In this document: positions 1 through 64,000 of the stretch, piece after piece
Numbering within the stretch: position 1 is the stretch's first letter
Layout: each line of letters starts with the position of its first letter
Notes under the pieces: model-generated
What the model saw: only the letters and a program-made list of their open reading frames with translations
What the model was told of the DNA's origin: nothing
Databases searched by the model: none
Position numbers and translations under genes: made by a program
DNA from: Burkholderia latens
GTDB lineage: Bacteria > Pseudomonadota > Gammaproteobacteria > Burkholderiales > Burkholderiaceae
Length of the DNA: 64,000 nucleotides
Assembly (NCBI RefSeq): GCF_001718795.1
Contig: NZ_CP013435.1
Location: 2,852,001 to 2,916,000, forward strand
Direction of reading: 5' to 3'

Positions 1-197
1 GCACTGCCGCAACCGGGAATCAGCACCGCACACGGGTCGCGCCGCCGCGCGAACGCGCGGAATCCTTCCGGCACGCCGCCGAATTCCCACGGCGTCACGC
101 CGCGCGCGAAACGCTCGTCCCAGAACGACGCGTTGCCGGGGTCGCGCGTCGCGAAATCGGCTGCGCTCGGCGGGCAAGGTTGCGTCGGTTCCGGCAT
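1..197 (-). CDS. TPMT-family SAM-dependent methyltransferase (5' part, runs off the window)
   Basis: This is the first 65 codons of a gene that continues past the left edge of the window. The ATG at 197 follows an AGGAG ribosome-binding site. The peptide carries FWDERFARGVTPWEFGG near residues 25-41, the N-terminal signature of thiopurine S-methyltransferase-like proteins, then VLIPGCGSA, which matches SAM-binding motif I of class I methyltransferases. The enzyme should transfer a methyl group from SAM, but the acceptor cannot be told from this fragment. It lies 17 bp downstream of ubiB on the same strand and is probably co-transcribed. The family call is fairly secure; the substrate is unknown. 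Confidence 0.8.
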   Translation of the reverse strand, partial: MPEPTQPCPPSAADFATRDPGNASFWDERFARGVTPWEFGGVPEGFRAFARRRDPCAVLIPGCGS

Positions 198-214
198 CGC
201 ACGGCTCCTTTCGG

Positions 215-1792
215 TCAACCGCCGTACGCGAGCGCGAGCAGCACGCGCGCGACGAGCGCCCCGACGCCAACGGCAAGGCCGAAGATCAGCAGCGCCTGCA
301 GCAGCCGGTTCGTGCGCTTCTGCTCGACGAGGATCTGACGCATCAGCTCCTCGCTTGCCGCGCGCGGCGCGTCGTGGCGCGCCGCCATCGCGTGGTGGAT
401 CAGGCGCGGGAGCTGCGGCAGCGTCTTGCTCCACTGCGGCGCCTCGACCTTGAAGCGTTCGTACCAGCCGCGCAAGCCGATCTGCTCGGTCATCCAGCGC
501 TCGAGATACGGCTTCGCGGTCTTCCACAGATCGAGTTCGGGGTCGAGCGAACGGCCGAGCCCCTCGACGTTCAGCATCGTCTTCTGCAGCAGCACGAGCT
601 GCGGCTGAATCTCGACGTTGAAGCGGCGCGACGTCGAGAACAGGCGCATCAGCACCTGGCCGAGCGAGATGTCCTTCAGCGCGCGGTCGAAGTACGGCTC
701 GCACACCGCGCGGATCGCGCTTTCCAGTTCTTCGACGCGCGTCTCGGGCGGCACCCAGCCGGATTCGAGGTGCAGCGTCGCAACACGGTGGTAATCGCGC
801 TTGAAGAACGCGAGGAAGTTCTGTGCAAGGTAGTTCTTGTCGAAATCGGACAACGCACCGACGATCCCGAAATCGAGCGCGATGTAGCGGCCGAACGTAT
901 TCGGATCAAGGCTCACCTGAATGTTGCCCGGGTGCATGTCCGCATGGAAAAACCCGTCGCGGAACACCTGCGTGAAGAAGATCTCGACGCCTTCGCGCGC
1001 GAGCTTCTTGATGTCGACGCCAGCCGAGCGCAGCGTCTCGACCTGGCTGATCGGCACGCCAGTCATCCGCTCCATCACGAGCACCTGCGACGTCGAGAAG
1101 TCCCAGAACATCTCCGGCACGAGCAGCAGGTCGAGGCCCGCGAAGTTGCGGCGCAGCTGGCTGCCGTTCGCGGCCTCGCGCATCAGGTCGAGTTCGTCGT
1201 GCAGATACTTGTCGAATTCGGCGACGACTTCACGCGGCTTCAGGCGTCGGCCGTCGGCCCACATGCGCTCCGTCCACGTCGCGATGTCGCGCATCAGCGC
1301 GAGGTCGGAATCGATGACCGGCAGCATGTTCGGGCGCAGCACCTTGACCGCGACCGCCTTGCCCGCATGCACGCCCTGCTTCAGCTTCGCGAAGTGCACC
1401 TGCGCGATCGACGCGCTCGCGACCGGCTCGCGCTCGAACTCGTCGAACAGCTCGTCGACCGGCGCGCCGAGCGACTTCTCGATGATCGCGATCGCGACCG
1501 CCGAATCGAACGGCGGCACCTGATCCTGCAGCTTCGCGAGTTCGTTCGCGAAATCGACCGACAGCAGGTCGCGGCGCGTGGACAGTACCTGCCCGAACTT
1601 CACGAAGATCGGCCCGAGGCTTTCGAGCGCGTGGCGCAGCCGCACCGCCGGCGGCGACGAATAGCGGCGGCCGATCGTCGTGATTCGCAGCAGCAGCTTC
1701 ACGCGTCGGTCGTCGATCCGGGACAGCATCACTTCGTCGAGGCCGAAGCGGATGACGGTGTAGACAATCTTGATGAAACGGAGAATGCGCAT
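215..1792 (-). CDS. ubiB: UbiB, ABC1/ADCK-type atypical kinase for ubiquinone biosynthesis
   Basis: The 525-residue product matches full-length UbiB. It has the family KxGQ motif (KFGQ near residue 65), the alanine-rich loop [11 protein letters not shown] near residue 125, a DFGIVG metal-binding motif near residue 307, and a hydrophobic C-terminus (about residues 500-523) that fits the usual membrane anchor. UbiB is an atypical ATPase/kinase needed for the aerobic hydroxylation stage of coenzyme Q synthesis at the inner membrane. The gene follows ubiJ by 12 bp and is probably translated from the same message. No missing motif or frameshift was seen. Confidence 0.95.
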
Positions 1793-1804
1793 GCCCTGCG
1801 GCCC

Positions 1805-2431
1805 TCAGTGCGCGCCGCGCGGGCCGAAACCCGTGCGCGCGCCGATTTTTTGTTCGAGTCGCTCGACCCGCTTTTCCACCCGCGCGAGCGCATCGCGCGC
1901 GCGCGCGAGTTCGGCATCGAAGCCGCCGAGCGCCGTGCGCCGGACGACTTGCGGGTTCTCGTCGAGCCAGTACTCGGCGACGGAGTCGAGCACGTTGCGG
2001 CCGGTGCGGCGCGCACGCGCGCCGGCGTCGCGCACGACCGTCGCGATCCGGTGCGCGGCCGCGTCGCCGACCAGCTTCGCGAGATCTTCCTCAGGTTCCC
2101 AGCGCAGATGCTCGGCCAGCTTCGCGATCTGCGTCGCGAACTCCGCGTCGCCTTCGATCTTCACGTGCTTCATCACGGCCGCCTGGCCGCCCTGCAGGAA
2201 TGCCGCGACCGTGTCGCCCGCGAGCGCGATCGACACGTCGACCTGTCGCGCATCGTGTGCGTCGACCGCGGACAGATAGCCGTCGGGCTGCACGAGCAGT
2301 ATCAGCGTGACGGGCGGCACGTCGAGCCGGGCGGTCTTGCCCGCGTAGGGGATCAGGCGGTCGCGCGCCCACGATTCGCGTGCGAGCAGGTGATTGACGG
2401 CGGCAGCAAAAGGCTTGGCGGCAAAGGTCAT
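1805..2431 (-). CDS. ubiJ: UbiJ, SCP2-domain ubiquinone biosynthesis accessory factor
   Basis: The product has 208 residues from the ATG at 2431 (MTFAAKPFAAAVNHLL). The N-terminal two thirds fit an SCP2 sterol-carrier fold, with the stretch DGYLSAVDAHDARQVDVSIA and later conserved LRWEPEEDLAKLVGDAAAHR. The C-terminus is a charged helix (ARARDALARVEKRVERLEQKIG), probably coiled coil. UbiJ binds lipids and organises the soluble Ubi complex for ring hydroxylation. The gene sits directly upstream of ubiB. A longer reading frame upstream would cross the terminator at 2441-2480, so the shorter start was chosen. Identity rests on the SCP2-like pattern plus ubiE/ubiB context. Confidence 0.88.
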   Translation of the reverse strand: MTFAAKPFAAAVNHLLARESWARDRLIPYAGKTARLDVPPVTLILLVQPDGYLSAVDAHDARQVDVSIALAGDTVAAFLQGGQAAVMKHVKIEGDAEFATQIAKLAEHLRWEPEEDLAKLVGDAAAHRIATVVRDAGARARRTGRNVLDSVAEYWLDENPQVVRRTALGGFDAELARARDALARVEKRVERLEQKIGARTGFGPRGAH

Positions 2432-2440
2432 CGGGCTGGG

Positions 2441-2480
2441 AAAGAAAAAACCCGCGCAGGCCGGGCGCCCACGCGGGTTT
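2441..2480 (-). terminator. Rho-independent terminator after the Tim44-domain gene
   Basis: The arms AAACCCGCG (2448-2456) and CGCGGGTTT (2472-2480) form a 9-bp stem. Read on the minus strand the stem is followed by TTTTTTCTTT. It lies between the end of the Tim44-domain gene (2592) and the start of ubiJ (2431), so it should separate most Tim44-gene transcription from ubiJ-ubiB, which would then need partial read-through or its own promoter. Confidence 0.85.
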
Positions 2481-2591
2481 CTATTGTAACGTCGGATCGT
2501 CGGCGGGCCGCGGCCAACCGCGCACCCGGGCGGCAAGCGGTCGCAGTGCGGCGCCCGGCGCGGGCGGCGGGCGAGCCGCCCGCCGTCACGC

Positions 2592-3623
2592 TCAGTGCGT
2601 GTTGATCTGCTGGATACCCGCGAGCAACCAGCCCTGACTGCCCGACTTCGACAGGTTCCACACCTCGTCGAACGGCGCAGCCGACGCGTTCGCCGATTCG
2701 CGGATCAAACCATGGAAGCGCACGCTTGCCGACTGCTCGATCCCGCGATCCTCGATCGCGGCCAGTTCCGCGTCGAGCTGCACGACGTCGGTCTGGTTCG
2801 CTTCGTTGCCGCGCGAGTCGAGGTCGATCTTGATCTCGGCGAACATTTCCGGCGTCGTGAACTCGCGGATGTCGGCGAGGTTGCCCTGATCCCACGCCGC
2901 CTGCAGGCGGACGAAGTACACCTTCGCGCTACGCAGGAACGCATCGGTGTCGAACCCGGCCGGCACCTGCAGCGGTGCGGCGGCCATCGCGCCGGCCGCG
3001 CCCGCGGCTGCCGCGCCGCCGCCGAACACGCTCTGCGCCTCGTTCGCATAGCTGCTGCCGCTGCCGGCATGGTTGCCGACGGCGCCCTGCTGGAACGACG
3101 GGCTTTGCGAGTAGCCGCCCGACGACGATGCCGCACCGCCAACCGAGTACGCCGGCTCGTGCGGACGGCGACGGTTCATGAACTTGCGAACCAGCCAGAT
3201 GCCGATCATCGCGAGCAGCGCGATCACGATCACGTTCGCCATCATGCTCGCGAATGCGCCGCCCAGGCCAAAGTGCGACAGCAGCGCAGCGATGCCAAGA
3301 CCGGCCGCGAGACCGGCGATCGGCCCGAGCCAGCGCGAGCGGTTCGGCTGCGCGGCGGGCGCCGGCGCGGCCGGATTCGCGCGCTGCGCCTGGGACGGCG
3401 CGGCTTGCTGCATCGGCTGCTGCGCCGGCGGCGTGGCCTGGCGCTGCGTGACGGTCGAGTTCTGGCGGCCGATGCTGCGTCCGCCGCCCATGCGCTTCGC
3501 TTCGGCGTCGAGCGATGCGAACGTGCCGGCCGTGAGCAGGCCGACCATCAGCAGCGTGCCGACCCGTCGAGCCCACGGCTTCGACGGCTTGCTACGGTTG
3601 AACAACGAACGCGATTCGGACAT
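2592..3623 (-). CDS. Tim44-like domain membrane protein
   Basis: The 343-residue product starts at the ATG at 3623, which has GGAGAAG just upstream; a GTG 12 bp earlier is possible but overlaps that site. Residues 15-40 form a hydrophobic signal or anchor segment ending AEA. A Gln/Ala/Pro-rich linker follows, then one or two membrane helices around residues 100-150, a flexible Gly/Ser/Ala linker, and a C-terminal domain (about 215-343) with the Tim44 pattern (DAFLRSAKVYFVRLQAAWDQ, FTTPEMFAEI, EVWNLSKSG). Bacterial Tim44-like proteins are inner-membrane proteins; their role is not settled. The position between ubiE and ubiJ suggests a membrane or quinone-related job, which is inference only. 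Confidence 0.85.
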   Translation of the reverse strand: MSESRSLFNRSKPSKPWARRVGTLLMVGLLTAGTFASLDAEAKRMGGGRSIGRQNSTVTQRQATPPAQQPMQQAAPSQAQRANPAAPAPAAQPNRSRWLGPIAGLAAGLGIAALLSHFGLGGAFASMMANVIVIALLAMIGIWLVRKFMNRRRPHEPAYSVGGAASSSGGYSQSPSFQQGAVGNHAGSGSSYANEAQSVFGGGAAAAGAAGAMAAAPLQVPAGFDTDAFLRSAKVYFVRLQAAWDQGNLADIREFTTPEMFAEIKIDLDSRGNEANQTDVVQLDAELAAIEDRGIEQSASVRFHGLIRESANASAAPFDEVWNLSKSGSQGWLLAGIQQINTH

Positions 3624-3664
3624 CAGCTTCTCCACATGTAAGGCGAATGTATGGAAAGAACCCC

Positions 3665-4396
3665 TTAGTACTTGGTTCCAAGGTGTAAAGCTACCACGCC
3701 ACCTGACAAATTGTAATATTTGACGGCGTCGAGGCCCGCTTGTTCCATCATCGTCTTCAGCGTGTCCTGATCGGGGTGCATCCGGATAGATTCAGCAAGA
3801 TACCGATAACTTTCAGCATCTTTCGCGAACTTGTCGCCAAGCCACGGTAATACTTTGAAAGAATACAGATCGTACGCTTTTTTCAGCGGTTCCCAGACTT
3901 TCGAGAATTCCAGCACCATCACCCGGCCGCCAGGCTTTGCGACGCGGCGCATTTCGGCGAGCGCGGCGTCCTTGTGCGTCATGTTGCGCAGCCCGAACGC
4001 CACCGTGACCACATCGAAGTAGTTGTCCGGAAACGGAATTTTCTCGGCGTCGCACAGCAGCGACGGCGTCACGATGCCCTTGTCGAGCAGCCGGTCGCGG
4101 CCCACCCGCAGCATCGATTCGTTGATGTCCGTATGCCAGACTTCGCCGGTCGGGCCGGCCGCCTTCGCGAACGCCTTCGTCAGGTCGCCGGTGCCGGCCG
4201 CGATGTCGAGCACCTTGAAGCCGGGGCGCACGTTCGCCTGCGCGATCGTGAACGCCTTCCACGCGCGGTGCATGCCCGCGGACATCAGGTCGTTCATCAG
4301 ATCGTAGTTGCTCGCGACCGAATGGAACACGCCCGCCACTTTCTTCGCTTTTTCAGTTTCCTCGACGCTTTCGAAGCCGAAGTGGGTTTTGCTCAT
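3665..4396 (-). CDS. ubiE: UbiE, demethylmenaquinone/2-methoxy-6-polyprenyl-1,4-benzoquinol C-methyltransferase
   Basis: The 243-residue product starts at [20 protein letters not shown] (ATG 4396, GAGG ribosome site). It shows UbiE signature 1 in the N-terminal [17 protein letters not shown] stretch, SAM motif [11 protein letters not shown] near residue 62, and signature 2 around [21 protein letters not shown]. The enzyme C-methylates the demethoxyquinol ring in ubiquinone synthesis and demethylmenaquinone where present. Length and motifs are standard. It lies 41 bp upstream of the Tim44-domain gene and downstream of the DUF971 gene, all on the minus strand, so a shared message is likely. Confidence 0.97.
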
Positions 4397-4448
4397 CGCG
4401 TTGATCCTCAGTAAATGGCAAGACGGCGCCAAGCGGGCGCCGTCGATT

Positions 4449-4862
4449 TCAGTGGCAGTGGCCGTGCGGCGCGGGCGCCGCCTGCATCGGCGCGTCGCGC
4501 TCGATGCCCGCCGCCTTTAGTTTGTCGAAATAGTCGCGCCACAGCGCATCCTGCTGCGTCGCCAGTTCGTACAGCAGATCCCACGAGTAGATGCCGGTCG
4601 AATGGCCGTCGGAGAACGTCGGCTGCAGCGCGTAGTTGCCCACCCCCTCGAGCGCGGTGATCGTCACCTCGCGCTTGCCGGTCTGCAGCGTCTCCTGGCC
4701 GGGCCCGTGGCCGCGCACTTCGGCCGACGGCGAATAGACGCGCATCAGCTCGAACGGAATCCGGTAGTTCTCGCCGTTCGGATACTGCAATTCGAGCACG
4801 CGCGACACCGCATGCACGACGACGCCGGACGGAATCGGCGTCGTGGAAGTCAAACCGCTCAT
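4449..4862 (-). CDS. DUF971 (GBBH-like N-terminal domain) protein
   Basis: The 137-residue product begins at the ATG at 4862, which overlaps the stop codon of the upstream HIT gene by four bases, a sign of translational coupling. The core [27 protein letters not shown] is the DUF971 / gamma-butyrobetaine-hydroxylase N-terminal pattern, followed by [20 protein letters not shown]. The protein ends in a short His-containing tail (PAPHGHCH) that could bind metal. Members of this family are found near iron-sulfur or quinone genes in many proteobacteria; the biochemical role is unknown. The call is to the family, not to a function. Confidence 0.85.
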
Positions 4863-5302
4863 GGCTGCCTCGAATCGGTCGTTCGTTGAATTTCCTCGCG
4901 CACCGCATTGTGCAGCAACGAGGCTTGCGCCGCGCGCGAGCGCAGCAGCGCCTCGGACACGCTGCGCTGGCGCGGCGCCCACACGGGCTGCGGAAAATGG
5001 GCATCGTTCGAAAAGCGCGGGATCACGTGCCAGTGGACGTGCGGCACCATGTTGCCGAGGCTCGCGAGATTCACCTTGTTCGGCTGCATCACGCGGCGCA
5101 CCGCGCGCTCCACCGCGTACACCACGCGCATCAGATGTGCCCGCTCGGGCTCGCCGAGATCCGAGAACTCGGCCACGTGCGCGCCCCAGATCACCCGGCA
5201 GAAGCCCGGGTAGTCGTGCTCGCCCGTCGCGAGGACGACGCGCAGCATGTCGTCCTGCCAGAGCACTTCGCCGCCGTCTTCACGGCAAAACACGCATTCC
5301 AT
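4859..5302 (-). CDS. HIT family nucleotide hydrolase/transferase
   Basis: The product has 147 residues from the ATG at 5302, preceded by GGGAG six bases upstream; two in-frame starts further out lack a better site. The N-terminus has a CVFC pair (residues 3-6), as in zinc-binding HIT proteins. The histidine triad HVHWHV lies at residues 88-93 within GNMVPHVHWHVIPRF. HIT enzymes hydrolyse or transfer nucleoside monophosphates from substrates such as adenosine phosphoramidates or dinucleoside polyphosphates. The last four bases overlap the start of the DUF971 gene. The substrate is not evident from the sequence. Confidence 0.9.
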   Translation of the reverse strand: MECVFCREDGGEVLWQDDMLRVVLATGEHDYPGFCRVIWGAHVAEFSDLGEPERAHLMRVVYAVERAVRRVMQPNKVNLASLGNMVPHVHWHVIPRFSNDAHFPQPVWAPRQRSVSEALLRSRAAQASLLHNAVREEIQRTTDSRQP

Positions 5303-5389
5303 CGTCGCTCCCATGTGCACGGGCGCCGGTGCATCAGCGCCAGCGCCCGCTCTCATCCGTTGCCCCGCCGGGCGGTCGTCATGCCCGCA

Positions 5390-8300
5390 TTAGACCAGCA
5401 CGCGCTCGATCCCGCCATTGTTCGCGTGTGCGACATAGTCGGCCATCCAGTTCTCGCCGAGCACCTGGCGCGCGATTTCGACCACGATGTAGTCGGCCTC
5501 GAGGTTCGCGTCCTCGTTGTAGCGCGACAGGCCTTGCAGGCACGACGGGCAGCTCGTCAGGATCTTCACGTCCGGGCCGTTCGCGCTCGCGGCGGCCGGC
5601 GCCGGCGCGTCGCCGGCCACGACCGGGATGCTGCGCAGCTTCGCAGCGCCCTTGCGGATTTCCTCTTCCTTGCGGAAACGGACCTGCGTCGAGATGTCGG
5701 GGCGCGTGACCGCCAGCGTGCCCGATTCGCCGCAGCAGCGCTCGTTCTTTTCGATCTTGTAGCCGTCCTTCTCCGCGCCCATCAGTTCGTTGACGAGCTT
5801 GACCGGGTCCATCGTCTTGATCGGCGTGTGGCACGGGTCGTGATACATGTAGCGCGTGCCCGTCACGCCGTCGAGCTTCATCCCCTTTTCGAGCAGGAAC
5901 TCGTGAATGTCGATGATCCGGCAGCCCGGGAAGATCTTGTCGAATTCATAGCCGGCGAGCTGGTCGTAGCAGGTGCCGCACGACACGACCACCGTCTTGA
6001 TGTCGAGGTAGTTCAGCGTGTTCGCGACCCGGTGGAACAGCACGCGGTTGTCGGTGACGATCTTCTCCGCCTTGTCGTACTGACCGGAGCCGCGCTGCGG
6101 GTAGCCGCAGCACAGGTAGCCCGGCGGCAGCACCGTCTGCACGCCCGCTTCCCACAGCATCGCCTGCGTCGCGAGCCCGACCTGCGAGAACAGGCGCTCG
6201 GAGCCGCAGCCGGGGAAGTAGAACACCGCTTCCGAATCGACGGTCGTCGACTTCGGGTTGCGGATGATCGGCACGATCTTGTTGTCCTCGATGTCGAGCA
6301 GCGCGCGCGCCGTCTTCTTCGGCAGGTTGCCCGGCATCTTCTTGTTGACGAAGTGGATCACCTGCTCGACCGCGGGCGGTTTGCCGGTGGTCGCGGGCGG
6401 ATGCTGCGTCTGCTTCGTCACGACCTTCTTCAGCATGTCGTTCGCGAAGCGCTGGACCTTGTAGCCGACGCCCATCATCACGCTGCGCGCGGCGTTGATC
6501 GTCTGCGGATTGGTCGCGTTCAGGAAGAACATGCCCGCCGCATTGCCGGCGTTGAATTTCTTCTTGCCCATCTTGCGCAGCAGATTGCGCATGTTCATCG
6601 TGACGTCGCCGAAGTCGATCTTCACCGGACACGGCGTCGCGCACTTGTGGCACACCGTGCAGTGGTCGGCCACGTCGTTGAACTCGTCCCAGTGCTTGAT
6701 CGACACGCCGCGGCGCGTCTGTTCCTCGTACAGGAATGCCTCGACCAGCAGCGACGTCGCGAGGATCTTGTTGCGCGGGCTGTACAGCAGGTTCGCACGC
6801 GGCACGTGGGTCGCGCACACCGGCTTGCACTTGCCGCAGCGCAGGCAGTCCTTCACGGAGTCCGCAATCGCGCCGATGTCGGACTGCTGCATGATCAGCG
6901 ACTCATAACCCATCAGCCCGAAGCTCGGCGTGTATGCGTTGCGCAAATCGGCGCCGTCGAGCAGCTTGCCCTTGTTGAAGCGGCCGTTCGGGTCGACGCG
7001 CTGTTTGTATGCGCGGAATTCGGCGATTTCGTCGTCGGTCAGGAACTCGAGCTTCGTGATGCCGATCCCGTGCTCGCCGGAGATCACGCCGTCGAGCGAG
7101 CGCGCGAGCGTCATGATGCGTGCGACGGCCGCGTGCGCGTCCTGCAGCATCTCGTAGTTGTCCGAGTTGACCGGGATGTTCGTGTGAACGTTGCCGTCGC
7201 CCGCGTGCATGTGCAACGCGACGAAAACCCGGCCGCGCAGCACGCGCTTGTGGATCGCCTGCGCTTCGTCGAGGATCGGCTTGAACGCGCCGCCGTTGAA
7301 GATCGCGCGCAGTTCCGCACGGATTTCCTGCTTCCACGAGATGCGCACCGTGCGGTCCTGCGTCACGTGGAATACGGTCGCGCCCGGCTGCTCGTCCGCG
7401 CGGTCCGCGAACTTCTCGGCGAGCGCCTCGTAGCCGAGCTGCACGAGGTAGTGCTGCGCCTCGCGCAGCGGCTGGTCGAGCCGGTCGCGCACGAATTCCC
7501 AGCGCGCGCGCACGCGCTTGAGCAACTCCAGCGCCTGCTGTACGCGGTCTTCCAGCAGTTCCGCGCTCGGGATCTCGTTCGCATCGTCGGTCTTGCCGAG
7601 CGGCAGGTTGCCGCCACGGAAGAACGCTTCGAGCGCGTCGACCAGCTGCAGCTTGTTCTTGAGCGACAGCTCGATGTTGATCCGCTCGATGCCGTCGGTG
7701 TACTCGCCCATCCGGTTCAGCGGGATCACGACGTCTTCATTGATCTTGAACGCGTTCGTGTGCTTCGCGATCGCGGCCGTGCGGCTGCGGTCGAGCCAGA
7801 AGCGCTTGCGCGCCTCCGCACTGACCGCGACGAAGCCTTCGCCGCTCTTGCCGTTCGCCATCCGGATCACTTCGGACGTCGCCTGCGCGACCGCATCGGC
7901 GTCGTCGCCGACGATGTCGCCGATCAGCACCATTTTCGGGAATGCGTTGCGCTTGCTCTTGGTCGCGTAGCCGACCGCGCGCAGGTAGCGCTCGTCGAGG
8001 TGCTCAAGGCCGGCGAGAATCGCGCCGCCCTGCTTCGACGTCTCGAACAGGTAGTCCTTGATTTCCACGATGCTCGGGATCGCCTCGCGCGCCTGGCCGA
8101 AGAATTCGAGGCAAACGGTGCGCGTGTGCGCCGGCATCTTGTGCAGCACCCAGCGCGCGGACGTGATGAGCCCGTCGCAGCCTTCCTTCTGCACGCCCGG
8201 CAGACCGGCGAGGAACTTGTCGGTCACGTCCTTGCCGAGCCCTTCCTTGCGGAAGCGGCGGCCTTCGATCTCGAGCATCTCCGTCTTCAGCAGCTTTTCG

Positions 8301-9415
8301 CCGGGCGCATATGCGCCGTCGAACCACTTCAGCTCGAAACGCGCGACGTCGACGTCGTGGATCTTGCCCTGGTTGTGCTCGTGGCGCGTGACTTCGAGCC
8401 AGTTGCCGTCCGGGTCGACCATCCGCCACCAGGCCAGGTTGTCGAGCGCGGTGCCCCACAGCACGGCCTTCTTGCCGCCCGCGTTCATCGCGACGTTGCC
8501 GCCGATGCACGATGCGTCGAGCGACGTCGGATCGACCGCGAATACGTAGCCGGCCGCTTCGGCCGCTTCGGTCACGCGACGCGTGACGACGCCCGCGCCC
8601 GAGAAGATCGTCGGCACCTTGTGCGCGACGCCCGGCAGTTCGGTCAGCTCGACCGCGCCGAGCTGTTCGAGCTTCTCGGTGTTGATCACCGCGGAGAACG
8701 GCGTGAGCGGCACCGCGCCGCCCGTGTAGCCGGTGCCGCCGCCGCGCGGAATCACCGTGAGGCCGAGCTCGAAGCACGCCTTGATCAGCGCGGCGATCTC
8801 GGCTTCGGTGTCGGGGGTCAACACGACGAACGGGTATTCGACGCGCCAGTCGGTCGCATCGGTCACGTGCGACACGCGCGACAGCCCGTCGAAGCGGATG
8901 TTGTCCTTCTGCGTACAGCGGCCGAGCGCCTTGGTCGCGCGGCGGCGCAGGTCGGCCATCTTGTCGAATTCGTCCGCGAATTCGTCGACGGCGCGCTGCG
9001 CGGCGGCCTCGAGCATCTCGACGCGCTCCGCGCGTTCCCGGCCGGCGTCGTCGTGGTGCTCGGTGAGGTCGGCGCGGCGGCGCTTGCCGATCTCGGTCAG
9101 GCGATGGTTCAGCGCCTCGATCAACAGCGCGCGGCGCTTCGGGTTGTCGAGCAGGTCGTCCTGCAAGTACGGATTGCGGCGCACGACCCAGATGTCGCCG
9201 AGCACTTCATACAGCATCCGCGCCGAGCGGCCCGTGCGGCGTTCCGCGCGCAGCTCGTCGAGCACCGACCACGCATCCGCGCCGAGCAGGCGAATCACGA
9301 TTTCGCGATCGGAGAACGACGTGTAGTTGTAGGGAATCTCGCGCAGACGGGGCGCGGGGTCGGCGGCGACGGCGGCGGCCGCGCCATGCGGATCGAAAAC
9401 TTGTGGTGCGTTCAT
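5390..9415 (-). CDS. Giant FAD-linked 2-hydroxyacid-type dehydrogenase with iron-sulfur C-terminal half (DUF3683 type)
   Basis: The 1341-residue product combines several modules. Residues 1-180 are a helical DUF3683-like region. About 190-360 is an FAD-binding PCMH domain with [11 protein letters not shown] near residue 227, and about 400-830 is the FAD-oxidase C-terminal domain with a metal-binding [13 protein letters not shown] motif. Two ferredoxin motifs follow: [11 protein letters not shown] near 855 and [11 protein letters not shown] near 917. Two CCG-type domains end the protein, with [11 protein letters not shown] near 1103 and [10 protein letters not shown] near 1227. The layout resembles GlcD fused to GlcF, or E. 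coli YdiJ, with a larger N-terminus. It probably oxidises a D-2-hydroxyacid and passes electrons through iron-sulfur clusters to the membrane pool. The exact substrate is unknown. Confidence 0.9.
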
Positions 9416-9988
9416 GTTCGGACGACTCGGAGGGCCGATACACCGTGCACGGGCGTCGGCAAGCGCGTGGGCGCAATCTTGGGGAAATCTGTTCTTGTGC
9501 CAGGCGCGCGACTATCTCGCATGGGGCCGGAGCGGGTGAGGACTCACCGTTCCGGGCCGGCAGGGCCTGGCGGCACTCGGAGCCATCAGCACGATCGCGC
9601 GCGGCGCGCATGCCGTTCCGCCGCGGGGCTGGCTGCGCGCGGCGACGGCTTCAACGGGGCGATCCGAGGGTGCCTCTGCATCTTCCGATCCTTGATTCAA
9701 AACGGAATTCTAACCCATGATCGGCCCATGCGTGGGACGCCGGACAGGTCGTGGGGCTTTCGCCGCAACCCGCGCCAGGCCTGGTTCGACGCGGTTTCGC
9801 GGCGGCATTCGCCGTCCGTCCGGTCGGTAACCATGCGGTTAAATCGGTAAAAAGAGACCGCGCCGTGCCGACGACGGCCACGCACGCGGCGCGGCGACGG
9901 CGCGTCGGCATGCGGCTTGCGTGCGAGCGGCCCCTTGGCGCTATCATTGATCCTTTACCGTCTGCTTCCGCACCGCACGCGAGCGCCC
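9416..9988. other. Intergenic region between two divergent genes
   Basis: This 573-bp stretch separates the giant dehydrogenase (minus) from ilvA (plus). It should hold both promoters. A possible ilvA promoter is TTGCGT (9917-9922) with TATCAT (9942-9947), but the 19-bp spacing is wide. No RNA gene, repeat or convincing open reading frame was seen; the short frames here lack ribosome-binding sites and recognisable sequence. Confidence 0.5.
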
Positions 9989-11512
9989 ATGGCATCCCAC
10001 GATTATCTGAAGAAAATCCTCACTGCGCGCGTCTACGACGTCGCGCTCGAGACGGAACTCGAACCCGCCCGCAATCTGTCGGCCCGGCTGCGCAACCCCG
10101 TTTACCTGAAGCGCGAGGACAACCAGCCGGTGTTCTCGTTCAAGCTGCGCGGCGCATACAACAAGATGGCGCACATTCCCGCCGACGCGCTCGCGCGCGG
10201 CGTGATCACGGCGTCGGCCGGCAACCACGCGCAGGGCGTCGCGTTCTCGGCGGCGCGGATGGGCAGCAAGGCCGTGATCGTCGTGCCCGTCACGACGCCG
10301 CAGGTGAAGGTCGACGCGGTGCGCGCGCACGGCGGCCCGAGCGTTGAGGTGATCCAGGCGGGCGAATCGTACAGCGATGCGTACGCGCACGCGGTGAAGG
10401 TGCAGGCCGAGCGCGACCTCACGTTCGTCCATCCGTTCGACGACCCGTACGTGATCGCCGGCCAGGGCACGATCGCGATGGAAATCCTGCGGCAGCACCA
10501 GGGCCCGATTCACGCGATCTTCGTGCCGATCGGCGGCGGCGGGCTCGCGGCCGGCGTAGCCGCTTACGTGAAGGCCGTGCGCCCCGAGATCAAGGTATTC
10601 GGCGTGCAGGCGGAGGATTCGTGCGCGATGGCGCAGTCGTTGCAGAAGGGCGAGCGCGTCGAGCTGCCCGAAGTGGGCCTGTTCGCGGACGGCACGGCCG
10701 TGAAGCTCGTCGGCGAGGAAACCTTCCGGCTCTGCAGCGAATTCCTCGACGGCGTCGTGACGGTCGACACCGACGCGCTTTGCGCGGCAATCAAGGACGT
10801 GTTCCAGGACACGCGCAGCGTGCTCGAACCGTCGGGCGCGCTCGCCGTCGCGGGCGCGAAACGCTATGCGGAACGCGAAGGAATCGAGAACCAGACGCTC
10901 GTTGCGGTCACGTCGGGCGCGAACATGAACTTCGACCGGATGCGGTTCGTCGCGGAACGGGCCGAAGTCGGCGAGGCGCGCGAAGCCGTGTTCGCGGTGA
11001 CGATCCCGGAGGAGCGCGGCAGCTTCAAGCGCTTCTGCACGCTCGTCGGCGACCGCAACGTGACCGAGTTCAACTACCGGATCGCGGATGAAAAGTCCGC
11101 GCACATCTTCGTCGGCGTGCAGATCAAACGGCGCGGCGAATCGGCGGAGATCGCCGCGAATTTCGAATCGCACGGCTTCAAGACCGTCGACCTCACGCAT
11201 GACGAGCTGTCGAAGGAACACATCCGCTACATGGTGGGCGGCCGTTCGCCGCTCGCGCTCGACGAACGCCTGTTCCGCTTCGAATTCCCGGAGCGGCCGG
11301 GCGCGCTGATGAAGTTCCTGTCGTCGATGGCGCCGGACTGGAACATCAGCCTGTTCCACTATCGCAACCAGGGCGCGGACTACAGCTCGATCCTCGTCGG
11401 ACTGCAGGTGCCGCAGGCCGATCATGCCGAGTTCGAACGCTTCCTCGCGGCGCTCGGTTATCCGTATGTCGAAGAGAGTGCCAATCCGGCTTATCGCCTC
11501 TTCCTGTCGTAA
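9989..11512 (+). CDS. ilvA: Threonine ammonia-lyase, biosynthetic (threonine dehydratase)
   Basis: The 507-residue product has the length of long biosynthetic IlvA. The PLP lysine is K52 in FSFKLRGAYNKM, followed by SAGNHAQGVA and the glycine-rich phosphate loop PIGGGGLAAG. The C-terminal third (about 330-507) holds two ACT-like regulatory domains, with VTIPEERGSFKRFC and FEFPERPGALMKFL at their starts. These bind isoleucine and valine in the characterised enzymes. The reaction is threonine to 2-oxobutanoate plus ammonia, the first step to isoleucine. The enamine it releases is a known substrate of RidA, a member of which is encoded about 1 kb away. The start MASHDYLKK was chosen because upstream codons lack family similarity. 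Confidence 0.97.
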   Translation: MASHDYLKKILTARVYDVALETELEPARNLSARLRNPVYLKREDNQPVFSFKLRGAYNKMAHIPADALARGVITASAGNHAQGVAFSAARMGSKAVIVVPVTTPQVKVDAVRAHGGPSVEVIQAGESYSDAYAHAVKVQAERDLTFVHPFDDPYVIAGQGTIAMEILRQHQGPIHAIFVPIGGGGLAAGVAAYVKAVRPEIKVFGVQAEDSCAMAQSLQKGERVELPEVGLFADGTAVKLVGEETFRLCSEFLDGVVTVDTDALCAAIKDVFQDTRSVLEPSGALAVAGAKRYAEREGIENQTLVAVTSGANMNFDRMRFVAERAEVGEAREAVFAVTIPEERGSFKRFCTLVGDRNVTEFNYRIADEKSAHIFVGVQIKRRGESAEIAANFESHGFKTVDLTHDELSKEHIRYMVGGRSPLALDERLFRFEFPERPGALMKFLSSMAPDWNISLFHYRNQGADYSSILVGLQVPQADHAEFERFLAALGYPYVEESANPAYRLFLS

Positions 11513-11524
11513 AGGCTTCGTCCC

Positions 11525-12355
11525 ATGAACCCCGAACAATCCCCGCTCGGCAAGGCTACCGTCTACGCGGCGCAGTACGATGCATCGCTGCTGTTCCCGA
11601 TCCCGCGCGCCGGCGCGCGCGAGCAGCTCGGCATCACGTCGGCGCTGCCGTTCTTCGGCACCGACATCTGGAACGCTTACGAGCTGTCGTGGCTCAACGC
11701 GCGCGGCAAGCCGCAGCTCGCGATCGCGACGTTCTACGTGCCGGCCGAATCGCCGAACATCGTCGAATCGAAGTCGTTCAAGCTGTATCTCGGCTCGTTC
11801 GCGCAATCGAAGTTCGACTCGGTCGACGCGGTGCGCGACGTGCTCAAGCGCGACGTGTCGGCCGCGTGCGGCGCAAGCGTGTCGGTGCAGCTCGTGTCGC
11901 CGCACGATTTCGGCAAGCTCGAGATGGAAGAGCTCGACGGGCTGTCGCTCGACCGGCTCGATCTCGACACCGACGTGTACGAACCGGATCCTTCGCTGCT
12001 GTCGGCCGCGGACGCCGAGGACGAAGCGCCGGTCGAGGAAACGCTCGTGTCCGACCTGCTGCGCTCGAACTGCCCGGTCACCGGCCAGCCGGACTGGGGC
12101 AGCGTGCAGATCCATTACGTCGGCCCGCAAATCGATCACGCGGGGCTGCTGCGCTACATCATCTCGTTCCGCAATCACACGGGCTTTCACGAGCAGTGCG
12201 TCGAACGAATCTTCCTCGACATCCTGCATGCGTGCAAACCGGTGAAGCTCGCGGTGTATGCGCGGTATACACGCCGCGGCGGGCTCGACATCAATCCGTT
12301 CCGGACCAATTACAACCAGCCGATGCCGGATAATGCGCGGACTGCGCGGCAGTGA
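11525..12355 (+). CDS. queF: QueF, NADPH-dependent 7-cyano-7-deazaguanine reductase
   Basis: The 276-residue product is the longer two-domain (YqfB/E. coli-like) QueF form. It has the QueF motif [12 protein letters not shown] near residues 79-90 and the catalytic cysteine in [12 protein letters not shown] near residue 183. The C-terminal part has the conserved stretch [16 protein letters not shown]. The enzyme reduces preQ0 to preQ1 for queuosine in tRNA. The gene starts 12 bp after ilvA, so the two are probably transcribed together, although no functional link is known. A strong terminator follows at 12442-12483. Confidence 0.97.
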
Positions 12356-12441
12356 ATGAACGCAGGCCGGCAGGCATTTTGACCTGCCGCCCTTCACCTG
12401 CCCGCGCATCTCCGGTCGGTCGCGCCTCAACGCCGCCATAA

Positions 12442-12483
12442 CGCAAAGAGGCCGACGCACGCGAATGCGCCGGCCTCTTTGCA
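12442..12483. terminator. Bidirectional terminator between queF and the RidA gene
   Basis: The arms GCAAAGAGGCCG and CGGCCTCTTTGC form a 12-bp stem around a loop of about 18 bases. The A/T-rich ends let it act in both directions, between convergent queF (plus) and the RidA-family gene (minus). Confidence 0.85.
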
Positions 12484-12501
12484 ATGCAAACCCTCGCCGC
12501 G

Positions 12502-12888
12502 TTACTTCACCGGCGGCTTGTACGCGATGCAATCCACCTCGACCTTGCAGTCGATAACCATGCTCGACTGCACGCACGCGCGTGCCGGCGGGTGTTCGCC
12601 GAAGTACGAAATGAACACCTTGTTGAACGACGCAAAATCGCGCGCGTCGTCGAGCCACACGCCGCAGCGCACGACGTGTTCGAGCCCGTAGCCGGCCTCC
12701 TTCAGGATCGCGATCACGTTTTCGATCGCCTGCTTCGACTGCGTGACGATCCCGCCTTCGACGACCTCGCCGTTCACCATCGGCGTCTGCCCCGACACGT
12801 ACAGCCAGCCGTCGGCCTCGACCGCGCGCGCAAACGGCATTACCTGACCGCCGGTGCCCTTCGCTTCGCCCACGCCATATCGCTTCAT
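12502..12888 (-). CDS. RidA-family reactive imine/enamine deaminase
   Basis: The 128-residue product starts at the ATG at 12888 (MKRYGVGEAKGTGGQVMPFA), which has GGAGTG upstream. It shows the RidA/YjgF core: LYVSGQTPM, the helix QSKQAIENVIAILKEAGYGL, and the substrate-binding arginine in RACVQSSMVI. RidA proteins hydrolyse 2-aminoacrylate and related imines released by PLP-dependent deaminases. It lies 80 bp downstream of the N-acyl-D-amino-acid deacylase on the same strand and near a D-amino-acid deaminase, so it most likely protects that pathway. Not every RidA subgroup keeps the activity, so the exact substrate is inference. Confidence 0.9.
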   Translation of the reverse strand: MKRYGVGEAKGTGGQVMPFARAVEADGWLYVSGQTPMVNGEVVEGGIVTQSKQAIENVIAILKEAGYGLEHVVRCGVWLDDARDFASFNKVFISYFGEHPPARACVQSSMVIDCKVEVDCIAYKPPVK

Positions 12889-12968
12889 CGTTTTCACTCC
12901 TGTTTCAGTTCCGTTGCGAATGCGTGCGCCGAACGCGGCGCACGCGGAATATCGAAATGCGCCCGCGT

Positions 12969-14450
12969 TCAGAACGCGGCGTCGCCGCTCGCCGGCACGC
13001 GTTCGCCGCGCGCGATGAATCCGCCCGCGCGCTCGCCGGTCGCCCGCCCGTTCTCGTAGGTCAGCACGCCGTTCACCCACACCGCATCGATCCCGTGCGC
13101 AGGCTGCTGCGGCTTCTCGAACGTGGCCGCATCGAGCACGCGCGCCGGATCGAACAGCACGAGATCCGCGTGATAACCGACGTGCACTTCGCCGCGCTTC
13201 GCGATCCCGTAGCGGCGCGCGGACAGCGACGTCATCTTGCGAATCGCTTCCTCGAGCGGCAGCAGGTTCGTGTCGCGCACGTAATGGCCGAGCACGCGCG
13301 GAAACGCGCCCCACAGCCGCGGATGCGGCAGCGGATCGTTCGGCAGCCCGTCCGAGCCGACCATCGTCGCCGGGTGCGACAGGATCCGGCGCACATCGTC
13401 CTCGGACATGTTGTGGTACACGGCGCCGGCCGGACGAATCCGCTGCGCGGCCTCCTGCTCGGTCACGCCCCAATCGGCGGCAATCGCCTTCAGCAGCTTG
13501 CCGGCGACTTCCGGATGCGGCTCCGACCACGTGATCGTGATGTCGATGTCGCCGGTCACCTGCTTCAGGTCGAGCGTCGACGAGCTGCGGCTGTATGGAT
13601 AGCAATCGCAGCCGACCGGCTGGTAGCGGCGCGCACGTTCGAGCGACGCGAGCACCTCGGTGCTGCGCCCCCAGTTCGACGGGCCCGCGCACTTCAGGTG
13701 CGAGATCACGACCGGCACCTTCGCGTGACGGCCGACGCGGTACGCTTCGTCCATCGCGTCGAGGATCGCGTCGAACTCGGTGCGCATGTGCGTCGTGTAC
13801 AGCGCACCGGCATTCGCAAGCGGCTCGGCAAGCGCCATCACCTCCTCGGCCGGCGCCGCGAACGCGGAACCGTACGCAAGGCCCGATGACAGGCCGAGCG
13901 CGCCATTGGCGAGCGCCTCCTCGAGCTGCGTGCGCATCCCGGCGATCTCGCCGTCGGTCGCCGCGCGGTCGAGGCGGTCCATCTGGTTGTTGCGCAGCGC
14001 GGTGTGGCCGACGAGTGCCGCGACGTTCACGGCCGGGTGCGCGCCGTTGACGGCCTCGACATAGGCGGCGAAAGTCGGGTAGCGAAACGCGTCGCGATCG
14101 CCGAGCAGGTTCATCGGGTCGGGCGGGTCGCCGTCCAGCGTCACCGGCGACGCGCTGATCCCGCAGTTGCCGACGATCACGGTCGTCACGCCTTGCGAGA
14201 TCTTCGGCAGCATCTGCGGCGCGCGGATCACGTGGGTGTCGTCGTGCGTGTGCACGTCGACGAAACCCGGCGCGAGCGCGCGGCCGTTCGCATCGACGAC
14301 GGCCTCCGCAAGCCAGTTCGACAGGTTGCCGATCGCGGCGATGAAGCCGTTGCGGATCGCGACGTCGCGCGTGACCGGCGGTGCGCCGGTGCCGTCGTAC
14401 AGCTGCGCGCCGACGATCAGCGTATCGGCGGCTTCGGGATGCGAATGCAT
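12969..14450 (-). CDS. N-acyl-D-amino-acid deacylase (D-aminoacylase family)
   Basis: The 493-residue product is an amidohydrolase-fold protein of the D-aminoacylase type. It has the metal-binding motif GFVDVHTHDDTHV near residues 60-72, the family stretch VGNCGISASP, LGLSSGLAYG, VVISHLKCAG, and a C-terminal TYENGRATGERAGGFIARG. Family members remove the acyl group from N-acyl-D-amino acids using zinc. The ATG at 14450 has a GGAG site, and the gene begins just 2 bp after the RpiR regulator stop codon, so the two share a message. Neighbouring RidA and deaminase genes suggest use of D-amino acids as nutrients. The preferred side chain cannot be told from sequence. Confidence 0.92.
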   Translation of the reverse strand: MHSHPEAADTLIVGAQLYDGTGAPPVTRDVAIRNGFIAAIGNLSNWLAEAVVDANGRALAPGFVDVHTHDDTHVIRAPQMLPKISQGVTTVIVGNCGISASPVTLDGDPPDPMNLLGDRDAFRYPTFAAYVEAVNGAHPAVNVAALVGHTALRNNQMDRLDRAATDGEIAGMRTQLEEALANGALGLSSGLAYGSAFAAPAEEVMALAEPLANAGALYTTHMRTEFDAILDAMDEAYRVGRHAKVPVVISHLKCAGPSNWGRSTEVLASLERARRYQPVGCDCYPYSRSSSTLDLKQVTGDIDITITWSEPHPEVAGKLLKAIAADWGVTEQEAAQRIRPAGAVYHNMSEDDVRRILSHPATMVGSDGLPNDPLPHPRLWGAFPRVLGHYVRDTNLLPLEEAIRKMTSLSARRYGIAKRGEVHVGYHADLVLFDPARVLDAATFEKPQQPAHGIDAVWVNGVLTYENGRATGERAGGFIARGERVPASGDAAF

Positions 14451-14452
14451 GG

Positions 14453-15391
14453 TCAGTCTCCTACCGGTTGACGGTCTCCGCCGCCGCGGTGCGCATCGAG
14501 CGCGTGCTTGATGCGGCGCAGCGATTCCCGGCCCGCATCCCCGAGCCGCAACGCGACCCCGGTGACGAGCACGTCGATCGCCATCATCATCGCGTAGCGC
14601 GATGTCGAAGGCTTGTAAATGAAATCGGTTTCGAACGCGACGACCGGAATCAGGTGATCGGCGAGCGCCGCAAGCGGCGACGCCGGCGCCGTGATCGCGA
14701 TCAGCGTCGCGCCATAACGCTTCGCGACGCGGCAACTTTCGAGCAACTCGGGCACGCGCCCGCTCACCGACAGCGCGACGACCACGGCGTCGCGCGACAG
14801 CGTCGCCGACACCATTCGCTGCAACAGGCTGTCCTGATAGGTCGCGACCGGTCGGCCAAAGCGCACGAGCCGGAAGCGCAGTTCGTCGGCGAGCGCGGTC
14901 GAGCCGCCGCCCTGCCCGTACACATAAATCATCTTCGCGCCGGCAAGCAGGTCGGCGGCCGCGTCGAACGACGTATTGCGCAGCAACTGGTGGTTGTGCG
15001 CGAGCGCGACGCGGATCTCGTCGTAGACGACCGATGCGGCATTTGCATCTTCGCCGGGATGCTCGCCGGAAGGCGCGAGAAAGCGCTGCCCGACGGCCGC
15101 TGCCTGCGCAACGAGCACCTTCAGTTCTCGCACGTCGCGGCAGCCGACGGCCTTCGCGAATCGCGTGACCGTCGCGACGCTGACTTCCGCGTCGCGCGCG
15201 AGCGCGCCGATGCTCGCATGCGCGGCGCGCGCGAGATCGGCGAGGATGAACGCTGCGACCTTGCGTTCGGCTTCACGCAGCTCTGGCGCGCATTCGGCGA
15301 TCCGCGCAACGATATCGAGGACCGGCGCGGCGAACGGCGCGGACGGCGGGTCGGCTGCAAATGCAGCGGACGGAGTCACGGGCGTATTCAT
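14453..15391 (-). CDS. RpiR-family transcriptional regulator (HTH plus SIS domain)
   Basis: The 312-residue product has an N-terminal HTH of RpiR type (about residues 28-105; helix stretch IGALARDAEVSVATVTRFAK) and a C-terminal SIS domain (about 150-290; IYVYGQGGGSTALADELRFR and VALSVSGRVPELLESCR). SIS domains of this family usually bind phosphosugars, but members next to D-amino-acid genes are known. It is divergent from the PLP deaminase and co-directional with the deacylase, so it most likely controls both. A perfect palindrome in the shared promoter region (15415-15433) is a good candidate operator. Whether it activates or represses is not evident. Confidence 0.92.
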   Translation of the reverse strand: MNTPVTPSAAFAADPPSAPFAAPVLDIVARIAECAPELREAERKVAAFILADLARAAHASIGALARDAEVSVATVTRFAKAVGCRDVRELKVLVAQAAAVGQRFLAPSGEHPGEDANAASVVYDEIRVALAHNHQLLRNTSFDAAADLLAGAKMIYVYGQGGGSTALADELRFRLVRFGRPVATYQDSLLQRMVSATLSRDAVVVALSVSGRVPELLESCRVAKRYGATLIAITAPASPLAALADHLIPVVAFETDFIYKPSTSRYAMMMAIDVLVTGVALRLGDAGRESLRRIKHALDAHRGGGDRQPVGD

Positions 15392-15414
15392 CTGAGAAAA
15401 AGGACGCGAAGCTC

Positions 15415-15433
15415 GATGTTACTAAATAACATC
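15415..15433. promoter_or_regulatory. Perfect palindrome, candidate RpiR operator
   Basis: GATGTTA (15415-15421) and TAACATC (15427-15433) are exact inverted repeats around CTAAA. The site lies 24 bp upstream of the RpiR start and about 78 bp upstream of the deaminase start, within an AT-rich patch. Position and symmetry suggest a dimeric regulator site; binding by RpiR is inference. Confidence 0.6.
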
Positions 15434-15510
15434 ACCGCGCCGATGCTACTTTCTGTACCATCTGCGTGTCAACTTCAGTGCAATGCATCGTGATGATGGA
15501 GCGGGATGAG

Positions 15511-16791
15511 ATGAAAGTTACAAACTATCAAGAACCGACAATCAATCCGTTGGGCAAGGGTCTCGGCAACGTGCCGAGCGCGAGCGTGCCGCTCGACGAC
15601 GCGGGCCGGCTCGAGTGGAACCTGCTCGCGGAAGACGTAAGCCTGCCGGCCGCCGTCCTGTACGCGGATCGCATCGAACACAATCTGAACTGGATGCAGG
15701 CGTTCGTCCAGCAGTACGGCGCGCAATTCGCGCCGCACGGCAAGACGACGATGGCGCCGCAACTGTTCCGCCGCCAGCTCGCGGCAGGCGCGTGGGGCAT
15801 CACGCTCGCGACCGCGCATCAGACGCAGGCCGCGTATCACGGCGGCGTGCGGCGCGTGCTGCTCGCGAACGAGCTGGTCGGCCGCCAGAACATGACGATC
15901 ATCGCCGGGCTGCTGTCCGATCCCGATTTCGAGTTCTTCTGCCTCGTCGATTCGGCCGACAGCGTCGACCAGCTCGGCCGCTTCTTCGGCGACGCGAACA
16001 AGACGTTGAACGTGCTGATCGAGCTCGGCGTGCCGGGCGGCCGCGCGGGCGTGCGCGACGCCGCGCAGCGTGAGGCCGTGCTGGGCGCGATCGCTCGCTA
16101 TCCCGGCACGCTGAAGCTCGCGGGCATCGAACTTTACGAAGGCGTGCTGAAGGAGGAAGGCGAAATCCGCGCGTTCCTGCAGGATGCCGTCGCGTTCACG
16201 CGCGAGCTGGCGGAAGCCGGCCGGTTCGCGCGCACGCCGGCGATTCTGTCGGGTGCCGGGTCGGCGTGGTACGACGTGGTCGCGGAAGAATTCGCGAAGG
16301 CGTCCGATGCGGGTTTCGCGGAAGTCGTGCTGCGTCCGGGCTGCTACCTGACGCACGACGTCGGCATCTACAAGAAAGCGCAGACGGACGTGTTTGCGCG
16401 CAACCCGATCGCGCGCCGGATGGGCGAAGGGCTGCTGCCGGCGCTGCAGCTGTGGGCGTACGTGCAATCCGTGCCGGAAGCCGACCGCGCGATCATCGCG
16501 CTCGGCAAGCGCGACGCGGCGTTCGACGCAGGCTTGCCCGAGCCGGCGCGCCACTTCCGGCCGGGCCGCGACAGCGCGCCGCGCGACGTCGCCGCGAGCG
16601 AGGGCTGGGCAGTCACCGGGATGATGGACCAGCACGCGTACCTGAAGATTCCGCCCGGCGCCGACGTGAAGGTCGGCGACATGGTTGCGTTCGACATCTC
16701 GCACCCGTGCCTGACGTTCGACAAGTGGCGCCAGCTGCTCGTCCTCGATCCGCAGTTCCGCGTGACGGAAGTCGTCGAAACGTTCTTCTGA
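15511..16791 (+). CDS. PLP-dependent D-amino-acid deaminase (DSD1 / D-threo-3-hydroxyaspartate dehydratase-like)
   Basis: The 426-residue product has a type III PLP fold (alanine racemase N-terminal domain). The PLP lysine is probably K78 in [13 protein letters not shown]. The C-terminus holds the metal-binding pair in [10 protein letters not shown], as in D-serine dehydratases of the DSD1 family. Such enzymes convert D-serine, D-threonine or D-hydroxyaspartate to 2-oxo acids and ammonia. The start MKVTNYQEP was chosen because GGAGCGGGATGAG precedes it; an ATG 30-45 bp upstream lacks a good site. It is divergent from the RpiR regulator. With the deacylase and RidA it makes a complete route from N-acyl-D-amino acids to 2-oxo acids. 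Confidence 0.88.
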
Positions 16792-16963
16792 CGCATCGCA
16801 CGCGCCGCGTGAGCGCTCCGCCGTCGCGCGGGGCGTTCGTCACGCGCGCTTCAATCTGCCGGAGTACACTGCGCTTTCGTCCTCGGTGCCGCTTCGCCGC
16901 CGTTGCTCCAGCCTGCCGCACACGGCGCGAACGGACCCTCAACGCTGTTCAATGGAGAAAGCC

Positions 16964-17545
16964 ATGGCCGCGAAGAAGATCCTGTTCCTGACCGGTGATT
17001 TCGCCGAAGACTATGAAACGATGGTGCCGTTCCAGGCACTGCAGGCGGTCGGCCACCACGTCGACGCGGTCTGCCCGGGCAAGCGCGCGGGCGACAAGGT
17101 CAAGACCGCGATCCACGATTTCGAAGGCGACCAGACCTACACCGAAAAACCGGGTCACAACTTCACGCTGAACGCGACGTTCGACGACGTCGATGCGTCG
17201 GGCTACGACGCGCTCGCGATCGCGGGCGGCCGCGCGCCCGAATACCTGCGCCTCGACCCGAAGGTAATCTCGCTGGTGCGCGCGTTCGCGGAAGCCGGCA
17301 AGCCGATTGCCGCGATCTGCCACGCGGCGCAACTGCTCGCGGCCGCCGACGTGATCCGCGGCAAACGCATCTCGGCCTACCCGGCCTGCGCACCCGAGGT
17401 GAAGCTCGCCGGCGGCGAATATGCGGACATCCCGGTCGACGCGGCCGTCACCGACGCGCCGTTCGTCACCGCGCCCGCATGGCCCGCGCATCCGGCATGG
17501 CTCGCGCAGTTCCTCGCGCTGCTCGGTACGCGCATCGAGCTTTGA
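16964..17545 (+). CDS. DJ-1/PfpI family protein
   Basis: The 193-residue product starts at [18 protein letters not shown] (ATG 16964, GGAGA site). It has the DJ-1 superfamily nucleophile elbow [10 protein letters not shown] with the reactive cysteine at C119 and H120 beside it. An acidic residue near position 15-18 (AEDYE) matches the glutamate that tunes the cysteine. Members act as intracellular peptidases, glyoxalase III-type or protein and DNA deglycases, or chaperones; the sequence does not separate these. It is a single gene between the D-amino-acid module and marR, with no clear operon partner. Confidence 0.88.
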
Positions 17546-17638
17546 ACGGCGCCGGCGTGAATTGAAATAATGCGAAGTAAGCGAAACGCCGACAGGTGCA
17601 GGGGCGTACGCGCACTGCGCGTCGCCGGTTGAGCGCGG

Positions 17639-17659
17639 CCGACGGGTGCGCCCCGTCGG
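17639..17659 (-). terminator. Weak stem-loop downstream of the MarR gene
   Basis: CCGACGGG (17639-17646) and CCCGTCGG (17652-17659) form an 8-bp stem with a 5-base loop, 11 bp past the marR-family stop codon. No run of T follows, so it is at best a partial or Rho-assisted stop site. Confidence 0.4.
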
Positions 17660-17670
17660 GCCCCGCTGCT

Positions 17671-18117
17671 TCAGTGCGGCGCCGGGGGCGAGCCGACGTC
17701 GGCGATCCGCGACTCCAGCATCGCGAGCGCGCCCGACAGCGCGGTCAGCACGTCATCCGGCAATTGCGCCATCGTCTGTTCGATGAACGCCTTGCGGCGC
17801 GGCAGACACGCGTCGAACGCGGCGCGGCCTTCGGCGGTCAGCGTGACGTTGGTCACGCGGTTGTCGCGCGCATCGGACGCGCGCTCGATCCAGCCGAGCG
17901 CGTCGAGCGACTTCAACTGGCGCGTGAGCGCGCCCGGATCGATGCGCAGCACCTCGACGAGCTTCTTCTGCGACGAATGCCCGCCCATCGTGTGCAGTGC
18001 GACCATGATCCGCCAACGCGGCATCGGCTGTCCGACGTGCGTCTCAAATGCGGTCATGAACGCGCGATACGTGCGTCCGAATTGCTGCAAGATCGCGACG
18101 CGGTCCTGTTCTTCCAT
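17671..18117 (-). CDS. MarR-family transcriptional regulator
   Basis: The 148-residue product is a typical MarR-size winged-helix protein. The recognition region is SSQKKLVEVLRIDPGALTRQLKSLDALGWI (about residues 48-77), followed by the wing ERASDARDNRVTNVTLTAEGRAAF with its conserved DxRxxxxxLT-type pattern. It lies 26 bp downstream of the EmrB/QacA-type efflux gene on the same strand, so it is probably co-transcribed and may repress that pump in response to a phenolic or drug ligand. Autoregulation would act at the promoter in front of the pump, where short inverted repeats are seen at 19745-19769. Confidence 0.92.
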   Translation of the reverse strand: MEEQDRVAILQQFGRTYRAFMTAFETHVGQPMPRWRIMVALHTMGGHSSQKKLVEVLRIDPGALTRQLKSLDALGWIERASDARDNRVTNVTLTAEGRAAFDACLPRRKAFIEQTMAQLPDDVLTALSGALAMLESRIADVGSPPAPH

Positions 18118-18143
18118 GCGCTCAGTTCTGTTCGTTCAATCGG

Positions 18144-19739
18144 TCAGTCGGCCGCGACGTGCGGCTCGATCTTGTGCCGCAACGCGATCGGCGGCACGCG
18201 TCGGCACTGCCACACCGATACCACGGCGACGACGGCCGCCATCGCGACGCCGACGTGGATCGCGCCGACCAGCGATTCGCGGGCCGCTTCCAGCAGCAGC
18301 GCGCCATTATGCCCGGCGCGCGTGAGCTCCGCGACAAGACCGCCCTGCGCGGCGCGATCGATTAGTATCTGCGGATCGGCGAGCTGCGCATGCCATTGCA
18401 GCGCGTGATCGCGCGACAGCGCATCGCGCACGCCGCTCGAATACAGCTGGTTGACGAGCGTGCCGGTCAGCGCGGTGCCGATCATCCCGCCGACCATACG
18501 CAGCGACTGCAGCAGCGCGGTCGCGATACCGAGATGCTCGCGGCCGGCCGTCTGCTGCGCGAACACGGTCAGGTTCGGCAGCACGAAGCCGAGCCCGATC
18601 CCGCCGGCCACCATCAGCGCCATCAACATCCAGCCCGGCGTGGCGTGCGTCGCCACGACGACCCCTGCGCACGCGATGGCGAACAGCACGAACCCGACCT
18701 GCAGCATCGCGTTCGGATTGCGGATGCGCGTGACGACACGGCCGTTCATGATGCTGCCGATCGTGATGAACACGACGAGCGGCGTGATCACGAGCCCCGC
18801 CTCCTTCGGCGACATTCCGAAGCCGCCCTGGAACAGCAGCGGCGCGTAGAACAGCAGCGAGAACATCGAGAAGCCGGCCAGGATCGCGAGCACGAACAGC
18901 GCGGCGAGCGCCCGGTTGCCGAACATGTCGAACGGCAGAATCGGCTGCGCCGAGCGCTTTTCCCAATGCCACAAGCCGATCCCGGCGCCGACCGCGACGA
19001 CCAGCAGCAGTGACGCCCAGCTCGCCGCGCCGTACTTCGGCAGCCATTCGACGAACAGCTGCAGCGCACCGAGCGACAACGCGATCAGCAGCGCACCGGG
19101 CCAGTCGAGCCGCATCTTGCGCTGATGCTCGACGTGGCGCAGGTGAGGCAGATAGCGCCACACGAAGAACAGCGAAAGGATGCCGATCGGCAGGTTCACG
19201 TAGAACACCGAGCGCCACCCGAACGACTGCGTGAGGAACCCGCCGAGCGACGGCCCGATCGCGTTCGCGATGCCGAAGGCCGAGCTCATCAGCACCTGCC
19301 AGCGCAGCCGCACGACCGAGTCGGGGAACAGGTCCGGAATGCACGCGAACGCAGTGCCGACCAGCATCCCGCCGCCAATCCCCTGCAGGCCGCGCGCGAG
19401 GACCAGGAACAGCATGTCGTTGGCCATCCCGCATAGCACCGACGCGCCGGTGAACACGACGATCGACGCGATGACGAACGGCTTCCTGCCGTAATAGTCG
19501 CCGAGGCGGCCGAAGATCGGCACGGTAATCACGGAACTGAGCAGGTACGAGGTCGCCACCCACGCGTACAGGTCGAAACCGCGGAGTTCGGCGACGATGG
19601 TCGGCAGCGCGGTGCCGACGACGGTCTGATCGAACGCGACCAGCATGGTGACGAACGAGATCCCGATCATCGCCAGCAACGATTCACGGAACGGCAGCAG
19701 TTGCCCGCTCGAATGGTGGGCGGCAGTATGGACGGCCAT
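18144..19739 (-). CDS. EmrB/QacA-type (DHA2) MFS drug efflux transporter
   Basis: The 531-residue product has about 14 membrane segments, as expected for the DHA2 family. Family motifs include DQTVVGTALPTIV in the first helix region, GRLGDYYGRKPF in loop 2-3 (motif A) and RGLQGIGGGMLVG. The ATG at 19739 was chosen; a TTG 30 bp upstream is also in frame. The transporter should export drugs or other hydrophobic compounds using the proton gradient, across the inner membrane. It precedes marR in an apparent two-gene unit. No membrane-fusion partner is encoded next to it. Confidence 0.92.
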   Translation of the reverse strand: MAVHTAAHHSSGQLLPFRESLLAMIGISFVTMLVAFDQTVVGTALPTIVAELRGFDLYAWVATSYLLSSVITVPIFGRLGDYYGRKPFVIASIVVFTGASVLCGMANDMLFLVLARGLQGIGGGMLVGTAFACIPDLFPDSVVRLRWQVLMSSAFGIANAIGPSLGGFLTQSFGWRSVFYVNLPIGILSLFFVWRYLPHLRHVEHQRKMRLDWPGALLIALSLGALQLFVEWLPKYGAASWASLLLVVAVGAGIGLWHWEKRSAQPILPFDMFGNRALAALFVLAILAGFSMFSLLFYAPLLFQGGFGMSPKEAGLVITPLVVFITIGSIMNGRVVTRIRNPNAMLQVGFVLFAIACAGVVVATHATPGWMLMALMVAGGIGLGFVLPNLTVFAQQTAGREHLGIATALLQSLRMVGGMIGTALTGTLVNQLYSSGVRDALSRDHALQWHAQLADPQILIDRAAQGGLVAELTRAGHNGALLLEAARESLVGAIHVGVAMAAVVAVVSVWQCRRVPPIALRHKIEPHVAAD

Positions 19740-19744
19740 TTTTT

Positions 19745-19769
19745 GTTGATGCAACTTTTGACGGGTCAA
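19745..19769. promoter_or_regulatory. Short inverted repeats in the MFS-marR promoter region
   Basis: GTTG-ATG-CAAC (19745-19755) and TTGA-CGGG-TCAA (19758-19769) lie immediately upstream of the efflux-pump start. Each is a short dyad. They are placed where a MarR-type repressor would bind, but arm lengths of four bases are close to chance in isolation. Confidence 0.35.
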
Positions 19770-19849
19770 GCAATCTCAAAATTCTAGCATGCCGGAGTAA
19801 TCTAGGCCGGCGACGTTCGGGGGCCCGTTCCCGGCCGCGAAGGAGAAAC

Positions 19850-20692
19850 ATGGAACCGATTTCGATCACGCCCGCGGCGACGCTGTCGCCGGAAGACCAG
19901 GACGCGCTGCGGCGCGCGAAGCAGGTGCTGGAAAGCCCGTCGCTGACGATGAAGCTCACGGGCGTGCTGGGCGCGCCGGTCGAGAAAATGATCGCGCGGC
20001 TGCCCGATTTCGCGACCGGGAAGATCAACGACGCGACGCAGCTCGCGCTGCGCAAATGCCTGAACATCGCACTGCGCACGCTCGGCAAGCCGCAGACGCC
20101 CGATGCGGAGCCGGAGAAGCCGAGCAACCTGCTGCACAAGCTCGCGGTCGCGACCACCGGCGCTGCGGGCGGCGCGTTCGGCTTCCTCGCGTTGCCGGTC
20201 GAGTTGCCGGTGACGACCACGCTGATCTTCCGCTCGGTGTGCGACATCGCGCGCAGCGAAGGCGAGGATCTCGGTTCAGTGGATACGCAGCTGCAGTGCC
20301 TGGCCGTCCTCGGCATGGGCGGTGCGCCGGACAAGCAGGAGGAAGAAGCCGATCTCGGCTATTTCGTGCTGCGCGGTGCGCTCGCGCAGGCGATTTCGAA
20401 GGCGTCGTCGGACATCACGACGAAGGGCGTCACCGCGCACGGCTCGGCAGCGGTATTCAAGCTGGTGCAGACGGTCGCGTCGCGCTTTTCGGTGCAGGTG
20501 ACCGAGCAGATGGCCGCGAAGTCCATCCCGGCGATCGGCGCGGTGCTCGGCGCGACGGTCAACACGCTGTTCATCGACCACTTTCAGCAGATGGCGCACG
20601 GCCACTTCACCGTGCGCCGGCTCGAGCGCAAGTACGGGTCGGTTGCGGTGAAGGCCGCGTATCAGGCGATCGACGGCTCGCCCGCGCGCTGA
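19850..20692 (+). CDS. EcsC family protein
   Basis: The 280-residue product has the EcsC-family pattern: a central small-residue-rich segment LLHKLAVATTGAAGGAFGFLALPVELPVTTTLIFRS with the stretch SVCDIARSEGEDLGSVDTQLQCLAVLGMGG after it, and a C-terminal SIPAIGAVLGATVNTLFIDHFQQMAHGHF. The hydrophobic stretches suggest membrane association. EcsC is named from a Bacillus locus, but its function is unknown. It is divergent from the efflux pump; its last 31 bases overlap the end of the convergent esterase gene. The ATG at 19850 has GGAG upstream. Confidence 0.88.
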   Translation: MEPISITPAATLSPEDQDALRRAKQVLESPSLTMKLTGVLGAPVEKMIARLPDFATGKINDATQLALRKCLNIALRTLGKPQTPDAEPEKPSNLLHKLAVATTGAAGGAFGFLALPVELPVTTTLIFRSVCDIARSEGEDLGSVDTQLQCLAVLGMGGAPDKQEEEADLGYFVLRGALAQAISKASSDITTKGVTAHGSAAVFKLVQTVASRFSVQVTEQMAAKSIPAIGAVLGATVNTLFIDHFQQMAHGHFTVRRLERKYGSVAVKAAYQAIDGSPAR

Positions 20693-21624
20693 ATCGCCCG
20701 CTCGACCGCGACGCGACGCAGGAACGCCGCGGCACGATCGAGCGCGTCGCGCGACTCCGGCACCATCGGCGTGTACAGCTGCCACACGTGCGGCATGTCG
20801 GGCCACACCTCCAGTTCCACCGGCACGCCAGCCGCCTTCGCGTTGTCGGCAACGCGCCGCGCATCGTCGAGCAGCACCTCGGTGCTGCCCGCCTGGATGA
20901 ACAGCGGCGGCAGTCCGGCAAGATCCGCATAGAGCGGCGACGCATACGGATGCGTCGCCGGTGCATCACCGAGATACAGCTTTGCCGCCTTCGGCAGCGC
21001 GGCGGCCGAGAACATCGGGTCGCGGCCGTCGTTGGTACGCATCGTGTCGCCGGTGCCCGCGAGATCGGTCCACGGCGAGAACAGGATCGCGCCGGCCGGC
21101 AACGGCTCGCCGCGATCGCGCAGCGCGACGAGTGTCGCGAGCGCGAGACCGCCGCCTGCCGAGTCGCCGCCGAACACGATCGACTCGGGCGGCGTGCCGA
21201 GCGCGAGCAGTTGGCGATACGCGGCCAGCGCATCGTCGAGCGCAGCCGGGAAGCGGTTTTCCGGAGCGAGCCGGTAGTCGAGCGAGAACGAGCGCACGCC
21301 CGCGCGCCGGGTCAGCCGGAACACGAGCGGCCGATGGGTTTTCGTCGAACAGAAGTAGTAGCCGCCGCCGTGGAAATACAGCAGCGTGCGGCCGGCGCCG
21401 CGCGCCGCGACCGCGCCGGTGCGCTCGAGCCATTCGCCGCGCAGCGGCGCGTCGCCGGGCCCGTAGCATTCGCGCAGCCGATAGCCCGACGGCACACGCC
21501 GCGGGATGACCATTCTGAGGTCGGTGAAGCGCCGCGCGCGGGCGGGGTCGAGCACCGGGCGCATGGTCTCCGGACGAAACTGCCAGCGCAGCAGCCAGCA
21601 CGCGAACTTGCTTTGCCAACTCAT
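20662..21624 (-). CDS. Alpha/beta hydrolase, hormone-sensitive-lipase (HSL) family esterase
   Basis: The 320-residue product has the HSL-family oxyanion motif HGGG at residues 85-88 (LLYFHGGGYYF) and the nucleophile elbow GDSAGGG with S155. The remaining triad members are likely the Asp in STEVLLDDA and the His in MPHVWQLY. It should hydrolyse short- to medium-chain esters; the natural substrate is unknown. The ATG at 21624 is preceded by GGAG. It overlaps the EcsC gene tail to tail by 31 bp. No signal peptide is clear, although the first 20 residues are moderately hydrophobic. Confidence 0.92.
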   Translation of the reverse strand: MSWQSKFACWLLRWQFRPETMRPVLDPARARRFTDLRMVIPRRVPSGYRLRECYGPGDAPLRGEWLERTGAVAARGAGRTLLYFHGGGYYFCSTKTHRPLVFRLTRRAGVRSFSLDYRLAPENRFPAALDDALAAYRQLLALGTPPESIVFGGDSAGGGLALATLVALRDRGEPLPAGAILFSPWTDLAGTGDTMRTNDGRDPMFSAAALPKAAKLYLGDAPATHPYASPLYADLAGLPPLFIQAGSTEVLLDDARRVADNAKAAGVPVELEVWPDMPHVWQLYTPMVPESRDALDRAAAFLRRVAVERAIQRAGEPSIA

Positions 21625-21728
21625 CGAACACACTCCGTCGTCGCGGTGTGGCGATGGTACGTGCAATCGTCGCCACGCCGCTCGACCGGAGCCTCCATAT
21701 CAAACGCGGGCGCGCGGATTCGCCGGGC

Positions 21729-22163
21729 TCAGTTCGCCGGCATCAGCTGGCCGCGGATTTCGCCGGCCGGATGCTCCTTCGTGTGCACGTTGAAGTACCA
21801 CTTGCCGCTCATCAGCTCCGTCACCTGCGCGTCGGTGAGCTCCTTCTCGCCCTTGATGGGGCTCGCAAGCCCGTCTTTCGGGATCGGCACCTGCACGCCC
21901 GCGTTCTGGCCGACCGGCGCGGGACCGTGGAAGTGGGCGGCGGTCGCCGGACCGGTGAGGTGATCGTAAGTCACCGTCCACCGAAGCATGTGGGTAGCCG
22001 TGTCGTAGGTAGCGTCGACCGCGCCGGAGCCTTTCGTCGCGGTGGGCGGCACCTCGCTCGACGGCTGCAGGCTGGCGGACAGATGCATCGTTTCGGCGGC
22101 GGCACTGCCGGCGGCCATGACGCCTGCGAGCAATACGGCCTGGAGCAAACGCAGCTTCAGCAT
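21729..22163 (-). CDS. Exported CHRD-domain protein
   Basis: The 144-residue product starts at the ATG at 22163 behind a near-perfect AGGAGG site. The first 24 residues form a signal peptide (MLKLRLLQAVLLAGVMAAG, cleavage after SAAA or AAAE). The rest is one CHRD domain: SEVPPTATKGSGAVDATYD, WTVTYDHLTGPATAAHFHGPA, and the C-terminal WYFNVHTKEHPAGEIRGQL. CHRD domains are secreted modules first noted in chordin; bacterial members are of unknown function. The protein is probably periplasmic or outer-surface. Its promoter should lie in the 22164-22330 region. Confidence 0.9.
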   Translation of the reverse strand: MLKLRLLQAVLLAGVMAAGSAAAETMHLSASLQPSSEVPPTATKGSGAVDATYDTATHMLRWTVTYDHLTGPATAAHFHGPAPVGQNAGVQVPIPKDGLASPIKGEKELTDAQVTELMSGKWYFNVHTKEHPAGEIRGQLMPAN

Positions 22164-22357
22164 GAATCCTCCTTGTACGACTTGGGACGCCGCCCGGCCG
22201 GGGGCGCTCCATGATGGTAGTCGATCGCCGCTGATCCGGCAGCACATGCGCGAACCGCCAGCCTGCCGGAACCAGGAAGAGACCTTTGCACCGCAAGCCC
22301 TGAATCCGCGTGCGGCCTTTCGCTACACTTCGTCTCACAGTTGCTTGTTTCCTTCGT

Positions 22358-22371
22358 CCGAAGGAGTCTGC
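22358..22371 (+). other. Small hairpin inside a possible small-RNA region
   Basis: CCTTCG-TC-CGAAGG (about 22355-22370) is a perfect 6-bp hairpin lying about 12 bases upstream of an orphan terminator. It is listed because it would be the internal structure of a short plus-strand transcript ending at 22407. Confidence 0.3.
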
Positions 22372-22379
22372 GAGTATTC

Positions 22380-22407
22380 ACGCGGCCGCCCGGCCGCGTT
22401 TTTTTTT
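22380..22407 (+). terminator. Strong orphan terminator on the plus strand
   Basis: CGCGGCCG-CC-CGGCCGCG is a perfect GC-rich stem followed by nine T residues (22381-22407). No plus-strand gene lies upstream for more than 1.6 kb, and the T run is only on this strand, so it cannot serve the flanking minus-strand genes. It may end an unannotated small RNA starting near 22320. Confidence 0.75.
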
Positions 22408-22512
22408 GCCCGCGCCGCCTCGAATCGGGCCTCGGGATGCAGATTGGTTACCGCGAACCGCCGATCATCACGAATCGACCGGGTGACGAGCAGCTGCGGC
22501 GACGCTCGCGCA

Positions 22513-23286
22513 TCACGCGCGATAGCCCGGATCGATGCGATCGACGATGCGCTGCAGCGCGTCGAATGCGTCCTGCCCCGCACCGTGCTTCGGATCGAAA
22601 TTCAGCGAATCGCGCACGCAGCCCTCGAGTACCGATGGCTCGATCGGCAATGCGTCGCCGATAGCGCGCGTTGCGACCTGCACCTCACACGCGCGATTGA
22701 GCAGCCACATCAGCGAGAAGGTCTGCGCGAGCGTCGCGCCGATCGTCACCGGCCCGTGGTTGCGCAACAGCAGCACAGGTCGCCCGCCGGCGCTGGCGAC
22801 GATGCGCCGGCCTTCGTCGAGATGCACGGTGATGCCCTCGAAGTCGTGATAGGCGATCTTTCCGTACAGCTGCGCGGAGTAGAAGTTCGAGAACGATAGC
22901 CCGTCGCGCGAGCAGCACACGGCCATCGTCGGCGTCGTGTGCACGTGCATCACGCAATGCGCATCCGGGAGCGCCGCGTGGATCGCGCTGTGGAACGTGA
23001 AGCCCGCCGGGTTGATCGGCCAGTCGGAATGCCCGATCACGTTGCCGTCGATGTCGATTTTCACGAGATTCGACGCGCAAACCTCGCGGTAATGGAGCCC
23101 GAACGGATTGATCAGGAAATGGCCGTCTTCGCCGGGCACGCGCAGCGAGATATGGTTGTAGATCAGCTCGGTCCAGCCGAGATGGTCGAAGATCCGGTAG
23201 GCGGCCGCGAGCTGCACGCGCGCCTGCCATTCGGCTTCGGAGAAACGGGCGGGACGCGTGAACGGCTGGTTCGGTACACGTTGCAT
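22513..23286 (-). CDS. Class II aldolase/adducin family protein
   Basis: The 257-residue product has the class II aldolase/adducin fold: WTELIYNHISLRVPGEDGHFLINPFG near residues 38-63, the zinc histidine pair in VMHVHTTPT (about residues 113-119), and a third histidine in LLLRNHGPVTIG. These metal enzymes cleave phosphosugars or act as epimerases and decarboxylases. The fuculose-type catalytic details are not clear, and in many proteobacteria this subgroup is unassigned. The ATG at 23286 is not preceded by a strong site, but the conserved sequence begins close to it. It stands alone, with no sugar-kinase or transport neighbour. Confidence 0.88.
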   Translation of the reverse strand: MQRVPNQPFTRPARFSEAEWQARVQLAAAYRIFDHLGWTELIYNHISLRVPGEDGHFLINPFGLHYREVCASNLVKIDIDGNVIGHSDWPINPAGFTFHSAIHAALPDAHCVMHVHTTPTMAVCCSRDGLSFSNFYSAQLYGKIAYHDFEGITVHLDEGRRIVASAGGRPVLLLRNHGPVTIGATLAQTFSLMWLLNRACEVQVATRAIGDALPIEPSVLEGCVRDSLNFDPKHGAGQDAFDALQRIVDRIDPGYRA

Positions 23287-23517
23287 GGGCTACTCCGGTT
23301 GCGGGCGGGCGCGGCCGCACGTGCGGCGCACATCGTCCATCGTCGGCAGGCGCCAGATGCGCGGATGGCGCATGCGGCGCGGCGTGCGGCAAGGCTCCGA
23401 CCCGCATTGCGCGAGCCGCCGCCGAGACCGTCACGTCATGGATATCGTTGCGTGCACAACGATATCACCTTTGCCCGCACGCCGGTATCGCGGGTTTTGC
23501 CGGAGTCGTTCGCGCCC

Positions 23518-25140
23518 TTACAGCTGGTCGTCGACGGGCAGCAGCGTGAAGATGCCCGTCATCACGTTGCGCAGCAGCCCCGCATGCGGGTCGACGTGAT
23601 AGGTCGTGGTGCGGCCGTCGTCGGTACCCGTCCATTCAAGCGCGGGCGGGCTGCCGTCCGCCTGCTTCGCGAGCGTCACGCGGTAGCTTTCGTCGGGCTG
23701 CGTGACGCGCGCGAAGATCGCCGCGGCCTGCTCCGCGAGCACCGGGCTGTGGATCACCAGCGCCAGCTCGGTGTTCAGGTGCGCGGAGCGCGGGTCGAGG
23801 TTCAGCGAACCGATCACGAGGATTTGCCGGTCGATCACATATGCTTTCGCATGCAGGCTCGCACGCGAGCGAGAGCCGAACAGCCGTGGCGGCGCCTGGT
23901 CCGGCTGCGACTTGAATTCGTATAGCTCGACGCCGCGCTGCAGCAACGGTACGCGATACGGCGCATAGCCGGCCTGCACCGCGATCGCGTCGGTCGCGGC
24001 CAGCGAATTCGTGACGATCGCGATACGCACGCCGCGCGCGGCCGTGTCGCCGAGGATCTTCACGCCGGCGTCGTGCGGCACGAAATACGGCGAAAACGCG
24101 AGGAACTCCTTGCGTGCGCCGCGCGCGAGTTCGGCCAGGCGCTGCATCGGCGGACTCACGTAGGTGCCGGTCGGTCGCGCGATCTTGTCCGGCGCATCGA
24201 CCTTGAATTCGGCCGGCGCCCACACGAGCTCGAGCTGCTCGCGTGCGATCTGCTGCGCGAGCGGCGTCGCGTTCAGGGGCTTCGCGTTGTACGGATCCGC
24301 GTTCTTGCGCCAGTGCTCGCGCAACTCGTCGCGCGTCGCGTCGAGATCCTTCGGATCGAACTTCTGATGATTCAGCACGCGCAGCGGATAACTGCTCGCG
24401 CTTGCCCAATAGTCGTCGAAGCTCTTCGAGATGTCGTGCGTCACCGGCCCGGCCGACAGCACGTCGAGATCGCGGAACTGCAGGGTCGGGCTCGCACTGA
24501 AGTATTCGTCGCCGAGGTTGCGGCCGCCGACGATCGCGAGCTGGTTGTCCGCGATCATCGCCTTGTTGTGCATGCGGCGCGTGAAACTGTCGATGCGCGT
24601 GAGGAAGTTGGCCGTGCGCTCGACCATTCCGCGCTGCGACGCGCCGAACGGATTGAATACGCGGATCTCGATGTTCGGGTGCGTATTCAGCGAGGCCATC
24701 ACGCGGTCGATGTCGTGGAAGTTCAGGTCGTCGACCAGCATCCGCACGCGCACGCCCCGATCGGCCGCGTACAGCGCCGCGGCGAGCAACAGCTTGCCGG
24801 TCGTGTCCTCGGTCGCGATGTAGTACTGCATGTCGAGCGTCTTCGTCGCCGCACGCGCGAGCGCGATACGCATCTGCAACGCGGTCGCGCCGTCGGCGAG
24901 CAGCCGGAAACCGGACTGCCCCGGATGCGCGGCCGCCGGCGCCGCCAGCGCGTCGCGCAGCGGCGTCGCGCTGTCGGCCGACAGCGCGTGGGACACCGGA
25001 CGATCGAGCGACGTGGCGGGCGGGTGCGTCGCGCAGGCGACGAGCGGCAGCAGCGCGCACGCGATCAGTGCGCGGGCCGGGCGGCACACGGCGCGCCACG
25101 ACAGCGCGGCCGGTGCGCGCCGGATCAAAGACGTGAGCAC
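23518..25140 (-). CDS. Phospholipase D-family lipoprotein (cardiolipin synthase-like, ClsC type)
   Basis: The 540-residue product has two HKD motifs: HNKAMIADNQLAIVGGRN near residue 189 and HAKAYVIDRQILVIGSLN near residue 428, the paired active site of the PLD superfamily. The N-terminus carries a lipobox (LLPLVAC), so it is probably a membrane-anchored lipoprotein facing the periplasm. The pattern GGRNLGDEYF after motif 1 is typical of the ClsC/YmdC group, which makes cardiolipin from two phospholipids. The GTG at 25140 is preferred because GAGGAAG lies upstream; another GTG is 33 bp earlier. No ymdB-type partner is adjacent, so activity could differ. Confidence 0.88.
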   Translation of the reverse strand: MLTSLIRRAPAALSWRAVCRPARALIACALLPLVACATHPPATSLDRPVSHALSADSATPLRDALAAPAAAHPGQSGFRLLADGATALQMRIALARAATKTLDMQYYIATEDTTGKLLLAAALYAADRGVRVRMLVDDLNFHDIDRVMASLNTHPNIEIRVFNPFGASQRGMVERTANFLTRIDSFTRRMHNKAMIADNQLAIVGGRNLGDEYFSASPTLQFRDLDVLSAGPVTHDISKSFDDYWASASSYPLRVLNHQKFDPKDLDATRDELREHWRKNADPYNAKPLNATPLAQQIAREQLELVWAPAEFKVDAPDKIARPTGTYVSPPMQRLAELARGARKEFLAFSPYFVPHDAGVKILGDTAARGVRIAIVTNSLAATDAIAVQAGYAPYRVPLLQRGVELYEFKSQPDQAPPRLFGSRSRASLHAKAYVIDRQILVIGSLNLDPRSAHLNTELALVIHSPVLAEQAAAIFARVTQPDESYRVTLAKQADGSPPALEWTGTDDGRTTTYHVDPHAGLLRNVMTGIFTLLPVDDQL

Positions 25141-25313
25141 GGAGGCTTCCTCGACAATCGGATCAATGGGCACGTGATCGCCGCGGCGCGCGGCTGACGG
25201 GCAGTTCCGGCCGATTCTAGTAGCCGCCCGATGAACCGGTCAATCGCACGGCGGGCCAGAGCGCCGCCGCGCGGCCGCCGCGCAAGCTCGGCGCGCCGGT
25301 GGTCCAACCAATC

Positions 25314-25637
25314 TCACGACGTGTTGCCACTTCGCTCGAAATGACTTCGCACATAGTCGATATGGGTCTGCATCGCGGTGCGCGCCTCCTCGGGCCGGTG
25401 CGCGCAGATTGCATCGCAGACGACACGGTGCTGCTGCAACAACAACTCGGACGCCTGCTCGTCGCACGTCGTCATCCCGGCGACGTTGATCGAAATGTGC
25501 TCGCGCAGCATCCCGATCACGCTCGTATGCAGATGCAGGAACATCGTGTTGTGCGATGCGAGCGCAATCGCCTCGTGCAGCTTCGCGTCGGTTGCCGCCT
25601 CGACGGCCGCGTCCTCGTTCGCGTGCGCGGTTTCCCG
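25314..25637 (-). pseudogene. lldR: C-terminal remnant of an LldR-type GntR/FCD regulator
   Basis: The minus strand encodes the last 105 or so residues of an FCD-domain GntR regulator: KLHEAIALASHNTMFLHLH, SVIGMLREHISINVAGM, and the end MQTHIDYVRSHFERSG. FCD metal-ligand positions are partly kept. There is no HTH domain: homology stops near 25637, about 30 bp from the lldP start on the other strand. Intact LldR proteins are about 250 residues, so more than half, including DNA binding, is missing. The remaining frame has no stop or shift, which suggests a fairly recent deletion. No upstream start codon with a ribosome site would express it. Confidence 0.8.
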
Positions 25638-25667
25638 TACCGATAGAAATCCATGGAGGAGACACCC

Positions 25668-27368
25668 ATGCAGGTTTGGCGTCAGATCTATACGCCGCTC
25701 GGCAGCCTCGGGCTGTCGGCGTTCGTCGCCGCAATTCCGATCATCTTCTTTTTCGTCGCGCTTGCCGCATTGCGGATGAAGGGGCACGTCGCCGCGGCAA
25801 TCACGCTGCTGCTGTCGCTCGGCGTCGCGATCCTCGCGTACCGGATGCCGGTGCCGCAGGCGCTCGCGGCGGCCGGCTTCGGGTTCGCGTACGGCCTGTG
25901 GCCGATCGCCTGGATCATCGTCGCGGCCGTGTTCCTGTACAAGATCGTCGTGAAAACCGGCCAGTTCGACGTGATCCGGGCGTCGGTGCTGTCGATCACC
26001 GACGACCAGCGGCTGCAGATGCTGCTGATCGGCTTCTCGTTCGGCGCGTTCCTCGAAGGCGCGGCCGGCTTCGGCGCACCTGTCGCGATCACGGCCGCGC
26101 TGCTCGTCGGCCTCGGCTTCAAGCCGCTGCATGCAGCCGGGCTCTGTCTGATTGCCAATACCGCGCCGGTCGCGTTCGGCGCGATGGGCATTCCGATCAT
26201 CGTCGCCGGGCAGGTGACGGGCCTCGACGCGTTCCACATCGGCGCGATGGCCGGCCGCCAGCTGCCGCTGCTGTCGCTCGCCGTGCCCTTCTGGCTCGTG
26301 TTCATGATGGACGGGCTGCGCGGCGTGCGGCAGACGTGGCCGGCCGCGCTCGTCGCCGGCGGCAGCTTCGCGATCACGCAGTATTTCACGTCGAACCACA
26401 TCGGGCCGGAGCTGCCGGACATCACGTCTTCGCTCGTCAGCCTCGTGTCGCTCGCGGCGTTCCTGAAGATTTGGCAGCCGAGCAGTGCGACGCAGAGGGC
26501 AGGCGGGATCGTCGTGTCCGGCGGCGCTGCGGCGCTCGCCGGGTTCGGCGCGGGCGACGGCGGTTCGGGCTCGAGCCGCCGCGCGTCGCCGTACACGTTC
26601 GGGCAGACGGTGCGCGCGTGGTCGCCGTTTCTGATCCTGACGGCCGTCGTCACCGTGTGGAGCCTCGCGCCGTTCAAGGCGCTGTTCGCCGTGCACGGCG
26701 CGCTCGCATCGACCGTGCTGAAGTTCCACGTAGCCGGGCTCGATCAGCTGATCGTGAAGACTGCGCCGATCGCCGCGACGCCCAAGGCGCTCGATGCGGT
26801 GATGAAGATCGATCTCGTATCGGCGGTCGGCAGCGCGATCCTCGTGACCGCGCTGATCTCGATGGCACTGCTGCGGATGAAGCCGCGCGACGCGCTCGTC
26901 ACGTTCGGCGAAACGCTGAAAGAGCTCACGCGCCCGATTCTGTCAATCGGCCTCGTGCTCGCGTTCGCGTTCGTCGCGAACTACTCGGGGATGTCGTCGA
27001 CGCTCGCGTTGATGCTCGCCGCGACCGGCGCCGCATTCCCGTTCTTCTCGCCGTTCCTCGGCTGGCTCGGCGTGTTCCTGACCGGCTCCGACACGTCGTC
27101 GAACGCGCTTTTCTGCTCGCTGCAGCAGGCGACCGCGCATCAGCTCGGCGTGCCCGAGACGCTCGCGGTTGCCGCGAACACGACGGGCGGCGTGACGGCG
27201 AAGATGATCTCGCCCCAGTCGATCGCGGTCGCATGCGCGGCGACGGGCCTCGTCGGCAGGGAGTCCGAGCTGTTTCGCTTCACGGTGCGCCACAGCCTGC
27301 TGTTCGCGGTGATCGTCGGTTTGATCACGCTGGTGCAGGCATACGTACTGCCCGGGATGGTGCCGTAA
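25668..27368 (+). CDS. lldP: L-lactate permease
   Basis: The 566-residue product is a full-length LldP-family permease with about 12-14 membrane helices. Typical stretches are [38 protein letters not shown], the C-terminal [20 protein letters not shown] and [19 protein letters not shown]. It imports lactate (and often glycolate) with protons. The ATG at 25668 has GGAGGAG upstream; an in-frame ATG 15 bp earlier overlaps that site. The usual lldD dehydrogenase is not downstream, and the adjoining regulator is truncated, so expression control here may be altered. Lactate oxidation would have to be encoded elsewhere. Confidence 0.95.
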
Positions 27369-27423
27369 CCGCCGGCGCGGCGGCGCGGACCGGCGCTTTG
27401 CGCACCACTTTCCCGGCCGCTGA

Positions 27424-27463
27424 AAAAAAGAAACCCCCACGCCCGCGAGCGCGTGGGGGTTTC
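27424..27463 (-). terminator. Terminator between lldP and the M48 peptidase gene
   Basis: GAAACCCCCACGC (27430-27442) and GCGTGGGGGTTTC (27451-27463) form a 13-bp stem. The T run (from 27424-27429 read on the minus strand) serves the M48 gene; the stem may also stop lldP transcripts. Confidence 0.88.
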
Positions 27464-27515
27464 TGCATGGACATCGTCGTCGCGGCTGCCGGGTCGCCCC
27501 GGCGCCGGCCGGCGA

Positions 27516-28277
27516 TCAGCTGCCCTTCGCGATGCGATCCTGGATATGCTGCGCACGGCTCGTCGACGACGGGTGCGAGCTCATCATCGAGCTCTTGCCG
27601 CCATCGAGCTGCGCGAGCTTCTGGAACGCGGTGACGAGGCCCTTCTGGTTCATGTTCTTCTGCTTCATCAGGTCGAACGAGTAGTCGTCGGCCGCGCTTT
27701 CCTGCGTCTGCGAGAACTGCGCGTTGATGAACTTCTCGGTGATGTCGCCGAGCTGCGAGCTCGTCAGCGCCGCAACGCCCGGCGAAGCCGCGCCGGCCGC
27801 GGTGCGCGCCGCGCTCACCGCGTACGCCGTCTGCATCGCCTTCTTCGAATGACCCAGTGCGACGTGGCCCATTTCATGACCGATCACGCCACGCAGTTCG
27901 TCGTCGTTCATCATGTCCATCAGGCCGCTGTACACGCGCACGCAGCCGTTGCCCATCGCCCACGCGTTCACGTCCTTGGTCAGATAGACCTTGTAGTTGA
28001 TCTTCTGGCCGTTCAGCGTCATGTCGCCGAAGCCCTTCATCACCTTCGTCAGGCGCTTCGCATACGCGCTGTTCGGCGCCGCGATCTTCGATTCCGCATC
28101 GCTCGCCTTGCACGAGTCGTTCGACAGTGCCGCGATGTCGCTGTCCGACAGCGTCGCTGCCTTGAACAGGTTGGTCCCCGCCGACGTGAGGCTGTTCGCG
28201 TCGAGATTCTGCACGCCGCCGCATGCGCTCAACAGGAACGCCATGCCACACGCTGCCGCCGCTTTCTTGATATGCAT
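27516..28277 (-). CDS. M48-family zinc metallopeptidase lipoprotein
   Basis: The 253-residue product starts at MHIKKAAAACGMAFLLSACGG (ATG 28277, GAGGG site). The lipobox is LSAC, giving a mature lipoprotein from Cys19. The catalytic motif VIGHEMGHVALGHSKKA (HEXXH at about residues 133-137) places it in peptidase family M48, and the third zinc ligand is probably in the helix SAADDYSFDLM. It resembles E. coli LoiP (YggG) in length and layout; such proteins act at the outer membrane as quality-control peptidases. It is a single gene with its own terminator. Confidence 0.92.
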   Translation of the reverse strand: MHIKKAAAACGMAFLLSACGGVQNLDANSLTSAGTNLFKAATLSDSDIAALSNDSCKASDAESKIAAPNSAYAKRLTKVMKGFGDMTLNGQKINYKVYLTKDVNAWAMGNGCVRVYSGLMDMMNDDELRGVIGHEMGHVALGHSKKAMQTAYAVSAARTAAGAASPGVAALTSSQLGDITEKFINAQFSQTQESAADDYSFDLMKQKNMNQKGLVTAFQKLAQLDGGKSSMMSSHPSSTSRAQHIQDRIAKGS

Positions 28278-28416
28278 CCCGGATCCCTCGGTAGTTAGTA
28301 TTTGGGAGCGGCGATTTTGCATAATCCGGCAGAAAATTACCAGATGTTTACATCGCATGACATGCTGATTGTTTAGCGAATCGTAATGAACGAAGATATT
28401 GCTTCGCGGACCGGCA

Positions 28417-28737
28417 ATGAACCGGCAATCAGTCGCCGTGTCCGGGCAAGCGGCTGAAAGGGGAACGCGACCGCCGCGTGAGCCTGCGCGCCCGCGCGTG
28501 GGCTATCTGGCGAGCATGCGCGACGTCGACGCATTCGTCGATCGACTCGACGCGTTCGCGCTGCCGCTGACCGTCGACGCCGAACGCGTCGGCGGCGACG
28601 ACCGCCCGGTGCTGTACGGCTTCGCGCTGCGCTGCGGCGAGCGCGTGCTGTTCAGCGGCCGCGCCGCGGTGATGCTCGACGCATCGGCCGCCGGCGCATT
28701 CGTTCCGCCGCCTGCCGGGCGCGCGGAGCCTCGATGA
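28417..28737 (+). CDS. Small protein with a hotdog-like segment
   Basis: The 106-residue product is not firmly recognised. Its middle and C-terminal part, YLASMRDVDAFVDRLDAF and LYGFALRCGERVLFSGRAAVML, resembles the last strands of hotdog-fold acyl-thioester dehydratases, but the central helix and catalytic residues of a full domain are missing. The first 35 residues are Arg/Pro-rich and may be poorly folded. Codon use is strongly GC3-biased, as in real genes here. It sits in front of a small exported protein by 22 bp. Function unknown. Confidence 0.5.
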   Translation: MNRQSVAVSGQAAERGTRPPREPARPRVGYLASMRDVDAFVDRLDAFALPLTVDAERVGGDDRPVLYGFALRCGERVLFSGRAAVMLDASAAGAFVPPPAGRAEPR

Positions 28738-28759
28738 ATCAACCCAGGAAAGCCAGGTC

Positions 28760-29062
28760 GTGAAAGCACGTCAGTTCATTCGCACCGCGTTCGTTCTCGC
28801 GCTGATCAGCCCGATCGCGCACGCGGACATGTCGGACATGTCGGAAGTGAAGCAGGACATCAAGCGAGACTCGAAGGAAGCCGCGCACAAGACCGGCGAA
28901 GCCGCGCGCAGCTTCGGCCATGCGACCGCGAGCGCTGCAAAGGCGGTCGGGCACGGTATCGCGCATGCATCGCGTGAGGGCTGGGATGCCACCAAACGCA
29001 CGACGAAGCGGATCTTTCACAAGAACGATTCGGGCGACGGCACGCAGAAGCGCAACGATTGA
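28760..29062 (+). CDS. Small exported helical protein of unknown function
   Basis: The 100-residue product begins at a GTG (28760) with AGGAAAG upstream. Residues 1-22 are a clear signal peptide (MKARQFIRTAFVLALISPIA, then HA before the cut). The mature part is a Lys/Ala/His-rich amphipathic helix region (VKQDIKRDSKEAAHKTGEAA, ASAAKAVGHGIAHASREGW), like small periplasmic stress-type proteins. It is probably periplasmic and may be partly disordered. No family was recognised. The neighbouring small genes on both sides are also of unknown role. Confidence 0.65.
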   Translation: MKARQFIRTAFVLALISPIAHADMSDMSEVKQDIKRDSKEAAHKTGEAARSFGHATASAAKAVGHGIAHASREGWDATKRTTKRIFHKNDSGDGTQKRND

Positions 29063-29141
29063 GCGTGAAGGTCCCGCGCTCCGCAAGCGGATGCGCGGGA
29101 TGCGGCACGACGCCGAACGCGCGGCTGCCGCGCCGCCGGCG

Positions 29142-29345
29142 TCATCGCGCGCTGCCGCCACGCGTCCCACGCGCGGGCCCGCGCGCAAGGCGCTTGCCGT
29201 ACGCGATGAACCAGCAATCGCGATGGTCGAAGTTGCGCAACAGTCGCGCGCGACGCCGCTCGAGCCAGTGAAGCGCGATCGCCATCGTCAACGCGACGGC
29301 CAGCGCCGAGCCGCCGATCGCGAGTCCCATCCAGGTTTCACCCAT
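29142..29345 (-). CDS. Small single-pass membrane protein
   Basis: The 67-residue product has a GGAGG site four bases before its ATG (29345). Residues 5-27 form one membrane helix (MGLAIGGSALAVALTMAIAL), followed by a basic stretch LERRRARLLRN and then DCWFIAYGKRLARG. The charge pattern predicts a cytoplasmic C-terminus. No family was recognised. The good ribosome site and coherent topology support a real gene despite its size. Confidence 0.55.
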   Translation of the reverse strand: MGETWMGLAIGGSALAVALTMAIALHWLERRRARLLRNFDHRDCWFIAYGKRLARGPARGTRGGSAR

Positions 29346-29538
29346 GCCGCCTCCGGAATGCGAAGCCGGTGCGGCGCGCGTGCAGCGGTTGCCTGGCCGT
29401 AGCGCGGGGCGAATTTGCCTGCCGCGTGCGCGGCAAACCGGCGCCGCGCTCCGTCACCGCGCACGCGCGCCGCTCCGGCGCTCGATACAGCGGGAGCACG
29501 GCCCGGACACGCGCAAGCGCCGCCCGGGCCGCTGCGCT

Positions 29539-30282
29539 TCAGCACATGTGCTGGCCGCCGTTGATCGCGATGTTGGAGCCCGTCACGAAGCCGGCATCCT
29601 CCGAGCACAGAAACGCGATCAGCGCGGCGACTTCCTCCGGTCGACCGAGCCGGCCCGCCGGAATCTGCGGCAGGATCTTCGTGTCGAGGATGTCCTGCGG
29701 AATCGCAGTCACCATCTTCGTCGCGAGGTAGCCAGGCGACACGGTGTTCACCGTCACGCCCTTGCGCGCAATTTCGAGCGCGAGCGATTTCGTGAAACCG
29801 TGCATGCCGGCTTTCGCGGCCGCGTAGTTGGTCTGGCCGACCGAGCCCTTCGAGCCGTTGACCGACGCGATGTTGACGATGCGTCCCCAGCCGCGCTCGA
29901 CCATGCCGTCGCACACCTGCTTCGTCATGTTGAACACGGAATCGAGATTGGTGCGGATCACCGCATCCCAGTTGACCTTGTCGAGCTTGCGCAACGTCAT
30001 GTCGCGCGTGATGCCCGCGTTGTTCACGAGGATATCGATCGGGCCGACGTCCCGGACGATCTTCTCGATGCATTGCTGGCAGGAATCGTAATCGGCCACG
30101 TCCACCGGATATGCGCGGAATTCGCGGCCGGCCGCATGCATCTCGGTCAGCCAGCGATCGGCGCCGGTATTGTTCGGCGAATACGTGACGACGACCCGGT
30201 GGCCAGCATCGCTCAACCGGATGCTGATCGCTTCGCCCAGACCGCCCATCCCGCCCGTCACAACTGCAATTCGCTTAGTCAT
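29539..30282 (-). CDS. phaB: Acetoacetyl-CoA reductase (PhaB-type short-chain dehydrogenase)
   Basis: The 247-residue product is a classical SDR. It has the cofactor loop TGGMGGLGEAI near residues 9-19, NNAG, the catalytic serine in NIASVNGSKG, and YAAAKAG with the catalytic Tyr-Lys pair (about residues 152 and 156). Strong similarity to PhaB proteins is visible in RNVDWD-like KVNWDAVIRTNLDSVFNMTKQV. The reaction is reduction of acetoacetyl-CoA to (R)-3-hydroxybutyryl-CoA with NADPH. The ATG at 30282 was chosen over a TTG 18 bp upstream. It lies about 220 bp downstream of the thiolase gene, but no PHA synthase is in the window. Confidence 0.93.
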   Translation of the reverse strand: MTKRIAVVTGGMGGLGEAISIRLSDAGHRVVVTYSPNNTGADRWLTEMHAAGREFRAYPVDVADYDSCQQCIEKIVRDVGPIDILVNNAGITRDMTLRKLDKVNWDAVIRTNLDSVFNMTKQVCDGMVERGWGRIVNIASVNGSKGSVGQTNYAAAKAGMHGFTKSLALEIARKGVTVNTVSPGYLATKMVTAIPQDILDTKILPQIPAGRLGRPEEVAALIAFLCSEDAGFVTGSNIAINGGQHMC

Positions 30283-30499
30283 CCTATTATTCACCGGCAA
30301 GTAAATTAATCAATGATGCGAAGCGGCGGCACTGCTGATGCCGCCGGCTCCGCCGCTGCGACGCGCTCCGCCCGCCACGCGGACGCGGCGCGCATCGGAA
30401 CATCACGCTTGTTGTTCGCAGCTTGTCCCGCGCGAAGCGCACTTCGCGCGTGTGCGGCGCAGGTTGGCGCCGCACGCGTGCATGACCTTCAGAACCCGC

Positions 30500-31681
30500 T
30501 CAGTCGCGCTCGACCGCGAGCGCGACGCCCATCCCGCCGCCGATGCACAGCGACGCCAACCCGCGCTTCGCGTCGCGCTTGACCATCTCGTGCAGCAGCG
30601 TCACCAGGATCCGGCAGCCCGACGCGCCGATCGGGTGGCCGATCGCGATCGCCCCGCCGTTCACGTTCACCTTCGACGTGTCCCAGCCCATCTGCTTGTG
30701 CACCGCCAGCGCCTGCGCCGCGAACGCTTCGTTGATTTCCATCAGATCCAGGTCGCCCGGCGTCCAGCCCGCGCGCTCCAGCGCACGGCGCGACGCCGGC
30801 ACCGGGCCCATGCCCATCACGCTCGGATCCACGCCCGCGTTCGCGTACGCCTTGATCCGCGCAAGCGGCGTCAGACCCAGCGCCGCCGCCTTCTGCGCCG
30901 ACATCACCAGCACCGCCGCCGCGCCGTCGTTCAGCCCCGACGCGTTCGCCGCCGTCACCGACCCGTCCTTCGCGAACGCCGGCTTCAACCCCGCCAGCGA
31001 TTCTGCCGTCACGCCGTGGCGCACGAATTCGTCGGTCGCGAATTGCACCGGCTCGCCCTTGCGCTGCGGAATCGCCACCGGCACGATCTCGTCGTTGAAA
31101 CGGCCGGCCTTCTGCGCGGCTTCCGCCTTGTTCTGCGACAGCGCCGCGAACGCGTCCTGCTCCTCGCGCGTGATCCCGTATTCCTTCGCAACGTTCTCCG
31201 CGGTGATCCCCATGTGGTACTGGTTGTACACGTCCCACAACCCGTCGACGATCATCGTGTCGACCAGCTTCGCATCACCCATCCGGAAGCCGTCGCGCGA
31301 GCCCGGCAGCACGTGCGGCGCCGCGCTCATGTTTTCCTGGCCGCCGGCGATCACGATCTCCGCATCGCCCGCGATGATCGCGTTCGCCGCGAGCATCACG
31401 GCCTTCAGGCCCGAACCGCACACCTTGTTGATCGTCATGCCCGGCACCGCATTCGGCAGGCCGGCCTTGATCAGCGACTGGCGCGCCGGGTTCTGCCCGG
31501 AGCCCGCCGTCAGCACCTGGCCCATGATCACTTCGCTCACCTGGTCGGGCTTCACGCCCGCACGCTCCAGCACCGCACGAATCACCGTCGCGCCCAGCTC
31601 CGGTGCCGCAACCTTCGCGAGCGAGCCGCCGAATTTGCCGACCGCGGTCCGCGCGGCCGATACGATCACTACGTCCGTCAT
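30500..31681 (-). CDS. phaA: Acetyl-CoA C-acetyltransferase (PhaA-type thiolase)
   Basis: The 393-residue product is a biosynthetic-type thiolase. The acyl-accepting cysteine is C88 in [11 protein letters not shown]. The C-terminal motifs are [12 protein letters not shown] with the active-site His and [14 protein letters not shown] with the second cysteine near residue 378. The start [12 protein letters not shown] has CAGGAAC upstream. It condenses two acetyl-CoA to acetoacetyl-CoA, feeding PhaB. The same family also covers BktB and catabolic thiolases, so a role in PHB synthesis rests on the neighbours: phaB downstream and the phasin gene upstream, all on the minus strand. Confidence 0.93.
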
Positions 31682-31928
31682 GTTCTGTTCCTGCATTGAA
31701 GTCAGTGGGTCGATCCGTGTGCGTGCCCGAACCGGACGGCGCAGATGCGCCGCGCGGCCGGGAATGCGGAGGAACGGCCGCACGCTTGCGCGCGCGACGC
31801 CTCCGCACGATCGGGCCGCGGCCGGTCACGCTGGGCCGGCGGGCGCTTCATCGATCGTCGCGTGGCACACGCGGCAATCGGCGCCCGCCCGCGCCGCTTT
31901 CGGTCGTGTCGTGTCGCGTGAATCGCGC

Positions 31929-32510
31929 TCAGGCCGCCGTGTCGCGCGAAGCCGCTTCCTTGCGCGCGGCGGCGGCCGTCTGCCTGGCGCTGCGCGCCGT
32001 CGTTTCGGTGACCGCGTCGAAACCGCTTTGCGCGGCCTCGATCGCCTGCCCGGTCGCGGCGCGCATTGAATCGGCCGCGGCAGTCGCCGCGGTCAGCGCC
32101 GAGTTGAGCGCGGCGACCACGGCGCCCGAACCGGCGGGCGCATGCTTCGTCAGCTCACCGACCACGTCCTTCACGCGCTTGTCCGTCTGCTCGTACTGAG
32201 CCTGCGCGACCTTCGCCCATTCGGCCTGCGTGGACACCGCGATGTCGAACAAATGGCGGCCGTAAGCGACGGCCTTGCCGGCAGCTTCCTGCGGCGCGGC
32301 AACCTGCTGCGCGAAACTCGCGACCGGGTTGTTCGCATTGAACGCGTTCTTCAGCTTGTCCTCGTATTCCTCGAGCGCCGTCTTGGCCGCTTGCAGGTTG
32401 AGTTCAACCACGGCTTCGAAGCCATTGATTGCCGGACGGGCGATCGCGAACCACGCGGCAATGCCGGACTGGTAATCGGCGGCGAATTTTTCGGGGGCAA
32501 ATACGGACAT
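31929..32510 (-). CDS. phaP: Phasin (PHA granule-associated protein)
   Basis: The 193-residue product matches Burkholderia-type PhaP. The N-terminus MSVFAPEKFAADYQSGIAAW leads into helical repeats (NGFEAVVELNLQAAKTALEE, VAYGRHLFDIAVSTQAEW), ending in an Ala/Arg-rich tail like those of PhaF- or PhaM-type proteins that can touch DNA. Phasins coat polyhydroxyalkanoate granules and control their size and number. It is transcribed towards the thiolase gene with 247 bp between. An AT-rich region upstream (32511-32961) should hold the promoter and any PhaR-type control site. Confidence 0.93.
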   Translation of the reverse strand: MSVFAPEKFAADYQSGIAAWFAIARPAINGFEAVVELNLQAAKTALEEYEDKLKNAFNANNPVASFAQQVAAPQEAAGKAVAYGRHLFDIAVSTQAEWAKVAQAQYEQTDKRVKDVVGELTKHAPAGSGAVVAALNSALTAATAAADSMRAATGQAIEAAQSGFDAVTETTARSARQTAAAARKEAASRDTAA

Positions 32511-32961
32511 CGGTCACGCTCCTGTTAGCAATGCGAGAGATAACGTAAAGAAAATCGAAGTCGGATCGTGGTCCGCTTCCTTATTCGCCACCCGCAAATC
32601 GATTGAATGCGAGAAGTCGAGGAAGGTCATTCTAGAGGCATTGATTGTGAATTAAATTGAATTAATGCTAGGTGAAAACCCTTATATGCCGTTCCGGCTG
32701 GCGGAGGGCCGAAACAGCATGTGTTCCAACTTCGCGCCTAAGACTTGATTCTCAAAGGTTTTTACTTTTTTACGGGATCGCGCACCCGGTCCGGACGCAA
32801 CATTTACCCCGTCATTATTTCCGCTATTGGAATACAGTCATGTACGTATTACGCGCAGAGGATTCGGGGGAAATCGTTTTTTAGAGTGCTGAAATCGTTA
32901 TCGGTATTATCAATAACCGATTTAATAATCGCACGAATTGCGGCTTGCGCCGTGGAAGCGT
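32511..32961. other. AT-rich intergenic region between phaP and parA
   Basis: These 451 bp are far richer in A and T than the rest of the window (for example ATTAAATTGAATTAATGC near 32650 and TTATCGGTATTATCAATAAC near 32900). They contain an ATCGGT/ACCGAT dyad near 32898-32919 and the 11-mer GAAAACCCTTA (32674-32684). The short frames present have no ribosome site and no recognisable protein. It probably serves as promoter and operator DNA for phaP. Confidence 0.55.
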
Positions 32962-33729
32962 TCAGCCCGCCGCCAATTCGCGATGCAACGCGAGAAACTC
33001 CTGCGCGAGCTTGTGCGCCGGCTCCAGATGGATGACCGGCTTCGACTGCTGATGCGACTCGCGAATCTTCACCGACGCCGACAGCCGCGACTCGAGCACC
33101 CGCAGCCCTTCGTCGACGAGTTCGTCGACCGGCCGCTGCGGCAGGCTCGCACGCGGCTGGAACTGGTTGATGACGATCCCTTCGACTTCGAGTGCCGCGT
33201 TGTGGTCCTGCTGGATCTCCTTCACGTTCTCGAGCAGCGTGTAAAGCGCGCGGCGCGAGAAGTCGTCGCAGTCGAACGGAATCAGGCAGCGCTCGACCGC
33301 GATCAGCGCCGAGCGCGTGTAGAAGTTCAGCGCGGGCGGCGTGTCGATGTAGACGGCATCGTATGCATCGAGCTCGTTCAGCGCGTCTCGCAGCTTGTAG
33401 ATCTTGTAGCGCGACTCGAGCTTGCCGTGCAGCGTGTCGAGGTCCGGATGCGCGGGCATCACGTCGAGGCCGTCGAATGGCGTCGGATGGATGAACGATG
33501 CGACGTCGACCGGCCGGAAGTTGAACGTCAGCGCCGTCTCGAAAAAGTCGGCCACGCCCGGCTGCGCGTCGGTCGCCCGGTCGCCGAGCAAGTAGCGCGT
33601 GGAGTTCGCTTGCGCGTCGAGATCGATCACGAGCGTGCGCAGCCCTTCGTGCGCGCTGATCGCCGCCAGGTTGCAGACGATGGTCGACTTGCCCACGCCG
33701 CCCTTCTGGTTGAATACGACCCGCCGCAT
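32962..33729 (-). CDS. ParA-family ATPase without a ParB partner
   Basis: The 255-residue product has the deviant Walker A motif KGGVGKST at residues 9-16 including the signature first lysine, the switch region DLDAQANSTRYL near 38-49, and AVYIDTPPALN near 123-133. It lacks a DNA-binding N-terminal extension, as in small ParA/McdA/MinD-type positioning ATPases. No ParB gene is adjacent; downstream lies the phasin gene and then the PHB genes. Orphan ParAs position cargo such as carboxysomes, chemoreceptors or plasmids on the nucleoid. A role in spreading PHA granules is a plausible but untested guess. Confidence 0.9.
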   Translation of the reverse strand: MRRVVFNQKGGVGKSTIVCNLAAISAHEGLRTLVIDLDAQANSTRYLLGDRATDAQPGVADFFETALTFNFRPVDVASFIHPTPFDGLDVMPAHPDLDTLHGKLESRYKIYKLRDALNELDAYDAVYIDTPPALNFYTRSALIAVERCLIPFDCDDFSRRALYTLLENVKEIQQDHNAALEVEGIVINQFQPRASLPQRPVDELVDEGLRVLESRLSASVKIRESHQQSKPVIHLEPAHKLAQEFLALHRELAAG

Positions 33730-33888
33730 TGCGTCTCCTTCGCTCGAAATGCCGAAAGAATCAGCTTAGCCGGTCAATCGTGGCGGCCGCATGACATCGG
33801 TCAGATATGCGTTCCGATGCGGAAATGGGTGCAGTGAAGAGCAATGACGTCGGGCCCCGCGCACGACAAGCGCCGAAAAAAGGTGCCA

Positions 33889-33919
33889 TGTTGCGGCGCA
33901 ACATTGTTGCAGTTAAAAT
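33889..33919 (+). promoter_or_regulatory. Predicted promoter with overlapping inverted repeat
   Basis: TTGCGG (33891-33896), 17 bases, then TAAAAT (33914-33919) fits a sigma-70 promoter for the small gene at 33958. The dyad TGTTGC-GGC-GCAACA (33889-33903) covers the -35 box, so a repressor could act here. Confidence 0.55.
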
Positions 33920-33957
33920 ACGGGAAAACCCTTAGTCAAGCCTGTAAAGGAGTGGTT

Positions 33958-34182
33958 GTGTACCCCGTATTTTCGTTCCTGATGGATCTGCTGCCGGGCC
34001 GCCGTGCAGGTTCGTTCTCGCCCGCCGCAAAAGTTAACCGTGTCACGTTTACGGGCGCTGTGGATCGCAGCGACGGCGTGATCCTGTCGATTCACGGCGG
34101 CGACGCGCTGGTCCGTTGGCCGAAGGGCGGGAAATCGGTCGAGCGCGTCAGCAATCTCGTTGCGATCGTGACGGAAGCGTAA
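33958..34182 (+). CDS. Small protein of unknown function
   Basis: The 74-residue product starts at a GTG (33958) with AAAGGAG 5 bases upstream. Its sequence (YPVFSFLMDLLPGRRAGSF, then FTGAVDRSDGVILSIHGGDA and VRWPKGGKSVERVSNLVAI) predicts a mostly beta fold with a short amphipathic N-terminus. No family was recognised. The clear promoter, operator-like dyad and ribosome site argue that it is real. It is divergent from parA, separated by 228 bp. Confidence 0.6.
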   Translation: MYPVFSFLMDLLPGRRAGSFSPAAKVNRVTFTGAVDRSDGVILSIHGGDALVRWPKGGKSVERVSNLVAIVTEA

Positions 34183-34347
34183 CGGGTTTCGTTTTTTCGG
34201 GCCATCCGAAACGGGCGGCCAGCGGACGATCCCGCCGGCCTGCGCTGCCGCGGAGAGCCCTCAAGTCTGCGCCGCCCGGCGGCGCCGTCGACGTGCACGC
34301 CCCCGTCCCCACGCACAACGGTTGGGGCCCGATCGAACGACGCGTAA

Positions 34348-34369
34348 ACGAAAAAAGACCCGAAGGTCC
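34348..34369 (-). terminator. Terminator after ssb
   Basis: Read on the minus strand, GACC-TTCG-GGTC (34357-34368) with a stable UUCG-type loop is followed by six T (34351-34356). The stem is short, but the tetraloop and T run are typical. It lies about 70 bp past the ssb stop codon. Confidence 0.65.
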
Positions 34370-34434
34370 ACGCTGAACTACTGATTCTGCGTAGACGTTC
34401 GGGCCTGTCGTTTCGGCAGGAACCGACGTTGGGC

Positions 34435-34989
34435 TTAGAACGGAATATCGTCGTCCATCTCGTCGAAGCCGCCGCCTGCCGGCGCGCTCGGACGGCTCTG
34501 GCCGCCGCCTGCACCGCCCCGTGCGGCGCCGCCGGCACGCCCGCCGCCACCGCCGCGTTCCATCTGCTCGCCGCCGCGGCCGCCGCCGCCGCCACCGCCA
34601 TAGCCGCCGCCGTAACCGCCCTCGTCACCACCGCCACCGCCGCCGCCCGAACCGCCGCGGCCGCCCAGCATCTGCATCTGGTCGGCGACGATCTCGGTCG
34701 AATAGCGATCCTGGCCGTCCTGGCCCTGCCACTTGCGCGTGCGGATGCGGCCTTCGATATAGACCGACGAACCCTTCTTCAGGTATTCGCTGACGATCTC
34801 GGCCAGACGGCCGAAAAACGCGACGCGGTGCCACTCGGTCATTTCCTTGAAATCGCCGCTCGCCTTGTCCTTGTAGCGGTCGGTGGTCGCGAGACGGATG
34901 TTCGCAACCGCGTCGCCGCTCGGCAGGTAACGGACTTCAGGATCGGCGCCGAGATTGCCGACGAGGATGACCTTGTTGACGGATGCCAT
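34435..34989 (-). CDS. ssb: Single-stranded DNA-binding protein
   Basis: The 184-residue product has the OB fold in residues 1-110 ([50 protein letters not shown]), then a very Gly-rich linker (about 113-170), and ends in the acidic tip MDDDIPF that recruits repair and replication partners. It binds single-stranded DNA as a tetramer. It lies downstream of the MFS gene and close to divergent uvrA, an order kept in many proteobacteria. The Gly-rich linker is longer than in E. coli but normal for this group. Confidence 0.97.
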
Positions 34990-35093
34990 GTGTTTCTCCA
35001 GTAAATTCGATGCCGGGCCGCCCGCGAATGTCGCCGGAGCAGCCCGCCGGGCAAGCCCGCAAGCGTCGCCGCTTGCGCGCCCGAAAAGTGAGT

Positions 35094-36281
35094 TCAGGCC
35101 TTGCGCGGCGGCGCTTTCATGCTGGCCGCGATTATAAGCCACGCCGCGACGAGCCCCGAGCATGCATAGAAGACGGTGTTCGCGCCGCCGTGCTTCAACA
35201 GCCAGCCGCCCACGATGCCGCCGAGCGCGAGCCCGACCGATTGCGTGGTGTTGTAAACGCCCGTGGCCGCACCCTTGCGCGAACCTGGCGCGAGCTTCGA
35301 CACGAGCGACGGCTGCGACGCTTCCAGGATGTTGAAGCCGAGGAAGTACACGAACAGGATCGCAGCCACAATCAGGATGGTATGCGGTGCGCTGCCGAGC
35401 AACAATTGGCCGATCAGGATAGCCAGAATGCCGCCGAGCAGCACCGGCTTCATCTTGCCCCGTTTCTCCGCGACGATGATCGCCGGAACCATCATCACGA
35501 ACGCGAGCCCCATTACCGGCAGGTACACCTTCCAGTGCGCGGCGACCGGCAGCCCGCCGTCGACCAGCAGGCGCGGCACGACGAGGAACAGCGCGGTCTG
35601 CGTCGCGTGCAGTACGAGCACGCCGAAGTTCAGGCGCAGCAACTCGCCGTTGTGCAGCACTTCGGCAAACGGCGCCGGCACATGCACGGGCTTCGCCGCG
35701 TCGGGCACGATCCACACCACGACGCCGATCGCGAGGATCGACAGCACGCCGACAATCGCGAACAGCCCGCTCATCCCGACCCAGTGGAACACGATCGGCG
35801 CGCCGACGATCGCGACCGCGAACGATACGCCGATCGATCCGCCGACCATCGCCATCGCCTTCGTGCGGTTCTGCTCGGAGGTCAGGTCCGCGATGAACGC
35901 GAGCACCGCGGACGATACGGCGCCCATCCCCTGGATCACGCGGCCGACGATGATCCACGTGATGTCGTGCGCGAACGCGGCGACGAAGCTGCCGAGCGCG
36001 AAGATCAGCAGCCCCGTCGCGATCACGGGCTTGCGGCCGAACTTGTCCGACGCCCACCCGTAGAAGATGTACAGCAGCGATTGCGTGACGCCGTAGGCCC
36101 CGAGGGCGATCCCGACGAGCAGCACGTTGTCGCCGCCCGGAATGGTTTTCGCGTAGACCGAGAACACCGGCATGATCATGAAAAGGCCGAGCATGCGCAG
36201 CGCGAAGATCGCCGCGAGCGACGTGGTCGCGCGCAGTTCGGGCGCGCTCATGCGGGAAGACGTGGCGGACGGATTGGACAT
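35094..36281 (-). CDS. MFS transporter
   Basis: The 395-residue product has 12 predicted membrane helices. MFS motif A is seen as [13 protein letters not shown] near residues 75-87, and [20 protein letters not shown] in helix 4 fits the drug:H+ antiporter-1 pattern. The substrate is unknown. The gene sits between ssb and uvrA, divergent from uvrA, a conserved location in betaproteobacteria and many others. Start ATG 36281 has no strong ribosome site, but the conserved sequence begins about 15 residues in. A downstream Met at residue 11 is possible. Confidence 0.88.
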
Positions 36282-36519
36282 CGGGAATGAATTTCGAATG
36301 ATCGGAATGTCCGCCCGACGGCGGGCGGCGGAAGATCAGGGCCACCGGCGCGGGGGGGCGTGGCAGGCGCTTCCCGGCGTGCTTGCCGGCACGCGGTGCC
36401 GGCGGCCCGCAGGCCGCCTCGGGCCGGGCGGCGCGGCCGCTTTTCGCCGGCGTGCGCGCCGCGTTGCTGCCAGCTGCTGCAAAGGCTGGGGGCCCCCAAC
36501 GACGGCCTCGAAAAGCCGT

Positions 36520-36525
36520 TATAGT
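36520..36525 (+). promoter_or_regulatory. Candidate -10 element of uvrA
   Basis: TATAGT at 36520-36525 lies 35 bp upstream of the uvrA start. The -35 region is weak. No clear LexA box (CTGT-N8-ACAG) was seen next to it. Confidence 0.4.
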
Positions 36526-36559
36526 AGCAGGTTTGGTTCCCTCCATTTTCGCCAGGTTC

Positions 36560-39445
<2,886 letters not shown>

Positions 39446-39702
39446 CGACCGCCGTTCCCGCGCGTGGCTGCCGGCCGCGCGCGGGAACGGAATTCGCGGC
39501 AGCCCCGGCGTCATCGTTTTCCCTCCCGCGGTTTTCCCCTCTGCGTTTACACCACGAGCCAAACTGTCCCGAGGCGGACCATAATGGCAGCTATACTTTA
39601 CGGTCGTAAGGTTCGCCATCCGCACCAATCCGGTGCGGCGCCGGCCGACCGCCGTCCTGCCGCGTACCGCGCGTCACGACACCCGAACGACAGGAATCCA
39701 CG

Positions 39703-40785
39703 ATGGAGAAGCAACAAGAGTCGCGCGACGCCCAAAGCCGCGAGCCGCACCTGCGCAGCGTGCGGCTGACGAGCGACTTCAGCCTGCCGAAGCTGTCGGC
39801 GATCGAGATCGGCAGTTATCTGTTCGCCCTCGTCGCGATGGTGCTGGTCATCGAGCTCAAGCTGCTCGGCGGGTTGCTCGCCGGATTGCTCGTCTATCAG
39901 CTGATCCATACGATCGCGCCGGTCATCGAACGCCACACGACAAGCATGCGCGCGCGCTGGGTCGCCGTCGTGCTGCTGTCGATCGCGATCGTCGGCGGGC
40001 TCACCGGCCTGACGATCGGCATCATCGAGCACTTCGAGCACACGGTGCCGAACCTGCAGAGCCTGCTCGACCAGCTGATGCAGATCGTCGAGCAGACGCG
40101 CGCACGCACGCCGGCCTGGATCGCGAACCTGCTGCCGGTCGACGTCGAACAGATGAAGGCCAAGGCGGCGCTGCTGATGCACTCGCACATGGATCAGCTT
40201 CAACAAGGCGGCAAGAGCGTCGCGCGCGGCTTCGGCCACGTGCTGTTCGGGATGATCATCGGCGCGATGATCGCGATCGGCGTCGAGCACGGCAAGGTGC
40301 GCCGGCCGCTGTCGACCGCGCTCGTCACGCGCGTGTCGCGCTTCGCCGAGTCTTTCCGCCGGATCGTGTTCGCGCAGATCAAGATCTCGGCGATCAACGC
40401 GGCATTCACCGCGATCTACCTGCTCGTCGCGCTGCCGGTGTTTCACCAGCGGCTGCCGCTGTCGAAGACGCTCGTGCTCGTCACGTTCATCGTCGGCCTG
40501 CTGCCGGTGATCGGCAACCTGATCTCGAACACGCTGATCGTCGCGGTGTCGCTGTCGGTCAGCATGGGCACCGCGATCGCGTCGCTCGCGTTCCTCGTGA
40601 TCATCCACAAGCTCGAATACTTCCTGAACGCGAAAATCATCGGCGGGCAGATCGAGTCGCGCGCGTGGGAGCTGCTGCTGGCGATGCTGATCATGGAAGC
40701 CGCGTTCGGCTTGCCGGGCGTGATCGCCGCGCCGATCTTCTATGCGTACCTGAAGCGCGAGCTGTACATGCTGCGGCTGATCTGA
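39703..40785 (+). CDS. AI-2E family transporter (PerM/YdiK type permease)
   Basis: The 360-residue product has about eight membrane helices: a pair near residues 35-75, one near 85-105, a long soluble loop (about 120-205), and the C-terminal cluster with FIVGLLPVIGNLISNT and KLEYFLNAKIIGGQIESRAWE, which are typical of the family. Members export varied substrates (named from AI-2 export by TqsA) or act as Na+/H+ antiporters. The real substrate is unknown. The ATG at 39703 follows AGGA. A bidirectional terminator follows at 40824-40851. Confidence 0.88.
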   Translation: MEKQQESRDAQSREPHLRSVRLTSDFSLPKLSAIEIGSYLFALVAMVLVIELKLLGGLLAGLLVYQLIHTIAPVIERHTTSMRARWVAVVLLSIAIVGGLTGLTIGIIEHFEHTVPNLQSLLDQLMQIVEQTRARTPAWIANLLPVDVEQMKAKAALLMHSHMDQLQQGGKSVARGFGHVLFGMIIGAMIAIGVEHGKVRRPLSTALVTRVSRFAESFRRIVFAQIKISAINAAFTAIYLLVALPVFHQRLPLSKTLVLVTFIVGLLPVIGNLISNTLIVAVSLSVSMGTAIASLAFLVIIHKLEYFLNAKIIGGQIESRAWELLLAMLIMEAAFGLPGVIAAPIFYAYLKRELYMLRLI

Positions 40786-40823
40786 CGGCCGCGCGCCGCC
40801 GCCCCACTCGTCATCCAAACAAA

Positions 40824-40851
40824 AACGCCGCGCTCCGTCGAGCGCGGCGTT
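40824..40851. terminator. Bidirectional terminator between the AI-2E permease and purU
   Basis: AACGCCGCGCT (40824-40834) and AGCGCGGCGTT (40841-40851) form an 11-bp stem with a 6-base loop, with A and T runs on the sides. It separates two convergent genes. Confidence 0.88.
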
Positions 40852-40902
40852 CTTGCTTTCAGCGGCCGGCGCGCGGCACGGGCCGCCCGACGCGAACCGC
40901 GA

Positions 40903-41787
40903 TCAGCGGAACACGACCGTCTTCGTCCCGTTCAGCACGATCCGGTGTTCGACGTGCCACTTCACCGCGCGCGCGAGCGTCACGCACTCGACGTCGCGAC
41001 CGATCGCGGTGAGCTGGTCGGGCGTCATGCTGTGATCGACGCGCTCGACTTCCTGCTCGATGATCGGGCCTTCGTCGAGGTCCGTCGTCACGTAGTGCGC
41101 GGTCGCGCCGATCAGCTTCACGCCACGGTCGAACGCCTGGTAGTACGGCTTCGCGCCCTTGAAGCTCGGCAGGAACGAATGGTGGATGTTGATCGCGCGG
41201 CCGGCGAGCCGCTGGCACATGTTCGGCGACAGGATCTGCATGTAGCGCGCGAGCACGACGAGATCGGCCTGGTGCTCGTCGATCACCTCCAGCACGCGCG
41301 CTTCCTGCGCGGCCTTCGCCGCCTCGGACGAGCCGCCGACGAGCGGGAAGTGATGGAACGGAATGTTGTAGCTCGCGGCGAGCTGGTAGAACTCCTTGTG
41401 ATTCGACACGATCGCCGGAATCTCGATCGGCAGCTGGCCGGTGCGATAGCGGAACAGCAGGTCGTTCAGGCAGTGGCCAATCTTCGACACCATGATCACG
41501 ACGCGCGGCTTCACCGCCGCGTCGTGCATCTCCCAGCGCATCGCGAACTGCTCGGCGAGCGGCGCGAATTCCTGGCGCAGCGTGTCGAGCGCCGACGCGG
41601 CATCCGCGCCGCCGCCGTCCTGCACGAAGTGCACGCGCATGAAGAACTCGCCGGTACGGCTGTCGCCGAACTGCGCCGAATCGAGAATGTTGTTGGCGCG
41701 TTCGAACAGGAAGCCCGAGACCGCGTGGACGATGCCGTGCCGGTCGGGGCACGACAGTTTCAAGATAAAGCTGTGATCGGTCGACAT
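40903..41787 (-). CDS. purU: Formyltetrahydrofolate deformylase
   Basis: The 294-residue product has an N-terminal ACT domain (LKLSCPDRHGIVHAVSGFLF, about residues 8-80) and a C-terminal formyltransferase fold with the catalytic triad region NIHHSFLPSFKGAKPY and GATAHYVTTDLDEGPIIEQ, giving the family Asn-His-Asp set. It hydrolyses 10-formyl-THF to THF and formate to balance one-carbon pools. The ATG at 41787 has AGGAGTAG upstream. It is the last gene of a minus-strand run with Nudix, LysE, apt and KefB-type genes. Confidence 0.96.
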   Translation of the reverse strand: MSTDHSFILKLSCPDRHGIVHAVSGFLFERANNILDSAQFGDSRTGEFFMRVHFVQDGGGADAASALDTLRQEFAPLAEQFAMRWEMHDAAVKPRVVIMVSKIGHCLNDLLFRYRTGQLPIEIPAIVSNHKEFYQLAASYNIPFHHFPLVGGSSEAAKAAQEARVLEVIDEHQADLVVLARYMQILSPNMCQRLAGRAINIHHSFLPSFKGAKPYYQAFDRGVKLIGATAHYVTTDLDEGPIIEQEVERVDHSMTPDQLTAIGRDVECVTLARAVKWHVEHRIVLNGTKTVVFR

Positions 41788-41887
41788 GACCGCTACTCCT
41801 TCGTTTCGGTATTCGTCAAATGGCGCGCGTTCGGCCGCCTCCCGCGCGCGAGGCGCGGGCCTCGGCCACGGCCTCGCATGCGGCGCG

Positions 41888-42745
41888 TTATGCGGCCGGC
41901 GCGAACAGCGCGTCGATGCCCTCGGCATCGGCCGCCGCGAGCCAGCGATGGCGCAGCAGCGTGTCGAGCATCGCGAGGCTCGCATCCATCGTCGCGCGGC
42001 CTTCGCGCAGCCACGCGATCACTTCCGGCACGCCGGCCAGCAGATGCTCTGCTACTTCGCCGTCCTGGTTGTGCGGCGCGAAGTCGCGCGGCAACGGCAG
42101 GTCGTACACGAAGATCAGTTCGGACTGCGTGCCTTCCGGCAGCGAGCACAACACCTGCACCGCGCGGCCCGCGATCGCGCGCGCCGCGAGTTCCGCCGGC
42201 ATGCCGGCCTCTTCCCAGCATTCTTTGATGAGCGTCTCTTGAACGCCCAGCCCCCAACCGATGCCGCCCGCGACGACGTTGTCGAGCATGCCGGGGTCGG
42301 TGGACTTGGTCGCGCTGCGGCGGCCGAGCCACATCTGCGGCGCGGCCGGCGAACCCGGTGCAACCGCATATTCTACGATGCCGTTCAGATGCACCGCATA
42401 AGTCTGCGTGCCGAAGAAGCGCGACGCGGCGCGCTCGATATACGCGAGCGGCGGATCGTCGAAGCGGTTGCGGATCGCGTAGATTTCGTCGCGCCAGCCC
42501 GGAATCGCGCCTTCGGCCGCGAGCGCGCCGATCGCGCTCGCGAGCGCCATGCTGCGCGCGTCGACCGTGTCGTAGCGTGCCGACAGCACGACGCGCTCGT
42601 CCGTCAGTTCAAACACGTCAGGCCAGCGCACGAGCTTCGCGACGTCCCGGCGCCGCACCCAGCCGACCTGTCGGCCGGCGATCTCGAAGCGCAGGTGCGC
42701 GGCCCGATCGAAGCGGCGCGCAGCAGCGATGCACGGAAACGTCAT
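41888..42745 (-). CDS. Nudix hydrolase with N-terminal DUF4743 domain
   Basis: The 285-residue product begins MTFPCIAAARRFDRAAHLRF. Residues 1-120 fit DUF4743 (RWPDVFELTDERVVLSAR), found in thiamine pyrophosphokinase-linked Nudix proteins of plants and fungi and in bacteria. The Nudix box is GWGLGVQETLIKECWEEAGM (about 165-184): the core E-x-x-E-E-x-G is kept, while the spacing before it differs from the textbook box in the way usual for this subfamily. Likely substrates are nucleoside diphosphate derivatives or damaged thiamine diphosphate, but this is not established. It starts 5 bp after the LysE gene. Confidence 0.88.
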   Translation of the reverse strand: MTFPCIAAARRFDRAAHLRFEIAGRQVGWVRRRDVAKLVRWPDVFELTDERVVLSARYDTVDARSMALASAIGALAAEGAIPGWRDEIYAIRNRFDDPPLAYIERAASRFFGTQTYAVHLNGIVEYAVAPGSPAAPQMWLGRRSATKSTDPGMLDNVVAGGIGWGLGVQETLIKECWEEAGMPAELAARAIAGRAVQVLCSLPEGTQSELIFVYDLPLPRDFAPHNQDGEVAEHLLAGVPEVIAWLREGRATMDASLAMLDTLLRHRWLAAADAEGIDALFAPAA

Positions 42746-42750
42746 CGGCT

Positions 42751-43365
42751 TCAGTCCTTCAGGGCAACGCGAATGCCGATCGCGATGAACGTCGCGCCTG
42801 CGATCCGGTCGAGCCACACGCCGGCCTTCGGGCGACGCTTCAGCCATGCGCCGATCGCACCGGCGCCAACGCCGAACAACGAGAAGATGGCGGCCGTCTG
42901 CAGCATGAACAGCGCGCCGAGCTCGAACATCTGCAGCGTCACGCCCTGCGTGCCGCGCGGATCGACGAACTGCGGCAGAAACACGACGAAGAACAGCGTG
43001 ACCTTCGGGTTCATCAGGTTGCCGATCACGCTTTGCCGGAAGATCGCACCGAGCGGCTGAGGCGGCCGCTCATGGGCATTCGCGAGGCCGTGGCTGCGCA
43101 GCGCCTTGATGCCAATCCAAATCAGATACGCGGCGCCCGCGAGCTTCAGCGCCTGGAACGCGACCGGCGACGAGCGCAGCACGGCCGCGACGCCGAGCGC
43201 CGCGAGTGTCGTATGGAACAGGATCCCGGCCGTGAAGCCGAGCGCCGCGACGAAACCGGCCGCGCGCCCTTGCGAGATCCCGCGTGCGAGCACCTGCAGG
43301 TTGTCCGGACCGGGCGCGAACGTGATTGCGATCGACGTGGCGAGAAACAGCATGAAATTGGGCAT
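42751..43365 (-). CDS. LysE/RhtB-family amino acid exporter
   Basis: The 204-residue product has about six membrane helices. The N-terminal signature FAPGPDNLQVLARGISQG (about residues 17-34) and FLVVFLPQFVDPRGTQG-like FFVVFLPQFVDPRGTQ identify the LysE/RhtB family, which exports amino acids or homoserine lactone. The substrate is unknown. The start is the ATG at 43365, soon after apt; the next gene (Nudix) follows by 5 bp, pointing to an operon. Confidence 0.9.
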   Translation of the reverse strand: MPNFMLFLATSIAITFAPGPDNLQVLARGISQGRAAGFVAALGFTAGILFHTTLAALGVAAVLRSSPVAFQALKLAGAAYLIWIGIKALRSHGLANAHERPPQPLGAIFRQSVIGNLMNPKVTLFFVVFLPQFVDPRGTQGVTLQMFELGALFMLQTAAIFSLFGVGAGAIGAWLKRRPKAGVWLDRIAGATFIAIGIRVALKD

Positions 43366-43406
43366 CGTGACCTCGCGGCGTGGGCGGCGTTCAGTGGCTC
43401 ACCGGT

Positions 43407-43973
43407 TCAGTGGCCGGCGAATTCGGTGACGGTGTAGACCGGCAACCCCGCATTGCGCAGCAGCGCGGAGCCGCCGAGATCCGGCAGATCGATGATCGCC
43501 GCGCCCTCGACCACGACCGCGCCGAGCCGCTGCAACAGGTTGCGCCCCGCCATCATCGTGCCGCCGGTCGCGATCAGGTCGTCCATGATGATCACGCGGT
43601 CGCCGGGGCGGCATGCGTCTTCGTGGATCTCGACCGTCGCGCTGCCGTATTCGAGGTCGTACGATTCCGAGCGCGTCTTGTACGGCAGCTTGCCGACCTT
43701 GCGGATCGGCACGAAGCCGACGCTCAGCTCATACGCGACGATCGGCGCGATGATGAAGCCGCGCGCGTCGAGCCCCGCGACGTAGTCGAGCTTCGCATCG
43801 ACATAGCGTTCGACGAACAGATCCACGAGGATGCGCAGCGCCTTCGGGCTCTGCAGCAGCGTCGTAATGTCGCGGAACATCACGCCCGGCTGCGGCCAGT
43901 CCGGCACCGTGCGGATCTGGCTATGGATGAAGGCGACCGGATCGAGCGGTGCGCCCGACGACGAATGCGGCAT
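43407..43973 (-). CDS. apt: Adenine phosphoribosyltransferase
   Basis: The 188-residue product has the PRPP-binding motif [17 protein letters not shown] (about residues 129-145) and the adenine-PRTase features [14 protein letters not shown] and [17 protein letters not shown]. It salvages adenine to AMP with PRPP. The start ATG 43973 ([13 protein letters not shown]) follows GGAGAG. It lies between the KefB-type antiporter and LysE genes on the same strand. Confidence 0.95.
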
Positions 43974-44068
43974 GAAACTCTCCGAAAAAAACGGTGCGCG
44001 AAGATCGGGCACCGTTTCGAGCAAATACGGGTCAGGTTATTGAATCGGCTGGTCGATCCGACCGGGCG

Positions 44069-46075
44069 TCATGCGACCGCAGCGGGCGGTTCGCGCCGGT
44101 GGCGCGACAGCCGCTCCTCGGCAAGCGCGAGCGCTTCCGGCAGCCCGCGCAGCACGACGATATCGCTTGCGCGCAGCTTCGTCTGCGGATCGGGTTCGAC
44201 GCCGCGGATGCCGTGCCGGCGGATCGCCGTGACTTCCAGCCCGAGCGCGTACAGCCCCAGTTCCTCCAGCGAGCGTCCGACCGCGTCCGCGCGCGCATCG
44301 ACCGGCACCGATTGTAGCCGCACCTGCTCGTGGTCGTCGTCGTCCGCATCGTCCGCGCCGTGGAAATAGCCGCGCAGCAAGCTGTAGCGTTCGTCGCGCA
44401 TCTCCTCGACGCGCCGCACCACCTTGCGCATCGGCACGCCGACCAGCACCAGTGTGTGCGACGCAAGCATCAGGCTGCCCTCGACGATCTCCGGAATCAC
44501 TTCGGTCGCACCGGCCGCGAGCAGTTTCTCGAGATCGGCGTCGTCGACCGTGCGCACGATCGCCGGAAGCGTCGGCTCGAGTTCATGCACGTGATGCAGC
44601 ACGCGCAGCGCGGACGGCGTGTTCGCATACGTGATCGCGACGGCCGCCGCGCGATGGATGCCGGCCGCGAGCAACGACTCGCGGCGCGCGGCGTCGCCGA
44701 ACACGACCGATTCGCCGGCCGTCGCGGCCGCGCTCACGCGATCGGGGTCGAGGTCGAGCGCGACGTACGAAATGCCTTCCTGTTCGAGCATGCGCGCCAG
44801 GTTCTGGCCCGCGCGCCCGTAGCCGCAAATGATCACGTGGCCGCGCTGCTTCAGGCTTTGCGTCGCGATCCGCGTCATTTGCAGCGACTGCTGCATCCAT
44901 TCCGTCGACGACAGCCGCATTACGATCCGGTCCGCGTTCTGGATCAGGAACGGCGCGGCAAGCATCGACAGCAGCATCGACGCGAGGATCGCCTGCAGCA
45001 GCGTCGAGTCGACCAGATGCCGGTCGAGGATCAGATTCAGCAGCACGAAGCCGAATTCGCCTGCCTGCGCGAGCCCGATACCGGTGCGCATCGCGACGCC
45101 CGGCGTCGCGCCGAACAGGCGCGCGAGCCCCGCGATCATCGTCGCCTTGAACAGGATCTGCCCGACGAAGAAGCCGAGCACGATCAGCGGATGCTCCCAG
45201 ATCACGCGCGGATCGAGCAGCATCCCCGTCGTCACGAAGAACAGGCCGAGCAGCACGTCGCGGAACGGCTTGATGTCCTCCTCCACCTGATGGCGGAACG
45301 GCGTCTCGGAGATCAGCATCCCGGCGATGAACGCGCCCAGCGCGAGCGACAGCCCGAAGCGGTCGGTGATGAACGCGGCGCCGAGCGTGACGAGCAGCAG
45401 GTTCAGCACGAACAGTTCCTGCGAGCGGCGCCGCGCGACGACGTTGAGCCAGCGCGTCATGAACCGCTGGCCGATGACGAGCAGCAACGCGAGCGCGATC
45501 ACGATCTTCACCGCCGCGAAGCCGAGCGTGAGCGCGAGGTCCTTCGACGACTCGGCGCCGAACGCGGCGATCACGATCAGCAGCGGCACCACGGCGAGAT
45601 CCTGGAACAGCAGCACGCCGAAGATGTTGCGGCCGTGTTCGGTCTCGATCTCGAGCCGCTCGGCAAGCATCTTCGACACGATCGCCGTCGACGACATCGC
45701 GAGCGCGCCGCCGAGCGCGACGCTGCCCTGCCACGTGATGTGCACCCAGCGCTCGAACAGCGCGCCGAGCACGACTGCGACCGCGAGCGTCGCGACCACC
45801 TGCAGCAGCCCGAGGCCGAACACGAGCCGCTGCATCGCCCGCAGCTTCGCGAGCGAGAATTCGAGGCCGATCGAGAACATCAGGAACACCACGCCGAATT
45901 CCGCAAGATGCTCGGCCCGTTCGAGATCCGCGGCGACGCCGAATGCGTGCGGGCCGACCAGGATGCCGACGGTCAGGTAGCCGAGCATCGGCGGCAGGTT
46001 CAGCGAGCGAAATACGACGACGCCCACCACCGAGGCCAGCAGCAGCAGCAGGGTCATTTCGAGCGGGGAAATCAC
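44069..46075 (-). CDS. KefB-type monovalent cation:proton antiporter with TrkA domains
   Basis: The 668-residue product has about 12 membrane helices in residues 1-390 (Na+/H+ exchanger fold, with FGVVFLMFSIGLEFSLAKLR), a TrkA-N domain from about 410 (HVIICGYGRAGQNLARMLE), and a TrkA-C domain near the C-terminus (about 570-650). It probably exports K+ in exchange for protons under nucleotide control. Typical Kef glutathione-gating residues could not be confirmed. The GTG at 46075 with GAGGA upstream is preferred to an internal ATG 18 bp later. It is divergent from kdsD. Confidence 0.9.
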   Translation of the reverse strand: MISPLEMTLLLLLASVVGVVVFRSLNLPPMLGYLTVGILVGPHAFGVAADLERAEHLAEFGVVFLMFSIGLEFSLAKLRAMQRLVFGLGLLQVVATLAVAVVLGALFERWVHITWQGSVALGGALAMSSTAIVSKMLAERLEIETEHGRNIFGVLLFQDLAVVPLLIVIAAFGAESSKDLALTLGFAAVKIVIALALLLVIGQRFMTRWLNVVARRRSQELFVLNLLLVTLGAAFITDRFGLSLALGAFIAGMLISETPFRHQVEEDIKPFRDVLLGLFFVTTGMLLDPRVIWEHPLIVLGFFVGQILFKATMIAGLARLFGATPGVAMRTGIGLAQAGEFGFVLLNLILDRHLVDSTLLQAILASMLLSMLAAPFLIQNADRIVMRLSSTEWMQQSLQMTRIATQSLKQRGHVIICGYGRAGQNLARMLEQEGISYVALDLDPDRVSAAATAGESVVFGDAARRESLLAAGIHRAAAVAITYANTPSALRVLHHVHELEPTLPAIVRTVDDADLEKLLAAGATEVIPEIVEGSLMLASHTLVLVGVPMRKVVRRVEEMRDERYSLLRGYFHGADDADDDDHEQVRLQSVPVDARADAVGRSLEELGLYALGLEVTAIRRHGIRGVEPDPQTKLRASDIVVLRGLPEALALAEERLSRHRREPPAAVA

Positions 46076-46189
46076 GGGCGAAGCGTCCTCGTTCGTCGGG
46101 GCCGCGGCAATGCGGGCGCGGGTGGTGGCGATGGGCCGGCAACCTCGGCACGCGTCCGAAGGTGCGGCACGGCGAACAAACGCCTTTGC

Positions 46190-46195
46190 TATACT
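46190..46195 (+). promoter_or_regulatory. Strong -10 element immediately upstream of kdsD
   Basis: TATACT at 46190-46195 would put the transcription start at about 46202, the first base of the kdsD ATG. No Shine-Dalgarno sequence lies before that ATG. The -35 region is weak (GCACGG at 17-bp spacing). Confidence 0.5.
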
Positions 46196-46201
46196 CCGCG
46201 C

Positions 46202-47185
46202 ATGATAGCGAAAATCAATGATGATCGGGCGCTCGCGCTCGCCCGCGACGTGCTCGACATCGAGGCGGACGCCGTGCGCGCGCTGCGCGACCAGCTCGAC
46301 GGCGACTTCGTCCACGCCGTTGCGCTGCTGCTCGGCTGCCGCGGGCGCGTCGTGGTATCCGGCATCGGCAAATCGGGGCATATCGCCCGCAAGATCGCGG
46401 CGACGCTGGCAAGCACCGGCACGCCGGCCTTCTTCGTCCATCCTGCGGAGGCCAGCCACGGCGACCTCGGCATGGTCACCTCCGACGACGTCTTCATCGG
46501 CATCTCGTACTCCGGCGAGTCGGAAGAACTCGTCGCAATCCTGCCGCTCGTCAAGCGCATCGGCGCGAAGCTGATCGCGATCACGGGCCGTGCGGAATCG
46601 AGCCTCGGCACCCTCGCCGACGTGAACCTGAACGCCGCGGTCTCGAAGGAAGCGTGCCCGCTGAACCTCGCGCCCACCGCGAGCACGACCGCCGCGCTCG
46701 CGCTCGGCGATGCGCTCGCGGTCGCGGTGCTCGACGCGCGCGGCTTCGGTTCCGAGGACTTCGCGCGCTCGCATCCGGGCGGCGCGCTCGGCCGCCGCCT
46801 GCTCACGCACGTGCGCGACGTGATGCGGTCGGGCGACGACGTGCCGCGCGTCGGGCTCGACGCGACGCTATCCGATGCGCTGTTCCAGATCACCGCGAAG
46901 CGGATGGGCATGACCGCCGTGATCGGGGCCGACGGCCGCGTGGCCGGCATCTTCACCGACGGCGACCTGCGCCGCGTGCTCGCGCGCGAAGGCGATTTCC
47001 GCACGCTGCCGATCGCCGACGTGATGACGCGCGCACCGCGCACGATCGGCCCGGACCAGCTCGCGGTCGAAGCCGTGGAACTGATGGAGCGCCACCGGAT
47101 CAACCAGATGCTCGTGGTCGATGCGGACGGCGCGCTGATCGGCGCGCTCAACATGCACGACCTGTTTTCGAAGAAGGTGATCTGA
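46202..47185 (+). CDS. kdsD: D-arabinose 5-phosphate isomerase (KdsD/KpsF)
   Basis: The 327-residue product has an N-terminal SIS domain (VVVSGIGKSGHIARKIAATL near 48-67, GISYSGESEELVA near 100) and two CBS domains (about 205-327). It converts ribulose 5-phosphate to arabinose 5-phosphate, the first step to Kdo for LPS. The stop codon overlaps the kdsC start (TGATG). It heads the kdsD-kdsC-lptC-lptA-lptB run. The ATG at 46202 lacks a ribosome site and sits right at the predicted transcription start. Confidence 0.96.
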   Translation: MIAKINDDRALALARDVLDIEADAVRALRDQLDGDFVHAVALLLGCRGRVVVSGIGKSGHIARKIAATLASTGTPAFFVHPAEASHGDLGMVTSDDVFIGISYSGESEELVAILPLVKRIGAKLIAITGRAESSLGTLADVNLNAAVSKEACPLNLAPTASTTAALALGDALAVAVLDARGFGSEDFARSHPGGALGRRLLTHVRDVMRSGDDVPRVGLDATLSDALFQITAKRMGMTAVIGADGRVAGIFTDGDLRRVLAREGDFRTLPIADVMTRAPRTIGPDQLAVEAVELMERHRINQMLVVDADGALIGALNMHDLFSKKVI

Positions 47186-47721
47186 TGAGCGCAGCGCTGA
47201 CAGCGGCCGAACGCGCGAGCCGCGTGAAGCTGATGATTTTCGACGTCGACGGCGTGCTGACCGACGGCGGCCTGCTGTTTACGGCGGCCGGCGACGCGAT
47301 GAAATCGTTCAATTCGCTCGACGGCCATGGCGTGAAGCTGCTCGGCGAGGCCGGCATCGCGACCGCGATCATCACCGGCCGCCGCTCGGACATCGTCGCG
47401 GCGCGCGCGAAGGAAATGAAGATCGCGCACATGTTCCAGGGCGTCGAGAACAAGCTCGCCGTGTTCGCCGATCTGATCGCATCGCTCGGCATCGGCGCCG
47501 ACGCGTGCGGCTACATGGGCGACGACTGGCCCGACCTGCCGGTGATGCTGCGCTGTGGCTTCGCGGCCGCGCCTGCCAACGCGCACCCCGAGGTGATCGC
47601 CCGCGCGCACTGGGTGGCAGAGGCCCGCGGCGGTCACGGCGCGGTGCGGGAGGTGTGCGACGCGATCCTGCGCGCGCAGCGCCGCTACGATGCGCTGCTC
47701 GCGGCTGCCTGCGGAGCCTGA
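47185..47721 (+). CDS. kdsC: 3-deoxy-D-manno-octulosonate 8-phosphate phosphatase
   Basis: The 178-residue product is a short HAD phosphatase with the catalytic DxD in MIFDVDGVLTDGGLLF (Asp at about residues 20 and 22), ITGRRSDIV and the third acidic motif GDDWPDLPVM. It dephosphorylates Kdo 8-phosphate to Kdo. The ATG overlaps the kdsD stop by one base, and lptC starts 3 bp after it, so the genes form one message. Confidence 0.97.
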   Translation: MSAALTAAERASRVKLMIFDVDGVLTDGGLLFTAAGDAMKSFNSLDGHGVKLLGEAGIATAIITGRRSDIVAARAKEMKIAHMFQGVENKLAVFADLIASLGIGADACGYMGDDWPDLPVMLRCGFAAAPANAHPEVIARAHWVAEARGGHGAVREVCDAILRAQRRYDALLAAACGA

Positions 47722-47724
47722 CGG

Positions 47725-48339
47725 ATGAACACGCATTTTCGCTGGACCCAACTGCTGCCGCTCGTCGCGGTGGCCGCGCTCGCGGGCATCACATGGTGGC
47801 TGCTGCAGGCGACGCTGCCGCCGCCCGGCGAGGGCGCCGCGCAGCCGAAGCGCCACACGCCCGACTATTTCGCCGACAACTTCTCGGTCACCGAACTCGA
47901 CCAGACCGGCACGACGCAGTACCGGCTCACCGCCGCGAAGCTGATCCATTACGAAGACACGGAGAGCAGCGACCTGACCGATCCGGCCATGCGCGCGTTC
48001 CAGCCCGGCAAGCCCGTCGTGACGACCACCGCGAAGCGCGGCACGGTCAACGGCGACGTGACGATCGTCGATCTGTACGACGACGCGCGCATCGTGCGCA
48101 TGGCCGGCGGCGGCGATCCGCAGATGCAGGCCGATTCCCAGCATTTCCGGATCTTCGTCAATGACGATGTGATCCAGACCGAAAAGCCGGTTAAACTTCA
48201 GCGCGGCCTGTCGCTCGTCAACGCGACCGACGGCATGAAGTACAACAACGTCACCCGGGTCATCGAGCTTTACGGCAACGTGCGCGGCACGATCGCCGCG
48301 GCGGACACGTCCGGCGGCTCGAAAGGCCAACCGAAGTGA
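47725..48339 (+). CDS. lptC: LptC, LPS export system inner-membrane anchored protein
   Basis: The 204-residue product has one N-terminal membrane helix (about residues 10-27, LLPLVAVAALAGITWWLLQA) and a periplasmic beta-jellyroll domain of LptC type (DNFSVTELDQTGTTQYRLTA, then YDDARIVRMAGGG). LptC takes LPS from the LptB2FG transporter and hands it to LptA. It lies between kdsC and lptA, and its stop overlaps the lptA GTG. Confidence 0.93.
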   Translation: MNTHFRWTQLLPLVAVAALAGITWWLLQATLPPPGEGAAQPKRHTPDYFADNFSVTELDQTGTTQYRLTAAKLIHYEDTESSDLTDPAMRAFQPGKPVVTTTAKRGTVNGDVTIVDLYDDARIVRMAGGGDPQMQADSQHFRIFVNDDVIQTEKPVKLQRGLSLVNATDGMKYNNVTRVIELYGNVRGTIAAADTSGGSKGQPK

Positions 48340-49025
48340 CGCATCCCTCACGTGACTGCATGAACGAACCGTTCCCTCGACAGAATTCCGGCGGCGCTGC
48401 GCGCGCCGTCCGCGCCGCGCTCGCCGCGACGCTCGTGGCGCTCCCGCTGGTCGGGCTGGCGCCGCTCGCCCATGCCGAGAAGGCCGACCAGAACAAGCCG
48501 ATCAACGTCGAGGCCGACAACCTGACCTACGACGACTTGAAGCAGGTGACCGTCGCGACCGGCAACGTCGTGATCACGAAGGGCACGATCATCATCAAGG
48601 GCGATCGCGTCGAAGTGCGCCAGGATCCGGAAGGCTATCAGTACGCGACGTCGTTCGGCAGCGGCAAGAAGCACGCGACGTTCCGCCAGAAGCGCGAGGG
48701 CCTCGACGAATACATCGACGGCGACGCCGAGCGCATCGACTACGACGGCAAGCAGGACCTGACGACGCTGACGACCGCCGCGACCGTGCGCCGCCTGCAG
48801 GGCACGTCGACGATCGCCGACACCGTGCACGGCAGCGTGATCACGTACGACGGCCAGCACGACTTCTACACCGCGAAGGGCGGCAAGGACGTCGCGGCGC
48901 CGGGTAACCCGAACGGCCGTGTGCGCGCGATGCTGTCGCCGAAGAACGGCGGCGCCGGGCCGCTGAACGGCGCGCCGGCGAAGCTGTCGCCGTCGACCAC
49001 GATCCAGGGAGCGCCGGGTCAATGA
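48336..49025 (+). CDS. lptA: LptA, periplasmic LPS-binding bridge protein
   Basis: The 229-residue product has a signal peptide ending LAPLAHA (about residue 47) and an OstA-like beta domain: [40 protein letters not shown]. LptA polymerises as a bridge carrying LPS across the periplasm. The GTG at 48336 overlaps the lptC stop and has AAAGG upstream; an ATG at 48360 would give a more normal signal peptide, so the start is uncertain. The low-complexity C-terminal tail (about 30 residues) is not part of the domain. Confidence 0.92.
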
Positions 49026-49798
49026 ACGCGCTCCCGAACCGCCAGCCGGCCGGCACCACGAGCTCGCTCGTCGTCCGCAACCTGAAGAAGCGCTACGGCT
49101 CGCGCACCGTCGTGAAAGACGTGTCGTTAGACGTGAAGAGCGGCGAAGTCGTCGGCCTGCTCGGCCCGAACGGCGCCGGCAAGACGACGTCGTTCTACAT
49201 GATCGTCGGCCTCGTGCCGCTCGATGCGGGCGAGATCTCGCTGAACGGCAGCTCGATCAGCCTGCTGCCGATCCACAAGCGCGCGTCGCTCGGGTTGTCG
49301 TACCTGCCGCAGGAAGCTTCGGTGTTCCGCAAGCTGACCGTCGAGGAAAACATCCGTGCGGTGCTCGAGTTGCAGCACGGCGAAGATGGCAAGCGGCTGT
49401 CGAAGGACGCGATCGCGTCGCGCACCGAGGCGCTGCTGGACGAACTGCAGATCGGCCATCTGCGCGAGAACCCGGCGCTGTCGCTGTCGGGCGGCGAACG
49501 CCGCCGCGTGGAAATCGCGCGCGCGCTCGCAACGAATCCGAGCTTCATCCTGCTCGACGAACCGTTCGCCGGCGTCGATCCGATCGCGGTGCTCGAGATC
49601 CAGAAGATCGTCAAGTTCCTGAAGCAGCGCAATATCGGCGTGTTGATTACCGATCACAACGTGCGCGAAACGCTCGGCATCTGCGACCACGCGTACATCA
49701 TCAGCGACGGTTCGGTGCTCGCCGCCGGCGCGCCGAGCGAAATCATCGAAAACGAAAGCGTGCGCCGCGTGTACCTCGGCGAACACTTCCGCATGTAA
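49022..49798 (+). CDS. lptB: LptB, LPS export ABC ATPase
   Basis: The 258-residue product is an ABC ATPase: Walker [10 protein letters not shown] (about 50-58), signature [15 protein letters not shown], Walker [17 protein letters not shown] with the LptB-typical AGVDP, and the switch histidine in [11 protein letters not shown]. It powers extraction of LPS from the inner membrane together with LptF/G (not in the window). Its ATG overlaps the lptA stop by four bases (ATGA). Confidence 0.97.
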
Positions 49799-49961
49799 CT
49801 CCCCTCTTCGCTGGCTGCCGCCTGCGCGGCATCGCCGTGCGGTGGCGCGCGCACGCGTCGCGCGGCGGCCTGTGCGCGGCCGGGCGCCGCGCCGCGCGTA
49901 ATCGCGGATGGCTCAATGCGCCTGGGTCGTGGCAAACTGCCGGTATGACTCCCTCATTGCC

Positions 49962-51467
49962 ATGAAAGCCAGCCTTCAACTCCGCCTGTCGCAACATCTA
50001 GCGCTGACCCCGCAACTTCAGCAGTCGATCCGGCTGCTGCAGCTGTCGACGCTCGAACTGCAGCAGGAAGTCGCGATGGCCGTCGCGCAGAATCCGCTGC
50101 TCGAGAACGATGACGAATGGATCGCGAGTCCGCTGCGGGTCGCCGCGGACGGATCGCTGATCGCGCAGACGCCTGCCGGCCAGAATGCCGAACCGAGCGC
50201 GTCCAACGGCAGCACCCAGTCAAGCGATCGCGCCGAACGCGACGAACCTGCCGGCGCCGACGAATACGACGGCTACGCGTCCGGCGACGCCGGCGACGGC
50301 CCGCAGTGGAATCTCGACGAATTCGGCCGTTCGAGCGGCGCATCGGACGACGACGACCTCCCGCCGCTGCAGGTGCAGGAAGCGGCGACGTCGCTGCGCG
50401 ACCACTTGTCCGCGCAATTGCGCGTCACGCAGGCCAGCCCGCGCGACCGCGCACTCGTGATGTTCCTGATCGAATCGCTCGACGACGACGGCTACCTGAC
50501 GGCGTCGCTCGACGAGGTGCTCGCCGACCTCCCGCCGGAACTGGAGATCGACGGCGACGAGCTGAATGCCGCGCTCGCGCTGCTGCATAGTTTCGACCCG
50601 CCCGGAGTCGGTGCCCGCTCGGCGTCCGAATGCCTGAAGCTGCAGCTGCTGCGCCTTGATCCGTCCCCGACTCGGACGCTCGCGCTGGAAATCGTGTCGC
50701 AGCATCTCGAACTGCTCGCCGCGCGCGACTTCACGCGGCTGCGCAAGCACCTGAAGGCGACCGACGACGCACTGCGCGACGCGCATGCGCTGATCCGCTC
50801 GCTCGAGCCGTTCCCGGGCGCTGCATACGGCAAGGCCGAGGCCGACTACGTCGTGCCCGACATCATCGTGAAGAAGGCCGGCCAGGGCTGGCTCGCGGAA
50901 CTCAATCCGGAGGTGATGCCGCGCCTGCGGATCAACAACCTCTACGCGAACATCCTGCGCAACAGCCGCGGCGATCCGGCGGCCGGTTCGCTGAAACAGC
51001 AGCTGCAGGAGGCACGGTGGCTGATCAAGAATATCCAGCAGCGATTCGACACGATCCTGCGTGTCGCGCAGGCGATTGTCGAGCGTCAAAAGAATTTCTT
51101 TGCGCACGGTGAAATTGCCATGCGCCCCTTGGTTTTGCGGGAAATAGCTGATACGCTGGGCCTACACGAGTCGACTGTCAGCCGTGTGACAACCGGCAAG
51201 TACATGCTGACCCCGTTCGGGACGCTCGAATTTAAGTACTTCTTCGGATCACACGTTTCGACCGACACCGGAGGCGCCGCATCGTCGACCGCCATCCGAG
51301 CCCTGATCAAGCAACTGATAGGAGCTGAAGACCCAAAATCGCCACTTTCGGACAGCCGCATTGCCGAGCTGCTGGCAGAACAGGGTTTCGTGGTCGCGCG
51401 CCGCACGGTTGCCAAGTATCGCGAAGCCCTCAAGATCCCGGCAGTGAATCTGCGCAAGTCTCTTTAA
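49962..51467 (+). CDS. rpoN: RNA polymerase sigma-54 factor
   Basis: The 501-residue product has region I ([20 protein letters not shown], Gln-rich), an acidic region II (about 55-140), the core-binding domain, an HTH ([20 protein letters not shown]) and the RpoN box [13 protein letters not shown] near the C-terminus. Sigma-54 transcribes nitrogen, motility and other genes with enhancer-binding activators. The start is at MKASLQL (49962); upstream in-frame codons are not conserved. It follows lptB by 163 bp and precedes hpf. Confidence 0.97.
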
Positions 51468-51492
51468 GCCTGCTGCCTGCCCGGCGGCAGGC
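51468..51492 (+). other. Stem-loop directly after rpoN
   Basis: GCCTGCTGCC (51468-51477) and GGCGGCAGGC (51483-51492) pair over 10 bp with one G-T wobble, loop TGCCC, starting one base after the rpoN stop. No T run follows, so it may protect or attenuate the message rather than end it. Confidence 0.45.
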
Positions 51493-51626
51493 GTGTTCCG
51501 GCCACCGCGCACACGGGGAACAGGCCGGGCGACCTGTCCGCGATTCCGCCGCCGCGTGCGGCGCGGGCAAGTCGACCGGAGCGCCGCCTCGATGCGGCCG
51601 GGTGGTCACTCGCTTGGAGAAGCACT

Positions 51627-51986
51627 ATGAACCTGAAGATCAGTGGACATCATCTGGAAGTCACGCCTGCAATTCGCGAATACGTGATCACCAAGCTGGA
51701 CCGGGTGCTACGCCATAGCGATCAGGTGATCGATGGCACTGTGATCCTCTCGGTCGACAACCACAAGGAAAAGGACAAGCAGCAGCGCGCAGAAATCAAT
51801 CTGCACCTGAAGGGCAAGGACATCTTCGTCGAAAGCGCAAACGGCAACCTGTACGCTGCGATCGATCTGCTGATCGACAAGCTGGATCGCCAGGTCGTCA
51901 AGCACATGGAACGTCTGCAAACCCATGCGCACGACCCGATCAAGCTGCAGCCGTCGATCGACCAGATCGAATTGCCGCCGCAATAA
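51627..51986 (+). CDS. hpf: Hibernation promoting factor (short HPF/YfiA family)
   Basis: The 119-residue product is a short ribosome hibernation factor: [40 protein letters not shown], and [20 protein letters not shown]. It binds the decoding region of the 30S subunit and helps form inactive 100S ribosomes in stationary phase. GGAGAAG precedes the ATG. It lies between rpoN and ptsN, as in many proteobacteria, and is followed by a strong terminator. Confidence 0.96.
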
Positions 51987-52007
51987 CGGTCAACGCAATA
52001 CGCACGC

Positions 52008-52033
52008 CGCCCGGTTCGCCGGGCGTTTTTTTT
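52008..52033 (+). terminator. Rho-independent terminator after hpf
   Basis: CGCCCGG-TTCG-CCGGGCG (52008-52025) is a 7-bp stem with a TTCG loop followed by eight T. Confidence 0.92.
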
Positions 52034-52095
52034 GGGTCCGCGCGGCCGTGGTGCGACCGGTCCGTCCGTGCTGCGCCACGCGCGCGGCTGTGCTC

Positions 52096-52101
52096 TATAA
52101 T
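52096..52101 (+). promoter_or_regulatory. Consensus -10 element upstream of ptsN
   Basis: TATAAT at 52096-52101, after the hpf terminator, should start a ptsN-hprK transcript near 52108. No good -35 hexamer is seen at 16-18 bp, so an activator or a weak constitutive start is possible. Confidence 0.55.
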
Positions 52102-52239
52102 GTCCCGGTTATCGCCGGGGGGCATCGGGTGCCATCGCTGCGTTGCTGGCCTCCCGTGCCGAACGCCTCGACATCGCCGAACATGGAAGATCAGTCTGCC
52201 GCCGCAAGGAGACCCCAGGCCGCCCAATCGCCTGTCAAC

Positions 52240-52695
52240 ATGAATCGCCTAGCCAAAATCCTGCCCATAGAGAACGTCGTCATCGACCTCTCCGTCACCA
52301 GCAAGAAACGCGTCTTCGAACAAGCCGGGCTGATCTTCGAGAATCAGAACGGCATCGCCCGCAGCACCGTCACGGACAACCTGTTCGCGCGCGAGCGCCT
52401 CGGCTCGACCGGGCTCGGCGAAGGCGTCGCGATTCCGCACGGGCGCATCAAGGGGCTCAAGCACCCGCTCGCCGCGTTCGTGCGGCTTGCGGACGCGATC
52501 CCGTTCGAAGCACCCGACGGCCAGCCGGTCGGTCTCCTGATTTTCCTGCTCGTCCCCGAGCAAGCCACCCAGCAGCACCTCGAAATCCTGTCGGAAATCG
52601 CGCAACTGCTGTCCGATCGCGACGCGCGCGAGCGTCTGCACAACGAAACGGATATCGCCGAGTTGCATCGCCTGCTCACTCAGTGGCAACCTTGA
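52240..52695 (+). CDS. ptsN: EIIA-Ntr, nitrogen-related PTS phosphocarrier
   Basis: The 151-residue product is an EIIA of fructose/mannitol type, with the phosphorylated histidine H67 in GEGVAIPHGRIKGLKHPLAA. In the Ntr PTS it receives phosphate from NPr and regulates potassium uptake, carbon and nitrogen metabolism. An in-frame ATG at 52183 would add 19 residues (MEDQSAAARRPQ...); neither start has a clear ribosome site, and family length favours 52240. hprK follows at 52825. Confidence 0.94.
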   Translation: MNRLAKILPIENVVIDLSVTSKKRVFEQAGLIFENQNGIARSTVTDNLFARERLGSTGLGEGVAIPHGRIKGLKHPLAAFVRLADAIPFEAPDGQPVGLLIFLLVPEQATQQHLEILSEIAQLLSDRDARERLHNETDIAELHRLLTQWQP

Positions 52696-52824
52696 GTTGA
52701 TCCGGGCGGATTATTTTCCCGAACGAGGCGGCACGCGCCGCCATCCAGGGCCGCCCGGCGCCGGTCCGGCATGGCGACGCCCGTCGCCGCGCGCATGCAC
52801 CGGCTCAATGGAGTGACGAGAGTC

Positions 52825-53793
52825 ATGGATACGTCCAGCATCAACGCCCAGAGCATCTTCGACGACAACGCGGCCACGCTGAAGCTGAGCTGGCTGACGG
52901 GGCATGAAGGCTGGGAGCGCGGTTTCTCGGCCGACACCGTCGGCAATGCAACGTCGAGTGCCGACCTCGTCGGCCACCTGAACCTGATCCACCCGAACCG
53001 GATCCAGGTGCTCGGCGAAGCCGAAATCGACTACTACCAGCGGCAGACCGACGAAGACCGTTCGCGCCACATGGCCGAGCTGATCGCGCTCGAGCCGCCG
53101 TTTCTCGTCGTCGCCGGCGGCGCCGCCGCGCCGCCCGAGCTGGTGCTGCGCTGCACGCGCTCGTCTACCCCGCTGTTTACGACGCCGATGTCGGCCGCCG
53201 CGGTAATCGACAGCCTGCGGCTCTACATGTCCCGCATTCTCGCGCCGCGCGCGACGCTGCACGGCGTGTTCCTCGACATCCTCGGGATGGGCGTGCTGCT
53301 TACCGGCGACTCCGGGCTCGGCAAGAGCGAGCTCGGCCTCGAACTCATCAGCCGTGGCCACGGCCTCGTCGCCGACGACGCGGTCGACTTCGTCCGACTT
53401 GGCCCCGATTTCGTCGAAGGCCGCTGCCCGCCGTTGCTGCAGAACCTGCTCGAAGTGCGCGGCCTCGGCCTGCTCGACATCAAGACGATCTTCGGTGAAA
53501 CCGCGGTGCGCCGGAAAATGAAGCTGAAGCTGATCGTCCAGCTCGTGCGCCGCCCGGACGGCGAATTCCAGCGGCTGCCGCTCGAAAGCCAGACGGTCGA
53601 CGTGCTCGGTTTGCCGATCAGCAAGGTCACGATCCAGGTGGCGGCCGGTCGCAACCTCGCGGTGCTCGTCGAGGCGGCCGTACGCAACACGATCCTGCAG
53701 TTGCGCGGCATCGACACGTTGCGCGACTTCATGGATCGGCAACGGCTCGCGATGCAGGATCCCGACAGTCAGTTCCCCGGCAAGCTCGTGTAA
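52825..53793 (+). CDS. hprK: HPr kinase/phosphorylase
   Basis: The 322-residue product has the HprK Walker [10 protein letters not shown] at residues 161-169, the catalytic histidine near residue 146 in [12 protein letters not shown], and the family signature [17 protein letters not shown]. It phosphorylates HPr on serine and can reverse the reaction with inorganic phosphate. HprK is best known from Firmicutes; in betaproteobacteria it occurs within the PTS-Ntr gene set, as here. The ATG at 52825 has GGAG and GAGAG upstream. Confidence 0.96.
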
Positions 53794-53868
53794 CTTTCCC
53801 GCGCCGGCCTCGCAGCGCCGACGCGTCGAGCCGGTGCTATGATGAAACGTCAGGATTCTCTGCTTCCC

Positions 53869-54777
53869 ATGCGCATCGTCCTCATCACCGGCATCTCCGG
53901 CTCTGGCAAGTCCGTCGCGCTGAACGCGCTCGAGGACGCAGGCTACTACTGCGTCGACAACCTGCCGCCGCACGTGCTGCCCGAACTTGCCCGCTATCTT
54001 GCCGAGGGCGGCCAGCATCGGCTCGCGGTCGCGATCGATGCGCGGTCGAGCGCGTCGCTCGACGAAATGCCCGGCCTGATTCGCGCGCTGTCGCTCGAGC
54101 ACGATGTCCGCGTGCTGTTCCTCAACGCGAGCACGCAGGCGCTGATCCAGCGCTTCTCCGAAACGCGCCGGCGCCACCCGTTGTCCGGTTCGCCGTCGCA
54201 CGACGCGAACGTCGGGCTGCTGTCGTCGCTCGAGGAAGCGATCGAGCGCGAACGCGAACTCGTCGCGCCGCTCGCCGAATTCGGTCATCAGATCGATACG
54301 AGCACGCTGCGCGCGAACGTGCTGCGCACTTGGGTCAAGCGCTTCATCGAGCAGAAGAACAACGACTTGATGGTGATGTTCGAGTCGTTCGGCTTCAAGC
54401 GCGGCGTGCCGCTCGACGCCGACCTGATGTTCGACGTGCGCGCGCTGCCGAATCCGTACTATGACCATGAGCTGCGCCCGCTCACCGGGCTCGACCAGCC
54501 GGTCATCGCGTTTCTGGACGCACTGCCGATCGTCCACCAGATGATCGACGACATCCATGCGTTCCTGATGAAATGGCTGCCGCACTTTCGCGAAGACAAC
54601 CGCAGCTACCTGACCGTCGCCATCGGCTGCACGGGCGGCCAGCATCGCTCGGTGTTCATCGCGGAAACGCTCGCCGCGCGCCTCGCGCACGATGCGAACG
54701 TGATCGTGCGGCATCGTGACGCGCCCGTGGATGTCGACGCGTCGTCGCGGCTCGTCACCGAGGTCGACCGACCTTAG
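53869..54777 (+). CDS. rapZ: RapZ, RNase adapter / nucleotide-binding protein
   Basis: The 302-residue product has the P-loop GISGSGKS at residues 8-15, a Walker B-like [10 protein letters not shown], and the conserved C-terminal domain with [17 protein letters not shown], the UDP-GlcNAc-sensing part in E. coli. RapZ presents the sRNA GlmZ to RNase E and so tunes amino-sugar synthesis; in this genus the RNA partner is not known. The start MRIVLITG was chosen; a TATGAT box lies at 53838-53843. It follows hprK, as in the usual PTS-Ntr order. Confidence 0.95.
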
Positions 54778-54804
54778 CGACACCCGCCCTCTCGCCGGCG
54801 CGCC

Positions 54805-55440
54805 ATGTCTACCCTATCGACGACCCTGATCGACTTGCCGCTGTTCCCGCTGCACACGGTGCTGTTTCCAGGTGGCTGGCTGCCGCTCAAGGTGTTCGAG
54901 GCGCGCTATCTCGACATGTGCCGCGCATGCCTGCGCGACGATGCGCCGTTCGGCGTATGCCTGCTGAAGAGCGGCCCGGAAGTCGCGCAGGACGGCGCCG
55001 TGTCGGTGCCCGAGACCATCGGCTGCATGGCGCGCATCACCGAGTGCGACACCGGCGAATTCGGGATGCTGTATCTGCAGGCGGTCGGCACGCAGCGATT
55101 CGAGCTGCTGTCGTATCGCGTCGAAGCGAACGGGCTGCTGGTCGGCATCGCCGAGCCGCTGCCCGACGATATTCCGCTGGAAGGGGAACAGGCGCTCGCG
55201 CAATTCGGCTCGTGCGCGGAGGTGCTCGAGCGGATCATCGAAGCGCTGAAGAAGAGCGAACCCGACAAGATGCCGTTCATCGAACCGTTCCGTCTCGACG
55301 ATCCGAGCTGGGTGTCGAACCGGCTTGCCGAGCTTCTGCCGCTCGACCTGCGCGCACGGCAGAAGCTGATGGAGTTTCCCGACGTCGGTGCGCGGATCGA
55401 TGCCGTGCACCACGTCCTTGACCGGCACGGGTGGCTGTAG
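54805..55440 (+). CDS. LON substrate-binding (N-terminal) domain protein
   Basis: The 211-residue product consists only of the Lon N-terminal domain: LPLFPLHTVLFPGGWLPLKVFEARYLDMC near residues 11-39 and QRFELLSYRVEANGLL near 98-113. The AAA+ and protease domains of Lon are absent. Such stand-alone domains are common in proteobacteria and may bind unfolded or misfolded proteins; function is not established. It follows rapZ by 27 bp and ends the plus-strand block before convergent mutY. Confidence 0.9.
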   Translation: MSTLSTTLIDLPLFPLHTVLFPGGWLPLKVFEARYLDMCRACLRDDAPFGVCLLKSGPEVAQDGAVSVPETIGCMARITECDTGEFGMLYLQAVGTQRFELLSYRVEANGLLVGIAEPLPDDIPLEGEQALAQFGSCAEVLERIIEALKKSEPDKMPFIEPFRLDDPSWVSNRLAELLPLDLRARQKLMEFPDVGARIDAVHHVLDRHGWL

Positions 55441-55560
55441 GCGCCCGCTGTTGCTTCGCGTCGCACCGGCATCGTCCGGGTGCTCGGTTGCTCCGTTCGA
55501 GCGGCAAAACACGCTTGGGCCGCGCTGCATTCGCGTGAGCGCGCCCCGCTTCCCGTTTCG

Positions 55561-56667
55561 TTACAGCAGCGGCCCGCTCAACGCATCGAGCAGCTTGCGC
55601 ACGGGGGCCGGCACGCCATACGCGTCGAGCGCGGCGAGCGGCACCCACGCGGTCTCGGCGTCTTGCGCGCGCGCGGGCGGCGTGCCGTCGTTCTTCAGGT
55701 CGCTCAGCCGCGGCTCGATCTCGAGCCGGAAATGCGTGAACGTATGCGTAAACGCCGCGAGCGGCACCGGGCCGCCGCCGCCGAAGCCGCGCGCGAGTTC
55801 GGCCAGTGCCGCATCGCCGTCGGCTTGCGGCAGGCACCACAGCCCGCCCCAGATGCCAGCTGGCGGGCGCCGCTCGAGCAGCACCGCGTCGCCGTCGCGC
55901 AGCACCAGCATCCAGGTCTTGCGCGTGGGCACGGCCTTCTTCGGCCGTGCGGCCGGCAGTTCGCGCTGCCGGCCCGTGGACTGCGCGACGCAGTCGCCCG
56001 CGAACGGGCAACGCGCGCAATCCGGCTTGCCGCGCACGCACAGCGTCGCGCCGAGATCCATCAACCCCTGCGTATACGCGCTGACGTCGGCTGCGTTCGC
56101 GGCATCCGGCAGCAGCGATTCGGCCAGCGCCCACATGTCGTTCTCGACCCGCTTCTCGCCCGGAAAACCTTCGATGCCGAACACCCGCGCGAGCACGCGC
56201 TTCACGTTGCCGTCGAGGATCGTCGCGCGCGCTCCGTACGCGAACGATGCGATCGCCGCTGCCGTCGAGCGGCCGATGCCCGGCAGTTCCGCGAGCGCGT
56301 CAGGCGTCGACGGGAATACGCCGCCATGCTCGGCAGCAACCACCTGCGCGCAGCGGTGCAGGTTGCGTGCGCGCGAGTAATAGCCGAGGCCGGCCCATAG
56401 CGCCATCACGTCGTCGGCCGGCGCGGCCGCAAGCGCGGCGACGTCGGGAAAGCGCTCGAGAAAGCGCGTGTAATACGGAATGACGGTCGAGACCTGGGTC
56501 TGCTGCAGCATGATTTCCGACAACCAGATCCGGTATGGATCACGGGTGTTCTGCCACGGCAGGTCGTGGCGGCCGTGCTCGCGCTGCCACGCGATCAGGC
56601 GCGTGGAGAACGAACGATGCAGCGGCGTGACGGGAAACGGAGCGGGGGCGATGCGGGGCGGCTTCAA
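55561..56667 (-). CDS. mutY: MutY, adenine DNA glycosylase
   Basis: The 368-residue product has the HhH-GPD fold with LPGIGRSTAAAI and the catalytic Asp in ILDGNVKRVLARVFG. The [4Fe-4S] cysteines are C-x6-C-x2-C-x5-C in CVRGKPDCARCPFAGDC. The C-terminal Nudix-like domain (about 235-350) recognises 8-oxoG. It removes adenine paired with 8-oxoguanine. The start is a TTG at 56667, just 36 bp after mutM on the same strand; no better start was found upstream. Together they form the GO repair pair. Confidence 0.94.
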   Translation of the reverse strand: MKPPRIAPAPFPVTPLHRSFSTRLIAWQREHGRHDLPWQNTRDPYRIWLSEIMLQQTQVSTVIPYYTRFLERFPDVAALAAAPADDVMALWAGLGYYSRARNLHRCAQVVAAEHGGVFPSTPDALAELPGIGRSTAAAIASFAYGARATILDGNVKRVLARVFGIEGFPGEKRVENDMWALAESLLPDAANAADVSAYTQGLMDLGATLCVRGKPDCARCPFAGDCVAQSTGRQRELPAARPKKAVPTRKTWMLVLRDGDAVLLERRPPAGIWGGLWCLPQADGDAALAELARGFGGGGPVPLAAFTHTFTHFRLEIEPRLSDLKNDGTPPARAQDAETAWVPLAALDAYGVPAPVRKLLDALSGPLL

Positions 56668-56703
56668 GTGTTCGAATCTTTGTAAAAGGTTGCAGCGCCG
56701 AAC

Positions 56704-57531
56704 TCAACGCTGGCAGGTCGGGCAGAAATAGGTCGAACGCTGACCCTGCACGATCTGACGGATCGGCGTGCCGCACACGCGGCAAGGCAGTCCGGCGCGG
56801 TCATAGACGAAGCAGTCGAGCTGGAAATAGCCGCTTTCGCCGTTGCTGCCGACGAAATCGCGCAACGTGCTGCCGCCGCGCTCGATCGCATCGGCGAGCG
56901 TCGCGCGCACTGCGTCGGCGAGCCGCTCGTAGCGCGGCAGCGAAACCTTGCCGGCGGCGGTCGTCGGCCGGATGCCGGCGCGAAACAGGCTCTCCGATGC
57001 ATAGATATTGCCGACGCCGACAACCATGTCGCCGGCGAGGAGCGCCTGCTTGACCGATACCGTGCGGCCGCGCGTGCGTGCATGCAGGAGCGCACCGGTG
57101 AACGCGGACGAGAACGGCTCGACGCCGAGGCTTGCGAGCAGCGGATGCGCGTGCACGTCGCCCGCTTCGCGCGGGTGCCACAGCACCGCGCCGAAACGGC
57201 GCGGATCGCGGAACCGCAGCACGAATTCGTCGAAGATCCAGTCGATGTGATCGTGTTTCGCGGCAACCGGCACGCCGGCCGCGGGCAGCACGCGCAGCGT
57301 GCCCGTCATCCCGAGATGGACGATGAACCAGCCGGCGTCGACCTCGAACAGCAGGTACTTGCCGCGACGCTCGACGGCGAGCACCTCGCGTGCGCGCAAT
57401 TGCTCGGCGAGTCCGGCCGGCACCGGCCAGCGCAGCATTGCGGTGCGGACGTCGACACGCTCGACGCGGCGGCCCGCGACAAAGGGCGCGATGCCCCTGC
57501 GCGTGACTTCGACTTCTGGCAACTCTGGCAT
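56704..57531 (-). CDS. mutM: MutM, formamidopyrimidine-DNA glycosylase
   Basis: The 275-residue product begins MPELPEVEV, giving the catalytic N-terminal proline and Glu after methionine removal. It has the helix-two-turns-helix region ([20 protein letters not shown]) and a C-terminal zinc finger ([10 protein letters not shown] with CPTC). It excises 8-oxoguanine and ring-opened purines. Its upstream 20 bp lead into the inverted-repeat element at 57551-57834, so the mutM promoter is inside or beyond that element. The ribosome site before the ATG is poor. Confidence 0.97.
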
Positions 57532-57550
57532 GTTTTGCGGGTCTGAGACG

Positions 57551-57834
57551 AGGATCTGTTTACGTACGGAACGCGCATGCGTTGCCGCGAGAACGGCCGC
57601 TCGCGAGACGCGCGACGCCGCGAATACTGACGTACTCGCACGGAGCGCCACGCGGCGAGCGGTCGTTCCCGCGGCAACCCCGAATCGAGAAGTTTATGTC
57701 GGGGGAATGCCCGAAATCGCCCGCATCGCGGCGTCGCTCGGCGCTTGTTCGGTTCGCCAAACGACGCTCGTCGCTTCTTGCCATGCAGGCGATTTCGGGC
57801 ATTCGCATGTGCGTTCCATATGTAAACGGACCCT
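57551..57834. repeat. 284-bp nested inverted-repeat element (outer arms enclosing three hairpins)
   Basis: The outer arms 57551-57581 and 57804-57834 are 31-nt inverted repeats with five differences. Inside them, hairpin A pairs 57581-57604 with 57655-57678 (24 nt, two differences), hairpin B pairs 57678-57683 with 57699-57704 (6 bp, exact), and hairpin C pairs 57705-57726 with 57783-57804 (22 nt, one difference; 17 exact). The elements abut with no spare bases, so the whole folds as a four-way junction. All differences are transitions. It fills most of the gap between divergent mutM and the TPR gene. No protein, tRNA or known riboswitch was recognised in it. Confidence 0.9.
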
Positions 57835-57852
57835 ACCACGATCGTGCGTGTA

Positions 57853-57873
57853 TTGTAGCGAGCGCGTTACAAT
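57853..57873 (+). promoter_or_regulatory. Promoter region of the TPR gene with an overlapping dyad
   Basis: TACAAT (57868-57873) is a good -10 element 25 bp before the TPR start. The dyad TTGTAGCG-AGCG-CGTTACAA (57853-57872, one mismatch) overlaps it. No good -35 hexamer is present, so a regulator may be needed or may block here. Confidence 0.5.
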
Positions 57874-57898
57874 CGGTTGAAACACCGAACGGATTTCC

Positions 57899-59722
57899 AT
57901 GACCCTGCCCTCGAAGATGCTTCTGAAGCGCCCCGCCGCTGCGTGCGGCGCGCGTGCCTTCCCGGTCCGCCGTGCGCTCGGCGCAGCGCTGTTCGCCGCC
58001 TGGACCCTCACCGCCCTCCCGGCTCACGCGCAAGGTCCGGCATCGGACGACACGGAGCCGCAGGGCGCGTTCGAACACGTCATGTCGGACGAGAAAAAGG
58101 ATCTCCCGGGCGTCCCGCTGACGAGCCAGATCGTCTATCAGGTGCTCGCCGCGGAGGTCGCGCTCCAGCGCAACCAGCCGGCACCCGCGTACCAGACCTA
58201 TCTCGCGCTTGCCCGCGACACGCGCGACCCGCGCATGGCGCAGCGTGCGACCGAGATCGCGCTCGGCGCGCAAAGCCCGGCCGATGCGCTGTCCGCAGCC
58301 AATCTGTGGCGCCAGTACGCACCCGATTCGAACCGCGCATCGCAAGTCGACGCCGCGCTGCTCGTGCTCGCCGGCAAGCCGGCCGATGCGCAGCCGATGC
58401 TCGCGCGCGAGCTGGCCCGCGCGACGGGCGAAACGCGCGGCCCCGCGATCCTCGCGCTGCAGGCGCTGCTGGTGCGCGGCTCCGACCGCGTCGGCGGCCT
58501 CGCGGTGCTGAAGGACATGCTGAAGAACGACATGAACCGCCCGGAGGCGCACCTCGCGATCGCGCGGCAGCAACTGGCGGTCGACGACAAGGAAGGCGCC
58601 GCACAGTCGCTGAAACAGGCGCTGCAGATTCGCCCCGACTACCTGCCGGCAGCACTGATGCTGTCGCAGATGGGGCCTGCGGAGCGCGCTGCCGGCATCG
58701 TGTCATTCGAGAAATATGTTCAGCAGAATCCGAAGTCGCGCGACGCACGGCTCGCGCTGTCGCAGCTCTATCTCGCCGACGATCGCCTCGACGACGCGCA
58801 GAAGCAGTTCGAGACGATGCGCAAGCTCGATGCGAAAGATCCGACGCCGCTGATGGCGCTCGCGCTGATCAAGATCCAGCAGAAAAAGCTCGACGACGCG
58901 AGCGCGTACCTGAAGCAGTACGTGCAGCTCGGCGACAAGCAGCCGAACCTCGACGTCGGCCAGGGCTACATCTACCTTGCGCAGATCGCGATCGAACAGG
59001 GCAACGACGCGCAGGCGTCGCAGTGGCTCGACAAGGTCGACCAGACGAGCCAGCACTACCTGCCGGCGCAGATCACGCGTGCGCAGCTGCTGCAGAAGCA
59101 GGGCAAGACAGACGAGGCGCGCAAGGTGCTCGACGATCTGCCGATCAGCGATCCGCGCGACGCGGCCGTCGTCGCGCGCACCGATGCGTCGATCCTGTTC
59201 AGCGCGAAACGCTATTCGGAAGCCGAGGCGCGGCTCGGTCGCGCGGTCGAGGACTTCCCGGACGATCCGGACCTGCGCTACGACTACGCGATGGCGGCGG
59301 AAAAGACGGGCCACTACGCGACGATGGAAAAGCAGCTGCGCGAGCTGATCCGCACGCAGCCGGACAACCCGCAGGCATACAACGCGCTCGGCTATTCGCT
59401 CGCCGATCGCAACCAGCGCCTGCCCGAGGCCAGCAAGCTGATCGACAAGGCGCTGTCGCTCGCGCCCAACGACGCGTACATCATGGACAGCCTCGGCTGG
59501 GTGAAGTACCGGATGGGCGATTCGGCGGGCGCGGCGAAGGTGCTGCGGCGTGCGTACGAATTGCAGCCGAATGCCGAGATCGGCGCGCACCTGGGCGAGG
59601 TGCTGTGGAAGAGCGGCGCGCAGGACGACGCGCGCACCGCGTGGCGTGCCGCGCAGAAGCTCGAGCCCGACAACGAAACGCTCGTGCAGACGCTGAAGCG
59701 CTTGCAGATCAACGGCCTTTGA
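57899..59722 (+). CDS. Exported TPR-repeat protein
   Basis: The 607-residue product has a signal peptide (about residues 1-44, ending LTALPAHA) and at least eight TPR-like helical repeats through the rest, such as HLAIARQQLAVDDKEGAAQS, ARLALSQLYLADDRLDDAQK and NALGYSLADRNQRLPEASKL near the C-terminus. It is probably a periplasmic scaffold for protein contacts. Its stop overlaps the lolB start (TGATG), and the same pair is found in many betaproteobacteria, hinting at an outer-membrane lipoprotein or biogenesis role. The exact partner is unknown. Confidence 0.9.
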   Translation: MTLPSKMLLKRPAAACGARAFPVRRALGAALFAAWTLTALPAHAQGPASDDTEPQGAFEHVMSDEKKDLPGVPLTSQIVYQVLAAEVALQRNQPAPAYQTYLALARDTRDPRMAQRATEIALGAQSPADALSAANLWRQYAPDSNRASQVDAALLVLAGKPADAQPMLARELARATGETRGPAILALQALLVRGSDRVGGLAVLKDMLKNDMNRPEAHLAIARQQLAVDDKEGAAQSLKQALQIRPDYLPAALMLSQMGPAERAAGIVSFEKYVQQNPKSRDARLALSQLYLADDRLDDAQKQFETMRKLDAKDPTPLMALALIKIQQKKLDDASAYLKQYVQLGDKQPNLDVGQGYIYLAQIAIEQGNDAQASQWLDKVDQTSQHYLPAQITRAQLLQKQGKTDEARKVLDDLPISDPRDAAVVARTDASILFSAKRYSEAEARLGRAVEDFPDDPDLRYDYAMAAEKTGHYATMEKQLRELIRTQPDNPQAYNALGYSLADRNQRLPEASKLIDKALSLAPNDAYIMDSLGWVKYRMGDSAGAAKVLRRAYELQPNAEIGAHLGEVLWKSGAQDDARTAWRAAQKLEPDNETLVQTLKRLQINGL

Positions 59723-60339
59723 TGCGGATGCTCCCGATGCCTCTCCTGTCTTCCCGTGCGCGGCGCGCGCTGGCGGCGGCCGGCGCTGCGCTCGCGCTCG
59801 CCGGCTGCGCGAGCACGCCGCCGTCGGCGAATGCGCCGGGCGCCGTGCTGCAGACGGCCGCGACGCACGCCTATCACGGCCGCTTCGCGGTGCAGTACAA
59901 CGACCGCTTTGGCCGGCAACAGAACGTGTACGGCAACTTCGACTGGCAGGAACAGGGGGACGACGTGTCACTCGAACTGCGCAGCCCGCTCGGGCAGACG
60001 CTTGCGGTCGTCAAATCGACGCCGCAGGCCGCGTCGCTCGAATTGCCGAACCGCCAACCGCAATACGCGACGGACGTCGGCGAACTGATGCAGAACACGC
60101 TCGGCTTCTCGCTGCCGCTGGCCGGCCTGCGCTACTGGCTGCTGCCGACGGCGGCCCCGGCGACGCCCGCGCAGACGGTACGCGACCCCGCCGACGCGAC
60201 GCGCGTGAAGCAGATCCGCCAGGACGGCTGGACGATCGACTACCTCGCCTACGCGGACGCACCGGCCACCGGTGTCAAACGTGTGAACCTCGTGCGCGCA
60301 ACGCCGCCGCTCGACATCAAGCTCGTGCTCGACCAGTAA
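59722..60339 (+). CDS. lolB: LolB, outer-membrane lipoprotein receptor
   Basis: The 205-residue product is a lipoprotein (lipobox LAGC, Cys near residue 29) with the LolB fold: HGRFAVQYNDRFGRQQNVYG, SLELRSPLGQTLAVV, and GLRYWLLP. LolB receives lipoproteins from LolA and inserts them in the outer membrane. The ATG at 59722 overlaps the TPR gene; other Met codons at 59728 and 59737 are possible. ispE follows, an arrangement (lolB-ispE-tRNA-prs) typical of proteobacteria. Confidence 0.93.
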   Translation: MRMLPMPLLSSRARRALAAAGAALALAGCASTPPSANAPGAVLQTAATHAYHGRFAVQYNDRFGRQQNVYGNFDWQEQGDDVSLELRSPLGQTLAVVKSTPQAASLELPNRQPQYATDVGELMQNTLGFSLPLAGLRYWLLPTAAPATPAQTVRDPADATRVKQIRQDGWTIDYLAYADAPATGVKRVNLVRATPPLDIKLVLDQ

Positions 60340-60366
60340 GCACGCGAACCTAGCTCCGACCTACGC

Positions 60367-61248
60367 ATGACCGATTCGACCCGCTCGCTGCGCAACTGCC
60401 TCGCGCCCGCGAAACTCAACCTGTTCCTGCACATCACCGGCCGCCGGCCGAATGGCTATCACGATCTGCAAAGCGTGTTCCAGCTGCTGAACTGGGGCGA
60501 CACGCTGCACTTCACGCTGCGCGACGACGGCCGCGTCGCACGCGTCACCGACGTGCCCGGCGTACCCGAACAAAGCGATCTCGTCGTGCGCGCGGCCAAT
60601 CTGCTGAAAGCGCATACGGGCGCTGCGGCCGGCGTAGACATCGAAATCGACAAGCGCCTGCCGATGGGCGCGGGCCTTGGGGGCGGGAGCTCCGACGCGG
60701 CCACGACGCTGCTCGCGCTGAACCGTCTGTGGCAACTCGACTTGCCGCGCGCGGAATTGCAATCGCTCGCGGTAAAACTCGGCGCCGACGTTCCGTTTTT
60801 TGTTTTTGGAAAAAATGCGTTCGCAGAGGGTATCGGAGAGGAATTAGCTGAGGTAGAATTGCCGACTCGCTGGTTCCTGGTTGTGACGCCGCGAGTTCAT
60901 GTCCCAACCGCTGAAATTTTTTCAGATGAGTTGTTGACAAGGGACACAAAGCCAGTCACAATTGCTGACTTTCTTGCACGGCAAAACAGCGATGCGGGAT
61001 GGCCAGACAGCTTCGGCCGGAACGATATGCAGCAAGTTGTGACAAGTAAGTACGCGGAAGTTGCGCAGGTGGTCAAATGGTTGTATAATGTGACCCCCGC
61101 GAGGATGACCGGCTCCGGAGCTAGCGCGTTTGCAGCATTTCCCAGCAAGCACGAGGCAGAAGCGGCGAAAGCCAAGCTGCCCACCGGTTGGAACGGTGCA
61201 GTTGCCGAAAGCCTGAACGAGCATCCGCTCTTCGCTTTCGCGTCATGA
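60367..61248 (+). CDS. ispE: 4-diphosphocytidyl-2-C-methyl-D-erythritol kinase
   Basis: The 293-residue product is a GHMP kinase with the glycine-rich ATP loop [20 protein letters not shown] (about residues 98-117), the N-terminal substrate motif [20 protein letters not shown] with the catalytic Lys, and C-terminal [13 protein letters not shown]. It phosphorylates CDP-methylerythritol in the MEP isoprenoid pathway. The middle part of the gene (about 60790-61100) uses noticeably more AT-rich codons than its neighbours, without disrupting the frame. Confidence 0.97.
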
Positions 61249-61301
61249 AGTTTTGCTTTGCCGGATGGCCTACGTGTCCGGTGAAGTTATCAGTTAAGTG
61301 T

Positions 61302-61378
61302 AGGGGAGTCGCCAAGTTGGTCAAGGCACCGGATTTTGATTCCGGCATGCGAGGGTTCGAGTCCTTCCTCCCCTGCCA
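61302..61378 (+). tRNA. tRNA-Gln (anticodon TTG)
   Basis: The 77-base gene folds as a cloverleaf with a 7-bp acceptor stem (AGGGGAG / CTCCCCT), anticodon stem CCGGA/TCCGG around loop TTTTGAT, anticodon TTG (reads CAA and CAG), TTCGA in the T loop, and an encoded CCA. It sits between ispE and prs, its usual place in proteobacteria. Confidence 0.98.
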
Positions 61379-61422
61379 AAAATTTTCCCGCATTTCCCGC
61401 CTAAGCCTGAAGCAGGTGCACG

Positions 61423-62385
61423 ATGAGCAGCCACAGCCATGATGGCCTGATGGTCTTTACTGGCAACGCGAATCCCGCGCTGGCCCAGGAAGTCGTCAAT
61501 ATCCTTGGTATCCCCCTCGGCAAAGCAATGGTCAGCCGTTTCTCCGACGGCGAGATCCAGGTCGAGATCCAGGAAAACGTGCGCGGCAAGGACGTCTTCG
61601 TCCTGCAATCCACGTGCGCGCCGACGAACGACAACCTGATGGAACTGATGATCATGGTCGACGCGCTCAAGCGTGCGTCCGCCGGCCGGATCACCGCCGC
61701 CATCCCCTACTTCGGCTATGCCCGTCAAGACCGTCGCCCGCGCTCCGCGCGTGTTGCGATCTCGGCGAAGGTCATCGCGAACATGCTGGAAATCGCCGGC
61801 GTCGAGCGGATCATCACGATGGATCTGCACGCCGACCAGATTCAAGGCTTCTTCGACATCCCCGTCGACAACATCTACGCAACGCCGATCCTGCTGGGCG
61901 ACCTGCGCAAGCAGAACTATTCGGATCTGCTCGTCGTGTCGCCGGACGTCGGTGGCGTGGTTCGCGCCCGGGCACTCGCGAAGCAGCTGAACTGCGATCT
62001 CGCGATCATCGACAAGCGTCGCCCGAAGGCGAACGTCGCCGAAGTGATGAACATCATCGGTGAAGTTGAAGGCCGCACCTGCGTGATCATGGACGACATG
62101 GTCGATACGGCCGGCACGCTCTGCAAGGCCGCGCAAGTGCTGAAGGATCGTGGCGCGAAACAGGTGTTCGCGTACGCGACGCACCCGGTTCTGTCGGGTG
62201 GCGCCGCCGAGCGTATCGCCGCGTCGGCACTCGACGAGCTGGTCGTCACCGATACGATCCCGCTGTCGGCCGAATCGCTGGCCTGCTCGAAGATCCGCTC
62301 GCTGACGAGCGCGAGCCTGCTGGCAGAAACGTTCTCGCGGATCCGCCGCGGCGACTCGGTGATGTCGCTGTTCGCGGAATCCTGA
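61423..62385 (+). CDS. prs: Ribose-phosphate pyrophosphokinase
   Basis: The 320-residue product has the PRPP synthase hallmarks: [20 protein letters not shown] near residues 38-57, the ATP-binding [15 protein letters not shown], and the PRPP-binding loop [13 protein letters not shown] (about residues 223-235). It makes PRPP from ribose 5-phosphate and ATP for nucleotide, His and Trp synthesis. A terminator follows at 62416-62443. Confidence 0.98.
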
Positions 62386-62415
62386 TCGCGGAACGATACG
62401 ATTTAGCATGCGCGG

Positions 62416-62443
62416 AAAGCGAAGCGGCAACGCTTCGCTTTTT
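62416..62443 (+). terminator. Rho-independent terminator after prs
   Basis: AAAGCGAAGCG-GCAA-CGCTTCGCTTT (62416-62441) is an 11-bp stem with a GCAA loop and T run. Confidence 0.9.
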
Positions 62444-62483
62444 GCACAATCGGACGGGATAGACGAAACCCCGTTCGTTTCAT

Positions 62484-62513
62484 CGGGGGCCGCCATTTCG
62501 CCGGCCCCGTTTT
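62484..62513 (+). terminator. Second hairpin with T run, in front of rplY
   Basis: CGGGGGCCG (62484-62492) pairs with CGGCCCCG (62502-62509) with one bulged G, followed by TTTT. It lies only 35 bp before the rplY start, so it may act as an attenuator in the rplY leader or back up the prs terminator. Confidence 0.55.
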
Positions 62514-62547
62514 ACTGCCTGGTCGCGGGCAGCAATCGGAGAATCAC

Positions 62548-63156
62548 ATGAAAGTCGTCGCTTTCGAGCGCCAACAGCAAGGTACGGGTGCGAGCCGCCG
62601 CCTGCGCAACGCCGGTAAGACCACGGGTATCGTCTACGGTGGCGAAGCAGCCCCGCAAAAGATCGAACTGGATCACAACGCGCTGTGGCACGCACTGAAG
62701 AAGGAAGCCTTCCACTCGTCGATCCTCGACCTGGAAATCGCTGGCCAGTCGCAACAGGTTCTGCTGCGCGACGTGCAATACCATCCGTTCAAGCAACTCG
62801 TGCTGCACGTTGACTTCCAGCGCGTCGACGCGAAGAAGAAGCTGCACACGAAGGTGCCGCTGCACTTCCTGAACGCCGAAGTCAGCCCGGCAGTGAAGCT
62901 GTCGAGCGCAATCGTCTCGCACGTCGCGACGGAAATCGAAGTCGAGTGCCTGCCGTCGGCTCTGCCGGAATTCCTCGAAGTCGATCTGTCGAAGATCGAA
63001 GCAGGTCAGTCGGTGCACGCGAAGGACATCGCACTGCCGAAGGGCGTGACGCTGGTCGCGCACGTCGACGCGGAAAACCCGGTCGTCGCATCGGCGACGG
63101 TCCCGGCTGGCGCCGTGTCGGACGCAGCAGGCGAAGGCGAAACGCCGGCTGCGTAA
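62548..63156 (+). CDS. rplY: 50S ribosomal protein L25/general stress protein Ctc (long form)
   Basis: The 202-residue product has the L25 5S-rRNA-binding domain at residues 1-95 ([30 protein letters not shown]) and a TL5/Ctc beta-domain after it, ending in an acidic Ala/Glu tail. It binds 5S rRNA on the 50S subunit. GGAG precedes the ATG. It lies between prs and pth, the common order. It is the long form rather than the single-domain E. coli form. Confidence 0.97.
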
Positions 63157-63204
63157 GCGGCTGCCTACACGCCATTCGATCCGTTTCACGAAAACGGTCG
63201 ACGC

Positions 63205-63235
63205 AACCCGCCGCGGCTTGCCCGGCGGGTTTTTC
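63205..63235 (+). terminator. Rho-independent terminator after rplY
   Basis: AACCCGCCG (63205-63213) pairs with CGGCGGGTT (63223-63231), 9-base loop, then TTTTCTTTTT. Confidence 0.9.
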
Positions 63236-63276
63236 TTTTTCTGCGCCCAGGCGGCCGCTGCCGCCTACGAAACGTC

Positions 63277-63876
63277 ATGATCAAACTGATCGTCGGCCTC
63301 GGCAATCCCGGGGCGGAATACACCGCGACGCGCCACAACGCCGGCTTCTGGCTGATCGACCAGCTTGCCCGCGAAGCCGGCGCGACGCTGCGCGACGAGC
63401 GCCGCTTCCACGGCTTCTACGCGAAAGCCCGGCTGCACGGCGAGGAAGTCCATCTGCTCGAACCGCAGACGTACATGAACCGCTCGGGCCAATCCGTGGT
63501 CGCGCTAGCGAGTTTCTTCAAGATCCTGCCCGACCAGATTCTCGTCGCGCATGACGAACTGGATCTGCCGCCCGGCACCGTGAAGCTCAAGCTCGGCGGC
63601 GGCAGCGGCGGGCACAACGGTCTGAAGGACATCTCGGCACACCTGTCGTCGCAGCAGTACTGGCGGCTGCGCATCGGCATCGGTCATCCGCGCGACCTGA
63701 TCCCGGAAGGCGCACGCGCCGGCGCGAAACCGGACGTCGCGAATTTCGTGCTGAAGCCGCCGCGCCGCGAGGAGCAGGAGGTGATCGACGCGTCGATCGA
63801 ACGCGCGCTCGCGGTGATGCCGATGGTCGTCAAGGGTGAGCTCGACCGCGCGACGATGCAGTTGCATCGCAACTGA
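63277..63876 (+). CDS. pth: Peptidyl-tRNA hydrolase
   Basis: The 199-residue product has the Pth motifs [19 protein letters not shown] with Asn10 and catalytic His near residue 20, [26 protein letters not shown] and [12 protein letters not shown]. It recycles peptidyl-tRNA released early from the ribosome. It follows the rplY terminator by about 40 bp, so it needs its own promoter or read-through. The last 124 bp of the window after it hold only the ribosome site (CAGGAGCC) of a gene beyond the right edge. Confidence 0.97.
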
Positions 63877-64000
63877 TCCGCCCGCAACGGCATGCGGCAG
63901 CGGACCGCCCGGCCGTCACGCGCGGCCTCGCCGTGCCGCGCAACTGCGCACTGCAACGCCGACATGCGGTAATCTGGTCGTTTTTTGCCCGTCAGGAGCC

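Follow-up and report, generated by a model that had tools for sequence, protein, structure and literature searches.

The palindromic element at the mutM locus

The window, a 64-kb stretch of the Burkholderia latens genome, carries mutM on the minus strand (56704..57531; Pfam Fapy_DNA_glyco, H2TH and zf-FPG_IleRS), followed on that strand by mutY (55561-56667; Pfam HhH-GPD and NUDIX_4). A TPR-repeat protein gene (57899..59722, plus strand; Pfam TPR families) is read in the opposite direction to mutM. The element studied here occupies 57551..57834, limits common to its dispersed copies, and has no strand assigned. Between it and the two ATG start codons lie 19 bp on the mutM side and 64 bp on the TPR-gene side; an earlier note on this DNA gave 20 and 65 bp. 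A simple scan found no sigma-70-like promoter or intrinsic terminator near the element.

The outer arms and inner hairpins are present as the earlier note described them. The left terminal inverted repeat has 31 nt (57551..57581, plus strand; tip AGGATCTGTTTAC, family consensus AGGGTCTGTTTAC), as has the right one (57804..57834, minus strand). Three hairpins, again without assigned strand, lie between them. Hairpin A (57581..57678) has arms of 24 nt at 57581-57604 and 57655-57678 and a conserved apical part. The short hairpin CCCCGA/TCGGGG (CCCC..GGGG in the family), at about 57678-57704, has an A-rich and variable loop. Hairpin B (57705..57804) has long arms, 57705-57729 and 57780-57804, and an apical CTTGTTTGG..CCAAACGGCGC motif, which is the IS110 insertion site in two relatives.

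Both strands of the window copy fold as an outer helix enclosing the three hairpins, and each strand folds far below its shuffles. As DNA with 20 bp flanks the copy reached -106.6 kcal/mol (z -7.3; 0/100 shuffles as good), as plus-strand RNA -175.2 kcal/mol (z -10.7; 0/200) and as minus-strand RNA -193.3 kcal/mol (z -15.4; 0/200). A chance origin of the palindrome is ruled out by these shuffles, none of which gave an equal fold. The claim that the junctions contain no unpaired bases is right as an approximation and too strict as worded, since the folds show 0-1. Likewise, the mismatches are all transitions, as had been claimed, and their number is seven rather than eight: 7 of the 63 arm pairs scored are non-Watson-Crick (4 G-T and 3 A-C). 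The window copy is an old, degraded copy of the family, and a family profile search detected no second copy in the 64 kb.

Distribution of the family

The family was studied through its copies in relatives' genomes. A 601-bp query including the flanks matches all 65 Burkholderia genomes because the flanking genes are conserved, and the unit 57551-57835 recurs with the same limits at many other places in these genomes. The search of other Burkholderia genomes that had been proposed thus revealed a dispersed multi-copy element with fixed ends. The 284 bp alone match in 64 of 398 Burkholderiaceae genomes and 5 of 25 genera, namely in 48 of 61 Burkholderia genomes and 16 genomes of four other genera; a phylum-wide draw of 398 genomes gave one match, again a Burkholderia (G001). 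In both searches the two best candidates were scored per genome. The loop pattern of hairpin B found at least 120 stretches in named species genomes, the 80 matches listed belonging to Burkholderia, Paraburkholderia, Caballeronia and Trinickia, the genera to which we assign the element. Among plasmid records 8 of 72,556 match (Burkholderia 6, Paraburkholderia 1, Caballeronia 1), and a phage origin gained no support from 50,697 phage records, none of which matched. The loop pattern also matched two stretches of viral contigs. One of them, L386:637-924, is an intact copy in an IMG/VR contig, flanked CT...AG within the first 1500 bases read.

Inward-facing end pairs were counted by eye. With a GGGTCTGTTTAC-like tip there were 11 units in G007, 10 in G011, 5 in G034 and 4 in G041, composites and shortened units included; with AGGGCCTGTTCNCG there were 9 in G023, 6 in G011, 4 each in G034 and G036, 3 in G041 and none in G018, shortened units and one 35-bp palindrome included. 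By genes predicted with a home-made codon score, 92 independent loci comprise 45 between tandem genes, 21 divergent, 9 convergent, 14 within a predicted gene and 3 at edges. One copy in Paraburkholderia sprentiae sits between two annotated genes that share a strand, where an SMP-30 family gene has its stop. The family is a dispersed mobile repeat that is apparently non-coding.

The mutM site is one such place. Its copy was matched in eight genomes (G034, G035, G036, G007, G006, G005, G062 and G054), being split over two contigs in G054 and 252 bp long in G062. Six genomes (L072-L077) have an internally deleted remnant, and the 14 genomes inspected in which the element is missing have a compact site (L058-L071), where the join is not exact. 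The absence from these 14 genomes rules out a mutM-specific riboregulator, and the structured 5' leader of mutM that the earlier note had considered would be at most a by-product of insertion. As mutM is on the minus strand only 19 bp away, a promoter on the far side of the element might place the element in the mutM transcript; the highly structured leader that mutM would thereby have gained would be an accident of where the insertion happened. Upstream, the mutM frame stays open as far as a GTG at 57651 (57532-57651 of the window, minus strand) and so takes in part of hairpin A; gene-annotation software may for this reason place the start of mutM inside the element.

Ends and empty sites

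The ends of the element can be written as Y-TA[GGGTCTGTT...AACAGACCC]TA-R. Among 73 distinct, near-complete copies T precedes AGGG in 61 and A follows CCCT in 63, and one step further out stands C or T on the left (66/73) and G or A on the right (59/73). The window copy has A as its right neighbour and, on the left, G in place of the usual T. Of 69 sites that differ in their flanks, 42 have complementary second bases against 27.6 expected (reached in 0/2000 shuffles), and there was no complementarity at the positions beyond. End bases and complementary second bases together give the picture of a YTAR target with duplicated TA, Y-TA[GGG...CCC]TA-R.

If the element inserts in this way, then we can ask: what do relatives without it have at the same place? 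Empty sites, the search for which the earlier note had recommended, were found at 16 loci. The joined flanks of 17 copies were compared with 65 genomes, and 15 of these queries, in addition to mutM, gave orthologous loci without the element; for L022 and L095 no empty site was among the matches listed. TA was judged on the matches listed for each site, at most 14 or 8. It stands at the join in some relative at nine of the 16 sites: in the rows listed, L092 (3/3), L097 (8/8), L018 (6/6) and L023 (1/1) have it as such, L012 (2/2) and L039 (6/6) next to one to three additional bases, L028 (5/6) next to a single one, L085 (2/8) also with extra bases, and L102 in 2/25. The other seven sites have no TA in the rows listed. 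Here we found CA at L099 (7/7) and L096 (7/7), TG at L034 (3/3) and L084 (14 rows of 16), and no TA at L020 (5 rows, TG in one), L087 (14 rows) and mutM (14 genomes). TG or CA throughout at four of the seven non-TA sites means that the TA may come with the element. With TA at the join in nine of 16 sites, TA targeting is the simpler view, against which the seven sites stand; we favour insertion in lineages that had TA over an element that brings it.

Many copies, fixed ends and empty orthologous sites together support a non-autonomous mobile element, a reading that the earlier note had offered among others.

Two subfamilies with one fold

The family has at least two subfamilies. Ends like AGGGYCTGTTCACGCTAATAACGGGCTTGCG mark the second, whose stem sequences are not those of the first; the mean identity between the two is 70% (14 against 14 representatives). 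Both share apical motifs, and in both the outer stem is followed by hairpin A, the CCCC..GGGG hairpin and hairpin B in that order. In an alignment of 29 sequences, 98.7% of 2812 cells are paired, against 86.7% after shuffling and 34-39% after sliding. Pairs changed on both sides number 39 of 97 (28.0 shuffled) and the covariation score is 0.330 (0.109 shuffled); none of 500 shuffles reaches the observed pairing, both-side changes or score. The number of further pair types, 76, is hardly above the 72.4 of the shuffles, 49 of 500 of which reach it. In alignment A1, with 60 copies, 30 of 99 pairs show both-side changes. Covariation between the arms is strong and beyond both shuffles and slides.

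Could the fold itself be what is inherited? The mobile element would then hand on a DNA fold, a closed four-way junction with fixed loop motifs that its mobilising enzyme reads as a cruciform or a folded single strand; both arms would be rewritten together, so that pairing and loops are retained while the stem sequence is free. Several empty joins with TG or CA would agree with such a unit carrying its own TA; on balance we regard this version as unlikely. Quite unlikely, in our estimate, is a DNA structure under selection, with equal constraint on both strands; the reader of this cruciform or folded single strand would be either the enzyme that mobilises it or a nucleoid protein. Fold and loop motifs common to two subfamilies with different stems would suit it, as would symmetric mismatches and the closed multibranch layout, but we identified no enzyme or binding protein, and shortened derivatives exist whose ends are intact. 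One-hairpin forms of about 180-230 bp occur, as do end-only palindromes of 34-55 bp with little beyond the terminal repeats (L159:301-336, L169:301-355, G036:C1:3671188-3671222). The full fold may thus be dispensable for persistence.

Mismatches in the arms

Selection on one RNA strand is expected to tolerate G-U on that strand and not A-C. In the 102-element counts, from which copies outside 280-292 bp were excluded, the 63 arm pairs of the 101 copies other than the window copy contain 53 G-T, 17 A-C and 20 other mismatches next to 6273 Watson-Crick cells. Since 32 of the 53 G-T fall in the single column pair 25/265, the remainder is 21 G-T against 17 A-C. Variants of transversion type occur in 21 of 32 variable arm pairs. 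Nearest-neighbour comparisons (n=81) gave 88 matched double changes, 47 of them transversions, against 75 cells with a mismatch in one of the two copies compared (41 G-T, 18 A-C, 16 other).

In the eight mutM orthologues, of 28 cells departing from the commonest state nine are matched double changes, the others being sorted by script into 7 G-T, 4 A-C and 8 other. Among the changes, A-T has become C-G in L001, as has G-C in L006, and for neither is a route through G-U possible. If all eight copies descend from one insertion, then matched change occurs in place, without transposition. The similar rarity of G-T and A-C and the many double transversions point to arms corrected at the DNA level rather than to an RNA strand under selection. 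The pairing of stems already present can be fixed by template switching, according to the accessible part of one source (PMC8794818).

These data bear directly on a structured regulatory RNA or a family of mRNA leaders, with selection acting on the fold of a single transcribed strand. Such a family would explain the very stable fold, the strong covariation and the conserved loop motifs. It would also agree with some asymmetry between the strands. Among the pattern loci (88 elements kept of 120, 32 being without terminal repeats by the rule used) the minus-strand RNA is more stable than the plus-strand RNA in 67 of 88 copies; two pairs beside the tip of hairpin B are G-U or U-G on the plus strand in 29/29; and at independent sites between tandem genes the plus strand is opposite to transcription in 32 of 45 (32 to 13, P 0.007). 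Against it stand the equal rarity of G-T and A-C in the arms outside one column pair, the many transversion-type double changes, the location of copies at unrelated sites often missing in relatives, and the absence of an Rfam match: the window stretch gave chance-level MIR918 scores (best E 0.014, far below the gathering score) and four relatives gave no match. We consider this explanation very unlikely. The earlier note's statement that there is no sign of one RNA strand being specially preserved thus agrees with the arms at family level (21 G-T, 17 A-C) and needs qualifying for the weak strand signs elsewhere; the transcribed fold may have a secondary effect on neighbouring genes.

IS110 passenger and associated repeats

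In G011 two copies (L118:300-1726 and L119:300-1726) are 1427-bp units whose hairpin B has an IS110-family element inserted in its loop. That the family is a deletion derivative of an IS110-family element, moved by the IS110 transposase, is extremely improbable despite these two units having the element's ends and an IS110-type transposase inside hairpin B, because a third G011 copy of the IS lies in unrelated DNA outside the palindromic element (L144) and because, of the 65 genomes, G011 alone has a close full-length relative of it. IS110 was therefore rejected as parent element, and its insertion in the two copies is a passenger. Matches to it at E 1e-60 or better occur in nine of the 65 genomes, those outside G011 being 53-57% identical if full-length and up to 71% if partial. 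The two composites differ at 10/1433 positions; six of these form three matched pairs in the ends, as would be seen if the interior had been converted into a resident copy or if the ends had changed in concert. The IS of L118, L119 and L144 resembles the IS110/IS1111 types that target palindromes.

Some smaller repeats accompany the family. A 23-bp REP-like hairpin, CCCCAAGGGGACTTCCTTCGGGG, was found in 11 of 439 loci (L098:1053-1075, L121:499-521 and nine others), and in element variants of ~312 bp it has varying positions within hairpin B; it is perhaps a separate REP-like repeat. A lone TAGGGTCTGTTCATGCG stands ahead of apparently one gene in several genomes (L164, L165, L166, L177; ~position 301 or mirror) and is possibly a fixed remnant of a related element. 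In L163 and L178:335-640 the right end of a copy abuts another TAGGGTCTGTTCA sequence, so that the TA of an older end may have served one of them as insertion site.

Proposed mobilisation and relation to known elements

The 284 bp are probably a non-autonomous, MITE-like palindrome that depends on a transposase acting in trans, inserts at YTAR and undergoes correction of its arms at the DNA level. A transposase would recognise the ends (tip GGGYCTGTTY) and insert the unit at YTAR with duplication of TA, as IS630-type or IS5/IS427-type enzymes do. Complementarity of the arms would be owed mainly to template-switch (quasi-palindrome) correction of the DNA, to which selection for a perfect palindrome perhaps adds.

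No autonomous element with matching ends was found in the genomes and loci examined. End pairs at IS-like distance were limited to the IS110 composites and two poorly matching pairs. A pattern that excluded the present element gave 52 places among the matches listed, in 31 of 65 genomes, and the 20 loci taken from it were mostly without a matching second end. The ends compared with plasmids gave no transposase named under the matches, the Burkholderia records examined carrying 1-4 annotated features each.

Elements of the IS5/IS427 group and of the IS630 type have YTAR or CTAG preferences. Most listed IS427-group elements make 2-bp duplications (available part of PMC3281130), and RUP is attributed to IS630-Spn1, with TA targets (available part of PMC2229807). 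We found no IS5/IS427 or IS630-type transposase with the ends of the present element.

Bacterial MITEs that end in TA and form long stem-loops are a recognised class, as far as the accessible text of the review tells (PMC2229807): Correia/NEMIS, ERIC/RU-1 and RUP are short, non-coding and intergenic, have inverted terminal repeats and TA termini, and form long stem-loops when transcribed. The present element is best placed among such TA-ended, MITE-like palindromic elements, but it is about 285 bp long against under 200 bp for those named, contains three hairpins inside an outer stem and has two subfamilies with differing stems and shared loops. Its end sequence differs, we take it, from the Correia and RUP ends. 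Nor is it a REP/RAYT palindrome, a likeness that the earlier note had also considered, being 285 bp with 31-nt terminal repeats and not a short single palindrome. The organelle double-hairpin elements, with compensated stems, are likewise mobile palindromic units, judging from part of the literature on them; they occupy other genomes, are shorter and, to our knowledge, have no TA-bounded terminal repeats. We know of no sequence relation to Coxiella QMITE2. The likeness there is that an IS110/IS1111-type element is inserted in a palindrome of a MITE, as IS110 is in hairpin B, and the target named there is a GTAG palindrome (PMC10969869, in the part available).

The statement that no named family has this layout agrees with the lack of an Rfam match at gathering score and of a description in the open-licence literature, as far as its texts were accessible. 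We recognised no description of the family there, and a literature search with the end sequences gave unrelated matches. The word Burkholderia is absent from the accessible text of a review of prokaryotic MITEs (PMC10969869) and from that of the older review tabulating TA-ended elements (PMC2229807); the main text of a transcription-start study of B. cenocepacia J2315 has neither "palindrom" nor "mutM" (PMC4603805).

The MITE-like reading explains a recurrent, strongly structured intergenic repeat in medically and agriculturally weighty bacteria. Its unusual trait is the joint change, at the level of DNA, of the two arms of each palindrome, which can mimic a conserved RNA fold. The family is a natural case of strong covariation without the RNA wobble pattern and calls for caution in RNA discovery by covariation only. 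With many copies at datable sites, it makes arm correction by template switching directly measurable.
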